From NCBI GenBank assembly GCA_025355875.1, contig JANXYV010000100.1:1-64000 (forward strand): 64,000 nt of DNA, in the 5' to 3' direction. Shown here piece after piece: positions 1 to 64,000 of this stretch. A model generated the notes under the pieces. The model was not told where the DNA came from and searched no databases. It worked only from the letters and a program-made list of their open reading frames with translations. This stretch comes from Prolixibacteraceae bacterium. GTDB lineage: Bacteria; Bacteroidota; Bacteroidia; Bacteroidales; Prolixibacteraceae. The stretch's first letter is position 1. Every line of letters begins with the position of its first letter. A program made the translations under genes and the position numbers.

Positions 1-198
1 AAAAATTGAACCCTGGTCTTTCTGTAAGGAGACTTTCTCTATTAACCAGGGTTTATCTATACCCAAGGCTAATGCAAATATTTGTTCGCTATTCATGCCC
101 CAAAGATAAATTACCCACACCAAACATCATAGAGCCAAAAAAATGGCAGTAATCAAGAACTGATCGACTGCCATTTTTTTTATTAAGATAGAATTGAA
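1..198. other. Non-coding left flank
   Basis: No convincing gene. Besides the strong hairpin at 137-180 there is a 9-bp inverted repeat at 9-17 and 45-53 (AACCCTGGT/ACCAGGGTT). The stretch lies just beyond the tRNA-Val 3'-end copy and would be the original sequence downstream of the tRNA if an island inserted at its 3' end (inference). Confidence 0.4.
137..180. terminator. Bidirectional hairpin terminator
   Basis: Perfect 14-bp stem (137-150 with 167-180), 16-nt loop, flanked by A7 on the left and T7 on the right, so it can end transcription in both directions. On the minus strand it lies about 20 nt past the tRNA-Val 3'-end copy at 199-222, where a terminator for that tRNA would be expected. 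The intact tRNA at 3339 has no such hairpin next to its 3' end. Confidence 0.7.
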
Positions 199-222
199 GT
201 GGGCTGTACTGGATTGGAACCA
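199..222 (-). repeat. tRNA-Val 3'-end fragment (att-like direct repeat)
   Basis: The 17 bases at 199-215 are identical to 3338-3354, the 3' end of the intact tRNA-Val gene, in the same orientation. After one mismatch (216 versus 3355) the next six bases also match. The copy covers the 3' acceptor arm and most of the T arm, the usual recombination target of tyrosine-integrase elements. Read as the distal attachment site of an island spanning about 200-3339; the mismatch implies an old event. Chance similarity is unlikely for a 17-base match that stops exactly at the tRNA 3' end. Confidence 0.7.
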
Positions 223-599
223 AGTGGAATAAACCGCTGAATATCTTATATTTAACATACTCCAACTCAAGCAATTCACGGAATTACTCATCAGGATAAA
301 TCAGCATTTAAATCACTGATTATTAATTTAATACAAAAATAAACAAAAATTATAAAGTGCATCAAATTTCTACCCTTTTTGTATCATCTTTTTTTCATGA
401 TAATTTCATGTTTTCATACAAAAAGTCGTTTGAGTTTTTGTATGAAAGTACAATTATCCAAACGACTTTTTAATTGATTGGCACATTCTAATTGAAAAAC
501 CAACTCATCACCTACAGATAAACATTCTTTTATTTGTGATGATATACCTTCCGATCTTGATAGGTATAGCATTAACGACTATTTTAATGATGCAACTGG
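223..599. other. AT-rich non-coding stretch with overlapping inverted repeats
   Basis: No gene seen. Two perfect inverted repeats share bases 420-424: 415-424 with 435-444 (10 bp, 10-nt loop) and 420-432 with 459-471 (13 bp, AAAAAGTCGTTTG, 26-nt loop). They cannot form together in one RNA. Confidence 0.4.
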
Positions 600-630
600 T
601 TGTTTAATTCATTCACATATAATACTTTTG
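600..630 (+). promoter_or_regulatory. Promoter of the Fic fusion gene
   Basis: TTG at 600-602, 20-bp spacer, TACTTTTG at 623-630: a full match to the Bacteroidota -33/-7 consensus TTG-N(17-23)-TAnnTTTG. Transcription should begin near 637, inside the tandem repeat array, leaving a leader of about 155 nt before the ATG at 792. Confidence 0.65.
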
Positions 631-726
631 CAGAATAAAATAGTAATAGCACAACAGAATAAAATAGTGATAACACAGCAGAATAAAATAGTAACAGCAC
701 TACGGAATAAAATAGTAATTTTACTG
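631..726 (+). repeat. Four 24-bp tandem repeats at the Fic promoter
   Basis: Units at 631-654, 655-678, 679-702 and 703-726, each starting CAGAATAAAATAGT or CGGAATAAAATAGT and then diverging slightly. The array begins at the base after the -7 box and so covers the transcription start and early leader. With no spacers it is not CRISPR. Likely an operator array bound by the N-terminal AbiEi-like winged helix of the downstream protein, which would make the gene autoregulated (inference). Confidence 0.8.
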
Positions 727-791
727 CATGGGGAAATGCAGGTGATTGATAACAGGATATAATTATTGGTACTCTAATTAAAAACTATGCC

Positions 792-2312
792 ATGGCAACA
801 ATACAGGAGAGGTTAGCAGATTCCCTGAAGGAGTTACAAAAACTACAAAATGAGAATGGTCTTGCTGTAGTAAGATCATCAGACATTTCCCGTGTTCATT
901 TGGAACGGTTGTTAACCAACGGATTTCTGCAGGAGGTAATGAAAGGATGGTATATTTCTTCCCGTCCGGACAGTGCTCCCGGAGACACAACAAACTGGTA
1001 CACCTCGTTCTGGCATTTTGTTTCAGCATATGCCAATTCCAGGTTTGGCAATGACTGGTGTTTATCACCGGACCAGTCGTTATCTTTTTACAGTGGTAAT
1101 ATAACCGTTCCGCCACAAGTCATCATCCGTATTACCTTAGAACAGAATAATGTTGTAAATTTATTACAAGGTACATCTATATTGTATATTAAATCCTCGA
1201 TTGCCAATCCCATTCGTACTGAGCAGCAATTTAAAATAAATCTCTATTCGCTCCCTGAGGCTTTAATCGAGTGTAGCCTTCCCTTTTTCAGATCAGATAC
1301 GATATCCGCAAGAACCTGTTTATCACTGATCCCGGATGCTTCGGACCTGCTGAAAATTCTAATTGATAAAGGGCAAACCGTAAAAGCCGGACGCCTTGCC
1401 GGAGCTTTTCGCAACATAGGGAATTTAGCCGCCGCAAATCAGATTATTGAAACCATGAAAGGTTTGGGATACGATATCCGGGAGGAGGATCCATTTGAGG
1501 AGCAGGCTCCAATCCCTTTTGTCCGGATAACATCTCCTTACGTTACCAGGTTAAAATTAATGTGGACCGAAATGAGGGAATCCGTTTTAATAAATTTCCC
1601 AAAAACAGATCATGTCCATACGGATATTGAAAACTGCCTAGAACGCATTAATGCCCAATATCAGCTAGATGCCTATCATTCCTTATCAATCGAAGGTTAT
1701 AGGGTTACCAATGAATTAATAGAAAAAGTAAGGGGAGGGAACTGGAACCCGGACACCGATGTATCTGACGAGCAACAGAAGAATGCTATGGCAGCCCGAG
1801 GGTATTTTCAGGCATTTGAGGCGGTGAAAAAAAGCATTAAAGTGATTTTGGAAGGAAAGAATCCGGGCGAAATCGCGAATTCTGATCATAGTGCCTGGTA
1901 CCGGGAATTATTCGCGCCAAGTGTTGCTGTCGGTTTATTGAATCCGAGTGATTTGGCTGGTTACAGATCAAGCCAGGTCTATATCAGAGGATCAATGCAC
2001 ACTCCTCTAAACCCTGAAGCGGTGCGGGATGCTATGCCCGAATTGTTCGATTTACTAAAAAGTGAACCAGATGCACGGGTCCGTGCCATTCTGGGACATT
2101 TCATTTTTGTCTATATACACCCTTATATGGATGGAAACGGAAGAATCGGGCGTTTTTTGATGAATGCCATGCTTATTTCCGGTGGATATGAGTGGACTGT
2201 AATTCCCGTTGAAAGGAAGCCTGAATATATGAAAGCCCTGGAGAAAGCCAGCGTTAAAGGGGATATTACTGATTTTACAAATTTTATAGGTTCTTTAATA
2301 ATCAAAGACTGA
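792..2312 (+). CDS. AbiEi-like antitoxin domain fused to Fic AMP-transferase
   Basis: 506 aa. The N-terminal half (about 1-230) resembles the AbiEi antitoxin/transcriptional regulator family: an N-terminal winged-helix-like segment followed by an alpha/beta domain. The C-terminal half is a Fic domain with the catalytic motif HPYMDGNGRIGR at 443-454 and, upstream, an inhibitory helix motif SLSIEG at 297-302 matching [ST]xxxE[GN], so a class II (self-inhibited) Fic enzyme, expected to AMPylate a protein target. Repressor-like and toxin-like parts lie in one chain, and the four 24-bp repeats on the promoter are the natural binding site. It is the only convincing gene of the island. Target protein unknown. 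Confidence 0.85.
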   Translation: MATIQERLADSLKELQKLQNENGLAVVRSSDISRVHLERLLTNGFLQEVMKGWYISSRPDSAPGDTTNWYTSFWHFVSAYANSRFGNDWCLSPDQSLSFYSGNITVPPQVIIRITLEQNNVVNLLQGTSILYIKSSIANPIRTEQQFKINLYSLPEALIECSLPFFRSDTISARTCLSLIPDASDLLKILIDKGQTVKAGRLAGAFRNIGNLAAANQIIETMKGLGYDIREEDPFEEQAPIPFVRITSPYVTRLKLMWTEMRESVLINFPKTDHVHTDIENCLERINAQYQLDAYHSLSIEGYRVTNELIEKVRGGNWNPDTDVSDEQQKNAMAARGYFQAFEAVKKSIKVILEGKNPGEIANSDHSAWYRELFAPSVAVGLLNPSDLAGYRSSQVYIRGSMHTPLNPEAVRDAMPELFDLLKSEPDARVRAILGHFIFVYIHPYMDGNGRIGRFLMNAMLISGGYEWTVIPVERKPEYMKALEKASVKGDITDFTNFIGSLIIKD

Positions 2313-2578
2313 TTGGAAGGGAGTTTTGAGGCTTGAGTAATGTTGGTAGATTTTAGAATTTTTTCCGACAATTTTAACTCAATAGTTCGTTCAAAAAGTA
2401 TTAAAAATTAAGCGGCCATTGAGCCGAAAAACAATAGTTCATTGACATGTTGACGATTTTTGATTGAGTTCGGGTTTATAGCGAACAGGCTGAAAAATCG
2501 AGATAGCAATAACGTATTGTGAAACAGAATCTTGTATGTTGCCATAGAAAATGAGTTGCGCCAATGCTCTTCATTTTC

Positions 2579-2602
2579 CTGCACCATTAAAGGGTGGCGG
2601 GG
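2579..2602 (+). repeat. Imperfect direct repeat, copy 1
   Basis: Starts CTGCACC and ends GGGTGGCGGGG; 19 of 24 bases match 2966-2989. Similarity continues loosely into a T/G-rich tail after each copy. Confidence 0.45.
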
Positions 2603-2965
2603 AATTTTGAGGTCTTTGGTTTTCAGGGGTGAACACTTCGCAGGACATATCGCTAATTGGGTGGGAAAAGCAAGGGTGGTGACTGAATGGCATATAGCGA
2701 ATCGGAGCGCGTGGAATGTAGCTTGACGTTTTGGCTTTGTGTTCCGGGACATGGGCAGGAAAGCCAAAGGGGAGCGAAATGAAACGGATGGTAGGCATGA
2801 GCGCAATGGAATGAATGGAAGCGCTCTTGCGTGGGTAGCCGAGGCTGGGGGCTGACAATGAACGGAATGTAACGAAAGGTGGCGGAACGAAGTGCAGCCC
2901 TGGAGTCCAATGGAGAGAAGCGGAAGTCCCCTGCCGCAGGCTTTGGCCGTCAAACAATTCATGTG

Positions 2966-2989
2966 CTGCACCTTAGACGGGTGGTGGGG
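2966..2989 (+). repeat. Imperfect direct repeat, copy 2
   Basis: Starts CTGCACC and ends GGGTGGTGGGG; partner of 2579-2602. The two could delimit a unit of about 390 bp. Confidence 0.45.
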
Positions 2990-3338
2990 CTTTTTGTGGT
3001 TTTTTCCGGCGCCAGTGTGGATTGAAAAGTTGCTGATCGAATACCGGGCGGGTGGGGTTTGCGCGGCTATTGTACATAGCGTAATTTTATGACAGTCCAG
3101 CCGTTTTTCTGGTGTTCGGCTGGGGGATTTCTGTTATAGAATAGCGCGTTATTTATCAATCGCTTTGGGAGTTGAATTTTTTGGCACAAGCGAAACGGTG
3201 TAGGCGGTTGGAATGTAGCGTCTTTTTGCCTTATGGAAGATTGTTAATGTTGAAGTTGAGTAACTTCAATTTTGTAAAACAACGTTCACTTTTGTTACTA
3301 TTTTGTTACTCGCCACCCGACTAACCTTTGTAACTATG

Positions 3339-3413
3339 TGGGCTGTACTGGATTCGAACCAGTGACCCCTACCCTGTCAAGGTAATGCTCTAAACCAACT
3401 GAGCTAACAGCCC
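3339..3413 (-). tRNA. tRNA-Val (anticodon GAC)
   Basis: Read on the minus strand: 7-bp acceptor stem GGGCTGT/ACAGCCC, D stem GCTC/GAGC, anticodon stem TTACC/GGTAG with loop TTGACAG (anticodon GAC), T stem ACTGG/CCAGT with T loop TTCGAAT, discriminator A. CCA is not encoded. A partial copy of its 3' end lies at 199-222, making this gene the likely integration target of the adjacent island. Confidence 0.93.
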
Positions 3414-3523
3414 TTTTCGAGCCACAAAAATATAAATTTTTTGGTTTCTTTCCCGATTGGTAAAGAATTCCTCTAAATTTGAAATTTTAGAATCAGAAAA
3501 TTATCCTGGATTCTGCTTTTTTG

Positions 3524-3540
3524 GGTTAATAATTGGTTAA
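3524..3540 (-). promoter_or_regulatory. Two GGTTAA boxes, 11-bp spacing, before the regulator gene
   Basis: GGTTAA at 3524-3529 and 3535-3540, starts exactly 11 bp apart. They overlap the probable promoter of the next gene (TTG at 3521, TAATTTG at 3538-3544). The reverse complement, TTAACC, recurs three times at 11-bp intervals before the cytochrome gene. Suggests binding by the adjacent winged-helix/BTAD regulator on its own promoter, by position perhaps as a repressor. Confidence 0.55.
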
Positions 3541-3552
3541 TTTGCTTTTTTA

Positions 3553-6144
3553 ATGGCAGAAATCTTAGTGCCTAATTTGTTTCAGATGAAGATCGTATAT
3601 CGTTTCATATTTTTTTTAGTCTGTTTGGGTTCTTCTGGTTTGGCAATTGCAGCCAAGACGAATGAAGATATCCTGATGAGGCAATACGATGAAACCATCT
3701 TTGTAATTTCAAATTTTTCCGGAGTCGACGCGAATCTCAATGAACCACGGACAGTTCAGGAGCTGCTTAATGAAAATATTAGCGGATTCAGGTTTTATCT
3801 TGAATGGGAAAAGCAGCAAAATCAGTTAATGATTAAAAAATCAGATGGTTCCTCGCTTTCTTTCCGGAAAACTATGCTCGAAATTAAATCGTATCTGGAC
3901 AACAATCCTGAAAAAGTCTTTACACTTTTTTTGGATTTCGGAACCAATGTGAATGAACTCAGTGATGTATTTCAAGAGCTTGGGATCAATCGGTACATTT
4001 ACACTTATGATGCGCAAGAAGGTTGGCCAACCTTGAAAAACATGATTGAAGATAACCGGCGGTTGGTTGTTTTTTCAATGCAGGAACACCGCAATAGTCC
4101 CGAATGGTTGCATTACATATGGAATCATGCAGTTGAACCCTATTTTTCAATCTGGGAGGCACCAGTTTTCAAAGGTGAATTTCTGAAAGGTGATCCAAAA
4201 AACAGTCTTCTGATCTATAATGACTATAACATTCCACGAAAATCTGAAGCTTCAAGAAGCATTAAATATGACTCGAATCAAAATCCGTACCTCATTGAAC
4301 ATGTAAAGAATACCTGGACCAATACTGGAAAAACGCCAAATTTCATCATGCTCGACCGGTATGAAAACTCGATTTTGAGCGTCCTTTCATACATTCGCGG
4401 ATTTAAAACGATCAAAGGTACAGTCACTTATAATACGCAGGTACTCGACTATGTAAACTGGGCTCAAACCGGAAGTCTTACAAGCGGCAAATATTGTTTC
4501 CCTGTTGGGCCTGGTGACAATATGGTTCTGACTCCTCAGAGTCCGGGATTTCGGTTTACACCTGTGTCCATCACCTTTAATGAGCCGAAGCAGAGCATCA
4601 TCCAGCATTTTGTTGCAACTTCACTTCAGATTACCGACAATCTGGAAGGCCATTATACCTTCGTTAAGGATGCTCATGATTACAGTATCAACGGATTTAA
4701 CGGGAAACCGCAAAACGTTCAGTTTGTCAGTGATTCTACGAGGGCTACAGTAGCAGTTTTTGGTGAAAACAGTTGTATTGTTCTGCCCGGTGCAGAAGAA
4801 TTTAAGATCAGGGATCATGATTTTTCGGTAGCTGCCTGGATAAAAATAAAGGAATTTTTACCGAACAAAAGGGATTATTGCGTCATTGGGACTAAAAATA
4901 ATTCGTATCAGCAAGGAATTCATCTGCTTATCAGGGATCAAAAACCTTATTTCGGGTTCTATAACAATGATCTGCAAGGAAAAACCCTGCTTGAAGCAGG
5001 AACCTGGTATCACCTGGTTTGGAGATACAATAAACTAAATGGAGAGCAGGCTATTTTTCTGAACGGAAAACTTGACAGTCGCTCTCTGGGACATCCGGCC
5101 TATAAAGGGCGCGACAGCCTTTATATAGGTGTCGCAGGCTTCAATTGGTCGTCGAACATGAATGGCGCCATCGATAATCTGAGCATTTGGTCGAGGGCGT
5201 TGGGTGAGAAGGAAATCTGGCAATTAAACAAGGAAGTAATTGAAATTGTACCGATCAAAAATATTTTTATCCTTTATCCGCTTCTATCGTGGTCTGGAGT
5301 TTTATTAATTGTCGCTGGAGGGATCGTCTTTTTTCTTGTGAGATTTAAACGAAGGATCCAAAAGCAGCCGTCAGTCGCGGAAAAGATCCGAAGTATTGAC
5401 CAGACCGTCGTGCTGAAACCCGAAGCCAATTACATACAATTGTTCGGAGATTTCAAGGTGCTTGACAAGAATGGAAATGAAATTACCAGCTTGTTTACTC
5501 CCAAACTGAAGCAATTGTTTCTGATCATCCTCTTGTATTCCAAACGAAATAAAAATGGCATTTCGACCCAGGAACTCACCGATATTCTGTGGCTAGGCCA
5601 TTCTTCCCAAAGTGCTAAAAACAGCCGTGGGGTTACCATTCGAAAACTTCGGCTGATTCTTGAGTCGCTTGATACGGTTCAGATTAATTTTCATGTTGAT
5701 CGGTGGTCGATGGCTTTTGGTGGCACAGTTTACTGCGACTATTTAGAATGCTTAAAACTACTGAAGCGTGAAAAAATTCATGATACCGATTTCAACCTGC
5801 ATTTCTACGACATTATTCAGGAAGGCGAACTTTTTAAAGGCGAATCCTATGATTGGCTGGATGATTTCAAAGGATTTATTGGGAACAACATTGTAGATAT
5901 TCTCCTGAAGTTTATAAGTGAGCTAACCATTGAGTACGACAATGAGCTGATACTGAAACTCACCGATCGGATTCTTGAAACTGATCCGGTCAATGACCAG
6001 GCTTTGACACATAAACTAAAAGCTTTGATCATTCAGAATAATTACAACCTTGCCAAATTTACTTTCGACCGTTTTTGCCTTCTCTATGAAGAGATGTACG
6101 GAGAGAAATTTTCAGGAAAATTTGAAGTATTGACCGCTTCCTGA
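3553..6144 (+). CDS. Membrane-bound regulator: PI-PLC-like, LamG, TM, winged helix, BTAD-like
   Basis: 863 codons from this ATG. Met-12 (3586) directly precedes a signal peptide (KIVYRFIFFLVCLGSSGLAIAA) and fits the promoter better, so translation may start there. Domains (numbering from 3553): PI-PLC-X-like fold about 40-290, with no histidine visible where the first catalytic one is expected, so probably a binding domain; LamG/concanavalin-type jelly roll about 365-555; one membrane helix about 571-596; cytosolic OmpR-type winged helix about 625-715; BTAD/TPR-like region about 725-860. The last two have the order found in SARP activators. The layout suggests a one-component receptor that senses a lipid or glycan outside and acts on DNA inside. 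Ligand unknown. Boxes at 3524-3540 and 6245-6272 are its candidate targets. Confidence 0.75.
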   Translation: MAEILVPNLFQMKIVYRFIFFLVCLGSSGLAIAAKTNEDILMRQYDETIFVISNFSGVDANLNEPRTVQELLNENISGFRFYLEWEKQQNQLMIKKSDGSSLSFRKTMLEIKSYLDNNPEKVFTLFLDFGTNVNELSDVFQELGINRYIYTYDAQEGWPTLKNMIEDNRRLVVFSMQEHRNSPEWLHYIWNHAVEPYFSIWEAPVFKGEFLKGDPKNSLLIYNDYNIPRKSEASRSIKYDSNQNPYLIEHVKNTWTNTGKTPNFIMLDRYENSILSVLSYIRGFKTIKGTVTYNTQVLDYVNWAQTGSLTSGKYCFPVGPGDNMVLTPQSPGFRFTPVSITFNEPKQSIIQHFVATSLQITDNLEGHYTFVKDAHDYSINGFNGKPQNVQFVSDSTRATVAVFGENSCIVLPGAEEFKIRDHDFSVAAWIKIKEFLPNKRDYCVIGTKNNSYQQGIHLLIRDQKPYFGFYNNDLQGKTLLEAGTWYHLVWRYNKLNGEQAIFLNGKLDSRSLGHPAYKGRDSLYIGVAGFNWSSNMNGAIDNLSIWSRALGEKEIWQLNKEVIEIVPIKNIFILYPLLSWSGVLLIVAGGIVFFLVRFKRRIQKQPSVAEKIRSIDQTVVLKPEANYIQLFGDFKVLDKNGNEITSLFTPKLKQLFLIILLYSKRNKNGISTQELTDILWLGHSSQSAKNSRGVTIRKLRLILESLDTVQINFHVDRWSMAFGGTVYCDYLECLKLLKREKIHDTDFNLHFYDIIQEGELFKGESYDWLDDFKGFIGNNIVDILLKFISELTIEYDNELILKLTDRILETDPVNDQALTHKLKALIIQNNYNLAKFTFDRFCLLYEEMYGEKFSGKFEVLTAS

Positions 6145-6244
6145 AAAACATGTTTTCTAACAGGGTTATTTGTTCTTCTGAATAGATTTTATTGCTGAGA
6201 ATCAGGTATTTTGATATTTGGAAAAGATTTGAATTTGTGAAATA

Positions 6245-6272
6245 TTAACCCAATATTAACCTTCCCTTAACC
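6245..6272 (+). promoter_or_regulatory. Three TTAACC boxes at 11-bp spacing
   Basis: TTAACC at 6245-6250, 6256-6261 and 6267-6272, one helical turn apart, ending 23 bp before the -33 element of the cytochrome-gene promoter: an activator position. SARP-type proteins are known to bind direct repeats with 11-bp periodicity, and the preceding gene carries the same winged-helix/BTAD domain order. The same hexamer, inverted, sits in the regulator's own promoter region. Confidence 0.6.
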
Positions 6273-6295
6273 TGCCTGTAAACTTCAACTAAAAC

Positions 6296-6322
6296 TTGGC
6301 TAACTGTACCGTATTAGATTTG
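6296..6322 (+). promoter_or_regulatory. Promoter of the cytochrome/SUMF1 gene
   Basis: TTG at 6296-6298 and a perfect -7 box TAGATTTG at 6315-6322. The 16-bp spacer is slightly short for the consensus, as might suit an activator-dependent promoter. Start of transcription expected near 6329, giving a leader of about 65 nt. Confidence 0.6.
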
Positions 6323-6392
6323 CTGCTCATTTTATTTTAGGGTTGTTTTTTTTAAACTCCGGAATAGCAAAACGCAATACAAGTTGTAGGGT

Positions 6393-7916
6393 ATGAAGAT
6401 TGGGAATTCAATTCGCACGTTTTTCACAAGTATAAAGATAGTTTGGATAGTCATATTTGGACTGATTTTGGGATTGGCATTTATGTTCTTCGGAAACAAG
6501 GCCGTTCACTATACATCTACCGATGAGTATTGCGCCTCGTGCCATGTTCACCCGCACGCTGAACAAAGCTGGAAACTTTCCATACACTACGACAATAAGG
6601 CTGGAGTAATAGTCCATTGTGTAGACTGCCATCTTCCGCCTGAAGGGCATGGAATGCTGTTTGCAAAAGCGAAGCAAGGGGCGAAAGACGTTTACGGCAA
6701 GTTTTTCAAAGATTCGAGCGATTTTAAATGGGCTGCCAAACGTAAGCTCGAGATGGCAAAGAAATTTGTGTACGTCGAATCGTGTACCAAATGCCACCAA
6801 AACCTGTTCCCAAAAACACTGACTGTTGATGGGGAAAATGCCCACCTGAGTTTTCTGACCAGTAAATCTGAAGTGAGCTGTTTAAATTGCCACCTCGATG
6901 TGGGCCATTTCGATCCGAATAACAAACACGAGCACAACAAAAACTTTGGGGTCACAGCATCAGAAAGTACCCTGGTATATACTGAAGCTACTCCGGTAAC
7001 AAACTTTACCAGTTTTACTGAAAAAATTCCAGGTACCAGCGTTTCCTTTGATATGGTCGCCATTCCGGAAGGCCAGTTTGTGATGGGCAGCCCAAAGAAC
7101 GAAAGTTTGCGCAAACCAGACGAAGGACCACTTCATCCGGTAAAGCTGAGCCGGTTCTTTATAGCCAAAGTTGAAGTTAGTTGGGATGAATATCTTGAAT
7201 TCTTTAAGGCAACCTCATCGCAGGGTCGAAAGGAAATTGAAGAAAATGCGAATGTGGATGCCATTTCAGGCCCGACCCCGCCATGGGGAGCACCCGATCA
7301 GGGATGGGGAAAGGGACCGCGGCCGGCCATAACCATGACCTGGAAGTCGGCCAATGTCTATTGCAAGTGGTTGTCGAAAGTGACCGGGAAGAAATACAGG
7401 CTTCCAACCGAGGCAGAATGGGAGTATGCCGCTCGGGGAGGTACCAAAACGCCGTACTTCTTTCAGGGAGATGCAAAAAAATATACTTCTGAAGGATTCT
7501 TCAAAAAGATTCTTGGAGTAGATACTACAACAATTCAATCCTATGTGGCATACAAGGAAAATAGTCAGTCACAGACTTTCGAAACCAACGCAGTAAAAGG
7601 AAACCCGTTTGGCCTGAAAAACATGTTGGGAAATGTGTATGAATTCTGCTCCGATTTTTATTCACCAACTGCTTATCAGGTTGACAAAAAGGGAGCGGTG
7701 AATCCTAAGGGACCTAAAAAAGGACAGGAGCACGTCATCCGGGGAGGTTCGTTTAAAAGCGACGCAAAGGATGTCCGGTGCGCTGCCCGCGACTTTACCA
7801 AAACCAAAGCATGGTTGGTCACCGATCCTCAAATGCCGAAAAGCGTTTGGTGGTATTCTGATTGCATCGACATCGGGTTTCGGGTAGTTTGTGAAGTGGA
7901 TGAAAATATAAAATAG
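6393..7916 (+). CDS. Tetraheme NapC/NirT-like cytochrome c fused to SUMF1/FGE-like domain
   Basis: 507 aa. An N-terminal membrane anchor (about 16-34) is followed by four CXXCH heme sites at 47-51, 76-80, 131-135 and 163-167, as in NapC/NrfH quinol dehydrogenases that pass electrons to periplasmic enzymes. From about 218 to the end is a formylglycine-generating-enzyme/SUMF1-type domain (IPEGQFVMGS, RLPTEAEWEYAARGG, NMLGNVYEF, RGGSF). Between RGGSF and CAARD the paired active-site cysteines of true FGE are absent, so sulfatase activation is unlikely; related domains bind sugars or oxidise small molecules. It heads a run with two Tat-exported Gfo/Idh/MocA genes (12 and 120 nt gaps), suggesting periplasmic electron exchange with sugar oxidation or reduction (inference). 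Confidence 0.8.
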   Translation: MKIGNSIRTFFTSIKIVWIVIFGLILGLAFMFFGNKAVHYTSTDEYCASCHVHPHAEQSWKLSIHYDNKAGVIVHCVDCHLPPEGHGMLFAKAKQGAKDVYGKFFKDSSDFKWAAKRKLEMAKKFVYVESCTKCHQNLFPKTLTVDGENAHLSFLTSKSEVSCLNCHLDVGHFDPNNKHEHNKNFGVTASESTLVYTEATPVTNFTSFTEKIPGTSVSFDMVAIPEGQFVMGSPKNESLRKPDEGPLHPVKLSRFFIAKVEVSWDEYLEFFKATSSQGRKEIEENANVDAISGPTPPWGAPDQGWGKGPRPAITMTWKSANVYCKWLSKVTGKKYRLPTEAEWEYAARGGTKTPYFFQGDAKKYTSEGFFKKILGVDTTTIQSYVAYKENSQSQTFETNAVKGNPFGLKNMLGNVYEFCSDFYSPTAYQVDKKGAVNPKGPKKGQEHVIRGGSFKSDAKDVRCAARDFTKTKAWLVTDPQMPKSVWWYSDCIDIGFRVVCEVDENIK

Positions 7917-7928
7917 AAATCATTTCCT

Positions 7929-9281
7929 ATGGAAAATACGAACAAAAACGGCATTAACCGGAGAAAGTTTCTCGAATCGACTGCCTTTGCCGGCATCGGA
8001 ATATTAGGCGCCAGCGCTTTGATTTCGGGATGCAAGGATGTGAAAAATGCAAAAATCCTTGGTCTTCCTCCAATTCTGAAAGCAGCGCCCAAAGGCAAGA
8101 AGCTGCGTGCCGGACTGGTTGGTACCGGAAACCGTGGAACAGGAGCTGCCATGAACTTTATTAGTGCCGGGCCGGATATGCACATTGTTGCCCTCGCCGA
8201 TGTATTTGAGGATAAAATGAACGATTGCCGTGAACGGTTTGCCAAAATGAAAATGGAAATTCCGGCTGAAAACTGCTTCTCCGGATTTGACGGATACAAG
8301 AAACTGATGGCGCTGGCTGATGTGGATGTGGTCATTCTGGCCACCCCACCACAATTCAGACCCGAACATTTCAAGGAAGCTGTTCTGCAAAACAAACATG
8401 TATTCATGGAAAAACCGGTGGCCGTTGACCCGGTTGGAATCCGTTCGGTTATTGCCAGTGCGAAAAAAGCCCAGGCAATTGGACTGAATGTAGTAACCGG
8501 AACTCAGCGTCGTCACCAGCAAGATTACATTGAAACATATCAGCAGGTTGCCAATGGGGCCATCGGCAGACCCGTTTCGGCCAGGGCTTTTTGGAACCAG
8601 AACCATGTTTGGTTCCGTACCCGCGAAGAAGGTTGGGATGACATGACGTACATGATCCGGAACTGGAATAATTTTTGTTGGTTATGTGGAGATCATATTC
8701 TGGATACTCATGTTCACAATATCGATGTGATCAACTGGTTTTTGGGCCGTCAACCTGAAAGTGCCGTAGGTTACGGTGGCCGTGCCCGTCGTTTAACCGG
8801 CGATCAGTATGATTTTTTCAGCATCGATTTTGACTATGGCGATGGAGTTTTTTCGCATAGCATGTGCCGGCAGATCGACAATTGTGCCAATGGAACCGGC
8901 GAATTCATAATGGGAACGGAAGGATATACCAACTGTATCAATACCATTTGGAATATGGATGGCACGGTGAAATGGAAATTCAGTTATCCGAAAGATGAAA
9001 ACGGTAACGAAACCGATAAACTGAAGATTCCTCCGTATGTTCAGGAACACATGCATCTTGCCTATGCTATAAGGACCGGCGAATACGTGAACCAGGCCGA
9101 AACTACAGCTCTTTCTACGCTTACGGCAATCATGGCTCGCACAGCAGCCTACACCGGAAAAAAAATTACTTGGGAAGAAATCTATAAATCGGACATGGAC
9201 CTTGGTCCAAAGGAAATAAAATTTGGACCGGTCGGTATGCAGTTTGAAGTCCCGGTTCCGGGAACAGCACACAAAGCATAG
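7929..9281 (+). CDS. Gfo/Idh/MocA oxidoreductase, Tat lipoprotein
   Basis: 450 aa. Starts with a twin-arginine signal (NRRKFLE) ending in a lipobox (LISGC, Cys-35), so exported folded, with cofactor, and lipid-anchored. Rossmann NAD(P)-binding loop GTGNRG at 65-70; catalytic-type EKP at 161-163; C-terminal alpha/beta dimerisation domain. The family includes glucose-fructose oxidoreductase, inositol dehydrogenases and glycoside hydrolases using NAD as a fixed cofactor. Starts 12 nt after the cytochrome/SUMF1 gene, so surely cotranscribed. Substrate cannot be told from sequence; a sugar or sugar acid is likely. Confidence 0.88.
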   Translation: MENTNKNGINRRKFLESTAFAGIGILGASALISGCKDVKNAKILGLPPILKAAPKGKKLRAGLVGTGNRGTGAAMNFISAGPDMHIVALADVFEDKMNDCRERFAKMKMEIPAENCFSGFDGYKKLMALADVDVVILATPPQFRPEHFKEAVLQNKHVFMEKPVAVDPVGIRSVIASAKKAQAIGLNVVTGTQRRHQQDYIETYQQVANGAIGRPVSARAFWNQNHVWFRTREEGWDDMTYMIRNWNNFCWLCGDHILDTHVHNIDVINWFLGRQPESAVGYGGRARRLTGDQYDFFSIDFDYGDGVFSHSMCRQIDNCANGTGEFIMGTEGYTNCINTIWNMDGTVKWKFSYPKDENGNETDKLKIPPYVQEHMHLAYAIRTGEYVNQAETTALSTLTAIMARTAAYTGKKITWEEIYKSDMDLGPKEIKFGPVGMQFEVPVPGTAHKA

Positions 9282-9286
9282 AGGTC

Positions 9287-9388
9287 TGCCCCTTCTCCTC
9301 CGAAAGAGGGGTGTAAAAAAACGTTCAAAATAGTGTACTGAAAGTATTCACCGTTCCTCAAAGTCCCCCAGCGGGGAATCAGGGGGCA
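9287..9388. repeat. CCCC/GGGG palindromic intergenic element
   Basis: Two short C/G hairpins: 9289-9292 with 9308-9311, and 9365-9369 with 9382-9386, 50 nt apart. The outer C- and G-tracts could also pair with each other. Resembles the palindromic C-rich/G-rich spacers common between Bacteroidota genes. No gene inside. Confidence 0.4.
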
Positions 9389-9401
9389 TAACTAAACAAA
9401 A

Positions 9402-10715
9402 ATGGACATTAAAAACTCACGAAGAAATTTTCTCAGGAACTCGCTGTCAGCAGTGGCTGGAGTGGTTGTATTGCCTCATATTATTCCTTCCTCTGCACTG
9501 GGAATGAATGGTAAAGTATCGCCAAGCGACCGGATCGTTATGGGATCAATTGGCGTTGGGTCGCAGGGAACCAGTAACATGAAGGGCTTCCTGGGATTTA
9601 AGGAAGTCCAGTGGGTTTCGATGTGCGACCTTGATTCCGGACACCTTAAAGAGGCTTCAGGCATCGTCAATAAATATTACAAAAACAACGATTGCAGGAC
9701 TCACAAAGATTACCGTGAGTTCCTAGAAAAAGAAAAACTTGACGCAGTTTGTATTTCGGTTCCCGACCATTGGCACAGCTTGACCTACATCGCAGCGGCC
9801 AATAAAAAACTGGATATTTACGGAGAAAAACCTCTGGCCAGAAGCATTGGCGAATCTCGGCATATTGTAAAAGCGGTTCAGAAAAACAAGATTATTTGGC
9901 AAACCGGTAGCTGGCAGCGGTCTCTGAAGAATTTCCGCACAGGCGCCGAATTGGTTTTCAACGGACGACTTGGAAAAGTGGATCATGTTGAAGTTGGTTT
10001 ACCCAATGCCCAAAAGTTGATAGGTATGCCGGCAATTCAGCCTGTTCCTGCTGAACTCGACTGGGAATTTTGGTTGGGATCAGCCCCAAAAGCCCCATAC
10101 CGTGGTGTTTGCCACTGGAACTGGCGCTGGATTCTGGATTATTCCGGGGGTCAGTTAACCGACTGGGCGGGCCATCACATCGACATTGCCCACTGGGGAT
10201 TGGGGTTCGACCGCACCGGGCCAATCGAAGTTTCCGGATTAGGCATTTATCCGCCATCCACTGAACTGTATAATGTTCCGGGAGAATTTGACTTCAACTG
10301 CAAGTATAAAAACGGTATTGTGATTCGTGTGGCCAATGCAGCACGTTTACCCAAAGGAATGGGAGTTACCTGGTATGGCGAAAATGGCTGGATCCACGTT
10401 GACCGCGGAGATGTGCTTACCGCTTCGAAACCGGAACTGATTTCCGAAGAATTGGGACCAAATAAAAAAGCACTTTACAAAAGTGATAACCACATCGGGA
10501 ACTTTTTGGAATGTATCCGCAGCCGGAAAGAAACCATTACTCCGGTTGAAGTGGCTCACCGGTCAATTTCGGTTGCATTGTTAGGCGAAATAGCTATGAC
10601 AACCAAGCAACCAATACAGTGGGATCCTGAAAAAGAACAAATTATCAGTAATGCGGATGCTAGCAAAATGCTGATGCGGTCATTCCGTGCACCATGGAAA
10701 CTGCCAAATATCTAA
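9402..10715 (+). CDS. Gfo/Idh/MocA oxidoreductase, Tat-exported
   Basis: 437 aa. Tat signal SRRNFLR followed by a hydrophobic stretch to about residue 34 with no lipobox, so a soluble periplasmic protein. Rossmann loop GVGSQG at 51-56, EKP at 142-144, then the substrate-binding domain with a Trp-rich segment (about 225-265) ending in DWAGHHIDIAHW. Third gene of the cytochrome/SUMF1 set but divergent from the second; the pair may act on successive intermediates. Substrate unknown. Confidence 0.87.
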   Translation: MDIKNSRRNFLRNSLSAVAGVVVLPHIIPSSALGMNGKVSPSDRIVMGSIGVGSQGTSNMKGFLGFKEVQWVSMCDLDSGHLKEASGIVNKYYKNNDCRTHKDYREFLEKEKLDAVCISVPDHWHSLTYIAAANKKLDIYGEKPLARSIGESRHIVKAVQKNKIIWQTGSWQRSLKNFRTGAELVFNGRLGKVDHVEVGLPNAQKLIGMPAIQPVPAELDWEFWLGSAPKAPYRGVCHWNWRWILDYSGGQLTDWAGHHIDIAHWGLGFDRTGPIEVSGLGIYPPSTELYNVPGEFDFNCKYKNGIVIRVANAARLPKGMGVTWYGENGWIHVDRGDVLTASKPELISEELGPNKKALYKSDNHIGNFLECIRSRKETITPVEVAHRSISVALLGEIAMTTKQPIQWDPEKEQIISNADASKMLMRSFRAPWKLPNI

Positions 10716-10787
10716 TCAGAACCTGAATTCGAGTCCTATCTTTTCATTCGAAAACAAGGGATTCTTTCCTATACCAACTGAGAGCTG

Positions 10788-10838
10788 CCAGCGACGGAAA
10801 TCATCTTTTTCGGAACTGGCAGTCTTTTCTGACCACTT
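10788..10838 (+). terminator. Possible weak terminator
   Basis: CTGCCAG near 10788 pairs with CTGGCAG before 10838, followed by TCTTTTC. No clean U-run, so weak; may separate the oxidoreductases from the glycosyltransferases. Confidence 0.3.
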
Positions 10839-10890
10839 TGGTACTTGCTCCGAAAACTGTATCTTTAAGCTATTAATTAACAGGTAAATC

Positions 10891-11817
10891 ATGTTTTCAC
10901 TGATCATTCCGGTTTATAACGAAGAAGGAATCATAGACGAACTTGCCGGAAGGGCAGTAAAAACGATCGAATCGGTATCGCCAAACTATGAAATTCTTTT
11001 TGTGAACGATGGAAGCACCGATTCTACCTTACAAAAACTAATCGAAGTCCGGAAAAGGTTTTCCAGGATTAAAATCATCGATCTTTCCAAGAATTTCGGG
11101 CATCAGGCTGCCTTTACCGCCGGACTTGAACTGGCCATGGGAAATTATGTTGCCATGATGGACGGCGACCTTCAGGATCCACCCGAATTATTGCCGGAAA
11201 TGTACCGGATGATTAAAGAAGAAGGCTTTGATATTGTGAGCGGAAAACGCAACGGCCGGAAAAGCAAGCGACTGAGATTAATAACCAACCTGTTCCATTC
11301 GTTCTTTAAGAAGGTCGCCGGAATTGGCGAAATTGAAAATACCGGAAACTTTTCAATCATGAACCGTGCTGCGGTCAATGCGCTGGTTCAAATGAAAGAA
11401 TCGATCCGCTACCTGCCGGGAATGCGCTCGTTCATCGGTTTCAGGCAAGGTTATGTGGAATATATGCGCGAAGACAGGCTCAAAGGGAAGCCTAAAATGA
11501 GCTTGAGCAAACTCATGGTCCTGGGGGCCGATGCCATTTTTTCGTTTTCGAAATTCCCGATTAAAGTATGTCTCTTCTTAGGTACTCTGGGAACCATTAT
11601 CTTCTTTTTTGCGGGAATCTATGCCCTGATCGACAAACTATTTGGCCATTCTTTACTTGGCTGGTCATCAACTGTGTTGAGCATCTATTTTTTAGGATCG
11701 ATCCAATTGGTTTTTCTAGGGGTCATGGGCGAATATGTTTACCGGATCTATAAAGAATCGCAAAACCGGCCCATTTACCTCGTGAAGAAGTTTTACGACG
11801 CTGAAACTGAACAATGA
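10891..11817 (+). CDS. GT2 family glycosyltransferase, GtrB/DPM-like
   Basis: 308 aa. GT-A fold with VNDGSTDST near 38-46, MDGDLQDPPE near 90-99 and an ENTGNFSIMNR segment, then two C-terminal membrane helices (about 225-250 and 262-285). This is the layout of bactoprenol-phosphate glycosyltransferases such as GtrB, which make undecaprenyl-phosphate sugars on the cytoplasmic face. Its stop overlaps the next gene's ATG (ATGA), implying coupled translation with the membrane glycosyltransferase that probably uses the lipid-linked sugar. Confidence 0.88.
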   Translation: MFSLIIPVYNEEGIIDELAGRAVKTIESVSPNYEILFVNDGSTDSTLQKLIEVRKRFSRIKIIDLSKNFGHQAAFTAGLELAMGNYVAMMDGDLQDPPELLPEMYRMIKEEGFDIVSGKRNGRKSKRLRLITNLFHSFFKKVAGIGEIENTGNFSIMNRAAVNALVQMKESIRYLPGMRSFIGFRQGYVEYMREDRLKGKPKMSLSKLMVLGADAIFSFSKFPIKVCLFLGTLGTIIFFFAGIYALIDKLFGHSLLGWSSTVLSIYFLGSIQLVFLGVMGEYVYRIYKESQNRPIYLVKKFYDAETEQ

Positions 11818-13880
11818 CTGAAAAGCATTTGAAGATTTTATTCATTGTCCTGGCACTGGTCTTGCTGTCTGGTATGCTTTTAACGAGTCGGGATGCCTGT
11901 ATCTCGGGTGACGAGGAAGTGCATTACAAACAGTCTGAAATGGTATACCAATACTTTAGTACCCTTGGCAAAGACCAATCCTCGCTCAATACGCCCAAAA
12001 CCCATCTTCAATACTATGGACAAGTTTTCGACAACCTGACTACTTTTCTGATTCACTGGTTTCATATCGAAGATATTTATAGTTTCCGCCACCTGATGTG
12101 CAGCTTTTCAGGATGGCTGACGATTTTGGTAACAGCCTTATTTGCTGCATGGATTTCAGGATACGGTGCGGCAATCCTGGTTTTGTTGCTGTTCGCCGTT
12201 TCTCCGACATTTCTCGGACATGCACAAAACAACCTGAAAGATATTCCTTTTGCACTGGCCTATATTTCAGGTATTTTTTATTCGCTGAAACTGGTTTTTT
12301 CGGAAGGAAAACCTTCAAAGAAAACGATCATTCTTTTGATTTTAAGCATTGCTTTGTCAATCGGGATTCGCATCGGGGGAATTCTTGTGCTGTTTTATCT
12401 GGGCTTTTTTATGCTTTGGAAAATTGGTTGGAATTGGATAACAGATAAAAAACCGGACTCGCAAATCATGAAAAAGAACCTGATTCTGTTCGTTGGAATT
12501 TCATTGGCTGCTTTTCTGCTGGGTATAGTTTGCTGGCCCTACGCGCTGCAAAACCCGATTCTGAATCCATGGAAATCGTTTCAGGTTATGGAGCATTTCC
12601 CGACCACCGTCAGGCAACTGTTTGAAGGACGATTCGAATGGTCCGACTTCCATCCCTGGTATTATTTGCCTAAATATATGGCGATCACCATCCCAATCTT
12701 AGTATTTTCAGGAATCATCGCCTTTTTCCTGAATACGCGAAAAAGTTTCTGTCCCGACCAGCAACTCCAATTGGTTGCAGTTGGATTCACCATCATATTC
12801 CCGGTCATTTTTGTGCTGATCCGGCATTCGAACCTCTACGGTTCGTGGCGGCATTTTCTGTTTGTTTATCCCGGAATCGTTCTTCTCTCAGCGCTTGGAT
12901 TTCACGCATCTTTAACCAGGTATAAAAGTCGTTTGATCCGAATTGCTACCATCCTGCTGATGATGATTTTGATGGTTCATCCGGTCAGATTTATGGCTGC
13001 CAATCATCCTTTTTATTACCTGTATTACAATGAGTTTACCGGAGGTTTGAAAGGTGCCTATGGAAATTACGAAACCGATTATTATTACCACAGCATGCGC
13101 AAAGGTGCCGAATGGCTTCAGGAATACCTGAAAACCAAACCGGATACCGGAAAAACAATTGTTGGCGGAAATTTCCCTTCTCAATGGTATTTCAGGAAGA
13201 ATCCGTCTGTAAAATTCGTCTATTCTCCTTATCCAAACCGGAGTGAATATGATTGGGATTATCTGATTGCAGCCAACAGCTATTTTTCGCCTTTTAATCT
13301 AAAAAATAATCGGTGGCCGCCTTCCAATACGATCCACACGATTTTTGTTGATGGAGTCCCGGTTTGTGCTGTAATTGAACGGCTTACCAAAGATGATTTT
13401 CGGGGATTTCAGGAGCAGAAAAAGGGCGATTACATTAAATCTGCGTTGTTATTTGAAAAAGCGTTGAAGACAGACCCTCAAAATGAATGGATCTGTTATA
13501 AATTTGCGGAATTATTAATGAGCTCAGGGAAAAAGGATGAAGCGGGTAAAATGCTTGAAAAGTGTTTGGAAATTAACCCTGAAAACGAATGGGCATTGGA
13601 ATTGATGGGAGATTTGGCATTAGCAAATGAAAATTTTGGAGAAGCAGAAGCTTGCTATCAAAAGGCCATATTGCTGAATCGCAAATTTTTCAGGGTCTAT
13701 CCGAAACTGGCCGGTATTTATGCAAAAGATGATCCCGGAAAAGCACGGGGTGTTTTGCGAAATTGCCTGAAGATGGATTCGAAGTATAAACCTGCGCTTC
13801 AGGCTTTGGCAGATACCTATCGGAAAACTGATCCGGTAACCGCCGGGAAATATGATGAACAGATAAATAAATTGAAATAA
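11814..13880 (+). CDS. GT39/ArnT-like membrane glycosyltransferase with C-terminal TPRs
   Basis: 688 aa. The first 420 residues form a polytopic membrane domain with an early acidic loop (SGDEEVHYKQ, near 30) as in PMT/ArnT-type enzymes that take sugar from a polyprenyl phosphate donor outside the membrane. A soluble region follows, and TPR-like helical pairs from about 525 to 685. Translationally coupled to the GT2 gene, which likely makes its donor. The TPR tail may hold a protein acceptor or partner. Acceptor unknown. Confidence 0.82.
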   Translation: MTEKHLKILFIVLALVLLSGMLLTSRDACISGDEEVHYKQSEMVYQYFSTLGKDQSSLNTPKTHLQYYGQVFDNLTTFLIHWFHIEDIYSFRHLMCSFSGWLTILVTALFAAWISGYGAAILVLLLFAVSPTFLGHAQNNLKDIPFALAYISGIFYSLKLVFSEGKPSKKTIILLILSIALSIGIRIGGILVLFYLGFFMLWKIGWNWITDKKPDSQIMKKNLILFVGISLAAFLLGIVCWPYALQNPILNPWKSFQVMEHFPTTVRQLFEGRFEWSDFHPWYYLPKYMAITIPILVFSGIIAFFLNTRKSFCPDQQLQLVAVGFTIIFPVIFVLIRHSNLYGSWRHFLFVYPGIVLLSALGFHASLTRYKSRLIRIATILLMMILMVHPVRFMAANHPFYYLYYNEFTGGLKGAYGNYETDYYYHSMRKGAEWLQEYLKTKPDTGKTIVGGNFPSQWYFRKNPSVKFVYSPYPNRSEYDWDYLIAANSYFSPFNLKNNRWPPSNTIHTIFVDGVPVCAVIERLTKDDFRGFQEQKKGDYIKSALLFEKALKTDPQNEWICYKFAELLMSSGKKDEAGKMLEKCLEINPENEWALELMGDLALANENFGEAEACYQKAILLNRKFFRVYPKLAGIYAKDDPGKARGVLRNCLKMDSKYKPALQALADTYRKTDPVTAGKYDEQINKLK

Positions 13881-13900
13881 ACATTTTAAAAGTGGACAAA

Positions 13901-14155
13901 ATGAAAAAATTAGTGATGTTGGCCGTCCTTGGCCTGTTATTTATTGGCGGAACTGCCAAAATCTACGCTCAGCAAGATTCAGCCAAGGCTGCCGAAGCTC
14001 CGAAAGATACGATCTCAATCGACAACATGGATCCGAAGTTCTATGAAGAAGAAGCTCCCAAAGAATCTTCAAATTCGACACTCTTTGCTGTTATTGGCGG
14101 TGTCGTGGTCATTGGCGGTGCTGCTTTCTACTTCATGAAGAGGAAGAAGAAATAA
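13901..14155 (+). CDS. Small signal-peptide/membrane-anchor protein
   Basis: 84 aa from the ATG at 13901; a GTG at 13892 in frame adds three residues and is less likely. Signal peptide (LVMLAVLGLLFIGGTAKIYAQ), acidic Ala/Pro/Glu linker, then a C-terminal helix (LFAVIGGVVVIGGAAFYF) ending FMKRKKK. Predicted topology: outside linker, single span, basic inside tail. 20 nt after the GT39-like gene and before a terminator, so last in that operon. The linker has many Ser and Thr and could be an acceptor for the glycosyltransferases (inference). Function unknown. Confidence 0.6.
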   Translation: MKKLVMLAVLGLLFIGGTAKIYAQQDSAKAAEAPKDTISIDNMDPKFYEEEAPKESSNSTLFAVIGGVVVIGGAAFYFMKRKKK

Positions 14156-14191
14156 GGAAAAGAAAATCTCCTTTCAAAAAAAGGCATTAAA

Positions 14192-14227
14192 AAAAGAGAT
14201 GAACACAAACTGTGGTTCATCTCTTTT
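14192..14227. terminator. Bidirectional terminator
   Basis: 13-bp stem (14192-14204 with 14215-14227), A-run on the left and T-run on the right, between convergent genes ending at 14155 and 14251. Confidence 0.8.
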
Positions 14228-14250
14228 ACTTATCCCCGATTTGGATTGAA

Positions 14251-15633
14251 TCAGGCGGCTTCCGTGAGGAAGATATATCGGATTACAACCAGACAGAACA
14301 AAAGGTACATCATCCAATGTACATTCTTGGCCTTTCCAGTAATTACTTTTAACAAGGTATAGAAGATGATGCCGGCAGCAACTCCGTTCGCAATGCTATA
14401 GGTAAACGGCATCATGATGATACACATGAATGCTGGGAAACCTTCGGTAAAATCTTCGAAATCAATATCCTTGATGGCTGAAACCATCAGCAGACCCACA
14501 ATGATGAGAGCAGGTGCAGTTGCTGCATTTGGAATCAGTGTGGCGAGCGGAGCAAGTACCAAAGCTAAAAGGAAAAGAATCCCGGTTGTAACCGCAGTCA
14601 AACCAGTCCGTCCACCTTCGCCGATACCGGCGGCACTTTCGACATAAGCGGTAACGGTGCTGGTTCCCATCAAAGCTCCGAACGAAACTCCGAAAGCATC
14701 GACCAGCATGGCTTTCCCGATCTTCGGCGAATTACCGTCCTTATCAATCAGTCCGGCTTTGTTTGCCGTGCCCACCAGCGTTCCGAAGGTGTCGAACAAT
14801 TCAACAAATGTGAAAGTGAACACCACGGTCCAGATTCCCATACTCAGAGCTCCCCGAATGTCGAGTTCAAATACGGCAAGGTGTGAAAAATCGGGTAGAG
14901 AAAATGGCGAGAACCCAGATGCAATTTTGGTTACTCCCATTGGAATACCAATAATGGTGGTTACAATAATCCCGATAAGTAAAGAGCCTTTCACACGAAG
15001 CGCCATCAATGCGGAGGTGATGGCCAGACCGATCAGGCAAAGCAGCATGCTCATGTTTTTCAGACTTCCAAAACCAATGTTCCATTCAAAAAACATCAGG
15101 TTTGACTGGCCTTTTGTAGCATTCAGATGATCGAGTGTCGGCGGTATTACATTCGCCGAGGCGACCATGATTTCAGAAAGTTTCAATCCAATAATGGTAA
15201 TGAACAAACCGATCCCCACGGTAATCGCCACTTTCAGCGAACGTGGAACAGCGACCACCAAAATCTGACGTACTTTAGTGATGGTGAGCAGAATGAAGAT
15301 CAATCCTGAAATGAAAACGGCACCCAGGGCGACTCTCCATGGCATTCCGATTCCGGCCAATGCAACCGTAGCGAAAAAGGCATTCAGTCCCATTCCCGGA
15401 GCCAAAGCAATCGGGAAATTGGCAACCAGACCCATGGCGATGGTTACAAAACCGGCAGCAATGGCGGTAGCAAAGAAGACGGCATTTTTATCCATTCCGG
15501 TGGCCGAAAGAATATTCGGGTTCAGGAAAAGGATGTAGGCCATGGTCATGAAGGTGGTGATTCCTGCAATGATCTCGGTGCGAACAGAAGTTTTGTTCTC
15601 CTGAAGTTTAAAAAACTTGTTTATAAATTCCAT
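14251..15633 (-). CDS. NCS2 purine permease (AzgA-like)
   Basis: 460 aa, about 12 membrane helices. Contains the N-terminal segment TEIIAGITTFMTMAYILFLNP and later GAxMGTSTVTAYVESAAGI and GGRTGL typical of the AzgA branch of the xanthine/uracil permease fold (adenine, guanine and hypoxanthine proton symporters). It follows by 10 nt a Tsx-like outer membrane protein gene, so outer and inner membrane steps of purine uptake appear to be coexpressed. Confidence 0.9.
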   Translation of the reverse strand: MEFINKFFKLQENKTSVRTEIIAGITTFMTMAYILFLNPNILSATGMDKNAVFFATAIAAGFVTIAMGLVANFPIALAPGMGLNAFFATVALAGIGMPWRVALGAVFISGLIFILLTITKVRQILVVAVPRSLKVAITVGIGLFITIIGLKLSEIMVASANVIPPTLDHLNATKGQSNLMFFEWNIGFGSLKNMSMLLCLIGLAITSALMALRVKGSLLIGIIVTTIIGIPMGVTKIASGFSPFSLPDFSHLAVFELDIRGALSMGIWTVVFTFTFVELFDTFGTLVGTANKAGLIDKDGNSPKIGKAMLVDAFGVSFGALMGTSTVTAYVESAAGIGEGGRTGLTAVTTGILFLLALVLAPLATLIPNAATAPALIIVGLLMVSAIKDIDFEDFTEGFPAFMCIIMMPFTYSIANGVAAGIIFYTLLKVITGKAKNVHWMMYLLFCLVVIRYIFLTEAA

Positions 15634-15643
15634 TTTCGTTTGA

Positions 15644-16345
15644 TTAGAAAGTGTATTTCAAAGCAATGGTTGGATTGATATAGAATCCTTTGTTTCTATT
15701 TCCGGTAAAGTTATATCCAAGTTCTTCTTCGCTACCCACGGCAAATTTCGAAGTCACATTGTACCAGATTTGCGGTTCAGAAAGGAATACGTACGTAGTT
15801 TTGTCAGTTCCAAAATTGTTGTCTTCTTTCCAGAAGTCGGCAAACCCGTCGAAACGCATCTTGCCTTTCAGGAAGTTGACATACCATACACCAGTAAGCT
15901 GGAACGAAGCTTTATTTTTCCCCTGGATACTTTTGAACAAGGTCTGGATGGTGAATCCGCTTGAAAAATCTTTTGCATTCCTTGAATATTCCACACCTCC
16001 CAAATACGCATTGTTAATCTGGTAAGCGCCACCTGCATCCGGTGTTTTCCACTGACCCATACCACCATTGTACTCGATATGTGCAGCAAACGGCGATTTC
16101 CCAAGATTGAATGACCGGGAAATTTCCCAATATGCCAGACTCACTCCATGAATGTTATGATCCAGATCGCCATAATTCATGTCAATAAAAAAGAAGGTGT
16201 TCCCTGTTTTGTCAGGCTTGAACATTTCAACGGTTGTAGTCAGGAAATGCCGTTCTTTCCCCATGTCGTAATGGGTCTGAATGTTTTGCGAAACCGCAGC
16301 CAACGCAAGAAAACCAATGAATAAAAGGAGGACTAATTTCTTCAT
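15644..16345 (-). CDS. DUF5020 outer membrane protein, Tsx-like
   Basis: 233 aa with signal peptide (LVLLLFIGFLALAAVSQ), then alternating aromatic beta strands ending in a terminal Phe (TIALKYTF), the mark of an outer membrane barrel. The pattern (YDMGKERHFLTTTVEMF) fits DUF5020, related to Tsx nucleoside channels. Upstream by 10 nt of an NCS2 purine permease, supporting a nucleoside or nucleobase channel role. Confidence 0.8.
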   Translation of the reverse strand: MKKLVLLLFIGFLALAAVSQNIQTHYDMGKERHFLTTTVEMFKPDKTGNTFFFIDMNYGDLDHNIHGVSLAYWEISRSFNLGKSPFAAHIEYNGGMGQWKTPDAGGAYQINNAYLGGVEYSRNAKDFSSGFTIQTLFKSIQGKNKASFQLTGVWYVNFLKGKMRFDGFADFWKEDNNFGTDKTTYVFLSEPQIWYNVTSKFAVGSEEELGYNFTGNRNKGFYINPTIALKYTF

Positions 16346-16616
16346 AATCTTGTATTTAAGTTAAATGTTTATTTTTGCTAAAAATAGTTAAAAAACGGTA
16401 TGTGATTCCTGATTGTCGTTTTACCGGCAGATTTGTTATTAACAGTTTTTTAACATATTTCGGAGTTGAAATTCAGCGACTTATCGGAATTGGACTTCGG
16501 ATTCAGAAATATTTTCTTAACTTCATGCACAATTTCGCAATCCGGATTGTTACATTCTTATAAAATAGCATTCAGAGTTAATGATCATTTTTTGATAACT
16601 AATAGAACAAACCAAG
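16346..16616. other. Divergent intergenic region
   Basis: 271 bp, AT-rich, between the minus-strand purine uptake pair and the plus-strand aldo/keto reductase. It should hold both promoters, but I see no consensus -33/-7 pair and no clear purine riboswitch structure. Confidence 0.4.
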
Positions 16617-17498
16617 ATGCAACGAATTTCAAGAAGGCATTTTATTCAGACCGGCCTTGTAGGTGCAGTAGCAGTATCTACCGGTTTGACAAACAGGATT
16701 TATGCAAGTTCAGAAAGTTTACCAATTGATCGGGTAAAACTTGGTAAGACTGGATTGATTATTCCTCGTTTGGCTATGGGAACCGGCACCCATGGCGGAA
16801 ACCAGTCGTCGGACATGACCCGGATGGGAGTTGAAAACTGGGTGAAAATTGCCCGGTATGCCCATGAGCGCGGGGTGACTTTTTACGACGCCGCCGATTT
16901 GTACGGTTCGCACCAGAACGTTAAAGAAATTCTGAAGGAAGTCCCTCGGGAAAAGACAACTATTTTGACAAAAATATGGACCCGTTCCGAAAAATGGAAT
17001 CCGGATTCTCCGGTAAAAACAATCGACCGTTTCAGGAAAGAAACCAATTCCGACTATTTTGATATCATGCTTCTGCATTGCATGACGAATGCGAAATGGC
17101 AGGAAGACCGGAAGCCATATATCGAGGCACTTTCTGAGGCAAAACAAAAAGGCATAATCAAAACTGTTGGTGTATCGTGCCACAGTTTTGACGCATTAAA
17201 AATTGCCGTTGAAGATCCTTGGGTCGATGTTATTTTGGCCCGTATCAATCCCGAAGGACTCATCATGGATGCCAGTGCCGACGAAGTAATGGCTGCCCTG
17301 AAGAAAGCCCACGACAATGGAAAGGGCATTGTCGGCATGAAAATATTTGGTGAAGGACAGCTGAACGAAGCACAGCGCGAAAAATCGCTGAGATATTCTA
17401 TTGGAAGCAATGTCGTTGACTGCATGACCATTGGCATGACCACAACTGAACAGATTGACCAGAATGTGAACCTGATCATGAAGATTGTGAAAGGGTAG
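16617..17498 (+). CDS. Aldo/keto reductase, Tat-exported
   Basis: 293 aa. Tat signal SRRHFIQ with a hydrophobic stretch to about residue 30, then a TIM-barrel AKR with the catalytic set Asp and Tyr (FYDAADLYG), Lys (ILTKIW) and His (MLLHC). Exported AKRs are unusual, as NADP(H) must travel with the folded protein. Lies near several other Tat-borne oxidoreductases. Monocistronic, followed by a palindromic repeat. Confidence 0.85.
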   Translation: MQRISRRHFIQTGLVGAVAVSTGLTNRIYASSESLPIDRVKLGKTGLIIPRLAMGTGTHGGNQSSDMTRMGVENWVKIARYAHERGVTFYDAADLYGSHQNVKEILKEVPREKTTILTKIWTRSEKWNPDSPVKTIDRFRKETNSDYFDIMLLHCMTNAKWQEDRKPYIEALSEAKQKGIIKTVGVSCHSFDALKIAVEDPWVDVILARINPEGLIMDASADEVMAALKKAHDNGKGIVGMKIFGEGQLNEAQREKSLRYSIGSNVVDCMTIGMTTTEQIDQNVNLIMKIVKG

Positions 17499-17507
17499 AA
17501 GAGAAGG

Positions 17508-17607
17508 TCGTCATTGGTCATCATTAGTTGTCATTTATTTCATGTCATTGGTAATAAAAGGCTTATCTGTGACTGACAATTGAATGACCATGAATGACTC
17601 AATGACT
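17508..17607. repeat. TCATT/AATGA palindromic repeat, copy 1
   Basis: Left half made of GTCATTGGTCATCATT-like words (17508-17552), right half of ATGACCATGAATGAC-like words (17576-17607), so the whole can fold back. Same family as 42787-42834, 48291-48351 and 55756-55851. Confidence 0.65.
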
Positions 17608-17642
17608 TTTTGTTATACTTGTAATTTGAAATCAACCTAACT

Positions 17643-19283
17643 ATGAACCGGGACAAACTTATCGGAATCTATGCACAATCATTCCGGGAAAACTGGGAAA
17701 GGCCGGCATTTTCCGATTTTCAGGGATCAAGTTGCAGTTATGGGGAAGCCGCTCAGCTAATCCGGCAGATCCATAGTTATTTTCGTGAAAGTGGTCTGCG
17801 GAAGGGCGACAAAATTGCTATCCTGGGTCGAAATTCTTCGAACTGGGCTATCTCATTTTTAGCGATTTCGTGCTATGGGGCAGTTACCGTCCCAATATTG
17901 CCCGATTTTAATACGGAAGATATCACGCATATTCTGAACCATTCCGAATCGGTCTTTCTTTTTGCTGCCGAAACTTTGTTTGAAAAACTGGATACGGAAA
18001 AAATCCCGGGAATCACTGGCGTGATAAGTCTAGCCGACTTTTCAGCAATAACTTTTCAGGTTCAGGAAGAAAAGGAAAAATGGGAAAAGTGTTTTTCTAT
18101 CGGGCACGCCGGAGAATCAAATCCAGAGAATTTTGTTTTGAACGAATATGGGGATGAAGACCTGTCCATTATTTCATACACCAGCGGAACTTCCGGTTTC
18201 ACAAAAGGGGTCATGATTCCTGCCCGAAGTTTGTTATCGAATATTGTGTATGCACAGGATCACATGCCACTGAAACCGGGTGACACAATTGTCTCATTTC
18301 TTCCGATGGCTCATGTTTTCGGATTGTTGTTCGAATTCCTTTTCCCTGTTTCGGTTGGATGCCACGTCACTTTTCTCTCAAAAGCTCCCACCCCGCAACT
18401 TATTGTAAAAGCATTTCAGGAAGTCAAGCCAAGATTAATTCTCTCTGTTCCACTGGTGATTGAGAAAATATATCAGAAGCGTATTCTGCCTGCTCTTCAA
18501 AAACCTCTGATCAGATTTTTGCTGAAAGTTCCTGGAATTCAATTGCTTATTCACAAAAAAGTGCTTGCCAGTCTGATTGAAACTTTTGGAGGCAATTTTC
18601 ATGAAATTGTGATCGGCGGGGCCCCGCTCAACCATGAAGTGGAGGCTTTCTTCCGGAAAATCAAGTTTCGGTTTACCATTGGCTACGGAATGACCGAATG
18701 CGGGCCGTTGATTTCATATAAAACATGGAATGCTTTTCGTCCTTCATCGGCCGGGGAATTGGTCGACCGGATGCAGGTTCGAATTGATTCGAACGATCCA
18801 TATCATGAAGTTGGTGAGATTCTGGTGAAAGGCACAAATGTTATGATGGGTTATTATAAAAATGAAAAAGCCACAGCCGAAGCCATTGATGATGAAGGTT
18901 GGCTGCATACCGGCGATCTTGGAATTATTGATTCCGACAATTTTATATACATTCGTGGGCGCTGCAAAAATATGCTTCTTGGAGCCTCAGGGCAAAATAT
19001 CTATCCTGAAGAAATGGAAGCCAAATTGAGTAATTACCCATTTGTGCTTGAATGTGTTGTCACTGTGCGTGATGGGAAATTTGTGGCTTTGGTTTATCCC
19101 GATCCTGAAAGAATGGCAACTGAAAAACCAGATTCGAAGAAGTTAGAGGATATCATGACCGAGAATTGCCGGTTAGTAAATAAAGAGTTGCCCAGATATT
19201 CACAGATCAGTTCGATTATCCTGGTTGATCAGGAGTTCGAAAAAACTCCCAAGCGAAATATTAAAAGGTATTTGTACACCTAA
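17643..19283 (+). CDS. AMP-forming acyl-CoA synthetase (FadD-like)
   Basis: 546 aa. ANL-family motifs in order: P-loop SYTSGTSGFTKGV near 178, GYGMTECGP near 350, GWLHTGDLG near 420, and a C-terminal KTPKRNIKR segment with the lysine expected for adenylation. Activates a carboxylic acid, probably a long-chain fatty acid, to its CoA thioester. Followed by a strong terminator; apparently transcribed alone. Confidence 0.9.
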   Translation: MNRDKLIGIYAQSFRENWERPAFSDFQGSSCSYGEAAQLIRQIHSYFRESGLRKGDKIAILGRNSSNWAISFLAISCYGAVTVPILPDFNTEDITHILNHSESVFLFAAETLFEKLDTEKIPGITGVISLADFSAITFQVQEEKEKWEKCFSIGHAGESNPENFVLNEYGDEDLSIISYTSGTSGFTKGVMIPARSLLSNIVYAQDHMPLKPGDTIVSFLPMAHVFGLLFEFLFPVSVGCHVTFLSKAPTPQLIVKAFQEVKPRLILSVPLVIEKIYQKRILPALQKPLIRFLLKVPGIQLLIHKKVLASLIETFGGNFHEIVIGGAPLNHEVEAFFRKIKFRFTIGYGMTECGPLISYKTWNAFRPSSAGELVDRMQVRIDSNDPYHEVGEILVKGTNVMMGYYKNEKATAEAIDDEGWLHTGDLGIIDSDNFIYIRGRCKNMLLGASGQNIYPEEMEAKLSNYPFVLECVVTVRDGKFVALVYPDPERMATEKPDSKKLEDIMTENCRLVNKELPRYSQISSIILVDQEFEKTPKRNIKRYLYT

Positions 19284-19302
19284 GCATTCATCATGAATCA
19301 AT

Positions 19303-19336
19303 AAAAAATAGCCAGACGAAACGACTGGCTATTTTT
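19303..19336 (+). terminator. Terminator after acyl-CoA synthetase
   Basis: 12-bp stem AAAAATAGCCAG/CTGGCTATTTTT, 9-nt loop, with A- and T-tracts forming the stem base, 20 nt after the stop codon. Confidence 0.75.
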
Positions 19337-19494
19337 CTTGTTATAGAATTTGGTGGATGAAAGAAGTATTCTACAGTTAATCTTCATTTTTTAGATTTTG
19401 TAACCCTCATTCTTTAACTTTTTTTTGAAATGATCAATATTTTACATGAAACTATCCGTTTAGCAAATGAACTGACTGAATTTTATAACGATAT

Positions 19495-20154
19495 TCAGAG
19501 CCACTTCTCCAGGGCTGCATTTAAAAACCGGGTAACCGGGTATAATTCTTTCATGGAAGAAACAATTTTTTCGAGGTACAAATCACCGGTTACAACCGAA
19601 TCGTCGATCTTCGAGGTAAATGCAAACGATTTGTATTTTAGTAAATCAATCTCCGGAAAATCCTTTGGAAATCCTTTTGGGGCAGTTTTCAACCGGTCAT
19701 CATACATATCAGGATAGGTTTTCATGAACGAATTCTGGTTAATCAGACCTCTGAATTCTTCCGGATGATCAAATATCTCGGTCCGGAAAGCTTTCAAGGC
19801 ATCGGCTGGCGGGCAATACGAACCTCCGCCGACAAAGGATGATCCTGGTTCGATGTGGATATAATACCCGGCGCTGATGCTTTTACGACCGCCTTTGGCA
19901 ATAAAACTTCCCATGTTGGTTTTATATGGCGTTTTGTCGGCGCCAAAACGAACATCCCGGAAGATTCGGAACACACAATCCTTTGGGTTCTGCAACCCAA
20001 TTTCAGGATCAAATTTGTTGATCTCGTGAATCACCAGTTCTGTCAGAAATAAGACTTTTTTCCGGTTTGCTTCATACCGGTCGCGGTTTTGGTCAAACCA
20101 TTCCTTGTTATTGTTTTCTTTCAGTTCTGAAAGAAATTGGAGTACTTCCTGCAT
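19495..20154 (-). CDS. DUF2461 family protein
   Basis: 219 aa. Begins LQFLSELKENNNKEWFDQNR and holds RIFRDVRFGADKTPYKTN and GYYIHIEP, the conserved signature of DUF2461 (TIGR02453). No enzymatic role is established. Soluble, no signal. Divergent from ispD with a 44-bp gap. Confidence 0.88.
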   Translation of the reverse strand: MQEVLQFLSELKENNNKEWFDQNRDRYEANRKKVLFLTELVIHEINKFDPEIGLQNPKDCVFRIFRDVRFGADKTPYKTNMGSFIAKGGRKSISAGYYIHIEPGSSFVGGGSYCPPADALKAFRTEIFDHPEEFRGLINQNSFMKTYPDMYDDRLKTAPKGFPKDFPEIDLLKYKSFAFTSKIDDSVVTGDLYLEKIVSSMKELYPVTRFLNAALEKWL

Positions 20155-20173
20155 ATTCTTTGGATTTGATGTT

Positions 20174-20181
20174 TACTTTTG
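20174..20181 (+). promoter_or_regulatory. -7 box of ispD
   Basis: TACTTTTG, full match to TAnnTTTG, 17 nt before the ATG. No well-spaced TTG -33 element; a TTTG 11 bp upstream is too close. Confidence 0.35.
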
Positions 20182-20198
20182 TTTTGAACATCTAATTT

Positions 20199-20867
20199 AT
20201 GAAAAAGTTTGCAATTCTAGTTGCCGGAGGCTCAGGAAACCGGATGGGAACCGAAATACCGAAACAATTTCTGGAATTGTGTGGAAAACCTTTGCTGATG
20301 CATACTATTCAGGTTTTCTTTGATTACGATTCTGCTTGTGAAATCATTCTGGTACTTCCTGAAGTGCAACAGAAATACTGGAAAGAATTGTGTATGAAAC
20401 ATTCGTTTTTGCCCGAACATAAGATTGCATCGGGTGGTGAAACCCGTTTTCATTCAGTGAAAAATGGACTAAAAATGATTGATGATGAAGGAATCATTTT
20501 CATTCACGATGGAGTCAGACCTTTAGTTAGTCAGGAAACCATCCGGCGATGTTTCGAAATGGCTGAAAAATCAGGCAATGCAATTCCAGTATTGCCGGTG
20601 ACCGAATCGTTGCGAAAACTGGAAGGAAATCAGAATATTACCATAGACCGAAGCCAGTATTTCAGCGTTCAGACTCCGCAAACCTTCAGGTCTGAACAAA
20701 TCCTGAAAGCCTTTGATCAGGACTTCGATCGCGCATTTACCGACGATGCTTCTGTGGTCGAAAAAGCAGGTTTTACCATATTTATGGTTGAGGGAAATCC
20801 TGAAAACATTAAAATTACGACCCCAACCGATTTGATCATTGCTGAATTGTTTCTGAAAAATCAATAG
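20199..20867 (+). CDS. ispD: 2-C-methyl-D-erythritol 4-phosphate cytidylyltransferase
   Basis: 222 aa. Joins CTP and MEP in the non-mevalonate isoprenoid pathway. Nucleotide-binding loop AILVAGGSGNRMG near 4-16, HDGVRPLV near 103, QTPQTFR near 161 and TDDASVVE near 180, all at normal family spacing; usual length. Confidence 0.95.
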   Translation: MKKFAILVAGGSGNRMGTEIPKQFLELCGKPLLMHTIQVFFDYDSACEIILVLPEVQQKYWKELCMKHSFLPEHKIASGGETRFHSVKNGLKMIDDEGIIFIHDGVRPLVSQETIRRCFEMAEKSGNAIPVLPVTESLRKLEGNQNITIDRSQYFSVQTPQTFRSEQILKAFDQDFDRAFTDDASVVEKAGFTIFMVEGNPENIKITTPTDLIIAELFLKNQ

Positions 20868-20970
20868 GTTTGAATCGTTCCGGATTTCAAACCACTTTTT
20901 TTGTTTTAAACTTCCCTTGCTTTTATCCGTTTTACTTTGATTATTTTCACTTTCAATTTTAAGAACAGTT

Positions 20971-22230
20971 ATGGATTTCAAAAATCTTTCGCTATACAGG
21001 CCAAAAATGGAGTACCGGCGTTTTGGTAAAACCAATAAAATGGTAAGCGTCATTACCTTGGGAGGAATGCGCTTTAAACACAGTTGGGAGGAACCCCGGC
21101 ATATCATTCCACAGGATACGCTCGATCAATGTCGCGATACCGTGCAAAAGGCACTTGCTCAGGGAATCAACCTGATTGAAACCGCTTATGGTTATACCAA
21201 AAGCGAACACGCCTACGGAAGGGTTCTGAACGATGAGCTGAGAATCAATCGTGATTCCTATTTTTTAATGACCAAAGGCGCACCGAAAACTGCCAATGAA
21301 ACCCGAAAAATGCTTGAAAGTCAGTTGAAGGCATTGAAAACTGACCATTTGGATTTTTATGGCTGGCATGGGATCAATAACCTTGCCAAGTTTGAAAATG
21401 CCTGCAGAAAGGGTGGTCCGGTGGAAGAGCTTCTGAAAATGAAAGAGGAAGGAATCATCGGGCATGTTGGTTTTAGCACCCATGCGCCACTTGAAGTGAT
21501 CCTGAAAGCTATCGGAACTGACATGTTCGATTTTGTGAATCTTCATTATTACTATTTTTTCCAGCGAAACAAACCGGCCATTGATCTGGCTGAAAAAAAG
21601 GACATGGGCGTTTTCATCATCTCGGCCAACGATAAGGGCGGGCAACTTTCGACCCCGCCTCAAAAACTGATGGATCTGACCGCTCCGCTTCATCCGGTTC
21701 AGTTTAATGCCCGTTTTTGCCTGGGAAATCCTGCCATCCACACGTTGAGTTTTGGACTTCCGGTAACCGTTCAGTTCGACCATTTGGATGGTATTTTTCC
21801 AGCTCCGGCTCCACTTTCACCGGATGATGTAAAAATCCTGCAGCTTATGGACTCTCAGAAACTGCTCGATCCCTACTCCGGATTTGACGGGTATTCGATG
21901 AAGGAAGACCCTTCCGGATTGAATATTCCTGAAATTTTGCGTTTCCGGATGCTTTGGAAATGCTACGACATGAAGAACTTCGGCTTTTACCGATACAATA
22001 TGTTTCAGGAAAAAGGCGACTGGTTTCCCGGCAATTTCCCAACCAGGAAGAATTTGAAGCAAATAGATCTGAGCAATTGTCCGGCAGATATTCCAGTCGT
22101 TGAACTGATACGTGAAACGCACAAGGAATTGTACCGGACAAAGCCAAGGATAGATCGGAAGAGAATTCGTTTTATGGCTAAAAAAGTCTTGGCAAAAATC
22201 GTGTTCAAAATCAAGGCAAAATTTTGGTAG
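20971..22230 (+). CDS. Aldo/keto reductase of the long, ferredoxin-like-tailed type
   Basis: 419 aa. Cytoplasmic AKR barrel (about 14-270) plus a helical C-terminal extension. Catalytic places: Glu-70 where Asp is usual (LIETAYGY), Tyr-75, Lys-102, His-133. Long AKRs of this kind usually end in a 4Fe-4S segment with several cysteines near CPxxI; here only SNCPADIP remains, so no cluster. An in-frame ATG at 21007 (MEYRRFGKTN) is where many relatives begin and may be the true start. Substrate unknown. Confidence 0.75.
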   Translation: MDFKNLSLYRPKMEYRRFGKTNKMVSVITLGGMRFKHSWEEPRHIIPQDTLDQCRDTVQKALAQGINLIETAYGYTKSEHAYGRVLNDELRINRDSYFLMTKGAPKTANETRKMLESQLKALKTDHLDFYGWHGINNLAKFENACRKGGPVEELLKMKEEGIIGHVGFSTHAPLEVILKAIGTDMFDFVNLHYYYFFQRNKPAIDLAEKKDMGVFIISANDKGGQLSTPPQKLMDLTAPLHPVQFNARFCLGNPAIHTLSFGLPVTVQFDHLDGIFPAPAPLSPDDVKILQLMDSQKLLDPYSGFDGYSMKEDPSGLNIPEILRFRMLWKCYDMKNFGFYRYNMFQEKGDWFPGNFPTRKNLKQIDLSNCPADIPVVELIRETHKELYRTKPRIDRKRIRFMAKKVLAKIVFKIKAKFW

Positions 22231-22349
22231 GCGGATTAGAAAATGCAGAATGACATCAAAAACTGAGTTATCAATTTTGCCGCGGTTTTTTCCAGAAATA
22301 AGGCTAATAAATATAACTTTACGAGCGATACTAATTTTACCCGAAAAGC

Positions 22350-24497
22350 ATGAATTTATTGGATACCGGACTTGAAATGGGACTCATCAGATTTGATGAA
22401 GAGAAAAACTTCATCACCTACATGGATCAAAACAAAAAACGCAATTACAACAATCCGGAAGAGAAGGTTCAGGCAGAAACTTTCCTGACACTGGCTCTGA
22501 TCTATGGTTATCCGGTAACCCGGATCAAACAGTTTGTTTCGGTACAAATGGGGTCAGAAACCAAGGGAGCCGATATTGTGGTTTATGCGGATGATGAATG
22601 TGAAGAAACCTACATTTTAGTTGAATGCAAAAAGGAAGACTTAACCGATCAACAATTTAATATCGCAGTAGATCAGGCATATAGCTATGCCATCGCAGAA
22701 GGGGCAAAATACGTTTGGACAACCTCACGCATTAAGAACCAGTATTACGAAGTCCCTGACAAAAAGCCGAAAAGCAGGATTGAAATTCCCGACATTCCTC
22801 AGTTTGGAGTTAAAAAACTGGCTCCCTACAAATATGTGAAGGGCGGCATTTCTCAAACTGACACGGAAACCTATGAATCATTGGAGGAACCTGATCCAAA
22901 TAAAAAACAGAAGTTTTTTGAATTGCAGGTGGTAAGCGAAAGTGAACTAACAAAGATTTTTATTCAATCGCATCAGGCGCTTTGGGGTGGTGGCCAGCGA
23001 AATCCGAGTGTGGCTTTTGATGAATTGGATAAACTGATTTTCTGTAAAATATGGGACGAAAAGCATCCACGACGAAATGGCGAACCTTATGATTTCCAAA
23101 TTTTCAGGGATTAAGAAGCTGAAGATTTATTGGTTCGGATCAAGAAAATATATGCAATTGGAGAAAACGACGCTCCTGAAGTTTTCAAGGATGGGATAAG
23201 CCTTTCAGCGCAGGAAACTTTGACCATCGTAAAATATTTCCAGCGGATAAACCTCAACAAAACTGACCTTGACAGCAAAGGAAAAGCCTTTGAAACTTTT
23301 ATGGGCAGCTATTTCAGGGGCGACTTTGGCCAGTATTTTACACCGCGACCTATCGTAAAATTTATTGTCGAAAGTTTGCCAATCACGCACAAATCAAGGG
23401 TTTTGGATACAAGTTGCGGAAGTGGCGGCTTCCTGTTGTATGCACTCGACAAGGTTCGGGAACAGGCCAATGAGTTTTATCACCCGGTTAAAGAAGAGAA
23501 AGACCATTATACTTATTGGCACGACTTTGCCGAAAAGAATTTATTTGGCATTGAGATTAACGACTAGATTGCCCGGACCGCCAAAATGAATATGATTATT
23601 CATGACGACGGGCACACCAATGTGATCGCCTCTGACGGGCTTTTGAGCGATTCAGAAATGCAGCTTAAAAACAAAGAGTTTCGTTACAATTCTTTCGATT
23701 TTATTATTACCAATCCTCCATTCGGCAGCTCGATCAAGCTAACCGAAAAGGCTTACATGAACCAATATAATTTAGCCTTAAAAGAGGTCGATTGGTTGAA
23801 TACAACGGCAAGTAGCAAAGCCACTTTGGGCGACAGCCAAAGTACCGAAGTACTGTTTTTGGAGCAATGCCATAAGTTTCTGGTAGAGGGCGGTTATCTG
23901 GCTATTGTAATTCCCGATGGAATTCTGACCAACAGCAGTATGCAATATGTGCGGGATAATCTGGAAGAAATGTATCGGATTGTTGCAGTAGTTTCTATGC
24001 CTCAAACGGCTTTTGCAGCAACCGGCGCGGGTGTTAAAAGTTCAGTTTTATTCTTGCGCAAACACAAGCAAAAGCAGACCGAAAAAATAGCCAATCAAAA
24101 AATCAAGCTGAAAGAGGAGATAAAAACCGGCAATGAATACATTTCTACCATCGAAAAGTGGGAGATGGAGAAATCTGAAGCTATAAAACGATTGGAACAA
24201 GCGGCTAAAAAAGCAAATCCAACCGCCGCCAAAAAGGAAATTGCTGAAATCGTGCAGTCAGATAAATCAGAGATTCAGTCCGCTTTTACCGACAAAGTCA
24301 ATTTGCTGAAAGAAGAACTGACCGAAAAGTATTTTATGGCCGAACAAAATGCACTGGACGACTACCCGATTTTTATGGCAATAGCGGAAGACATTGGCTA
24401 CGACGCTACCGGAAGACCTACTGCCAACAATGAATTGACCGAAATCGGGAAAGAATTATCCAGGTTTATCGCGCATATCAACCTGACAGCAAAGTAA
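22350..24497 (+). pseudogene. HsdR_N/N6-adenine methylase fusion, two in-frame stops
   Basis: One reading frame of 716 codons interrupted by TAA at 23112-23114 and TAG at 23565-23567 with no frameshift. Numbering codons from 22350: N-terminal HsdR_N-type nuclease domain with E43, D75 and E92-C-K94 (a PD-(D/E)XK site); N6-methylase with motif I DTSCGSGGF at 353-361 and NPPF at 455-458; a helical C-terminus. Both stops are one C-to-T change from a Gln codon, and the TAG falls in EIND*IARTAKMN where Gln is expected. The pieces could be made separately (TTG at 23130, ATG at 23586), but the first stop parts nuclease from methylase and the second splits motif I from NPPF. Partner of the HsdS gene at 25712. 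Confidence 0.8.
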
Positions 24498-24508
24498 ATT
24501 ATAAAAAC

Positions 24509-24563
24509 CGTTAGTTTACTTTAGTGCCACCAAAGTAAACTAACGAAAAAATTAGTTTACTTT
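24509..24563. promoter_or_regulatory. Triple TTAGTTTACTTT operator before fic
   Basis: Perfect 14-bp inverted repeat (24509-24522 with 24532-24545, 9-bp gap), then a third direct copy at 24552-24563 whose end forms a TACTTTG -7-like box (24558-24564) 16 nt before the ATG at 24580. Placement over the promoter suggests autorepression, perhaps through the winged helix at the C-terminus of the Fic protein (inference). Confidence 0.65.
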
Positions 24564-24579
24564 GCTAACAAAATTGAAT

Positions 24580-25719
24580 ATGATACAGCTTGAAAAATAT
24601 ATCTCCGGCGAAATTAGAAAAGGCATTGGTTATAAATACTTTATGCCCAGTTTTATCAACGATGAATGGATCTGGACTGATCCAAAACTCAATAAATTGA
24701 TCGAAAATGCTTCCTTTGAATTGGGACAATTGAATTCGTTTGCCAAATTGGTGCCCAATGTCGATTTATTTATCCACCTGCACATTACCAAAGAAGCTGT
24801 TGTATCGAGTAAAATTGAAGGAACCCAGACTCATTTTGATGAAGCGTTCCTGCAAAAAGAAAATATAACCCCAGAACGAAAAGACGATTGGCAGGAGGTA
24901 CAGAATTATACTGAAGCTCTAAATACCGCTATTGAGGAATTAAAGTCCTTGCCCATTTCGTCGCGACTGATTTTAATGACACATAAAACCTTGCTGCAAG
25001 GAGTTCGCGGTGAAAAGAAGACTCCCGGGGAATACCGCAGGAGCCAGAACTGGATCGGCGGACAAAGCCTTGCCGATGCGGTTTTCATACCGCCACATCA
25101 CGAGCATTTAAACGAACTGATGGGCGATCTCGAGAATTATATTCACAATGAGAATATCGAGATTCCTGTGCTCATCAAGGCGGCGATCATACACTACCAG
25201 TTCGAAACCATCCACCCATTTTTAGACGGGAATGGACGTATCGGGAGGTTACTTATTCCGCTTTTTCTGATTGAGAAAAATGTTTTAGCAAAACCACTAT
25301 TGTATTTGTCAAGCTATTTCGAGAAAGAAAAAAGCCTTTACTACGATAACCTTACACGGGTAAGGACTCATAACGACATGATTCAGTGGATCAAATACTT
25401 TTTGGTTGGAGTTGCCCAAACTGCCCGGCAGGCTACACAAACCTTGAGCAACATTATTTCACTGAAAGCCGAACACGAGCAGGCTATTCAAACCCAGTTT
25501 GGCAAACGGATAAAAATGGGGCTTTTGCTACATAATTACCTGCCTAAACAGCCTTTGGTAACTGTAAAAGAAGTACAACAAGTATGCAACCTATCAAAAA
25601 AATCGGCTGGCGACCTTATCAATATTTTTGTTGAAAAGAAAATGCTCCAGGAATATACCGGCCAGTCGCGAAACCGGATTTTTGCTTATGAACCTTACTT
25701 AGACCTTTTTAATGACTAA
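24580..25719 (+). CDS. Fic family protein, class II, with C-terminal winged helix
   Basis: 379 aa from the ATG at 24580; an in-frame TTG at 24562 lies inside the operator and is unlikely. N-terminal Fic/DOC domain; inhibitory motif SSKIEG at 76-81; catalytic HPFLDGNGRIGR at 212-223; winged helix about 325-375. A self-inhibited AMP-transferase. Sits between the methylase pseudogene and HsdS, overlapping HsdS by 8 bp, so it travels within the restriction-modification locus, a place often taken by Fic or toxin-like genes. Confidence 0.9.
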   Translation: MIQLEKYISGEIRKGIGYKYFMPSFINDEWIWTDPKLNKLIENASFELGQLNSFAKLVPNVDLFIHLHITKEAVVSSKIEGTQTHFDEAFLQKENITPERKDDWQEVQNYTEALNTAIEELKSLPISSRLILMTHKTLLQGVRGEKKTPGEYRRSQNWIGGQSLADAVFIPPHHEHLNELMGDLENYIHNENIEIPVLIKAAIIHYQFETIHPFLDGNGRIGRLLIPLFLIEKNVLAKPLLYLSSYFEKEKSLYYDNLTRVRTHNDMIQWIKYFLVGVAQTARQATQTLSNIISLKAEHEQAIQTQFGKRIKMGLLLHNYLPKQPLVTVKEVQQVCNLSKKSAGDLINIFVEKKMLQEYTGQSRNRIFAYEPYLDLFND

Positions 25720-27295
25720 TTTGTACGCCATATCGCCAAAACTCAATCCCAGCAAGGTTTTCATTTTGCAAAAAAGCGAACTGGAAAAACGGCTCGACCC
25801 GTTCTACTATGTCCCCGAATTACTTGAATTGGAAAAGAAGGTTTTAGCCAAGAAACCCCAAAAGCTAAGGCATTACGTTAAAAACATCGCCAGTGGGGCA
25901 ACGCCAAAAACTACTGAAAGTGAGAAATACTATGCTGAAAAGGAAAATGGAATCCCGTTCCTTCGGGTACAAAATCTTTCTCCGACAGGTGTTTTAGAAT
26001 TCGACGACTGCAAATACATCAACGAAGAAACGCACAACGGAATGCTGAAGCGCAGCCAGGTTTCGGAAGGCGATTTGCTGGTAAAAATTACGGGTGTTGG
26101 CCGAATGGCGGTTGCTTCGGTTGTTCCTGAAGGGTTTGAAGGCAATATCAACCAGCATGTGTGTGTGATTAAAACCGGGAGCAAAAAAATTAGTGAAACT
26201 CTGGCGGCGTTCCTCAATTCAGATATTGGCGAAAAACTGGCAAGCCGAAGAAGTACCGGCGGAACACGACCAGCCTTGGATTATCCCGCTCTGCTTTCCA
26301 TGCCGATTATTGAAGACCAGCGGATTTTACAGATTACAGCTAAAGCAATTGAGCAAAAGCAACAAAACGACGCCGAAGCCGAAAAGCTTTTGGCCAGCAT
26401 TGACGATTATTTGCTGAAGGAATTGGGAATTACTTTGCCTAAAGGAACATATTACACTCAGGAAAGTGATTTTGTTGCGCATGACAAAAGTGGTGAATAT
26501 GGGCACCATATCTTTCTTCAGGAAAAATTCAAACTTGAAGAACAAAACAAATTGGTGCAAAAAGGAAGAATATTTATCACTTATTTGAATGAAATTACCG
26601 GCACCAGGTTTGATCCCAAACTTCATTCAGAACAAACTAAAGCTTTACTTGAATCACTTTATAGTGAGAAATTTAAATACAAAAAACTAAAGTCGGTCGT
26701 TATTCATAGTTGCTCGGGCGATTGGGGAAATGATGATAAAGATAGTTTTGATAATGAAGCATTTGTTCGCTGTTTAGTAATTAGAGCTACGGAATTTGAT
26801 AATAAATTTAATCTGAATGTTGATGGATGTAGAGCAAAATATCGTCTAATAAACAAACAAAAATATAATTCGTTAGACATACAAACCAATGATTTGCTTA
26901 TAGAAAAATCTGGTGGTAGTGAGAATCAGCCGGTTGGAAGAATCGCGATTCTTACAGAAGAACTCATACAAAATTACAATCTTGGATTCAGTAATTTCGT
27001 TCATAAAATCAGAATCGATAACAAGACTGTTTGTCCGGAATATGTGTTCAATTACCTAAAAACATTGCATAATATTAAAATTACTGATGTTATGCAAAGC
27101 CAAACAAATGGAATAAGGAACTTAATATTAAGCGAGTATCTTAATTTACCAATTCCCATCCCTCCACTTACCAAACAAAAAGAAATTGCTGACCATATTA
27201 CTGCCATCAGGCAGCAAGCCCAACAATTGAAAGACCAGACCAAAGAAGCGCTGGCGCAGGCAAGCCGGGAGATTGAACGCATTTTATTGGGTTAA
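25712..27295 (+). CDS. hsdS: Type I restriction-modification specificity subunit
   Basis: 527 aa. Two target recognition domains (about 45-215 and 310-495), each followed by a conserved helix (QRILQITAKAIEQKQQ and KQKEIADHITAIRQQA) that docks on the methylase. The second recognition domain (about 26640-27180) is clearly more AT-rich than the first, as after swapping. Translation is coupled to fic by an 8-bp overlap. Its methylase partner upstream is interrupted, so the system is probably inactive unless the stops are read through. Confidence 0.85.
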   Translation: MTNLYAISPKLNPSKVFILQKSELEKRLDPFYYVPELLELEKKVLAKKPQKLRHYVKNIASGATPKTTESEKYYAEKENGIPFLRVQNLSPTGVLEFDDCKYINEETHNGMLKRSQVSEGDLLVKITGVGRMAVASVVPEGFEGNINQHVCVIKTGSKKISETLAAFLNSDIGEKLASRRSTGGTRPALDYPALLSMPIIEDQRILQITAKAIEQKQQNDAEAEKLLASIDDYLLKELGITLPKGTYYTQESDFVAHDKSGEYGHHIFLQEKFKLEEQNKLVQKGRIFITYLNEITGTRFDPKLHSEQTKALLESLYSEKFKYKKLKSVVIHSCSGDWGNDDKDSFDNEAFVRCLVIRATEFDNKFNLNVDGCRAKYRLINKQKYNSLDIQTNDLLIEKSGGSENQPVGRIAILTEELIQNYNLGFSNFVHKIRIDNKTVCPEYVFNYLKTLHNIKITDVMQSQTNGIRNLILSEYLNLPIPIPPLTKQKEIADHITAIRQQAQQLKDQTKEALAQASREIERILLG

Positions 27296-27315
27296 AGGTA
27301 TCTATCACCAAAACT

Positions 27316-27350
27316 AAAAGAGGCTGAACTCCGCGGAGCCAGCCTCTTTT
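27316..27350. terminator. Bidirectional terminator
   Basis: 11-bp stem AAAAGAGGCTG/CAGCCTCTTTT closed by an inner CTCCGCGGAG palindrome, between the convergent hsdS and RND genes. Confidence 0.8.
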
Positions 27351-27373
27351 CACTTTATTTCACACTCAAAATC

Positions 27374-30300
27374 TTACTTTTTCAGCGCCTTGATCCGTTT
27401 CAGATTTCTCTTTTTGGCCATTTTTAGCTTCATGGTGTAATCCAGCTCATACAAAGCCGGAACAAACATCAGAGTCAGGAAAGTTGCGAAACTCAGCCCG
27501 AAGATGATTGACCAGGCCAATGGTCCCCAGAAGGCCACATTGTCGCCGCCAAAATAGATATGCGGGTTCAGTTCGGTAAACAGGGTGGTGAAATTGATAT
27601 TCATGCCCACAGCCAATGGAACCAATCCAAGCATGGTTGCAGTGGCTGTCAGGATTACCGGGGTAACACGGGTGCGGCATCCTTCCACAATGGCCCGACG
27701 GGTAGGAACGCCAGCCGCCTTTCGCGAATCGATAAACTCAACGATCAGGATTCCGTTTCGGACCACGATACCGCCCAGCGCTACGACGCCCAAACCGGTC
27801 ATCATAATCACTAAATCCATGTGGAAAATCATTACTCCGAGCAAAACGCCGATGATGCTGAATACTACCTCGCTCAGAATAATCAGCGATTTACTGACCG
27901 AACTGAACTGGGTGATCAGGATGAAGAAAATCGCGCCGATGGCAATAATCATGGCTTTCAGGAGAAATTTGATGGTATCGGCCTGATCATCCTGTTCACC
28001 GGTAAGTTTAATGTTTGAACCTTCGTGAAGTTTAAATTTTTTGGCTTCACTTTTAATGATGGGCACAATATCGTTGGCCGAATAACCCGATAAAACGTTC
28101 GAGTAAACAGTAATGACACGCTTTTGGTCGAGACGTTTTATTCCGGCATACGAGGAAGTGTAGTCGATTTTCGCCACAGTCGACAGCGGAATACTGCGCA
28201 ACATGCCGGTATTCATATCACGGTAAGTAACCATCAGGTTTACCAGCGCATTGATGTTGTCGCGGGTTACTTTTTCGTATCGGAGCATGATCGGATATTC
28301 ATCCTCGTCCTGCTTAAATTTCGAAATTTCTTTTCCATACAGAGCTGTACGGATTTCCATCCCAATCTGGCCGGTAGAGATTCCAAGACGCTGGGCCCGG
28401 TCGCGATCAATCTGGACAATAATTTCGGGAGAATTCATCTCGAAGTCGGTTTTTAATTCCTCGATTCCGGGAATATTCATGGATTTAATTTGATCGCGGA
28501 ACGCATAGGCATCGCTTACCAAAAATTCCAGATTCTCACTGGTTATTTCAATGTTGATTGGTTTACCGGTTGGCGGACCATTTTTGTTTTTATCGACCGA
28601 AATTTCAGCGCCGGGAATATCTTTCACTTCCTTACGCAGGATTTCGAGGTATTTGGTGGTCGAAACTCCGGAAGTTCTCAATTTAGCCTCAACAAAATTG
28701 ATCGAAACTTTTCCCTTGTTAAACGGAGTTCCTGTTGATGCAAAACCCTGTTCTTCGGCGCCGATGGTCACGTTCGAAATGATGGATTCCACATCCGGAT
28801 TATTTTTACCGATGGTCTTGTAAACGCGCTGTTCGGCAATACTGGTAATACTGTCGGTCACCCGCTGATCGGTTCCTCCCGGCATTTTGATGTAAACATA
28901 AATATTGTTCGGGTCGCTGTTCGGGAAAAACAGAACGGTAGGTTTTACTGCTCCGGTAAGCCAGATGGTAAAGAAGAAAAGGCCAATCATTCCGAAAAGT
29001 ATCATCACAGGACGTGAACCAACTAGGATCATACGTAGCTGATTTTCATACACATTCATGACCCATGGCCAGAGTTTTTCCTGGAAGCTTTTGATCATTT
29101 TCTTCAACGCAAAATGGAAGAAGAGAATCATCAAAACGCCAAAAACGAGGAGGTTTGCTAATCCATATACTTTGGTGGCATAAAAGATTCCGGCAAAAAC
29201 CAGCATAACAATCATGATGGTCCGGATCTTTTTCCATCCGCTTCCTTCCTGAAATTCGTGGTCGTATTCGTGTTTCATGAACGAAACCGCAAATACCGGG
29301 TTAAATACGTAGGCCACAAAAAGAGAGGCAAAAAGGGTAATGATCAGGGTAACCGGCAGATAATGCATGAACTGACCGACAATTCCGGGCCAGAAAGCCA
29401 GCGGGAAGAACGGCGCCAGAGTCGTTAACGTTCCCGATAAAATAGGCAGGAAAACCTCGCCAGCCGCCTTCTTGGCCGCAATATTTATGTCAGGATTGAA
29501 CTTGTGCAACCGGTGTGTATTTTCGATCACCACAATGGCATCGTCGACCACAATTCCAAGGGCAAAGATGAAGGCGAACATTACAATCATGTTCATGGTA
29601 TAGCCCAGTCCTGGAATGATCAGGTAGGCCACAAAAATGGAAAGTGGAACCGACAAACCAACAAAAAATGCGTTGGTAAATCCCATGAAGAACATCAGCA
29701 CGATGGTTACCAGGATAAACCCGATGATGATCGTATTGTTGAGTTCTTCCAGTGTATTCCGGGTGTGAAGACTTTGATCGCCGGTAATGGTAACGTCCAT
29801 TCCTTTGGGGAAAGTCCGGTCTTTCATGTCTGCCACAATTTTCACGATTTCATCCGAAGCATCCAGCAGGTTGGCTCCGTTCTTTTTAATCACATTCAGG
29901 GTGATTACATTCTTTCCGTCGAGACGGGCAAAACTTTCCTGTTCTTTAAAACCGTCGTTTACCTCGGCGATATCGCTGAGTTTCACGAATGCGCCGCTCG
30001 ACGAATGAACCACAATATCCCTCAGGGTTTGAACATTGGCAAACTGACCTTTGATACGGACCGTATTCCGGACTCCGTTGTTGGTCAGGGTTCCTCCTGA
30101 AATGGTCAGGTTTTCTGCGGAAACTGCCCTTTCGATATCGGAAAAGGTGACTTTGGCCGCCTGCATTTTGAAGATATTGGCGTTCACCTGGATTTCGCGG
30201 TCCAGAGCTCCAACAATATCGACACGGGTAATTTCCTTCAGGCCTTCAATTTTATCCTGAATCATTTCAGCATAATGTTTCAGTTTGTCCAGCTCAAAGT

Positions 30301-30766
30301 TTCCGGAGAGATTGAGGTACATCACCGGCATTGCCGAAATGTCGATGTCCATGATTTGCGGTTGAGTTGGCAAATCGGTTGGAAGATCACTTTTCGATTT
30401 GTCAACGGCATCGCGAACACGCTGCTTGGCAGTTTCGATGGACAAATTTGGATCAAACTCAACGATAATGGAGGAGAAATCGGGTACGGAGTTGCTGGTT
30501 ATTTTCTTTACATCCGAGATAGATTTCAGCTGTTTCTCGATCGGGCGAGTGACCAGGTTTTCCATATCTTCCGGCGAAGTTCCCGGGTATGGGGTGCTTA
30601 CAACGATATAGGGAATCACGACCTGCGGAAATTGTTCTTTCGGAATAAAATAGTAATTCATCATTCCCAGAACCGATATGAGGGTGGCAAGCACATATAC
30701 GCTTGTCCGGTTATCGATGGCCCAGCTCGTTGCAAAAAATTCTTTAAACTTGTTTTCTTTCGACAT
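27374..30766 (-). CDS. RND efflux transporter, inner membrane permease
   Basis: 1130 aa, the usual size for AcrB-type pumps. Two halves, each with a large periplasmic domain and about six helices; first helix TSVYVLATLISVLGMMNYYFIP, porter motif VSTPYPGTSPEDMENLVTRPIE, and helix 4 GIVVDDAIVVIENTHR holding the paired Asp residues for proton transfer. Longer than standard between helices 6 and 7 (about 505-600), where extra hydrophobic segments appear. Proton-driven export with the adaptor and TolC genes of the same operon. Substrates unknown. Confidence 0.93.
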   Translation of the reverse strand: MSKENKFKEFFATSWAIDNRTSVYVLATLISVLGMMNYYFIPKEQFPQVVIPYIVVSTPYPGTSPEDMENLVTRPIEKQLKSISDVKKITSNSVPDFSSIIVEFDPNLSIETAKQRVRDAVDKSKSDLPTDLPTQPQIMDIDISAMPVMYLNLSGNFELDKLKHYAEMIQDKIEGLKEITRVDIVGALDREIQVNANIFKMQAAKVTFSDIERAVSAENLTISGGTLTNNGVRNTVRIKGQFANVQTLRDIVVHSSSGAFVKLSDIAEVNDGFKEQESFARLDGKNVITLNVIKKNGANLLDASDEIVKIVADMKDRTFPKGMDVTITGDQSLHTRNTLEELNNTIIIGFILVTIVLMFFMGFTNAFFVGLSVPLSIFVAYLIIPGLGYTMNMIVMFAFIFALGIVVDDAIVVIENTHRLHKFNPDINIAAKKAAGEVFLPILSGTLTTLAPFFPLAFWPGIVGQFMHYLPVTLIITLFASLFVAYVFNPVFAVSFMKHEYDHEFQEGSGWKKIRTIMIVMLVFAGIFYATKVYGLANLLVFGVLMILFFHFALKKMIKSFQEKLWPWVMNVYENQLRMILVGSRPVMILFGMIGLFFFTIWLTGAVKPTVLFFPNSDPNNIYVYIKMPGGTDQRVTDSITSIAEQRVYKTIGKNNPDVESIISNVTIGAEEQGFASTGTPFNKGKVSINFVEAKLRTSGVSTTKYLEILRKEVKDIPGAEISVDKNKNGPPTGKPINIEITSENLEFLVSDAYAFRDQIKSMNIPGIEELKTDFEMNSPEIIVQIDRDRAQRLGISTGQIGMEIRTALYGKEISKFKQDEDEYPIMLRYEKVTRDNINALVNLMVTYRDMNTGMLRSIPLSTVAKIDYTSSYAGIKRLDQKRVITVYSNVLSGYSANDIVPIIKSEAKKFKLHEGSNIKLTGEQDDQADTIKFLLKAMIIAIGAIFFILITQFSSVSKSLIILSEVVFSIIGVLLGVMIFHMDLVIMMTGLGVVALGGIVVRNGILIVEFIDSRKAAGVPTRRAIVEGCRTRVTPVILTATATMLGLVPLAVGMNINFTTLFTELNPHIYFGGDNVAFWGPLAWSIIFGLSFATFLTLMFVPALYELDYTMKLKMAKKRNLKRIKALKK

Positions 30767-30784
30767 ATTTGGTCTTTTTTGGAA

Positions 30785-31903
30785 TTAGAAAACTATTTTT
30801 TCGCCGGCGTTCAGGTTTTGAAATCCGGAGGTGATGATGTTCTCGCCGGCAGTAATTCCTTCGGCTATTTCAACGATTCCGTTATAATCCATTCCGGTTT
30901 TTATAGTGCGGCGTTCGGCAGTATATTCATTGCCATTTTGTTTGGCTACGTATATGAATTTGCCATCCTGATTGTTTTGGACAAAATTTACCGGCAGACA
31001 AAATGCTTTTTCATTCGAATAATCCTTGATTTTGATGTAGGTAATCATGTTGGCGCGCAACTCAACATCTTTGGAAGATATCTTACATTCAACCCGAAAG
31101 GTGCGATTGGTTGGATCAATAAACCGGCTGGTAAAATTCAGTTTGGTTTCAATGTCTTTTCCAAGATCAGGAAAACTAACCAACACAAGGTTTCCATCTT
31201 TAATTTTTGTGGCATAGTTCTCAGAAACGTCAGCGGTGATTTTTGCCACGCTCATGTTAATTACACGGATGGTAGAATTTGGCATACCCGGTGATGCCAT
31301 TTGGCCCACGCGGAGAGGGACACTTTCAACGGTTCCGCTAATCGGTGAAAGGATTTTGGCCATTTTCATTTGTTCTTTAATCGTATTCATTCGTTGTTCC
31401 AGCGATTCTTTCCCTGCTTTGGCTTGCAGGTATTGAACTTCGCTGCCAATCTTTTTTTCCCAAAGGGCGCTTTGTTTCTCAAACATGCTGGAAGCCAGGG
31501 CAAGTTGGGTATTCACTTCTTCCAGCGATTGTTTCAGTACCTGGGCATCGAGTTCGGCTAGTACCTGACCTTTTTTTACCGAAGATCCTTCAGTCACATA
31601 AACAGCTGTAACTACGCCAGCCATTTGCGGGCTGACGGCAATATTCTGATCTCCGTCAACCGTTCCCTGTACATCGATGTAATGGTTGAAAACACATTGA
31701 GTTGCCGGGGTGACTTTTACTGAAATCGCTTTCACATCCGGAACTGCTCCGTTTGGATCGACTTCAGATTCTAACTTTACAATTTGTTTTTCCAACTGTT
31801 CGCGCTGCGATTTCAGTTTTTCGAGTTCGGCTTTTTGGTCGGTTTTCGCGCTGCACGAAACCAAAAAAGCGATAAGTGCCGAGTAAATGATAATCTTTTT
31901 CAT
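30785..31903 (-). CDS. RND efflux periplasmic adaptor
   Basis: 372 aa. Lipoprotein signal (FLVSC, Cys-17), a coiled-coil start (LEKLKSQREQLEKQI), then lipoyl/barrel-sandwich and beta-barrel parts of the HlyD/AcrA family (VTEGSSVKKGQVLAELD; ISGTVESVPLRVGQMASPG). Links the inner membrane pump to the TolC-like channel. Gaps of 18 and 53 nt to neighbours mark one operon. Confidence 0.92.
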   Translation of the reverse strand: MKKIIIYSALIAFLVSCSAKTDQKAELEKLKSQREQLEKQIVKLESEVDPNGAVPDVKAISVKVTPATQCVFNHYIDVQGTVDGDQNIAVSPQMAGVVTAVYVTEGSSVKKGQVLAELDAQVLKQSLEEVNTQLALASSMFEKQSALWEKKIGSEVQYLQAKAGKESLEQRMNTIKEQMKMAKILSPISGTVESVPLRVGQMASPGMPNSTIRVINMSVAKITADVSENYATKIKDGNLVLVSFPDLGKDIETKLNFTSRFIDPTNRTFRVECKISSKDVELRANMITYIKIKDYSNEKAFCLPVNFVQNNQDGKFIYVAKQNGNEYTAERRTIKTGMDYNGIVEIAEGITAGENIITSGFQNLNAGEKIVF

Positions 31904-31956
31904 CTGTGTTATTTTATTTTTACTGTTATTTTAATATTGAAAATCAATGATTTGAA

Positions 31957-33390
31957 TTATTTTGTTCCGGTGGTGTCAGGATTGATATTGAATACCCTTT
32001 CCAGTTTTGACTTGGCGCTCATCACATCGGCAATGCTCTGATAATAGTTATTCAGGTTGGTGAGATACTGGGTTTGGCTGGTCAGCAAATCTAAACTGGT
32101 TGACATACCCTGTTTGTATTTTTCGAGCGTGCGTTGGTAGATCTCGTCGGAAAGCTCTCTGTTTCGGGTTTGAATCTGTAGTTTTTCAAGTTTTATTTTA
32201 AGGTCGCTTTGTGCCTGAGCCGCCTGCATCACAATGCTGTTTGAAGCGAATATCCGGGTGTTTTCAGATTTCTCTACGGCCATTTTTTTCTGAGCAACAG
32301 CTGCCATCCGCTGACCGCTGCTAAAAATCGGAAGCGATAAATTAATTCCAACCAGATCCTTGGGCGCGAAATCAAAAGCCGGCGCATTGAGTTTCTTGGT
32401 ATGATTGTAATAACCTGAAATGACCGGAAGATAATTGGTTACTTCGTGTTTGTAATCAAGTTTGGCCATCTCATGAGCCGTTTCGACCAATTGATAATCA
32501 ATATTTCGTTCAAGACTGAAAGGTTCGCTGGTAAGTTGCAGACTTTCCTTGGTCAATGACTGGTTCGAAACCAGGGAATCGGAAATGACTATTTTCGCTG
32601 ATTCTTCCATTCCGATCTGGATTTTTAATAAACGATAGGCTAAATCCTGGTTGCTTACGATTTGATTAATCGAATTGCGCAGTCCATTTGCAGTTACTTC
32701 CAGCTGGTCGGCATCCGTCTTTTCAACAAAACCCTGCTTGTTCATTTCTGTGATTTCGTATAGGGTCTTATTGACGTTATCCAGGTTCTGGTTCAGGATT
32801 TTCGTTCCTTCATTGGTAATCTGGATCATGTGATAAGTGTTGACTACCGATTCCATCACATCCTGTTTGGCTTTTTCGCTACTCTCAGTCGACAGATTCA
32901 GGTATACTTTTGTAGCTTGTAATCCAACAAAATAGGCCCCGTTGAAAATAAGTTGGGAAACAGTGAAATCGGTAGTTACGTTGTTTGGAACGCCGAGCTC
33001 AATCTTTGCACCGGCTACGTTATTCATGTGGATGCTTTCTCCTGACTCCAGAGTAACGCTACTGGTGGTTCCTGTTCCGGTACCTGGATCAAAAGGAACG
33101 TAGTTCGACGACAACTGGGTGGCCGGAAAACTCATTGTAGGAACAACAAAAAGATGAGTATAGGCCGATTTCACATCAACGTGAGGCAGGCCTATCGCGG
33201 TAGTTTCCCAGATTTTTTTTTCTGCAATTTTAATGTCAATCTGCGAATTCATGATGCTGGTATTGTACTTAAATGCCTTGTTTAAGGCTTCCTGAAGCGA
33301 GAGTTTCATCACTTCCTGTGCTGAGGCAAGATAATTTCCCCCGAGGACGATGAATCCCAGAAGGATAATCTGTTTTTGTTTTTTGAACAT
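31957..33390 (-). CDS. TolC-family outer membrane channel
   Basis: 477 aa with signal peptide to about residue 25 (ASAQ). Two outer membrane efflux protein repeats of long helices (for example KLSLQEALNKAFKYNTSI and TLEKYKQGMSTSLDLLTSQTQ) as in TolC/OprM. Third component of the RND system; 24 nt after the TetR gene. Confidence 0.92.
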   Translation of the reverse strand: MFKKQKQIILLGFIVLGGNYLASAQEVMKLSLQEALNKAFKYNTSIMNSQIDIKIAEKKIWETTAIGLPHVDVKSAYTHLFVVPTMSFPATQLSSNYVPFDPGTGTGTTSSVTLESGESIHMNNVAGAKIELGVPNNVTTDFTVSQLIFNGAYFVGLQATKVYLNLSTESSEKAKQDVMESVVNTYHMIQITNEGTKILNQNLDNVNKTLYEITEMNKQGFVEKTDADQLEVTANGLRNSINQIVSNQDLAYRLLKIQIGMEESAKIVISDSLVSNQSLTKESLQLTSEPFSLERNIDYQLVETAHEMAKLDYKHEVTNYLPVISGYYNHTKKLNAPAFDFAPKDLVGINLSLPIFSSGQRMAAVAQKKMAVEKSENTRIFASNSIVMQAAQAQSDLKIKLEKLQIQTRNRELSDEIYQRTLEKYKQGMSTSLDLLTSQTQYLTNLNNYYQSIADVMSAKSKLERVFNINPDTTGTK

Positions 33391-33414
33391 GTTTTTGTGC
33401 TGTTTATAAGGTTA

Positions 33415-34065
33415 TTAAATATTTTTGTTCAACTGAGTAATTTCTGATTTTCGTTTCTCGAAGTAAACGATGCCTTCCTGACTTGATATAGCCCGGATAT
33501 GGTTTTCGAACATGACCTGAAAAACCTGATCGAAAGTGATATTTTCAACAAAGCAGAAGTCGTTGTTATGCATCATTACCAAATTTCGAACATACAAACC
33601 TGCCACGAGTTCAACATTTATATCGTTGCGATACAGTCCTTCTGCAATTCCTCTTTCAATATTTTTGCTGATCTGACTGAAAATATGGTTCTGTTTTCGA
33701 ATCATAAATTGCTGAAAAATAGGCTCATAATACTTTTTAAGCTCAAACTTCAATTTCGGATTGAATCGTCCCATCTCTTCAAAAACCCTTAAGCTTACCT
33801 GAAGCAGAATTTCAATGGCATTCATATTTTCAACTGTCAGTTTCGACATTTCCAGGTCCCATTTCATTTCATCTAGGTAAAAAAGCTTCTCTATCAGGTC
33901 TTCTTTACTTTTCACATAGAGGTAGAGTGTCTTTTTCGAAATGCCCAAACTTCGGCTAATATCGTCCATGTTTAAATTTCTGATTCCGAACTCATAGAAT
34001 AACTCTACAGTTTTTTCCAGAATTTCCTGAAGTTTCGGATCGCTCATATTTAATTTGTCATACAT
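33415..34065 (-). CDS. TetR/AcrR-family repressor of the efflux operon
   Basis: 216 aa. N-terminal HTH (GIRNLNMDDISRSLGISKKTLYLYVKSKEDL, with the recognition helix in the second half) and a C-terminal ligand-binding region. First gene of the minus-strand run TetR-TolC-adaptor-RND, with a near-perfect palindrome 35 bp before its start, so it probably represses the whole operon including itself until a pump substrate binds. Met-7 is an alternative start. Confidence 0.9.
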   Translation of the reverse strand: MYDKLNMSDPKLQEILEKTVELFYEFGIRNLNMDDISRSLGISKKTLYLYVKSKEDLIEKLFYLDEMKWDLEMSKLTVENMNAIEILLQVSLRVFEEMGRFNPKLKFELKKYYEPIFQQFMIRKQNHIFSQISKNIERGIAEGLYRNDINVELVAGLYVRNLVMMHNNDFCFVENITFDQVFQVMFENHIRAISSQEGIVYFEKRKSEITQLNKNI

Positions 34066-34099
34066 CTTTTGGGTTCAATATTAATTTCGGCACAAAGAA

Positions 34100-34129
34100 A
34101 GGAAACATTTCTAACAAGAAACGTTTCCT
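34100..34129. promoter_or_regulatory. TetR-type operator palindrome
   Basis: Arms AGGAAACATTTCT (34100-34112) and AGAAACGTTTCCT (34117-34129) match at 12 of 13 positions around a 4-bp centre. On the minus strand it covers the TTG and spacer ahead of a TTTCTTTG -7-like box, so binding would block the promoter. Confidence 0.7.
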
Positions 34130-34404
34130 GAATGTAAACTGTTCGTTAATTATTCGTGCCAAATTTCGGAAATTGCTTTTGACGGCCTGAACCCAGGTAG
34201 ATGTTTCGGCAATTTCGGTCGGTAAGTGACGGATTCAGGAAGGTAAGTGAGTGAATGGATGAAATAAAAACCCGGATGATGGAAAATGTAAAGAATAACC
34301 AGTTGCAATCTCAGACCTCAGGAATGTGCCTACCTGGCAAAGAAATAGGTAAGTAATAGGAATGATAGATGACAAGAAAAAGATTACGGAATTTTTGTAC
34401 GATT

Positions 34405-35859
34405 TTAATAAACTTCAACATTCGAAATAACCGGGCATGCCTTTGAATCATTGATAACTAAGCGAATCTTTTGCGCCTCAGCCGGATTTATACGAATAAT
34501 TCGTTTGTAACCGATGGTCGTCCCCTTGGCTACTTCCTGCCAGCTTCCGTTTATTTCGAGTTCAACGGAGAAGCTTTTTACCCGCTGTCCAAGTTTGATG
34601 TATTCCTGAACCAGAATGTAACTGATTGGTTTTTTCCCGCCCAGATCAATTTCCAGGTTTCCGGTTTTGTCCTGATCATTGGTCGCCCAATAAGTTTCCT
34701 TGTTGCCATCGGTTATCATCGAAGCACCATAAACCGGAGAACCGCTGCGAACAGAAGATGCTGTGACCGGTTTGTTGAGCGCCAGATTGGTTTTGAATCG
34801 TTCGTCGATCAGCTTTTTCCAGCCCTGAAGCGAAGCCACATCAATTTCGTTGATCAAACCACGGCGGTCGGGAGGAATATTGAGAATGAGATTTGAGCCC
34901 CGTCCAACCGAGCTGAGGTAAATATTGAACAATTGTTCCGGAGACTTGACCAGAGAATCTTCTTTGGCATGGTAAAACCATCCCGGACGGATCGAAACAT
35001 CGACTTCAGCCGGGATCCAGTTCGTTCCGTTTTCTTCGCCTGAATTCAGGAGACTGTTTATTCCACTTTTTCCGGCATACAAAGTATCCGTTGAAATAGT
35101 ATTCCAGTTGGTCTCACCAATATATCCGCTTTCGTTTCCGCACCAGCGAATATCCGGTCCGGCGTCGCTGAAGAAAATAACGTTGGGTTCCATGCCACGA
35201 ATAAGTTTCAAAGTAGTCGGCCAGTCGTAATAGGTTTTACCATCGATTTGCCTTTTTTCCCGGGCGCCACCATAATAGCCATCTCCACCGTTTGCACCAT
35301 CGAACCACATTTCGAAGACCGGTGAATGCGCAGCAAAAAGTTCTTTTAACTGGTTGCGGTAATATTCAACATACGAAGGTGATCCATAATCCGCCCGGTT
35401 ACGGTCCCAGGGCGAGAGGTAAACTCCAAATTTCAGGCCTTCGGCACGACATGCCTTTTCTACCTCGTCGACCACATTTCCTTTTCCATTTTTATATGGA
35501 CTGTTTTTTACCGAATGTTCGGTGTACCGGCTGGGCCAAAGACAGAACCCGTCGTGATGTTTGCAAGTCAATACCAATCCGTTCAAACCGGCAGAATGGA
35601 TGGTTTTCGTCCATTGGGTCACATCCATAGCCGTTGGGTTAAAAACTTTTTCGCTTTCGTCGCCTGAACCCCATTCCTTATCGGTGAAGGTGTTGGTCGT
35701 AAAATGGACAAAAGCATATTGCTCCATTTCATGCCAGGCCAGCTGACTATCGGTTGGAACCGGAAGTACCGGTGATGGAGGAAGAACTTGTTTATGACAG
35801 GATACAAGTAGGGTGATGCTCAGTATGGTGATACTGAAAAAGGAGAATAATCGGTTCAT
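34405..35859 (-). CDS. Alpha-L-fucosidase (GH29), lipoprotein
   Basis: 484 aa from the ATG at 35859, which starts a lipoprotein signal (LLVSC, Cys-21); an upstream in-frame ATG at 35925 would bury it. GH29 barrel with VLTCKHHDGFCLWPS (98-110) and the nucleophile Asp-187 in EMWFDGANGG; a C-terminal discoidin-like F5/8 module (about 355-484). Removes alpha-linked fucose from glycans at the cell surface or in the periplasm. No SusC/D pair nearby. Transcribed alone. Confidence 0.9.
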   Translation of the reverse strand: MNRLFSFFSITILSITLLVSCHKQVLPPSPVLPVPTDSQLAWHEMEQYAFVHFTTNTFTDKEWGSGDESEKVFNPTAMDVTQWTKTIHSAGLNGLVLTCKHHDGFCLWPSRYTEHSVKNSPYKNGKGNVVDEVEKACRAEGLKFGVYLSPWDRNRADYGSPSYVEYYRNQLKELFAAHSPVFEMWFDGANGGDGYYGGAREKRQIDGKTYYDWPTTLKLIRGMEPNVIFFSDAGPDIRWCGNESGYIGETNWNTISTDTLYAGKSGINSLLNSGEENGTNWIPAEVDVSIRPGWFYHAKEDSLVKSPEQLFNIYLSSVGRGSNLILNIPPDRRGLINEIDVASLQGWKKLIDERFKTNLALNKPVTASSVRSGSPVYGASMITDGNKETYWATNDQDKTGNLEIDLGGKKPISYILVQEYIKLGQRVKSFSVELEINGSWQEVAKGTTIGYKRIIRINPAEAQKIRLVINDSKACPVISNVEVY

Positions 35860-35904
35860 TGAACTTGGTTTAAGATTGGTTTGTCTGGTAAAGCTAACAA
35901 AAAA

Positions 35905-35935
35905 AAAGTCTTCAATGGTTTGCATTGAAGACTTT
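35905..35935 (-). terminator. Terminator after secG
   Basis: 13-bp stem (35905-35917 with 35923-35935), 5-nt loop; on the minus strand it is followed by a U-run (A-tract at 35897-35907). Confidence 0.7.
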
Positions 35936-35974
35936 CGTTTATGATCTGTTCAGGGTTCAACCCGAAGGATTTAC

Positions 35975-36355
35975 TTACTTTTTAGGTTCAGGTGCAGGAG
36001 TAGTAGCAGGAGTAGTAGCGGGAGCAGCCTGTTTTGCAGGAGCCTCGGCTGCAGGAAAAGTCGGAACCTGATTTGGATCAACCGCATTGTCGATCTGATT
36101 TTTTATCGCTGACTGAGCTCCGGAATTAGTATTCCTTGGAATGAACGCAGTACCCCCGATGGATAAAATCAATAAAGCTCCGGCCAAAGCCCAGGTTGCT
36201 TTTTCAAGAAAGTCGGTAGTTTTGCGAACGCCCATAATTTGGTTCGAAGACTGAAAGTTACTTGCTAAACCACCACCTTTTGAGTTCTGAACCAAAACGA
36301 TAAGAATCAGTAGAATGCAAACAATAAATAATAAAACTGTGATCAGTACGTACAT
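35975..36355 (-). CDS. secG: Preprotein translocase subunit SecG
   Basis: 126 aa. Two membrane helices around the conserved loop QNSKGGGLASNF (residues 22-34), then an Ala/Pro/Thr-rich tail of about 35 residues (PATTPATTPAPEPKK) commonly seen in Bacteroidota SecG. Assists SecA-driven export through SecYE. Last gene of the operon starting with the sigma-54 regulator at 38793. Confidence 0.95.
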   Translation of the reverse strand: MYVLITVLLFIVCILLILIVLVQNSKGGGLASNFQSSNQIMGVRKTTDFLEKATWALAGALLILSIGGTAFIPRNTNSGAQSAIKNQIDNAVDPNQVPTFPAAEAPAKQAAPATTPATTPAPEPKK

Positions 36356-36365
36356 ATCATTGAAA

Positions 36366-37034
36366 TTAATTGTTCATTAAACTTTTGATTTTTTCAATCT
36401 GAGCGGCAAAGTAAACACTTTTTTCCGGATATTTCAAACTTAATTTTTCAAATATCTGTATTGCTTTTTTATAGTAACCTTGTTGGGCATAGATGGATGC
36501 AAGGGTTTCGGTCACCAGGTCTTCAGTATCTTCCTTGATTGGCTCTGCTCCCTCCATCGGCGAAGCCGATTCAGTAATTTTTATTGCCGGCATTTTGGGC
36601 TGGGCTTCCAAAAACTTGTCGATCAGGCGGAACTTTTTCCAAGAACTTTTCTCCTCATTACCAGCAGGTTCAGAAGGAGACACATCCTCTTCCCCGGTTG
36701 TTTCGAGTCGGTAATCGGGGGCGAAAATCAGGTTGAAAATGTCCGGTTCTCCGGTCTTTTCAGGTTCATTCAATTCAGCTTTATTTACCTTAGATTCCTG
36801 ATTTTTTTGGTTCAGGAACAAGTATAATTTCCGGCGGTCCTGGATCCTGATTGCACCAGAAATCAGTTCCTGTTCAAACGACGGATCGTTGATATTTTTC
36901 AGGTTTCTCAGGTAGAGAATCCAGGCAGCTTCAAATGCAGGATGTCTTTGCGTCAGCTCTTTCAGGAACGGCAGAGTTCCCTGATTTAACTTTTCAGGAG
37001 CCTGAATGTATTGAAAGATCTGTTCTGCCTTCAT
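36366..37034 (-). CDS. Hypothetical protein with TPR-like C-terminus
   Basis: 222 aa, no signal. A low-complexity acidic middle (about 85-165) leads to a C-terminal TPR-like pair (LASIYAQQGYYKKAIQIFEKLSLKYPEK). Lies 3 nt after lptE and 10 nt before secG, so it belongs to the envelope-assembly operon. Function not known. Confidence 0.75.
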   Translation of the reverse strand: MKAEQIFQYIQAPEKLNQGTLPFLKELTQRHPAFEAAWILYLRNLKNINDPSFEQELISGAIRIQDRRKLYLFLNQKNQESKVNKAELNEPEKTGEPDIFNLIFAPDYRLETTGEEDVSPSEPAGNEEKSSWKKFRLIDKFLEAQPKMPAIKITESASPMEGAEPIKEDTEDLVTETLASIYAQQGYYKKAIQIFEKLSLKYPEKSVYFAAQIEKIKSLMNN

Positions 37035-37037
37035 GGT

Positions 37038-37556
37038 TTACCAATTTGCTACCGATGCGTTGAATACATCATCGGTCAGTTTTTTGACGATTAAAGGAAC
37101 GAGCTCGTCTTCAATGTCGCTGAGCGTGCGGTTGCTATCGAAATCTTCATAAGCCGAAAATGTTTTGTCCCAATCTTGCTCATGCTCCTTATTGTTGACG
37201 AATTTGACCTTTAAGCCAATCGTCAGCCTGTTTTGCGCAGCCACGTCGCCTGACTGTATATTAATGGGCTTGACTTCATAATCGGTAATTTGTCCGGAAT
37301 ATTCCAAATCACCATTATCGGTAATCTGGTTCAAAGAGGTTTGTCTCACCAAAACACTCTGCAATCCGTCGGTGAATAGCTGGCTTAAATTTGGATTTAC
37401 CAGGCGGGCACGGTTCGGGAAATAGGTTACTGTAAAAGTTTTGACAGTGGGGGCAATGGATGCCCCGGTAAATGAGTAGCCAACTTTGCAGGCCGTAAAA
37501 ATCAGCAGGACTCCAATTACTGAAAGCAGGATTAGTATTGAACTTCGTTTGTTCAT
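37038..37556 (-). CDS. lptE: LptE-like LPS assembly lipoprotein
   Basis: 172 aa from the ATG at 37556, which begins a lipoprotein signal (LLIFTAC, Cys-23); a longer frame reaching into the preceding gene is not credible. The mature part (VGYSFTGASI, FPNRARLVNPNLSQLFTDGL) matches the LptE/RlpB family of Bacteroidota, which plugs the LptD channel to insert lipopolysaccharide into the outer membrane. Its start lies 4 nt past the stop of the sigma-54 regulator gene. Confidence 0.88.
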   Translation of the reverse strand: MNKRSSILILLSVIGVLLIFTACKVGYSFTGASIAPTVKTFTVTYFPNRARLVNPNLSQLFTDGLQSVLVRQTSLNQITDNGDLEYSGQITDYEVKPINIQSGDVAAQNRLTIGLKVKFVNNKEHEQDWDKTFSAYEDFDSNRTLSDIEDELVPLIVKKLTDDVFNASVANW

Positions 37557-37560
37557 GGGT

Positions 37561-38793
37561 TTATTCAATGTTATATTCTTTAATTTTCCGGTAAAGGGTC
37601 CGTTCTGAAATGCCCAACTCCAAAGCTGCATATTTTCGTTTTCCCTTGTGCTTTTCAAGCGCCTTCCGGATCATTTCCACTTCCTTATCTTCGAGCGATA
37701 ATGATTCCTCCACGAATTCCTCCGTATCATAAATATTCGGATTGGCAGCGGGAGTGATGGTTGTCCGATTAGGCGGAGTCTGATCAGGTACGTAATTGCC
37801 ACTCTCGTTCTGGTAAAGTTTGCGGATCAGTTGGGCATTGTCGTCACGAACTTCGGCTTGAGTGGCTTCATTTTGAAGGATATCATGAACCAGCTTCTTC
37901 AGATCGTTCATATCCTTTTTCATGTCGAACAGAATTTGGTAAAGAATTTCACGTTCCGACGAAAAGGTTTTCTCGTCGATGCCGCGGTACAGGGCGGGAA
38001 GCTTGTTTTCGTTCTGCACCGGGATGTAATTCAGCAGTTTTTTTGCATCAATCAGACGTTCCTTTTCAATAATCGAAATTTGTTCGGTGATATTTTTGAG
38101 TTGACGGACATTCCCCGGCCATTGATAGTTCAATAAAACCGAAACCGCATCCGGTTCAAGCCTGATCGCTGGCATCCTGTATTTGTCTGCAAAGTCGGAG
38201 GCGAATTTACGGAAGAGCAGGTGGATATCTTCCTTCCGGTCGCGCAAAGGCAAAACCCTGATTGGCACTGTGTTTAAACGGTAGTACAAATCTTCGCGAA
38301 ACTTTCCTTTTTCGATGGCTTCGGTGATGAGTACATTGGTTGCAGCAACTACCCGAACGTTGGTTTTCAGCACTTTCGATGAACCAACTTTCATAAATTC
38401 GCCAGCTTCGAGTACCCGAAGCAGACGTACCTGAGTCGAAAGCGGTAATTCTCCGATTTCGTCGAGGAAAATAGTTCCGCCGTCGGCTTCTTCGAAGTAC
38501 CCTTTCCGGTCGGCCAAAGCGCCTGTAAAAGATCCTTTTTCGTGCCCAAAAAGTTCTGAATCGATAGTTCCTTCAGGAATGGCCCCGCAGTTAACAGCAA
38601 TGTATTTGCCGTGTTTGCGTGCCGAAAACTGGTGGATTATTTGCGGGAAAGATTCCTTCCCGGTTCCGCTCTCACCGGTTATCAGTACCGACAGGTCGGT
38701 GGGTGCAACCTGAACTGCAATCCCGATCACACGCAACAATTCGGGCGAGCTTCCGATAATTCCAAACCTTTGTTTTATTTCCTGAATATCCAT
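37561..38793 (-). CDS. Sigma-54-dependent regulator, no receiver domain
   Basis: 410 aa. AAA+ activator core with Walker A GESGTGKE near 42, the sigma-54 contact loop as GSFTGA (GAFTGA in most), Walker [13 protein letters not shown], and a C-terminal Fis-type HTH ([23 protein letters not shown]). No N-terminal sensing domain beyond about 25 residues, so control must come from abundance or a partner. First gene of the lptE-TPR-secG operon. Serine in place of the first Ala is a tolerated variant. Confidence 0.9.
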
Positions 38794-39017
38794 TTTAAGG
38801 ACAATATGTTTAACTTTGCAAAATTACTATTTTAAGCTATAAATACTGTTCAATCCATGAACTTTGTTGGAATTATCCATTTCTGTCATACTGAAACTTA
38901 ATTCAGGAGCAAAGTTCCAGCTTTCATGCCGGAAAAATCTTCGGATTCGCAGGTTCTCAGGAGGGTTCAGTTGCAGAATTTCAGCTTCTTTTGACTTTTA
39001 ACTTTTTCCTTGATTCT

Positions 39018-39842
39018 ATGAAGTTTACTAAAATGCACGGACTGGGCAACGATTTTATTTTTTTCGAAAACCCTGAGAATCTTGAACTGGATTATTCCTC
39101 CTTGGCAATCAAATGGTGCCACCGACAGCTTGGAATCGGCGCCGACGGGATTGTGGCAGTTTTGCCTTCGGAGGTGGCCGATCTGCAGATGCGAATTATC
39201 AATGCCGATGGAAGCGAAGCCAACATGTGCGGCAATGCCATTCGCTGCTTTGCCCTGTATGCCTGCGAACGACAACTTGTTCGCACCAAATCCTTCAAGA
39301 TCGAAACCTTCGCCGGGATTATTGTTCCTGAAGTAATTACCGAAAATGGCAAGGTAATATTGGTACGGGTAAATATGGGGAAGCCTGGTACTGAAAGAAA
39401 ATATATCCCAATGCTGGGAGATGAAAAGGAAGCGATTTGTGTTCCGGTGAAGGTTGGTGACCGGGAGTTTCAGCTGACCAGTTTGCTGATGGGAGTTCCG
39501 CATACCATGGTTTTTGTGGATGAGGTGAAAACCATTGATCTGGAAAAGATTGGCCGCGTCATCGAAAAACATCCTTTGTTTCCGAAGGGAACCAATGTAA
39601 ATTTTGTGGAAGTAGTTGATCGCGGAAGGATCAGAGTACGAACCTGGGAACGTGGGGCAGGAGCGACCTTGGCTTGCGGAACCGGTTGCTGTGCTTCGGC
39701 TGTTGCATCTGTCCTCAACCGACTCACTGACCGAAAGGTCATTGTCGAATTGCAACACGGAAACCTTAAAATTGAATGGGCTGAAGACGGAACTGTTTTT
39801 ATGACTGGACCAGCCACGGAAAGCTTTTCGGGAGAAATTTGA
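39018..39842 (+). CDS. dapF: Diaminopimelate epimerase
   Basis: 274 aa from the ATG at 39018 (an in-frame TTG upstream adds nine residues and is unlikely). Interconverts LL- and meso-diaminopimelate for lysine and peptidoglycan. Both catalytic cysteines visible: MCGNAIRC (Cys-71) and ACGTGCCAS in the second half; N-terminal MKFTKMHGLGNDF typical. Monocistronic. Confidence 0.95.
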   Translation: MKFTKMHGLGNDFIFFENPENLELDYSSLAIKWCHRQLGIGADGIVAVLPSEVADLQMRIINADGSEANMCGNAIRCFALYACERQLVRTKSFKIETFAGIIVPEVITENGKVILVRVNMGKPGTERKYIPMLGDEKEAICVPVKVGDREFQLTSLLMGVPHTMVFVDEVKTIDLEKIGRVIEKHPLFPKGTNVNFVEVVDRGRIRVRTWERGAGATLACGTGCCASAVASVLNRLTDRKVIVELQHGNLKIEWAEDGTVFMTGPATESFSGEI

Positions 39843-39848
39843 ATCAAC

Positions 39849-39887
39849 AAAAATGCCCGTTGGAACTCAATCCAAACGGGCATTTTT
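39849..39887. terminator. Bidirectional terminator after dapF
   Basis: Stem AAAAATGCCCGTT/AACGGGCATTTTT with a short loop; between convergent dapF and the PKD-repeat gene. Confidence 0.8.
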
Positions 39888-39913
39888 TTGACAGCTTTCC
39901 TATTTTATCCGAA

Positions 39914-42235
39914 TCATTTGATAAATTTCTCAGTACCAATGACATTCTTTCCGGAAGTCATTTTACACAGGTAAATTCCCTTTTGGAGCGAATTCACATT
40001 CAGGCTGATATTCTGTCCTGATTCAACATCCTGAATTTTTTGACTTGAAACACTCTTTCCGCTTATATCACAGATTTCAATCTGCATCTCGCTCACCAGT
40101 TTTCCGGAGTAGGTGATATTCAGCACGTCTTTTACCGGGTTGGGGTAAAGTTTCACCGAGGATGATTCCTGTTGATCAGGTTTAATCAGAGTTGCAAACG
40201 TTTTCTGCGAAATATTTTCGGTATAAACTACATTTCCTGCGGCATCTTTCAAAACCATATTCGCGTTGTCGCTTGCACAGTTCATCGAATTGACCGGAAT
40301 GCTGTCGCCGGTTATGATGCTTCCGTCGCAAAGATGCCATTCAACAGTATAAGCTCTGTTCACAGGTTTGCAAAGAATCATCGGATTTTCTTTCAGACCG
40401 GTCACCCAAAAATTGAGCGAAACGTCGGTCGTTGTGCCATCTGAATTGAAGATAAATGTTCCTGAAACGATTGTTCCATTGGGGGTTGTTGCCTTGACGG
40501 TATAGAATTGTGTGGGGCAAAGTCCTTTCACTTCCTGAGTCAGATCTCCGGTCGACCAGGAATAGTTGGAAGCATTGATCAGCGAATCTTTCAGGTAAAC
40601 CTGTGCCTTGGCCCAACCGGCACACGACGGCATTTGTTGCGGAAAACTGGACTGGTACCGCATGGTATACAATGAGGTTTTACCAGTATTAATTGAATCC
40701 GGAATATTTCCATTGACCAGAATCGTTTCGCACCAGGTGCTCGAGCAGCTGTCAGCGGTCCAGATGGTCAGGCAAACTTTCTGGTCAGGTTTCATGAAAT
40801 TGAAATTGACCTGAGGTTCTGCTTCCTTGCTGGTAGTTCCGTCTTCGAATTGCCAGAGCCGGCGAATAACCTTGCCTTCCGAAGCATCAATCAGCTTGTA
40901 AGGGATAACTTCAGGAATTGAAATGATATCGGTGGGCCGGTAATACTTGATCCAGGCATGGCATTGAGGAACAGGATCAACCGGAGGAACGGTACTCATA
41001 TAAATATTGATGGTTTGACAGGAAGATGCCATGCAGCCGGTCACCGTTTTTACAGTCAGGCAAACCTTCCGGAATGGATTTGGGTCGCCAAGGACCGGGT
41101 CGATGTTTAACGGGAAATTGAACATGTGAGTCGGATTCTGTTCATTACTGCTTGTTCCATCGCCAAAATCCCAATTCCATTCAAGAACTTCGGGAAAGGC
41201 TTTCGAATAGAAATCCAGTACCAGGGCAGGAGCAAAAGGTTTGATATTGTAATTCACCGAATAGCCAAAAGCGGTTTCACATTTTATGCTGTCTACCGGA
41301 ATCGGCGGATAAATTATCGGATGGAAAAAGTAAACCGCATCCCAGAATATGTCCGAACATCCATTTTTCCCGAGAACGGTCAGGCTTGCCTTGATAGGTA
41401 GTTGTTTGATATCGAAGGTAATTACCGGCTCTTTTTCAGTACTGGTAATACCGTTATCGAAGAACCACAGGTAAGTCAGCGAATCTCCTTCCGAATAATT
41501 ATTGAATTCATAGGTAACTTTTTGAGCAAGCGAGTCAAGTTTGACTTCGTGATACTTGTATCGGGCCATGCAGGCTGGCGGAGGACTAATAATGACAACT
41601 GGCTTAAAGAATTTAACCGAGTCGCAGAAACTATCGGCACAGTTATTTTTTCCGGTAATGGTTAAACAGGCCAGATGCTTGGCGGGTTTGTTGTCAAAGG
41701 TGACAAGCGGTTGTCTTTCAGTGCTGGTTTGTCCGTCGTCGAACTTCCAGAGATAAGTCAGCGAATCGCCTTCCGAATAATTATCCATCTGGAAGGTGGC
41801 CTTTCCGCGGACCGAATCGTAATCAGTCTGGTAATATTTGAAAAATGCTTTGCAACCCGGACTGGAAGTAGTCGTTCCACTCATGATGTCGATGACTTCC
41901 GAATAGAAACTTTTGCAGGTGTCAGAAGTCAAAATCGTCAGACTGACCGTGCGATATGGACTTAATTTGACATATGGACTGGGTGCCGGATGGATATAAA
42001 TATGAAAAGGGTTTTGTTCCTGACTTTTAGTGCCATCGCCAAAATCCCAAAACCAGGCGGTTACCTTTCCTTCTGAACGGTCGTAGAAATTAATTGCTGT
42101 AGAGGGAACCGGGCTCATCAACATATTATTCACGGAGTATTTAAACTGTGCCTTGCAATTGCCGGTGCTGGTATTGGTTTGTGCGTTGGTTATCAGACCT
42201 GAAAACAAAAACGCGAGGAGTAAATATTTTTTCAT
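39914..42235 (-). CDS. PKD-repeat protein with type IX secretion C-terminal domain
   Basis: 773 aa from the ATG at 42235 (signal peptide LLLAFLFSGLITNAQ). Five PKD-like repeats, each starting with a Cys (such as CKAFFKYYQ, CMARYKYHE, CHAWIKYYR) and holding WxFxDG. Repeats 2 and 3 share SEGDSLTYLW and look like a recent duplication. Ends in a T9SS type A sorting domain (LYPNPVKDVLNITYSG ... KGIYLCKMTSG ... GTEKFIK), so exported across the outer membrane and surface-attached. Probably an adhesin or structural protein; no enzymatic domain seen. Confidence 0.87.
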   Translation of the reverse strand: MKKYLLLAFLFSGLITNAQTNTSTGNCKAQFKYSVNNMLMSPVPSTAINFYDRSEGKVTAWFWDFGDGTKSQEQNPFHIYIHPAPSPYVKLSPYRTVSLTILTSDTCKSFYSEVIDIMSGTTTSSPGCKAFFKYYQTDYDSVRGKATFQMDNYSEGDSLTYLWKFDDGQTSTERQPLVTFDNKPAKHLACLTITGKNNCADSFCDSVKFFKPVVIISPPPACMARYKYHEVKLDSLAQKVTYEFNNYSEGDSLTYLWFFDNGITSTEKEPVITFDIKQLPIKASLTVLGKNGCSDIFWDAVYFFHPIIYPPIPVDSIKCETAFGYSVNYNIKPFAPALVLDFYSKAFPEVLEWNWDFGDGTSSNEQNPTHMFNFPLNIDPVLGDPNPFRKVCLTVKTVTGCMASSCQTINIYMSTVPPVDPVPQCHAWIKYYRPTDIISIPEVIPYKLIDASEGKVIRRLWQFEDGTTSKEAEPQVNFNFMKPDQKVCLTIWTADSCSSTWCETILVNGNIPDSINTGKTSLYTMRYQSSFPQQMPSCAGWAKAQVYLKDSLINASNYSWSTGDLTQEVKGLCPTQFYTVKATTPNGTIVSGTFIFNSDGTTTDVSLNFWVTGLKENPMILCKPVNRAYTVEWHLCDGSIITGDSIPVNSMNCASDNANMVLKDAAGNVVYTENISQKTFATLIKPDQQESSSVKLYPNPVKDVLNITYSGKLVSEMQIEICDISGKSVSSQKIQDVESGQNISLNVNSLQKGIYLCKMTSGKNVIGTEKFIK

Positions 42236-42423
42236 AAAGCAGCTTTTTTGAACATTCGTACTTCCTAGACGTGGCAAGTCTGAATAAGGTTGCGCTGATA
42301 TGCTGAAGATTTTTTGGAATTTGTGAATTGGGTTGAAAAGAAGCAGTTGATGTAGTTAGAAGAAATAGTCGGAGTGAAATAAGGTCGGAACAGAAATTCT
42401 TCCATTTTCTCAGACGGAATCCC

Positions 42424-42765
42424 TTATTTTTTCTTCTTCGATGACCTGGCATATTGGTTAAAACCGATCGCCAGATCAATCCATGATTGGAGGTCATTGA
42501 CCGTCTTCATGCCTGAATCGTCCACGGTTATCCAGCCTTTCATGGGTTTTCCGGTAAAAAGCATTTCGTGGCAGCCTGTTTTTTCGAGCGATTCTTCATA
42601 CCGGGCCGGATCGATCCGGCACATCATTTCGTCTTTGATCACACCCACAAACATTTTATCCCGGAGCAGGAAACACAAGCCACCAAACATTTCCTTTTCT
42701 TCGATGCCCTCCATTTCCTGGATTTGTTCGCGGATGCGATTGGCTAAAGTCTGATTGTATGCCAT
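42424..42765 (-). CDS. TfoX/Sxy N-terminal family protein
   Basis: 113 aa from the ATG at 42765 (MAYNQTLANRIRE). Matches the TfoX N-terminal domain: EEKEMFGGLCFLLRDKMFVGV and FTGKPMKGWI, with a basic KKKK tail. In gamma-proteobacteria such proteins tune competence; in Bacteroidota the role is not known. An upstream ATG at 42798 would add 11 residues. Confidence 0.85.
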   Translation of the reverse strand: MAYNQTLANRIREQIQEMEGIEEKEMFGGLCFLLRDKMFVGVIKDEMMCRIDPARYEESLEKTGCHEMLFTGKPMKGWITVDDSGMKTVNDLQSWIDLAIGFNQYARSSKKKK

Positions 42766-42786
42766 GCTCAATAAGTAATGGAAAAA

Positions 42787-42834
42787 GTCATTAGTCATTT
42801 GGAAAGAGGAAATATTTTTCCATTGACTAATGAC
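42787..42834. repeat. TCATT/AATGA palindromic repeat, copy 2
   Basis: Perfect 11-bp arms GTCATTAGTCA/TGACTAATGAC with a 26-nt loop, in the gap between sppA and the TfoX-like gene. Shortest member of the family. Confidence 0.6.
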
Positions 42835-42849
42835 GCTTTCCTGGTTTTT

Positions 42850-44619
42850 CTAGTGTATGTCAATATCATACGGCATCCGGGCAAGGATTCCTCGTTGCGA
42901 GATCAGGCCACGAAGCTGATCGTAGTATTTGTATCCTTCGCCCAGTTCGTCTCTCATGAAGCTTGCTTTGGCTGAGTTTGAAAACTCTTTCAGCAACTCA
43001 GTGAGAGGATCTTTCAACTTCGGAAGGTTCACAATCCGGAAGTTATCGAGTTTGGCCATTTGTTTGGCCAGGTTGATTGCATCGGTCAATCCTCCATAGG
43101 TATCAATCAACTTGATTTCCCGGGCATTCGGAGCAGCCCATACCCGGCCCTGGCCAATTTCATCCACGGCCGATTTTTCCATTTTTCGTCCACCGGCAAC
43201 CCGTGAAACAAACGTATCATAGCCTTCCTCAATGGTCTGCTGCATCAGGTCGCGTTCAAACTGCGACATCGGCCTCATCACCGAAATCATGTCAGAATGT
43301 TCGTTGGTCATTACCACATCGGTAGTAATGCCAAGTTTGTTGCTCAGCAGGTTTTTCACATTGGGAATCATTCCAAAAATGCCAATGGACCCGGTGATGG
43401 TGGTACGGTCGGCCATGATGGTATTGGCCGCTGCGGCGATATAATAACCACCTGAAGCAGCCACATCACCCATGGATGCGATAACTGGTTTCGTAGCTGC
43501 AGCCAGTTTTACTTCACGCCAGATCACATCCGAACCGTATGCGCTTCCGCCCGGAGAATTGATGCGCAGAACAATGGCTTTGATCGACGAATCGCGCCGG
43601 GCTTCGCGGATGGTCCTCGAAAATTCCTCGGAATGGATACCATCGTCCGAAAGACTGGCATCAATACTTCCGGAGGCATAAATCACGGCAATTTTTTTGC
43701 GGGCCAGACCTTTCTGAGCGCGCTGCTCGGGAACTTTAATGTAATTGTAAATATCCACTGCTTTCACATCTCCTCCCTCGCCAATGCCAGTCAGTTTTTT
43801 AAGGTCAGAAATCACCTGGTCCTTATACTTCAGGCGGTCGACCAGGTTTTTCTGTTTGGCAAAGTCGGCTTTCCTGAAAGTGGCAACCATATCGGCAATG
43901 TCGTTTAGTTCGTCGAATCCCATTTTGCGCGACGCCGAAATATCAGTCAGCATTTCGTTCCAGATTGTTTTCAGATACGTTTCGGTTTGAAGCCGGTTTT
44001 CAGGGCTCATTTTATCGAGAAGGAAAGGTTCGACCGCTGATTTGTACTTACCATGACGGACAATCTGCATCTCAACTCCCAGTTTTTCCAAGGCATTTTT
44101 ATAAAAAGTCCGTTCGCCGCCCAGTCCTCTGAAATCGACTGATCCCTGAGGGTTCAGCGCCAAAGTATCGGCCACTGTAACCAGGTAATACGCTTTTTGC
44201 GAAAGATATTCGCCGTAGGCATAAATAAACTTTCCTGAAGTTTTGAAATCTTTTAAAGCTGACCTGATTTCTTCGACGGTAGCCATACCGGCCTGAATAT
44301 CCATCGGGTTCAGGTAAATCCCCTTGATGTTATCATCCGATTTGGCCTTGCGGATACAATCGAGTAGGTCATTTAATCCGACGGTTTTATTTCCTTGAAA
44401 CAGACCAAAATCAAGACCTTCCAAAGGATTTTTCCTGGCGCGATCCACAATGTCGTGGTCAAATTTCAGGAGAAGAACGCTGTTCCCTGATATTTGGGTC
44501 GGTTCGTCCGACGAGGAAACCATCGCAGAAATCATTCCGATGGCCAGAAAGAAAAGGAGAATTCCGGCGATCATCACTCCAAGGATGGAGGCCAGGGTAA
44601 ATTTTAAAAACTGCTTCAT
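42850..44619 (-). CDS. sppA: Signal peptide peptidase SppA, 67K type
   Basis: 589 aa from the ATG at 44619, just ahead of its membrane helix; the longer frame adds an odd 26-residue leader. Two S49 domains. Catalytic Lys-193 in GKYKSAVEP and Ser-389 in MGDVAASGGYY, with the RINSPGGSAYGSD segment between. Digests leftover signal peptides in the membrane. 16 nt before the TCATT repeat; divergent from folK. Confidence 0.93.
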   Translation of the reverse strand: MKQFLKFTLASILGVMIAGILLFFLAIGMISAMVSSSDEPTQISGNSVLLLKFDHDIVDRARKNPLEGLDFGLFQGNKTVGLNDLLDCIRKAKSDDNIKGIYLNPMDIQAGMATVEEIRSALKDFKTSGKFIYAYGEYLSQKAYYLVTVADTLALNPQGSVDFRGLGGERTFYKNALEKLGVEMQIVRHGKYKSAVEPFLLDKMSPENRLQTETYLKTIWNEMLTDISASRKMGFDELNDIADMVATFRKADFAKQKNLVDRLKYKDQVISDLKKLTGIGEGGDVKAVDIYNYIKVPEQRAQKGLARKKIAVIYASGSIDASLSDDGIHSEEFSRTIREARRDSSIKAIVLRINSPGGSAYGSDVIWREVKLAAATKPVIASMGDVAASGGYYIAAAANTIMADRTTITGSIGIFGMIPNVKNLLSNKLGITTDVVMTNEHSDMISVMRPMSQFERDLMQQTIEEGYDTFVSRVAGGRKMEKSAVDEIGQGRVWAAPNAREIKLIDTYGGLTDAINLAKQMAKLDNFRIVNLPKLKDPLTELLKEFSNSAKASFMRDELGEGYKYYDQLRGLISQRGILARMPYDIDIH

Positions 44620-44708
44620 GAGTATTTTGACTGTTTTAGTTTGTTTCGATAAAAATGTGCGATAGATTTGTACGAAAATAGTGTTTTTGTTACACAATCC
44701 GGTCTGTT

Positions 44709-45203
44709 ATGAGCAAGCTTTATATCTTATTGGGAGGAAATTTGGGCGACAAACAGAAGATTTTTTCCGAAACTCTTGGTATGCTTGCACGGCGGGTTGG
44801 AAAAATCACTTTGCAATCGTCGGTTTATGAAACTGAACCCTGGGGTTTTCATTCGGAAGATCTGTTTTGGAACCAGGTGATAGAAATGAAATCGGAGCTT
44901 CTTCCTGAAGAAATTCTTTCCGGCACCAAGCAGATTGAACTTGAAATGGGCAGGACGCGAAAAACGGATCAGTTTGATTCACGGAGGATGGATATCGACA
45001 TTCTTTTTTATGGTGATCAAATCATCAACCAGGGAAATCTGATTGTTCCGCATCCGCGGATCCAGGAACGGAAATTTGTGTTGGTTCCGCTTTGCGAAAT
45101 TGCACCGGACTTTATTCATCCTGTTATTCAAAAAAGTGTCAGGAAATTGCTGGATGAATGTTCAGATCAGCTAATGGTTAAGAAAGTAAACATCAGCAGC
45201 TAG
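44709..45203 (+). CDS. folK: 6-Hydroxymethyl-7,8-dihydropterin pyrophosphokinase
   Basis: 164 aa. Folate pathway: transfers pyrophosphate from ATP to the pterin. LLGGNLGDK near 8-15, SSVYETEPWGF near 37, and the signature GRTRKTDQFDSRRMDIDILFY near 80-100 (written here in two parts: GRTRKTDQFD and SRRMDIDILFY). A 7-bp inverted repeat (45194-45216) lies over its stop codon. Confidence 0.93.
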   Translation: MSKLYILLGGNLGDKQKIFSETLGMLARRVGKITLQSSVYETEPWGFHSEDLFWNQVIEMKSELLPEEILSGTKQIELEMGRTRKTDQFDSRRMDIDILFYGDQIINQGNLIVPHPRIQERKFVLVPLCEIAPDFIHPVIQKSVRKLLDECSDQLMVKKVNISS

Positions 45204-45244
45204 CACCTGGCTGCTGGCAATGAGAAAACAAAATTTCAGGAAAT

Positions 45245-46258
45245 ATGAAAGCCAGTTTCAAGAAATATACGCTCCAATTCAAACAAGCTTCCGGGACTTC
45301 GCGGGGTGTATATACCACCCGCGATTCGTGGTTCATTTCATTGTCTGACGGAATCAGCACCGGGATCGGAGAATGTGCACCATTGCCTGATTTGAGCCTT
45401 GATAGTATCAGTAAAATGAGTTCAAAATTACTTCAGGTGTGCGAAGAAATCGATTTTTTTTGTTCGTTTCCCGCTGAATTGCATGGCTGGCCTTCCATCC
45501 GGTTTGGACTCGAAACTGCCATGATAGACCTGAAAACCGGCGGTAAACAAGAACTCTTCCCTTCCGCTTTCACGCGTGGAGAACAGGGAATACCAATCAA
45601 TGGGTTAATTTGGATGGGCACGTCCGAGTTTATGAAACAGCAAATCCGCGCCAAGTTGGAAGCAGGTTTCAGGTGCATCAAAATGAAAATCGGCGCGCTG
45701 GATTTTGATACCGAATTGGATATCCTGAAGTCCATCCGGAAGGAATTTTCGCCCGACGAAATTAAACTCCGGGTGGATGCCAACGGTGCCTGGTCATTAC
45801 CAACAGCGCTTGAAAATCTGAAACGTCTGTCTGATTTGCAGCTTCATTCGATTGAACAGCCCATCGAGGCGGGAAACTGGGATGATATGGCCGAATTATG
45901 CCGGAAATCCCCGGTTCCAATTGGCTTGGATGAGGAGCTGATCGGAGTTTCGAGCCAGCCTGAAATGAAAAAACTGATGGAAACCATCCGTCCGGCTTAT
46001 TTAATACTGAAACCCAGCTTGCTCGGTGGCTTTTCGGCTTGCGAAAAATGGATCGCACTGACCGAAAAATACGGTGCAGGTTGGTGGATTACCTCGGCGC
46101 TCGAATCGAACATTGGCTTGAATGCCATTGCGCAATGGACCTTTCAGCTGAATCCAAAGGGAGAACAAGGTTTGGGAACTGGCCAGCTTTTTAGCAATAA
46201 CTTCGATTCTCCGCTCGTTATTGAACGCGACCAGCTGTGGTATCGAAAGTCGGAGTGA
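45245..46258 (+). CDS. menC: o-Succinylbenzoate synthase (enolase superfamily)
   Basis: 337 aa. Dehydrates SHCHC to o-succinylbenzoate in menaquinone synthesis. Enolase-fold signs: capping loop GIGECAPLPDLS, KMKIG with the catalytic Lys near 143, RVDANGAW (first metal Asp), EQPIE, GLDEEL and the second Lys in YLILKPSLLGG. Could instead be a dipeptide epimerase, but LKPSLLGG favours MenC. 41 nt after folK. Menaquinone suits an organism with NapC-type quinol-linked cytochromes. Confidence 0.87.
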   Translation: MKASFKKYTLQFKQASGTSRGVYTTRDSWFISLSDGISTGIGECAPLPDLSLDSISKMSSKLLQVCEEIDFFCSFPAELHGWPSIRFGLETAMIDLKTGGKQELFPSAFTRGEQGIPINGLIWMGTSEFMKQQIRAKLEAGFRCIKMKIGALDFDTELDILKSIRKEFSPDEIKLRVDANGAWSLPTALENLKRLSDLQLHSIEQPIEAGNWDDMAELCRKSPVPIGLDEELIGVSSQPEMKKLMETIRPAYLILKPSLLGGFSACEKWIALTEKYGAGWWITSALESNIGLNAIAQWTFQLNPKGEQGLGTGQLFSNNFDSPLVIERDQLWYRKSE

Positions 46259-46320
46259 ATGGTCGATTGCTCTTTCAAAAATTGAATTGAATTAAATACT
46301 TATCATTACAAATAAGCTGC

Positions 46321-46328
46321 TATTTTTG
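46321..46328 (+). promoter_or_regulatory. -7 box before the LTA-synthase-like gene
   Basis: TATTTTTG, full match to TAnnTTTG, 24 nt before the ATG. No -33 TTG at the right distance. Confidence 0.35.
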
Positions 46329-46352
46329 CATTCCAATTTTTAAAGAGTCGAC

Positions 46353-48290
46353 ATGCGGAATTTTAGGGTTAAATCGAAGGAAATCAACGAGCATCTGGTT
46401 TTGCTCTACCGTATTTCGCTATTGATGGCTTTTTATTCGCTCTGCCGGATCTTATTTTACAGCTTCAATACCCTTTCTTTCCCAAAAGTAATTTTTCTTT
46501 CGTTCCTTGAGATCATGAAGGCCGGGCTTTTCTTCGATATTCAGGCAATCCTTTATCTGAATGTGGTATACGCGATCTTCTTTCTTTTGCCGTTTCGGTT
46601 CCGGTTCGCGAATTGGTATCAGCATTTCCTGAAGTTGGTGTTTATGATAGGAAATGGATTGGGTTTGGCGTTCAACCTGATTGACATCATTTATTACCGC
46701 TATATTCTGAAACGTATCACGGCCAGTTCGATCGATATTGCCGCTTTCGATGCCGGAAACATCAAGCTTATCTTCCGGTTCATCCATGATTTCTGGTACA
46801 TAGCCTTCATGTTGATAGTCTTGTTATTTGCGCTTTCCATCCTTTATTCGGTATTCAAACCAAAACCGGTTGCAGGACGGAATTCTTTGATTTTCTTTCT
46901 TTCCGGAACTGTGTTGTTGTTTGGTTTTATTTTTCTTGCTGAACGTGGGATTGACCGAAAATCACCCTTGAGTAATGGTTTCCCTGTTTTCTACCGAAAC
47001 TTCGCGTTTTTGAATGCCCCGGAAGAACTCAGCCTTGTTCAAAATACTCCGTTTAGCATGATCAGCACCTTGGGTAAAAAGGATTTTGGAAGCAAATCGT
47101 ATTTTCGGTCGGAAGAAGAAACCAGCCGGATTTTCAACCCGGTTCATGTTCCGGCTTCCGGAGAACCGATGCGGAAAGATAACGTGGTGATCATTATATT
47201 GGAAAGTTTCGGAAAAGCGTTTGTGGGTTCGTTAAACCCGCAATTCAGCGATCCGCGCGACCGCAGTTATACGCCTTTCCTCGATTCGCTCATGAGCCAG
47301 GGCCTGATTTGTACGAATGCTTTTGCCAACGGACGTAAATCGATCGACGGCATTCCGGCGATAACTGCCAGTATTCCTGAATTGATTGTTCCATATACCG
47401 TTACCGAATGCAAAGAGAATAAAATCAACAGTCTGGCAAGTTTGCTGGTAGCGGAAGGATATCAGTCGGCTTTTTACCATGCTGCGCCAAACGGCACGAT
47501 GGGTTTTAATGTTTTTACCAAAATGGCGGGTTACCAAAAATATTCAGGACTGAATGAATACCCCGACCGGGTCGAATTTGATGGCGTTTGGGGGATCTGG
47601 GATGAAGCCTATTTCCAGTATTTTGCTCGTCAGATAAACGACATGAAGGAACCGTTTCTGGGGACTATCTTTTCGGTGTCGTCGCACCACCCATACCAAA
47701 TCCCGGAGAAATACAAAGACCGGTTTCCGGAGGGCCGCATTTCCCTTGACAAGTGTATTCGTTACACCGATCATTCGCTTCAAAAGTTTTTTGATACGGC
47801 CCGCAAGATGCCTTGGTATAAGAATACCTTGTTTGTAATTAGTGCCGATCACGCCATCAATTCGGCCATTCCGGAGTATTACAGTTCGACGAAATACTTC
47901 TCGATTCCGATCTTGTTTTACAAGCCCGACGGCAGTCTGAAGGGGGTTGACGACCAGTTGGTGCAGCAAACCGACATCATGCCAAGTATTTTGAACTACC
48001 TGAATTATCCGTCTCCGTATGTTTCGTTTGGGAACAGTGTTTTCGATCCTTTAGCAAAAAGGTTTGTGCTGAATTACCTGGAAGAGTCGTACCAATTTTT
48101 AAGCGGCGATTATGCGCTATACCTAACTAATGATAAACTGACAAACATTTATAACCGGAAGGATGATCCTCAGCTTCGACACAACCTTGTCGGAAAAATC
48201 ACTTTGCCCGAGGAAGAACAGCGGATGAAGGCAGTTATCCAGCAATATATGAACCGGATGGTTGAAAACCGGATGATTGTCGGGAAATAA
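46353..48290 (+). CDS. LTA-synthase-like membrane sulfatase-fold phosphotransferase
   Basis: 645 aa. Five N-terminal membrane helices (to about 210) and a periplasmic sulfatase-fold domain (about 270-620): metal site NVVIIILESFGKAFVG, nucleophile region FANGRKSIDGIPA, later SSHHPY and VISADHA. Family LtaS/MdoB/OpgB transfers phosphoglycerol or phosphoethanolamine to envelope glycans. Bacteroidota lack LTA, so a glycan or lipid acceptor is more likely. Runs toward a convergent Gfo/Idh/MocA gene with a palindromic repeat between. Confidence 0.87.
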   Translation: MRNFRVKSKEINEHLVLLYRISLLMAFYSLCRILFYSFNTLSFPKVIFLSFLEIMKAGLFFDIQAILYLNVVYAIFFLLPFRFRFANWYQHFLKLVFMIGNGLGLAFNLIDIIYYRYILKRITASSIDIAAFDAGNIKLIFRFIHDFWYIAFMLIVLLFALSILYSVFKPKPVAGRNSLIFFLSGTVLLFGFIFLAERGIDRKSPLSNGFPVFYRNFAFLNAPEELSLVQNTPFSMISTLGKKDFGSKSYFRSEEETSRIFNPVHVPASGEPMRKDNVVIIILESFGKAFVGSLNPQFSDPRDRSYTPFLDSLMSQGLICTNAFANGRKSIDGIPAITASIPELIVPYTVTECKENKINSLASLLVAEGYQSAFYHAAPNGTMGFNVFTKMAGYQKYSGLNEYPDRVEFDGVWGIWDEAYFQYFARQINDMKEPFLGTIFSVSSHHPYQIPEKYKDRFPEGRISLDKCIRYTDHSLQKFFDTARKMPWYKNTLFVISADHAINSAIPEYYSSTKYFSIPILFYKPDGSLKGVDDQLVQQTDIMPSILNYLNYPSPYVSFGNSVFDPLAKRFVLNYLEESYQFLSGDYALYLTNDKLTNIYNRKDDPQLRHNLVGKITLPEEEQRMKAVIQQYMNRMVENRMIVGK

Positions 48291-48351
48291 TGGTCATTTG
48301 GTGTCATTTGTTTCACGTCATTTTTGGTTTTCCAATGACAACCAATGACCA
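48291..48351. repeat. TCATT/AATGA palindromic repeat, copy 3
   Basis: Left arm TGGTCATTTGGTGTCATTTG (48291-48310) and right arm (48332-48351, CCAATGACAACCAATGACCA) pair at about 17 of 20 positions. Starts at the base after the stop codon of the LTA-synthase-like gene; may act as a terminator between convergent genes. Confidence 0.7.
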
Positions 48352-48401
48352 CTGAATTACTATTCATGACTTAAAATTTCCAAATTTGAATCCGGAACTT
48401 C

Positions 48402-49889
48402 CTAAATCTGTTCCCAACCATTACGGTAAGTATGCCTGATCCATTCTTCGGCAGCTTCGAGTGCCGGGATTGTATCGTATTTGGTATCGAATTTCGGATC
48501 GCCATTCACCACTTCAAATTTGTTGGAAGTGACCATCCGGATATTTTCGTCGCCGCCAATGTTGATGAACTGCATGTTTTTGCCGTCCCACAACAACCGT
48601 TTTCTCAAATCCTGAAGACGGACAGCCAAAACACCCATGACCACCATCTCGTTAAGCGGACCGGCGTAGCTGAAGTTGGAACTGGCTTCTACCCGGTTGT
48701 TTTTATTCTCTTTGGCCGCACGAATCCAATCCTGTTCATGGCCATTCGTCTCCGCATCCGGTATGCGACGGATAATTTTTTCAGGTTCTTTAAAATCGGA
48801 CATCCTCGAAGTGGGCAATAGAGTTGGATTTGCCCCATAGCATCCGCACATGATCTTTCCTTTTGATCCGTGGAAAATCACACCGCCGTTCCAGTCACCC
48901 ATTTGTTCTCCTTCATGCAGTTCCTCCGGGCGTTCGGGCAACATTCCGCCATCGTACCAGGTAACTTTTACTTCGGGCATCCCAACACGCTGAAGGTTGT
49001 CGCGGCGAGGAAACCAGTAGATAACTTTCTCGGCATTCGGCGCCGATTCGTTATTGATTGAAGTAGAACTACCTTCAACTGCAGTTGGATACTGTAGCAT
49101 AAGCGCTTTAAAAACAGGATCAAGAATGTGACAGGCCATATCACCCAGTGCACCGGTTCCAAAATCCCACCAGCCGCGCCAGTTCCATGGGGTGTAAACT
49201 TCATGATAGGGCCTGAATTTGGCAGGACCGATAAAAAGATCCCAGTTCAGCGTGTTGGGTACACGTCGTTTCTCAGTAGGCCTTTCCAGCCCCTGAGGCC
49301 AGATGGGGCGGTTCGTCCAGGCATCCACCGAAGTCACTTCGCCAATGGCACCCGACCAAATCCATTCACAGGTCTTCCGGATTCCTTCACCCGAGTTTCC
49401 CTGGTTTCCCATTTGGGTGGCAACTCCATACCGGAGTGCCGTTTCAGTCAGAATTCGTGATTCGAATACAGAATGGGTGAGTGGTTTCTGAAGGTAAACA
49501 TGATACCCTGCTTTCATGGCCATTAATGCCGGCAAAGCATGAGAATGGTCCGGAGTGGCAATCATCACAGCATCAATGTCTTTGCGTTTGTCGAACATTT
49601 CGCGGTAATCCTGATATTTGGGTGGGTTTGGCCATTTGCGGAAAGCATTCCGATCGGCATATTTCCAATCCACATCACACAAGGCCACAATATTCTCGGT
49701 GCTCATGTTGCAGAGGTTATTGAACCCCATTCCCCCCACTCCAATGCCTGCGATATTGAGTTTGTCGCTCGGAGCTTTATACCCGAATCCGGCCATCACT
49801 TTTGAAGGTAAAATGGTTACTGCAGTGGCAGCTAAAGCAGTTGTACCCAGGAAATGACGGCGACTGATGCTTGAACGATTATTTTCCAT
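48402..49889 (-). CDS. Gfo/Idh/MocA oxidoreductase, Tat-exported, QKP variant
   Basis: 495 aa from the ATG at 49889; an in-frame TTG at 49904 adds five residues. Tat signal SISRRHFLG, Rossmann loop GIGVGGMG at 48-55, and QKP at 134-136 in place of the usual EKP (Lys kept). C-terminal substrate domain rich in Trp (WNWRGWWDFG). Paralogue of the next gene (50042-51544); both share DWKYA, THSV/THTV, LATQMGNQG-like and LNEMV/FNEMV segments. The Glu-to-Gln change may alter hydrogen bonding at the active site. Substrate unknown. Confidence 0.86.
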   Translation of the reverse strand: MENNRSSISRRHFLGTTALAATAVTILPSKVMAGFGYKAPSDKLNIAGIGVGGMGFNNLCNMSTENIVALCDVDWKYADRNAFRKWPNPPKYQDYREMFDKRKDIDAVMIATPDHSHALPALMAMKAGYHVYLQKPLTHSVFESRILTETALRYGVATQMGNQGNSGEGIRKTCEWIWSGAIGEVTSVDAWTNRPIWPQGLERPTEKRRVPNTLNWDLFIGPAKFRPYHEVYTPWNWRGWWDFGTGALGDMACHILDPVFKALMLQYPTAVEGSSTSINNESAPNAEKVIYWFPRRDNLQRVGMPEVKVTWYDGGMLPERPEELHEGEQMGDWNGGVIFHGSKGKIMCGCYGANPTLLPTSRMSDFKEPEKIIRRIPDAETNGHEQDWIRAAKENKNNRVEASSNFSYAGPLNEMVVMGVLAVRLQDLRKRLLWDGKNMQFINIGGDENIRMVTSNKFEVVNGDPKFDTKYDTIPALEAAEEWIRHTYRNGWEQI

Positions 49890-49992
49890 GCTAAAACTGT
49901 TCAAAAAGTAATAGATTTCTTATTCGGTGAAAATAGGTATTCTGGTTTAAATTCAGAAATTAAACTATGAAAGGAAACGTTAAAGAAACGAA

Positions 49993-50020
49993 AAAGGTGA
50001 ACCCTTTCGGATTCACCTTT
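49993..50020 (-). terminator. Terminator between paralogous oxidoreductase genes
   Basis: 9-bp stem AAAGGTGAA/TTCACCTTT with a CCC...GGA-containing loop; on the minus strand the A-rich left flank gives a U-run. Ends the 50042-51544 transcript. Confidence 0.6.
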
Positions 50021-50041
50021 CAAAATATCAGTTAAAAATAC

Positions 50042-51544
50042 TTAAGCCGGCATATTAGGAAGGCTCCATGGTTTGCGGTAAGTATGCTTGATCAGTTCGG
50101 CTGCAAATTCAGTAGCAGGAACCGGATCCGTGTAGGTTTTATTGAATGTTGGGTGTCCGTCATGAATTTTAAAGCCATCTTCGATAACGATTTTGATTTT
50201 TTCGTCAGCAGAAATGTTGGTAAATTTCATACTTGGTCCGTCCCATTCCAATTCTTTGTTCAGGGTTTGCAGGCGAACTGCGAGAACGCCCATCACCACC
50301 ATTTCGTTGAATGGACCGGCCATGCTGAAATCGGAAGCAGTTTTTACGCGGCTTTCAGGAGATTCCTTACAAGCGCGAACCCAATCCATTTCGTGTGAAA
50401 GTTCGATGCGGCGACGGAATTTCGGAGCTTCAGGTTTTGAAACTGTACCATCCGGACGAAGAATCCAGGGATTCACGCCGTAACAACCACAAACCAAAAC
50501 ACCTTTGGTGCCATGAAAGAATACGCAGCCACCTGCATCGTTCGGATCTTTACCTACCGGCCATTTGGCTGGTAACATTGGTTTGATACCACCATCGAAC
50601 CAGTACACTTCAACCTGTGGAAGAACAGCACCTTTTTTCGACCCTTTCCATGCACGTTTCGGTGCACGGGCAGGGAAGGTTAATTTAACAGACTGGGCTG
50701 TAGGAGCACAATCCTGAAGTAATAAGGTTGAATTTCCCTGGGCTTTGGTTGGATAACCCAGTTCGAGACCAGTAAATACAGGATGAAGGATATGGCAGGC
50801 CATATCGCCTAATGCGCCAGTTCCGTATGCCCACCAGCCGCGCCAGTTCCATGGGTGATAAATTTCGTTGTAAGGACGCATTGCTGCCGGTCCTGTGAAT
50901 AAGTCCCAATCCAAGGTTTCAGGAACCCATTGGCCTTGTTTTGGAGTGTTTAATCCTTGTGGCCAGATCGGACGGTCGGTAAATGCTTCCACTTTGGTCA
51001 CTTCACCAATTTCGCCATTGGCCAGCCATTCGCAGGTCAGGCTAACGCCTTCCTGAGAAGAACCCTGATTCCCCATTTGGGTAGCTAATTTGTTTTTTTC
51101 AGCCAGTTTTGTGAGCAAACGTGACTCATAAACGGTATGGGTTAAAGGTTTTTGTACATAAGCATGTTTGCCCATGGCCATGGCCGTTGAAGCGATGATG
51201 GCATGGGTGTGATCGGCGGTTGCAACGACAACACCATCAATTGACTTGCCCATTTCGTCGTACAATTTTCTCCAGTCTTTGTACATCTTGGCTCCCGGAA
51301 ATTCTTTAAAAACTCCTTCGGCATACTTCCAGTCCACATCGCACAATCCAACGATGTTTTCTGATTTGAGAGCGGTCAGGTTGCTATGCCCCATACCGCC
51401 GATACCAATAGCGGCAATATTCAATTTGTCACTGGGAGCTTTGTAGCCCATTCCGGAGACTACATTACTTGGAAGAATGGTAACTGCAGCAGCAGCGGTC
51501 GCTGAAGTTGCAATGAATGATCTTCTGCTTAGTTTGTTTTCCAT
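50042..51544 (-). CDS. Gfo/Idh/MocA oxidoreductase, Tat-exported, QKP variant
   Basis: 500 aa. Tat signal LSRRSFIATS, Rossmann loop GIGGMG at 47-52, QKP at 131-133. Close paralogue of the downstream gene by its shared WNWRGWW, MACHILHPVFTGLE-type and EWIRA-/DWVRA-like segments. The tandem pair probably arose by duplication; a terminator lies between them, so they may be regulated separately. Probably acts on a sugar in the periplasm with a tightly bound nicotinamide cofactor. Confidence 0.86.
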   Translation of the reverse strand: MENKLSRRSFIATSATAAAAVTILPSNVVSGMGYKAPSDKLNIAAIGIGGMGHSNLTALKSENIVGLCDVDWKYAEGVFKEFPGAKMYKDWRKLYDEMGKSIDGVVVATADHTHAIIASTAMAMGKHAYVQKPLTHTVYESRLLTKLAEKNKLATQMGNQGSSQEGVSLTCEWLANGEIGEVTKVEAFTDRPIWPQGLNTPKQGQWVPETLDWDLFTGPAAMRPYNEIYHPWNWRGWWAYGTGALGDMACHILHPVFTGLELGYPTKAQGNSTLLLQDCAPTAQSVKLTFPARAPKRAWKGSKKGAVLPQVEVYWFDGGIKPMLPAKWPVGKDPNDAGGCVFFHGTKGVLVCGCYGVNPWILRPDGTVSKPEAPKFRRRIELSHEMDWVRACKESPESRVKTASDFSMAGPFNEMVVMGVLAVRLQTLNKELEWDGPSMKFTNISADEKIKIVIEDGFKIHDGHPTFNKTYTDPVPATEFAAELIKHTYRKPWSLPNMPA

Positions 51545-51848
51545 TGATTATTAATTTAATTACGATTTAGGTATTGAATGATAAATTCCAGCGGATAAAA
51601 ATTTTGCTAAAGATAAAATTATCTTACCGAATCACCAAGACCGCGGAACCATCTTTTTGTAATTTAATTCTCCTCCTGGAAGGACTCCTGATAACTTTAT
51701 ATAGCATGGGAAGAGCTAAAATCAAGTAAGTGAATTTTTTCGGATAGCTTTTTTCTATTCAGGATTGAAAAATTCGATTTGACTGGCGAACAATAGACGC
51801 CTATATTTGTCTAAATATTCATTCGAATTCAAATTTAAAAAGTATAAC
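51545..51848. other. Divergent intergenic region with peroxiredoxin promoter
   Basis: 304 bp. Holds the strong plus-strand promoter at 51779-51809. On the minus side, toward the oxidoreductase, I see no consensus promoter. No gene inside. Confidence 0.45.
51779..51809 (+). promoter_or_regulatory. Promoter of the peroxiredoxin gene
   Basis: TTG at 51779-51781, 20-bp spacer, TATATTTG at 51802-51809: full Bacteroidota consensus. Start near 51816, leader about 33 nt. This also rules against the upstream in-frame start at 51807. Confidence 0.7.
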
Positions 51849-52379
51849 ATGAAGACCATTAGTGAAAAATTTCCTCAATTTTCGAAACAAGCCTTGGTTT
51901 CGCTCGAACCAGGCAAAGAGTTTGCAACCTTAACCAATGCCGACATTGACGGCAAATGGACCGTATTCTTTTGGTGGCCTCTCGATTTCACCTTTGTGTG
52001 CCCAACCGAAATTGTATCTTTCAACGAGCATTTTTCAGAGTTTTCAAAGAGAAATGCGAATTTAATCGGAGCCTCCATCGACTCACAGTTTGTACACCTG
52101 GCCTGGCGTAATAATCATCCTGGCCTGAAAAACCTGAAGTTCCCTATGTTGGCTGATACCAGCAAATCTCTTTCTGAAGAACTCGGAATTCTGGAGCAGG
52201 TTGAAAAAATTGCCTACCGGGCAACATTTATCATCGATCCTGAAGGAACGATCCAGCATGTTTCGGTCAACGGACTGAACGTTGGAAGAAACGTGAAAGA
52301 AGTTATCCGCATCCTCGATGCTTTGCAAACCGGCGAACGAACACCGTGCGACTGGGTTCCGGGACAGGCTACTTTGTAA
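51849..52379 (+). CDS. 2-Cys peroxiredoxin, AhpC/TSA family
   Basis: 176 aa from the ATG at 51849. Reduces hydrogen peroxide and organic peroxides. Peroxidatic Cys-51 in DFTFVCPTE and resolving Cys-167 in RTPCDWVPGQ. FFWWPLDF replaces the common FFYPKDF. Usual length. Single gene with two strong terminators after it; expected to be oxidative-stress controlled, though I see no OxyR site. Confidence 0.93.
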   Translation: MKTISEKFPQFSKQALVSLEPGKEFATLTNADIDGKWTVFFWWPLDFTFVCPTEIVSFNEHFSEFSKRNANLIGASIDSQFVHLAWRNNHPGLKNLKFPMLADTSKSLSEELGILEQVEKIAYRATFIIDPEGTIQHVSVNGLNVGRNVKEVIRILDALQTGERTPCDWVPGQATL

Positions 52380-52405
52380 CTATTTCTCAAATTCATAGTT
52401 TTTGT

Positions 52406-52437
52406 AAAGAAAGCTGTCTGAAAGGACGGCTTTCTTT
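52406..52437 (+). terminator. Terminator after peroxiredoxin
   Basis: 13-bp stem AAAGAAAGC-TGTC/GACG-GCTTTCTTT (52406-52418 with 52425-52437), 27 nt past the stop. Confidence 0.7.
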
Positions 52438-52451
52438 ATGGACCATTACTT

Positions 52452-52487
52452 AAAAGGCGGAATCCAGTTTCCCGGATTCCGCCTTTT
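52452..52487. terminator. Second, bidirectional terminator
   Basis: Perfect 14-bp stem AAAAGGCGGAATCC/GGATTCCGCCTTTT with 8-nt loop; serves the convergent TonB-type gene as well. Confidence 0.78.
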
Positions 52488-52511
52488 AATCTTCTGTTTT
52501 CTGAATACCCT

Positions 52512-54992
52512 TTAAAATATTTCTTCACCGCCCTGAGATGGCTGGTCGGCCGGAGCCTGTTTTTCGGTTTTGAAATTGTTTATTTTGTAGCTGAGGGTCA
52601 GCATCACCACATGGGGCTCGCGCTGCATCTTGAATGAGGATTTGAACCCGTCGCCGGCTGAAGTTCCTTCCATTTTCATGGTGCCGAAGATGTCTTTCAC
52701 ACTCAGGGTTGCCGAGAGTTTCTTTTTCAGGAAATCCTGCCGGTACGATAGGTTGGCATAAGCGCTGCTTTTCTGTTCTCCCTGTGCAGAAACTGATGGC
52801 CCACGATAGAATCCGGTGAGCTGCAGCCGGCTGTTGGATGAAATCTTGGCTGTGGCATTTAACCGTGCGTTGTAGTTGGTACTTTGTTTATCGACCGATT
52901 GGTCGCCTGCAACAGAGCCGATCAATTTGTAGTTGTACAAACTAAAACTGGCATTCACCAACATCCATTTGCTCATATTGACATTTCCCATAATCTCGCC
53001 TCCCAGCGACTGGTCGCGGTTCAGGTTATCTGAAGTCATGTATATAATCCCGTCTTTCAAGGCCTGAATGCGGGTGATCAGATCGTTGGTAGTCCGGTAA
53101 AAGGTTTCGAATGAAATGAAAGAGGTACCATATTTCCGCATATAGCTGAATTCGTATGAGTTGGTGTATTCAGGCTTGAGGTTTGGATTCCCGATCCGGA
53201 TGGTGTACTGGTTGATATAATTGGGAAATGGATCCAGATCGTGTCCGTCGGGACGGTTTATTCGCCTTGAATAGCTGGCCATGAACTGGCTTTCGTCGAC
53301 CAACGAATAAGAAAGATGCGCGGATGGGAAATAATCGAACCGGTTGAGCGTATATTTTTGATTTTCAACCGCCTGATGATCAATCACCCGGTAGTTGTAT
53401 TCGCCCCTCAATCCAAACATATACTGGATGGCTTTTAAATTTCCTGAGATGGTTGAGTAAACCGAATGAATATCTTCGCGAAAGATCATGTCGCTGGTAT
53501 ATTTTGGGTTGTTGACGAATTCGCCGCTGGCCGGATCAAAATTTTTGAATCCGTAAGAATCATTTTCACGCTCCATCCGGCTTTGAGCGCCAGCTTCAAA
53601 CTTGCCACCTTCTTTTAACGGAAGCGTATAATCCACCTTCAGCCGGTAATCGTTGGAAGTCCCGTTATTGTTGGTGATTACCCTAGAAATATATCCGGAA
53701 TTGATTTCATAAACCGAATCTGACTTTATTTCATCGATCGATTCATCCGAATTACTTTTACGGTTTCGGTAATTGAACGAACCTTCCAGTTTATGTGTTC
53801 CCATATCATTAAATTTTGACAGGAAACTGGTTGTGGCTGAAACATAATTTCCACCTCGTCCGGAATTATTTTCCTGAATCGAATACAAGCTGTAGGTTCC
53901 GGGCACATCATATTCATGAAGGTTTCCGGTTCCAAAGGCGTCAAAATTAAATTTACCAATTTCACCAATCACATTTACCGAAGTTTTATCGGAAAAGAAA
54001 TAATCGAATCCGCCTTTGATCGATTGCCCTTTCCGGGTCTGATCGCGGCTTCCTTCCGAGTTCAAATAGACTATCGTATCCTGCTTGTAGGTTTCGCGGG
54101 TCGATTTCATGGTTCCAAAATCGGTATTGTCGTTCCAGTTGCCTCCAAACAGCAGATTGTACTTCTTGGTTTTGTAATTGACCAGGAAATCGGTTCCGTA
54201 TTTTTTGCCGGTTCCCAGGTTTACATTGACCACGCCATTGACGCCTGCCAGCACATTCTTCTTCATCACAATATTAATGATCCCGGCCATGCCATCCGGA
54301 TCGTATTTCACCGAGGGATTGGTGATAATTTCGATATTCTGAATGGCAGCCGAAGGGATTTGCTTCAGCGCATCACTTCCGGTAAGCACACTTGGACGTC
54401 CGTCGATCAATACGGTAAAGCTGGAAGAACCGCGCAGACTGACGTTTCCGTCGATATCGACTTCAACCGAAGGGGTATTCTCGAGCACTGTGACCGCAGT
54501 ACCTCCGGCAGCATTGATGTCGTTGGTCACATTGATCACTTTTTTGTCGATTTTATACTCCACCCGGTTGCGTTCAGCAACCACTTCCACTTCGGCCACG
54601 TGAGTGCGGTCGACGGCCAGTTCGATGGTTCCCAGATCAATCGTCGACGAATTCTGGGTTATTTTCACTGCATTCACTTTGGTGGTTGCGAAACCGATGA
54701 AATTTGCCTGCACATAGTATTCGCCAGGCATCAAATCGCTGATTTCAAAAGTTCCGCTGGCGTTGGTAATGCCTCCGGTAACCAGTTTGGAATCTTTCAG
54801 ATTGTATATAGCCACATTGGCATATTCCATCACTTCTTTGGTCTCGGCATCGATAATTTTTCCTTTGATCTTTCCATTTTTTATCACACTGGCTGCGCCC
54901 GGATTGGCTTTTGCCGGTGGCACCTGTGAATAGGCCATTGACATAGTTGAAAGAATAATTAGTACGGCAATAAATAGGTCTTTAAATCTCAT
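52512..54992 (-). CDS. TonB-dependent-receptor-like outer membrane beta-barrel protein
   Basis: 826 aa with signal peptide (LFIAVLIILSTMSMAYSQ). Carboxypeptidase-regulatory-like domain about 45-130 (GKIIDAETKEVMEYANVAIYN), a plug domain about 140-245 (VLENTPSVEVDIDGNVSLRGSS, written in part), then a C-terminal barrel of the OMP_b-brl_3 type. No SusD partner beside it. Probably imports a scarce solute or takes part in envelope sensing. Single gene. Confidence 0.87.
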   Translation of the reverse strand: MRFKDLFIAVLIILSTMSMAYSQVPPAKANPGAASVIKNGKIKGKIIDAETKEVMEYANVAIYNLKDSKLVTGGITNASGTFEISDLMPGEYYVQANFIGFATTKVNAVKITQNSSTIDLGTIELAVDRTHVAEVEVVAERNRVEYKIDKKVINVTNDINAAGGTAVTVLENTPSVEVDIDGNVSLRGSSSFTVLIDGRPSVLTGSDALKQIPSAAIQNIEIITNPSVKYDPDGMAGIINIVMKKNVLAGVNGVVNVNLGTGKKYGTDFLVNYKTKKYNLLFGGNWNDNTDFGTMKSTRETYKQDTIVYLNSEGSRDQTRKGQSIKGGFDYFFSDKTSVNVIGEIGKFNFDAFGTGNLHEYDVPGTYSLYSIQENNSGRGGNYVSATTSFLSKFNDMGTHKLEGSFNYRNRKSNSDESIDEIKSDSVYEINSGYISRVITNNNGTSNDYRLKVDYTLPLKEGGKFEAGAQSRMERENDSYGFKNFDPASGEFVNNPKYTSDMIFREDIHSVYSTISGNLKAIQYMFGLRGEYNYRVIDHQAVENQKYTLNRFDYFPSAHLSYSLVDESQFMASYSRRINRPDGHDLDPFPNYINQYTIRIGNPNLKPEYTNSYEFSYMRKYGTSFISFETFYRTTNDLITRIQALKDGIIYMTSDNLNRDQSLGGEIMGNVNMSKWMLVNASFSLYNYKLIGSVAGDQSVDKQSTNYNARLNATAKISSNSRLQLTGFYRGPSVSAQGEQKSSAYANLSYRQDFLKKKLSATLSVKDIFGTMKMEGTSAGDGFKSSFKMQREPHVVMLTLSYKINNFKTEKQAPADQPSQGGEEIF

Positions 54993-55173
54993 GTTTATTA
55001 AGGTTTATTTAAAACGAGTCAAATTTTGATTAAATTTTTCTTACAATACCCTTCAGACCGGTGAAAACGGGCAAAGTTTAACCTACAGATAAAAAGAGTT
55101 GTTAACGTATGTAAATTCAATTCGCGATCCGGCTAAAATGTATTGGAAATCTTCATTGAGGCATATATTTTGC

Positions 55174-55181
55174 TAAATTTG
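55174..55181 (+). promoter_or_regulatory. -7 box before the small lipoprotein gene
   Basis: TAAATTTG, full match to TAnnTTTG; TTG at 55156-55158 is 15 bp upstream, a little close. Start codon 24 nt downstream. Confidence 0.4.
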
Positions 55182-55204
55182 AGTTCAACGAAAATTGATT
55201 CTCA

Positions 55205-55744
55205 ATGAGACATTTGATTTTTTCAATACTGATTGTTTTGGGATTCTTTTCCTGTTCTTCTTCACGGCCAGTTTCTGAAACTCATGATCCCGGGAATTCT
55301 TCTCAACGAATGAAGTTGACCTGTCAGATTAGAGCCTATTCCTTGGAGATGAATGACGCGAAAGTACAGCCGAAGCAGGGAAAAATTAAAACGGTTCATC
55401 GTTTTGAAGTTTCAGATCCGGGAAAAGCAAAATTGAGGGTTGAATTTCAGACTTCAAAACTCATTCCGAAAACCAAATCCGATTCAGTATTGGTTCTGAT
55501 TGTTGATGATGAAATCCTTCAGATTCACAAGTTGTCGGATCTAACGTATGTCATTCCTGAAAATCTCTGGGCTTCGGTTGCCAATTGCAGTAAAATGGAA
55601 TACCGGATTGGTAAAGGTAAAGATCAGCTTGAAATCAGGCCGGATAAATCCCAGATGAAAGATTTGAATGCATTCTTTGAAAGAGCCGTTTTCAAGCGCG
55701 ATGCCAATCAGCCGCCACTGCCCGAAGGCATGAAGAAATGGTGA
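55205..55744 (+). CDS. Hypothetical lipoprotein
   Basis: 179 aa. Lipoprotein signal ILGFFSC-like (LVLGFFSC, Cys-17), then a mixed alpha/beta region (MKLTCQIRAYSLEMND, RVEFQTSKLIPKTKSDSVLVLI). I recognise no family. Convergent to the YncE/phosphoesterase gene, separated by a palindromic repeat. Confidence 0.65.
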   Translation: MRHLIFSILIVLGFFSCSSSRPVSETHDPGNSSQRMKLTCQIRAYSLEMNDAKVQPKQGKIKTVHRFEVSDPGKAKLRVEFQTSKLIPKTKSDSVLVLIVDDEILQIHKLSDLTYVIPENLWASVANCSKMEYRIGKGKDQLEIRPDKSQMKDLNAFFERAVFKRDANQPPLPEGMKKW

Positions 55745-55755
55745 GAAACTGAAAT

Positions 55756-55851
55756 GTCATTCATGGTCATTTGATTCTCGTGATTGATGGTTATTCATTG
55801 ATTCTTGACTGAATATCAATGACAATGAATGACTTAATGACAATGAATGAC
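55756..55851. repeat. TCATT/AATGA palindromic repeat, copy 4
   Basis: GTCATTCATGGTCATTT at the left (55756-55772) faces two AATGACAATGAATGAC-like words at the right (55817-55851). Between convergent genes, starting 11 nt after a stop codon. Confidence 0.65.
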
Positions 55852-55857
55852 TCCTTT

Positions 55858-58656
55858 TTATTTCCTCTTCTGATCCTCCAGCCGGTAGTCCGGTTTTTCT
55901 TTCTGGTCTTCCTGCATGTCTTCTACATCATCAATCAAAGGCGACTCTTTCACCGCTTTCCAGTCAAATTTTTCGTCAAGTGGAGTCAGGGCTTTTTTGG
56001 GATCAAAAATCCGCAGATCGACCTCAACGGCATGGAAAGGAGTAAAATCAGGTTTTGCCTGAAAAAAATCTGCAAAGTCGTTGGCGGCGGCATCGTATTG
56101 GTTCAGGTAGGGAAGTCCAAGCACATTCCAGAAGGTTTTAAAAATACTTCCGAAGCTGTAATGTACTTTCGAAACGTAATTCCTTTTGCTGTAAGGCGAG
56201 ATCACCATCAGCACACTGCGGTGCGCGTCAACATGATCAATTCCGTTCTGGGCATCGTCTTCCGTAATGACGATGGCCATGTTTTTCCAGAAAGGAGTGT
56301 GAGACAGATATTCCACAATCCGGCCAACAGCAAGGTCGTTATCGGCCATATAGCTTTCGCGGAACGGATAACCCGCATCGGGACGCTCATCAGCACCATG
56401 ATCGTTCGGAATAATCACCGTAACCACCGAAGGCATTGCAGTTCCCGTTTTGATCCACTTGTCGTCAAATTCTTTCATAAACTGATTAATCCTGAATTGG
56501 TCGGGAATTCCCATGTTGAACGTTGGATAAGTTTGGGAAGTTCTCGAAAACATCGGTAGTGGTACCGGGAAATTCACATATTGTTTAATGCCGGTATATT
56601 TAAAAGAGTTTTCGTAAAAGGCTGGTTCGAACATGACCCCAAATCCAAAATTGTAGAACCCGACCTTGTTCCGCTCCAGATGTTCCCACATCGATCCGGC
56701 CTCGTTGTAATCTTCCGGATAAATGGCGCCTGCTGATCCGTTCATGGCTAGGCTTCCCGGCGCTTTCGACTTTTCGTTGTACGAACGGTTGCCCCCATAA
56801 CTAGCCACAGTAGTCGTTTCCACCCATTCGTTGGGATAAGTATTCACGAGCCAGCGGTGTCCGTCGGCCGAAACATCAGAGTCGACATAAAAATTGTCGG
56901 ATATTCCGAATTCGTTAGCCAGCTTCAGGTGATTGGGCATAACAGTGGCATTTTCGATCTTCAGGGTTCGGTTCCGGTTGGTGAAATTTGCTCTGTGACC
57001 ATACCGGGCAATCGTGGCATCGCCGTTCCCTTTCTTCAGTTGTCCGAAAATCTCATCGTAGGTGCGGTTTTCCTTGGAAATGAATACCAGGTATTTGATC
57101 GGAGATTCCTTTTCTCCCCCAAAAACGGGGATCGGATTGTTTGCCCTCCGTTTCTGAACTTTCGAGTAATCTTCGATCTTATAGTTGTTGCGGATGGTTT
57201 GTTTGGTGAGCTTTTCCAACGATTTTTCGTCCGGAATTTTCATCAGCGAAACCGAGCCTTTCATCAGATTCCCAATATAGCTTCCCGATTTCCATTCCTG
57301 AAAATTTTTTCCAGCATTGGGTCCGCTTCCAAATCCTTTGGCATTGCTTACCACCAGCGATTTCCCGTCGGGAGTAACCTCTAGTTTGGATGGGAACCAG
57401 CCAGAAGGAATATGTCCGATTACTTTCAGGCTAGGAATATCTATCACACCAACCGCGTTCACTCCCGCTTCAGCCACAAAAAGTTTTTTCTGATCGGGAG
57501 AAACAGCCAGTCCGAAAGGGATCACGCCACGAAATTGTTTCACAGCCGGATCTAATTTGAGCGGAATTTCAGCCACAATGGTATCGCGAGCGATGTCGAT
57601 TACGGAAATATTATCGTTGGTTCCGTTGCTCACGAAAACATAGCGATCGGTTGCAGCCAGCGAATTGGGACTTGATCCGCCCACCGCAGGGATTCCTTCA
57701 ATCAATTCTCCTACCAGGACGCCGGTTTTTATTTTGGCCTGAATCTGTGGTTTCTTTGGATTTGTCACCGAAAACGACCACACTGAAAATGATTCGGGAA
57801 CATTCGGTTCGCCAAGGCCGGGTATGTCGTTCGAACCAATCCGGGTTCCTTTTTTCATTTCTTCAGATCCATAACCAAAAGCAGGAAAATCGAGCGCTTT
57901 TTGGTAATCTTTTTCGGCTTCGATGTTTCCGATTTTGCTGTACCCGAACATACCCACATTGGCTACATACACTTTTTGCAGGTTGGGCGAAAGGATGATC
58001 CCAAACGGATACCGACCGGTTTTTGCGCTGGCAACAATCTTTTTAGATTGAGTATCCACAACAACCATCCGGAAAAGCATCTGGTCGACTGCATAAAGGA
58101 AATGTCCGTCTTTGCTCAGTTTCAGATCGCCAATGTATCCATCCGGACTGGGCAATCCGTTTTCGTCGACCGAACAACTCACTGAATCGAGTTTGGCGCC
58201 GGTATCAATCGAAAACAGATAAATCTTGTTTTGTTGTCCTCCGGCCACGTAAACAATACGGTTATCAGGAGAGATCGCTAATCCCATGAAAACCGAAGCG
58301 AGCACACCTTTGTTGGTCTCAGGTCCGGGTGGAACCTGCAGGACGATAGGTTTGGCCGAATTTAGGTTCCTGATGATGGAAATGGAAAGTGGAGAAGTGC
58401 CTGAATTTGCCGTTACTGCGATGCTTCCGTCAGCGCTCAGCGTTAACCCAAAAGGATGGGGCGCCACTTCGATTGATTTTCCAAAAGGCGTGACAAACCT
58501 GCCATTGGGAATAATGGTTTCTCCGGATTTATTGATTTGAGTAGGTAAACTTCCTGAAGGAGAAGAAACCACTTTTAGTTTTGAATCCATTGGCTGACCG
58601 AAGGAATGGCTCAAAATCAAGCTGAAAATGAAAACAGAAACGAATTTTAAATACAT
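55858..58656 (-). CDS. YVTN beta-propeller/alkaline-phosphatase-fold phosphoesterase fusion
   Basis: 932 aa with signal peptide (FVSVFIFSLILSHSFGQ). A seven-bladed-type YVTN/YncE propeller about 40-460 (repeated SPDxxxVYVA, VIDIARDTIVAEIPL) is followed by a phosphoesterase domain about 525-890 (NRTYDEIFGQL, DHGADERPDAGYPF, ITEDDAQNGIDHVDAHRS) of the acid-phosphatase/phospholipase C-like group. Exported; likely frees phosphate from an organic ester. The same fusion is common in soil and aquatic bacteria. Substrate unknown. Confidence 0.86.
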   Translation of the reverse strand: MYLKFVSVFIFSLILSHSFGQPMDSKLKVVSSPSGSLPTQINKSGETIIPNGRFVTPFGKSIEVAPHPFGLTLSADGSIAVTANSGTSPLSISIIRNLNSAKPIVLQVPPGPETNKGVLASVFMGLAISPDNRIVYVAGGQQNKIYLFSIDTGAKLDSVSCSVDENGLPSPDGYIGDLKLSKDGHFLYAVDQMLFRMVVVDTQSKKIVASAKTGRYPFGIILSPNLQKVYVANVGMFGYSKIGNIEAEKDYQKALDFPAFGYGSEEMKKGTRIGSNDIPGLGEPNVPESFSVWSFSVTNPKKPQIQAKIKTGVLVGELIEGIPAVGGSSPNSLAATDRYVFVSNGTNDNISVIDIARDTIVAEIPLKLDPAVKQFRGVIPFGLAVSPDQKKLFVAEAGVNAVGVIDIPSLKVIGHIPSGWFPSKLEVTPDGKSLVVSNAKGFGSGPNAGKNFQEWKSGSYIGNLMKGSVSLMKIPDEKSLEKLTKQTIRNNYKIEDYSKVQKRRANNPIPVFGGEKESPIKYLVFISKENRTYDEIFGQLKKGNGDATIARYGHRANFTNRNRTLKIENATVMPNHLKLANEFGISDNFYVDSDVSADGHRWLVNTYPNEWVETTTVASYGGNRSYNEKSKAPGSLAMNGSAGAIYPEDYNEAGSMWEHLERNKVGFYNFGFGVMFEPAFYENSFKYTGIKQYVNFPVPLPMFSRTSQTYPTFNMGIPDQFRINQFMKEFDDKWIKTGTAMPSVVTVIIPNDHGADERPDAGYPFRESYMADNDLAVGRIVEYLSHTPFWKNMAIVITEDDAQNGIDHVDAHRSVLMVISPYSKRNYVSKVHYSFGSIFKTFWNVLGLPYLNQYDAAANDFADFFQAKPDFTPFHAVEVDLRIFDPKKALTPLDEKFDWKAVKESPLIDDVEDMQEDQKEKPDYRLEDQKRK

Positions 58657-58814
58657 GACCTAGGATTTTAACGGCATGAAGATAAAGTTTCCAGATTACA
58701 TTCAGATCACAAAAATGTCAGGTTGTTATGGAAGTTTTTGACTGGCAAATTCAGGCAAAACTCTAAAAATTGTTAAACATGTGCAAATCTCCCGATGCGC
58801 TTGATAAAAAGACG

Positions 58815-58822
58815 TATTTTTG
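58815..58822 (+). promoter_or_regulatory. -7 box of the GT2 gene
   Basis: TATTTTTG, full match to TAnnTTTG, 20 nt before the GTG at 58842. The TTG at 58801 is too close. Its position shows that an upstream in-frame ATG at 58779 would lie ahead of the transcript. Confidence 0.4.
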
Positions 58823-58841
58823 TTTGAAAATAGAGAAACCC

Positions 58842-59582
58842 GTGCATCAAAACCTGGTATTAATCCCAACTTATAACGAAAAGGAAAACGTCGAACGGAT
58901 GATCCGGAAGGTTTTTTCGTTGAAAACCCCTTTTGAAATCCTGATTATTGACGACAATTCCCCGGATGGAACTGCCGCAATCGTTGACCTGTTAATTCCT
59001 GAATTTCGAGCCAAACTTCATATTCTGAAGCGAACCGGGAAGCAGGGATTGGGAAAAGCATATCTGGCCGGTTTTCACTGGGCGCTCGAACGTTCATACG
59101 ATTATGTTTTTGAAATGGATAGCGATTTTTCGCACAATCCAGACGATTTGGAACGTTTGTATGAAACCTGTGTCACACGGAAGGCGGGACTGGTGATCGG
59201 TTCACGATATATTTCAGGAATTAATGTTGTAAACTGGCCGCTTGGTCGGGTGCTGATGTCATATCTGGCGTCGGTTTACGTGCGTACCGTGACCCGCATG
59301 AAAATTATGGATTCGACCGCCGGATTTAAATGCTATGACCGAAAAGTTTTGGAAACGATCGATTTCGACAACATCCGGCTGAAAGGATACGGATTTCAGA
59401 TTGAAATGAAATTTAAAACCTGGAAACATGGTTTTAAAATCGTTGAAGTGCCTATCATCTTTACCGACCGACAATTAGGAACCTCGAAAATGAGCGGCGG
59501 TATTTTTAACGAAGCGCTTTGGGGAGTGCTGAAAATGAAGATCAGAAGCTGGTTCACCGATTATCGGATAAAAAAGCAATAA
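58842..59582 (+). CDS. Polyprenol-phosphate mannosyltransferase-like GT2
   Basis: 246 aa from the GTG at 58842, a length and N-terminus (HQNLVLIPTYNEKEN) that match the DPM1 family; a longer frame from 58779 adds 21 unrelated residues. Motifs: DDNSPDGT at 37-44, EMDSDFSHNPDD near 92, GSRYISG near 126. Transfers a hexose from a nucleotide sugar to a polyprenyl phosphate. No membrane helices, unlike the GT2 at 10891. Followed by a terminator. Confidence 0.87.
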   Translation: MHQNLVLIPTYNEKENVERMIRKVFSLKTPFEILIIDDNSPDGTAAIVDLLIPEFRAKLHILKRTGKQGLGKAYLAGFHWALERSYDYVFEMDSDFSHNPDDLERLYETCVTRKAGLVIGSRYISGINVVNWPLGRVLMSYLASVYVRTVTRMKIMDSTAGFKCYDRKVLETIDFDNIRLKGYGFQIEMKFKTWKHGFKIVEVPIIFTDRQLGTSKMSGGIFNEALWGVLKMKIRSWFTDYRIKKQ

Positions 59583-59608
59583 TGCCAAAAAATAAATATC
59601 TCTGTTTT

Positions 59609-59631
59609 AAGACCGCAACAGCGGTCTTTTT
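59609..59631 (+). terminator. Terminator after GT2
   Basis: 8-bp stem AAGACCGC/GCGGTCTT, 4-nt loop, then T-run. Confidence 0.7.
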
Positions 59632-59645
59632 GTTTATATATTCAG

Positions 59646-59653
59646 TAATTTTG
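59646..59653 (+). promoter_or_regulatory. -7 box of pyrC
   Basis: TAATTTTG, full match to TAnnTTTG; nearest TTG (59630-59632) is 13 bp upstream, closer than usual. Leader about 25 nt to the ATG at 59685. Confidence 0.4.
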
Positions 59654-59684
59654 ATTGAATTGTGCAAAAACAAAAAAGCCGGTT

Positions 59685-61028
59685 ATGAAAACACTCATTA
59701 AAAATGCCCAAATCATCAATGAAGGACAAATTTTCAAAGGGGCAGTCCTGATTGACGGAGAGCTGATTGCCCGGATTTTTGCCGGCGATGTCAGTCCCGA
59801 TGAAACAACTTATGGCGCAATTGTGATTGATGCAGCAGGGAAATACCTAATTCCGGGTGTAATCGACGATCAGGTGCATTTTCGCGAACCGGGATTGCTG
59901 CACAAAGGCGAGATTGCCACTGAATCGAGGGCTGCCGTGGCTGGTGGTGTGACTTCGTACATGGAAATGCCCAATACCAATCCACAGTCGGTCACGCAGG
60001 AATTACTGGAAGAGAAATACCGGCGGGCAGCTGAAGTTTCTGCCGCCAACTATTCTTTTTACATGGGCGCCACTAACGACAACCTGGACGAAGTGCTGAA
60101 GACGGACGGTTCAAAGGTTTGTGGAATTAAAATTTTCATGGGTTCATCCACCGGAAATATGCTGGTCGATAATGAAGATGTGCTTTCAGAAATATTCCGG
60201 AATACCAAATTACTGGTGGCTACCCATTGCGAAGATGAACCGACAATCATCCGTAATACCGCCACTTACCGCGAGAAATATGGTGAGTTTGTTCCGATTT
60301 CGGCGCATCCGAAAATCAGGAGCGCCGAATCCTGTTTCAAATCCTCGTCGAAAGCTGTTGAACTGGCCACTAAATTTGGAACACGCTTGCATGTTTTGCA
60401 TCTTTCAACTGCCGATGAAATGAAGCTCTTCAGCCCCGGACCAGTCAAAGAAAAGCAAATTACTGCCGAGGTTTGTGTGCACCATTTGTGGTTCGACGAA
60501 CACGACTATATCATCTACGGAAACCTGATCAAATGGAACCCGGCCATTAAATCGGCTGACGACAAGGCTGCACTTTGGGAAGCTTTGCTGAGCGACCGTA
60601 TTGATGTGGTGGCCACCGACCATGCGCCTCATACGATTTTAGAGAAAGACCATTCGTATTTTAAAGCGCCCTCAGGCGGACCTTTGGTTCAACATTCGCT
60701 GACGGCCATGCTCGAAATGAGCCGGAAAGGAAAGATTTCGCAGGAACGAGTGATTGAAAAAATGTGCCATGCCCCTGCTGATCTCTTCCGAATTGATCGC
60801 CGTGGCTACATCCGCGAAGGCTATTTTGCCGATCTGGTGTTGATTGATCCGGCGCAATCGTGGGTGGTTTCACACGAAAACATCCTGTACAAATGCGGCT
60901 GGTCGCCTTTCGATGGCACTGAATTCACAAACAAAGTGACCCACACTTTTGTAAACGGAGATTTGGTTTATTCGAATGGTGCCGTGCATTCCGGGAAAAT
61001 AGGGAAGAGGCTGGAGTTTAACCGATAG
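59685..61028 (+). CDS. pyrC: Dihydroorotase
   Basis: 447 aa from the ATG at 59685; an earlier in-frame start at 59655 would sit on the promoter's downstream edge. Third step of pyrimidine synthesis. Class I amidohydrolase: DDQVHFREPG (62-71), EMPNTNPQS, GIKIFMGSSTGNM, ATHCEDE, LHLSTADE and ATDHAPH. The first His of the metal HxH is Gln-63; I recall the same DDQVHFREPG in Porphyromonas dihydroorotase, so it is a lineage trait rather than damage. Confidence 0.92.
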   Translation: MKTLIKNAQIINEGQIFKGAVLIDGELIARIFAGDVSPDETTYGAIVIDAAGKYLIPGVIDDQVHFREPGLLHKGEIATESRAAVAGGVTSYMEMPNTNPQSVTQELLEEKYRRAAEVSAANYSFYMGATNDNLDEVLKTDGSKVCGIKIFMGSSTGNMLVDNEDVLSEIFRNTKLLVATHCEDEPTIIRNTATYREKYGEFVPISAHPKIRSAESCFKSSSKAVELATKFGTRLHVLHLSTADEMKLFSPGPVKEKQITAEVCVHHLWFDEHDYIIYGNLIKWNPAIKSADDKAALWEALLSDRIDVVATDHAPHTILEKDHSYFKAPSGGPLVQHSLTAMLEMSRKGKISQERVIEKMCHAPADLFRIDRRGYIREGYFADLVLIDPAQSWVVSHENILYKCGWSPFDGTEFTNKVTHTFVNGDLVYSNGAVHSGKIGKRLEFNR

Positions 61029-61083
61029 GAATGAGGAAAATTATTATTCAGGATCTTTGTCGGACATAAAACCACTAGCTTAC

Positions 61084-61127
61084 AAAAAAGAAAAGAGGCT
61101 CCGTTTCCGAAGCCTTTTTTCTTTTTT
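61084..61127. terminator. Bidirectional terminator after pyrC
   Basis: 17-bp stem with one G-U pair (61084-61100 with 61111-61127), A-rich left and T-rich right, between convergent genes. Confidence 0.75.
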
Positions 61128-61134
61128 CTTTTTT

Positions 61135-62007
61135 CTATTCTACTACAATCAGCAGGTATTTCGATGCTTTCCAGAAATCTTCCGGTTTGTCAATCACCAG
61201 GCTTTCAACTGTTTTTTTGTCGGTCAGTGCAAAATGATAAGAGCCGTCCGGATGGAAGGAAACAAGTTTGGCTTTTTTGGTATTCAAAGGTAATTTGGTG
61301 AACTCGCGGATGTCAATTTTCATGAAATAGTCGCGGTTAAAATCTTTCTTTATTTTCAGTGTTTTCCCCATTCCCAGAACGCCGCCTTCTTTTTCAATCA
61401 CATTCTTTTCGGTCAGTTCCTTCTTGGTTCCAAAGGCATAATAGGCGGTATTCATGGCAATGGTCTGCGCATCGATGGCGGCATTTTTTTCTTTAATAGT
61501 TTTTTCACTTTCGGCGGTAATGGTTTCGATTTTCTGGTTCAATCCGGCCACGTCGACATGAAGTTTTTCCAGATCCTGTTTCAGACTGGCAATTTCGGTA
61601 TCTTTTTCACCAACGGTTTTGGTCAGATTATCGATCATTTTTTGAAGTTCGGCAATTTTCAGGTTCGAATTCCGGAGTTTCCCCTGAAGCGACTGAACCA
61701 GTTCCTTGTTTTTCTGGAGCAGGTTATTGATTTGGGCAATGTCTTCGAGAATCCGTTTTTTTGCTTCCGCTTTGAGCTCAGTTCCGGGAGTAGTCTGAAC
61801 CGAAACAATTTTTTCGATGGTTTTGATCGAGTCCAGGTTGCCCTGAATTTCGTTCATGGCACCAATGAACTGTAGGATGGAATTGTCTTTTTGAACGCCC
61901 AGGGCAGCAATGCTATCCTGTTTGGCCTGCATACGTGCAATTTCTTTTTTATGCTGGCCACACGAAACCAACACCATAACTGATAAAACAAACAATAACT
62001 TTTTCAT
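61135..62007 (-). CDS. Coiled-coil lipoprotein, function unknown
   Basis: 290 aa. Lipoprotein signal (VMVLVSC, Cys-16), a long coiled coil about 20-175 (heptads such as LRNSNLKIAELQKMIDNLTK), and a compact C-terminal domain about 185-290 (AYYAFGTKKELTEKNVIEKEG, written in part; KLVSFHPDGSYHF). The type is common in Bacteroidota; role unproven, perhaps envelope spacing or adhesion. Single gene. Confidence 0.8.
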   Translation of the reverse strand: MKKLLFVLSVMVLVSCGQHKKEIARMQAKQDSIAALGVQKDNSILQFIGAMNEIQGNLDSIKTIEKIVSVQTTPGTELKAEAKKRILEDIAQINNLLQKNKELVQSLQGKLRNSNLKIAELQKMIDNLTKTVGEKDTEIASLKQDLEKLHVDVAGLNQKIETITAESEKTIKEKNAAIDAQTIAMNTAYYAFGTKKELTEKNVIEKEGGVLGMGKTLKIKKDFNRDYFMKIDIREFTKLPLNTKKAKLVSFHPDGSYHFALTDKKTVESLVIDKPEDFWKASKYLLIVVE

Positions 62008-62150
62008 TGGATTGGATTTAAAATGATTAAAAATTTTCGATGCAAAAAAATGATGGTTAAGTTTTTGAAAACAATTGGTGAAGGTTCAGTACAAAAATAA
62101 GCAGCTTTTTGGTTTTTAGCAGATAACTGGCTCAAATATTGAAACGTGAA

Positions 62151-63017
62151 TCAGATATTTTTTATTGTACGGTTCTTTTTGCCTTGGGCAAGTTGAATCA
62201 GGTCAATTGATCTGCGCATTTCAATGATCCGTTTTTCGGTTTCATCGAATCCGATTTGAAAAATTTCGTCGGCTTTGTTGAAATCGAAGGTATTGAATTT
62301 TCGGGTTTCGGGCGGATCAATCACAAAATCGCATTTTGCCAGACTTTCCTTTACATTTTGACCCATTGCCAGCCTCAAGGTTCGTTCGGCGACAGCTTTT
62401 AATCCTGAAATTTGGTCTTCCTGACCATTGTAATTCACGTGTACGCCAATTAGAATCTGGCATTGGTCTCGGATGCAGTCCACTGGAAGGTTATTGAGCA
62501 ATCCGCCATCGACATACGAATTCCCGTCAATGAGTTGAGGCTCAAAAATAATGGGAATTGAAGCCGATGCGATAACCCATTGAAAAAGCTTTCCTTCGTG
62601 TTTGATTTCCGACTTTCCGCTGTTGAGGTTCACCACCGAGCAGTAAAATGGTTTCTGAAGCGTTGAAAAGTCATCAGATTCAATATTCTGCTCTAGTAGG
62701 GAGGCGATTTTGCCGATGTCGATCAGCCCATTCGAAGGCATTTGCCATTTGAACATCTTGACCATTTTATTCGACTTCACCAATTCAAGAATCCGTAAAG
62801 GTTCCATTCCGGCCGCATAAAACACTCCAACCAATGCCCCGGCGCTTGCCCCGGAAATGATTTCCGGTCGAATTCCGTGTTTATGAAGTGCTTCCAGAAC
62901 ACCGATATGAACAATCCCACGGGCTCCGCCTCCACTGAGCGCAATTCCAAATTTGAACGGCTTGGTATTCAGGTTCATGGATTTAAATTTTGTAATATAG
63001 GTTTCAATTACGTTCAT
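62151..63017 (-). CDS. Patatin-like phospholipase
   Basis: 288 aa. Oxyanion loop SGGGARGIVHIG near 28-39, nucleophile Ser-58 in GASAG, and catalytic Asp-170 in DGG: a complete Ser-Asp dyad. No signal, so cytoplasmic or membrane-associated lipid acyl hydrolase. Its ATG overlaps the stop of the tocopherol-cyclase-like gene (ATGA), so the two are translated together; Met-14 is a weaker alternative. Confidence 0.9.
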   Translation of the reverse strand: MNVIETYITKFKSMNLNTKPFKFGIALSGGGARGIVHIGVLEALHKHGIRPEIISGASAGALVGVFYAAGMEPLRILELVKSNKMVKMFKWQMPSNGLIDIGKIASLLEQNIESDDFSTLQKPFYCSVVNLNSGKSEIKHEGKLFQWVIASASIPIIFEPQLIDGNSYVDGGLLNNLPVDCIRDQCQILIGVHVNYNGQEDQISGLKAVAERTLRLAMGQNVKESLAKCDFVIDPPETRKFNTFDFNKADEIFQIGFDETEKRIIEMRRSIDLIQLAQGKKNRTIKNI

Positions 63018-63991
63018 GACGAAATGATGATTTCATTGATTTTTCCTGCCACTTCCAGTCCGGTATTGCGGCCAATGTCGTTCAGAATTGTTTTTCCGGT
63101 TTTCCGGTCGGTCAGGTTTACCTCAACCAGGGCATTCATGCTTTCTTCAATCCGGCCATCCATCAGGCCCATGATGGGAGAAGCCAGGGCCGTTGAGGGT
63201 TCGCGGCGGGTCAGGATTTCGAGGGTGAAAATTTTGTTTTGCATCACCAGTTCAGCTCTTTCGGCATCGATCAGCGATTTTCGCAAGACGCTCTGATTGT
63301 AAGTTGTAAATTGGATAAGTCGGTCTCCAAGCCAAACGCCTGCGATGAAACCCACAAAAGAATAGCCCAGGTAAGGTATTTTAGCGATGGAAGTTTTGAG
63401 CGAAATTCCGGTCTGACTGAAATGGTTGGATTGGAGCCAAAGGTATGCACTTGGAAATGATTGGCCCCAGTCTTTCTCGGTATATCCGCGACCGGCATCG
63501 AAATTCATCGTTTCGTCGCCAAGCACGAGCTGCCCGCGAATTGAATGATCCATACTCACAATTCCGTGGTAACATTCCATCAACGGCAGAAAAGAATACG
63601 GCCCCATAATTCCTGGCGAGTACCAGTGATTGGGCCATCTGACATTTCCGGAGAACATCAATTCACCCTTGAGATCGGGTAAGTTCAGGCTGATTTTTTG
63701 TTCCGAAAATTGGTTTCCGTCGATTGCAATTTCAAAGCGGTTGGTGGCCGGAATGAACGATTCATAATCAAATTTGTGATAAACGGACGTGCGCTTCTTC
63801 CCATCGAGCACCTGAATAAAAGCCTGCCGTTTTCCTGTTGCGTCGATCGCAATTCCGGGAATAATGGCAAAGGCTTTTGTTTCAGCCTGATTGACCACTT
63901 TGAAGTACCAGCCTTCAAAATAGTTTTTTTTTCGGGTGCATCCCTGGAATTGTTCAGGATGAAAAATCGATCTGATTTTTTGAAGTATCAT
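63014..63991 (-). CDS. Tocopherol-cyclase-like protein
   Basis: 325 aa. Contains FEGWYFKVVNQ near 25 and GRGYTEKDWGQSFPSAYLWLQSNHF near 168-192 (given in two parts: GRGYTEKDWGQSF and AYLWLQSNHF), the signature of the tocopherol cyclase fold. Bacteroidota do not make tocopherol, so the substrate is another lipid or quinone. Translationally coupled to the patatin gene, which suggests joint work on membrane lipid. Complete; ends 9 bp from the window edge on its start side. Confidence 0.8.
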   Translation of the reverse strand: MILQKIRSIFHPEQFQGCTRKKNYFEGWYFKVVNQAETKAFAIIPGIAIDATGKRQAFIQVLDGKKRTSVYHKFDYESFIPATNRFEIAIDGNQFSEQKISLNLPDLKGELMFSGNVRWPNHWYSPGIMGPYSFLPLMECYHGIVSMDHSIRGQLVLGDETMNFDAGRGYTEKDWGQSFPSAYLWLQSNHFSQTGISLKTSIAKIPYLGYSFVGFIAGVWLGDRLIQFTTYNQSVLRKSLIDAERAELVMQNKIFTLEILTRREPSTALASPIMGLMDGRIEESMNALVEVNLTDRKTGKTILNDIGRNTGLEVAGKINEIIISS

Positions 63992-64000
63992 GGTGTGAAG

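Follow-up and report, generated by a model that had tools for sequence, protein, structure and literature searches.

We analyzed a 64,000-nucleotide stretch of environmental bacterial DNA (here, the window) in which a gene encoding a transmembrane regulator (positions 3586 to 6144, plus strand) is followed on the same strand by a gene for a NapC/NirT cytochrome fused to an FGE/SUMF1-type domain (6393 to 7916; open reading frame [ORF] list and Pfam). Twelve bases after the cytochrome-SUMF1 gene lies a gene for a GFO/IDH/MocA oxidoreductase (7929 to 9281, plus strand; ORF list, Pfam, and neighbor comparison), which is likely part of the same operon. A tRNA-Val gene lies on the minus strand at 3338 to 3413, and a Fic-domain protein is encoded upstream of it at 792 to 2312. 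The ORF of the regulator is listed from 3553; because a conserved signal anchor begins at the ATG at 3586, this codon is probably the start. A first-pass annotation of this DNA had placed five hexamers around the regulator gene, and all five stand where it put them: GGTTAA at 3524 and 3535, and TTAACC at 6245, 6256, and 6267.

An alignment-based structure model of the whole regulator (mean pLDDT, 83.6) predicts, in this order, an N-terminal helix, an alpha/beta region, a LamG region, a helix at residues 576 to 600, and a C-terminal domain. The putative extracytoplasmic part contains a barrel-like domain (3688 to 4422, plus strand; Pfam E value of 6e-6 and structure model) that weakly resembles the MTC6/PLC-type barrel, with an MTC6 match of 26.4 bits that falls just under the cutoff of 27; the comparison with PLC is otherwise a matter of general background. 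None of the four His residues between residues 40 and 300 of the window's regulator is kept across all 28 aligned sequences, which would fit a sensor rather than an enzyme. The only clear Pfam match in the regulator is a LamG-type (Laminin_G_3) domain (4777 to 5217, plus strand; E value of 3e-19). When the whole regulator was used in a fold search, the 50 matches listed were LamG-type jelly rolls, including clostridial binding domains, a shared fold that is uninformative on function. The helix at residues 576 to 600 (5278 to 5352, plus strand) is hydrophobic by eye and is the predicted transmembrane segment.

The C-terminal domain (residues 626 to 863 of 863; 5428 to 6141, plus strand) was modeled alone with a pLDDT of 92.4. 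Its predicted fold is that of an OmpR-type winged helix with an all-helical BTA domain behind it, and a candidate recognition helix lies at residues 685 to 703 (5605 to 5661, plus strand; model and alignment). In the fold search, only six PDB matches had E values of 0.001 or below, and all of them are the SARPs AfsR or EmbR (8hvr, 8k60, 2fez, and 2ff4), with TM-scores of 0.63 to 0.67 by query length; the seventh PDB match has an E value of only 0.1. The winged-helix plus BTAD-like type first assigned to this domain thus agrees with the predicted fold. Sequence identity to the AfsR and EmbR structures is 12 to 14%, Pfam Trans_reg_C and BTAD do not match the C-terminal domain of the window (among relatives they reach E values of 0.058 and 0.06, each in 1 of 16 members), and PDB sequence searches with C-terminal and N-terminal profiles gave no meaningful match. 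Because of this outcome of the Pfam sequence test and the position of the domain in the protein, we call the regulator SARP-like rather than classing it among the SARPs. The domain is single copy in this genome; of 197 further genomes sampled from the phylum, 6 gave a match, which was weak in 3.

A search of 140 genomes of the family returned some match to the regulator in 93, part of them to single domains only. Among 16 related loci in a named collection, 10 bear the name Prolixibacteraceae and the rest bear names of other Bacteroidota. The set compared here comprises 40 regulator loci, from 83% down to 28% identity, and the cytochrome-SUMF1 gene adjoins the regulator in 35 of them. It is colinear with the regulator in L056 to L079 (at least 38% identity) and divergent in 12 loci from clades of about 30% identity; in 11 of these 12 the MocA oxidoreductase gene follows the cytochrome gene, and the short piece of L082 shows none. 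Three loci (L061, L080, and L081) are interrupted by contig ends, and in two more (L085 and L092) the regulator is present and no cytochrome gene was found within the piece examined. In L092, the regulator gene is divergent to that of a MocA homolog. These five pieces hold no cytochrome start and were left out of the array scan, which therefore covered the window and 35 relatives (36 loci).

The region 5' of the cytochrome gene was first described as having three TTAACC boxes at 11-bp spacing. These are present, but they are the first part of an array of six NTAANN boxes that keeps its 11-bp register from 6245 to 6305 (plus strand) into the promoter: TTAACC at 6245 to 6250, 6256 to 6261, and 6267 to 6272 (sequence and array scan), GTAAAC at 6278 to 6283, CTAAAA at 6289 to 6294, and CTAACT at 6300 to 6305 (array scan and aligned rows). 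When the 330 bp upstream of the cytochrome gene were scanned for six NTAANN boxes, the array was found at all 36 regulator-linked loci; 15 of them reach the maximum score of 18, seven score 17, and fourteen score 15 to 16, with poorer arrays in L078 and L079 (score of 15). Among all spacings between 7 and 20 bp, 11 bp was strictly best in 35 of the 36 loci (mean score of 16.92, versus at most 13.0 at other spacings). The proposed tie between regulator and cytochrome gene thus withstood this check, the boxes being conserved at the orthologous loci scanned. In the 15 rows whose register is unbroken, none of the 18 TAA columns varies and the remaining columns average 1.13 bits; the outermost box is displaced by one base in seven further aligned rows.

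Nine base pairs separate the end of box 6 from the putative -7 element of the cytochrome promoter, TAGATTTG (6315 to 6322, plus strand), assigned from the Bacteroidota promoter consensus, which passages of PMC7366714 give as TAnnTTTG at -7 and TTTG near -33. The TA of a TAnnTTTG-like element stands 15 bp after box 6 in all 22 aligned rows, which were anchored on box 6 mostly via a pattern that already requires a -7-like element 8 to 10 bp on. That pattern pairs box and element in 33 of the 36 loci; L065 and L070 lie beyond its range, yet are among the 22 rows with this spacing, and L086 is the only locus without such a pairing. No TTTG is kept near -33 in the aligned cytochrome promoters, so the promoter looks weak without help. 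According to the text excerpted from PMC10936776, SARPs recognize direct repeats spaced by 11 or 22 bp, the 3' repeat lying 8 bp from the -10 element, and two AfsR protomers occupy the -35 element side by side, as a dimer that touches sigma. With box 6 ending 9 bp from the -7 element and no TTTG near -33, the simplest reading is an activator that replaces the -33 contact.

From the predicted fold and from the computed array, including how it is spaced, how well it is conserved, and how it co-occurs with the regulator, we consider it likely that a transmembrane SARP-like activator acts on the six-box array and drives the cytochrome-SUMF1 and MocA genes. The regulator would be a one-component activator that senses through the extracytoplasmic barrel and LamG domain, crosses the membrane with one helix, and has its SARP-fold domain in the cytosol. 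In response to a signal from outside the inner membrane, several regulator copies would bind side by side on the six boxes, along one face of the DNA; the boxes themselves suggest a row of protomers. The copy bound at box 6, 9 bp before the -7 element, would take the place of the -33 contact, and polymerase recruitment in the manner of AfsR would then switch on the cytochrome-SUMF1 gene and the downstream MocA oxidoreductase gene. That the regulator instead represses the cytochrome gene, with boxes 5 and 6 covering the -33 region and blocking polymerase, seems to us rather unlikely: the -33 contacts would indeed fall at these two boxes, but SARPs activate from just such a position, as far as the consulted portion of PMC10936776 describes, and the promoter, with no TTTG kept near -33, looks weak on its own.

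For control, 20 cytochrome loci were examined that either come from genomes lacking a full match to the regulator or represent cytochrome paralogs. The array is absent from all 12 fully readable cytochrome loci without an adjacent regulator (L119 and L122 to L132), some of which have short flanks (e.g., L127); L119 belongs to the window's own genus. Three of the four paralogs examined (L133 to L135) have no array, and the fourth, L136, scores 16 in the array scan (equaled by 0 of 60 shuffles), but its boxes are weak and lie 215 bp from the start codon, with no regulator known nearby. The remaining four loci (L117, L118, L120, and L121) have the array, and no regulator was detected in the part of the locus sequence that could be read; regulator absence cannot be claimed for such partial loci, which decide nothing. 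They are the cases that would be expected if the array were a genuine cytochrome operator bound by another, unlinked protein, the regulator being linked for a different reason. We judge this unlikely, given the partial sequence of these loci, the contrast between the regulator-linked loci, all 36 of which have the array, and the 12 readable loci lacking a regulator, none of which has it, and the fit of 11-bp repeats ending close to a -7 element with the SARP fold.

The boxes at the regulator's own promoter present a less uniform picture. The pair that was first noted there exists (3524 to 3540), but it is reversed, reading as TTAACC-N5-TTAACC on the minus strand, and it is confined to the genus. 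By eye, 12 of the 16 genus loci that could be read retain it (the exceptions being L063, L064, L069, and L081), compared with none of 10 outgroup colinear loci; L068, with unread bases there, was excluded from this count. A weight-matrix scan recovered it in the window and in 11 relatives, identical to those counted by eye. The pair may overlap the start of the regulator itself, in which case it would limit regulator synthesis; because it is reversed, genus-confined, and missing in 4 of 16 loci, we infer autoregulation only with reserve. The same pair could conceivably serve the minus-strand tRNA-Val gene, toward which it is oriented as the array is toward the cytochrome gene, yet the -7-like element of the tRNA gene (TATTTTTG) lies about 100 bp further on and, by eye, the minus strand shows no such element 9 bp beyond the boxes, which makes this quite improbable.

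Counts of the box pair across the genome were proposed at the outset as an estimate of chance. The exact TTAACC-N5-TTAACC pair occurs four times in the 5,180,306-base draft genome, above chance, and three of the four occurrences are at this locus, so that such 11-bp pairs are not frequent in unrelated promoters; exact TTAACC pairs with gaps from 0 to 30 pooled amount to 28, less than one per gap. The fourth pair (L004, 1501 to 1517) lies directly 5' of a reading frame that we take, by recognition, to resemble a superoxide dismutase; it has no further box and is probably due to chance. If one mismatch is permitted, the genome has 35 matches, fewer than the 87 of a backwards-read control, and within this single genome exact boxes alone stand out; the comparative evidence is the stronger case. 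With a weight matrix built from 15 relatives, the window being left out, the window's sites score 22.2, versus 10.6 for the best two-box site outside the array, and no comparable site was found in the 64-kb window beyond the array and the regulator-promoter pair. Short TAA cores are common in AT-rich DNA, and L136 reaches its score of 16 with no regulator known nearby, but the notion that the repeats reflect chance or the composition of AT-rich promoters has next to no probability and is refuted as far as computation goes, because 100 dinucleotide shuffles never reach the array score for 31 of the 36 loci, reach it once for four loci, and four times for one, and because of the spacing control and the invariant TAA cores.

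A further box, GGGTTA in inverted orientation (GGGTTATT here, GGGTTAAT in most relatives; 6163 to 6168, minus strand; scan and alignment), lies 82 bp before box 1. In 17 of 24 colinear loci, it stands 82 bp upstream of the array's first position; in L072 to L077, the outermost array box is itself displaced by one base. Elsewhere, it lies at 71 to 81 bp (L069 to L071) or at 76 bp (L078) and 112 bp (L079), where it may be due to chance; the scan found none in L060, in which the box is mutated, and in L065 it falls outside the scan window and was found at the same distance by alignment. The DNA between inverted box and array is only 35 to 54% identical to that of the window in the 12 relatives compared; it is thus the distance that is kept, not the sequence, which hints at DNA looping. 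Between the two elements, a short motif of approximately cTnAAnATCA (window 6195 to 6204) is kept in genus relatives and is perhaps the site of a second protein.

In the divergent clades, the array is still 5' of the cytochrome gene in unchanged orientation, its boxes read TTAAGA or TTAATA with one 12-bp step, and the predicted recognition helix of the regulators differs. Residue 697 is Arg in all 14 colinear TTAACC-clade sequences, Asn in all 12 of the divergent-clade type, and Ser in L078 and L079. Because few evolutionary events underlie this pattern, the covariation of box and helix is a lead and not proof. We tentatively propose, as a possibility rather than an expectation, that the membrane-tethered SARP-fold protein forms a cooperative row of six on the 11-bp boxes and also grips the inverted box at a fixed 82 bp, so that a sensed signal would pin the promoter to the inner membrane in a looped, all-or-none complex, and that box sequence and residue 697 coevolve as a readable specificity code, Arg being paired with TTAACC and Asn or Ser being paired with TTAAGA/TTAATA-like boxes.

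Some observations reach beyond the locus. A wider set of 20 loci (L097 to L116) encodes the same C-terminal domain with other ectodomains, and several of the neighboring genes resemble SusC/SusD by length and N terminus (by eye). Generalization of the 11-bp boxes to this set was rejected: (i) in a lag test, 11 bp came first in 7 of 28 flanking promoters versus 20 of 143 others, and (ii) a test for four boxes plus a -7 element gave no separation between the regulator's own promoter (12.15; n = 20), adjacent promoters (11.98; n = 31), and other promoters (11.30; n = 49), with wrong-spacing controls at 12.60, 12.48, and 12.21. By eye, 11-bp boxes are seen in the flanks of L100/L110, L102/L103, and L108, which keeps this set as a lead. 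In L110, the flank downstream of the regulator is strongly periodic at 22 bp (matches at 32 of 44 positions for that lag), probably reflecting a tandem repeat. Separately, a further exact TTAACC-N5-TTAACC pair occurs in L062 (2124, minus strand), L065 (9150), L066 (8807), and L067 (8876). It stands just after a TAnCTTTA-like element and precedes a gene for a glycosyltransferase that lies beyond the cytochrome cluster on its downstream side; in the window this pair is degenerate, near 10868, and was not counted.

SARPs, known as antibiotic activators in Streptomyces, bind their repeats and contact sigma region 4. The regulator shares with SARPs (AfsR of Streptomyces and EmbR of Mycobacterium) the predicted fold of its DNA-binding part and the 11-bp direct repeats, the last of which lies close upstream of the -10 or -7 element (9 bp here; 8 bp in SARPs, according to passages of PMC10936776). 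It differs in domain order, with an extracytoplasmic sensor and a membrane helix preceding a C-terminal SARP-fold part, whereas the SARP domain is N-terminal in SARPs, according to the same article, and in having six boxes rather than two, in addition to the low identity and the lack of a significant Pfam match given above. The SusR-like regulators of Bacteroides, as the consulted passages of PMC3878776 describe them, are likewise membrane proteins with a periplasmic sensor, a C-terminal DNA-binding part (predicted here), and direct-repeat sites, but their two direct repeats are 67 or 77 bp apart, in contrast to six at 11 bp. The additional box at 82 bp is inverted, which also sets it apart from the direct repeats of SusR-like sites. 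As in ToxR and CadC, at least in the literature excerpts consulted, one protein would sense outside and bind DNA inside with a winged helix. In ToxR and CadC, the DNA-binding domain is N-terminal of the membrane helix and is not known to include a BTA part; here, in contrast, the winged helix follows the membrane helix in the model. No report of a membrane-anchored SARP was found in the open-access literature searched, as judged from listings and the openings of abstracts.

If the SARP-like activator reading is true, membrane-bound sensors of Bacteroidota would also use SARP-type promoter activation, and the system would come with a base-pair-level prediction of its operator, a target operon, and a specificity residue that can be tested. 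It would also provide a first regulatory handle on the cytochrome-SUMF1/MocA operon.
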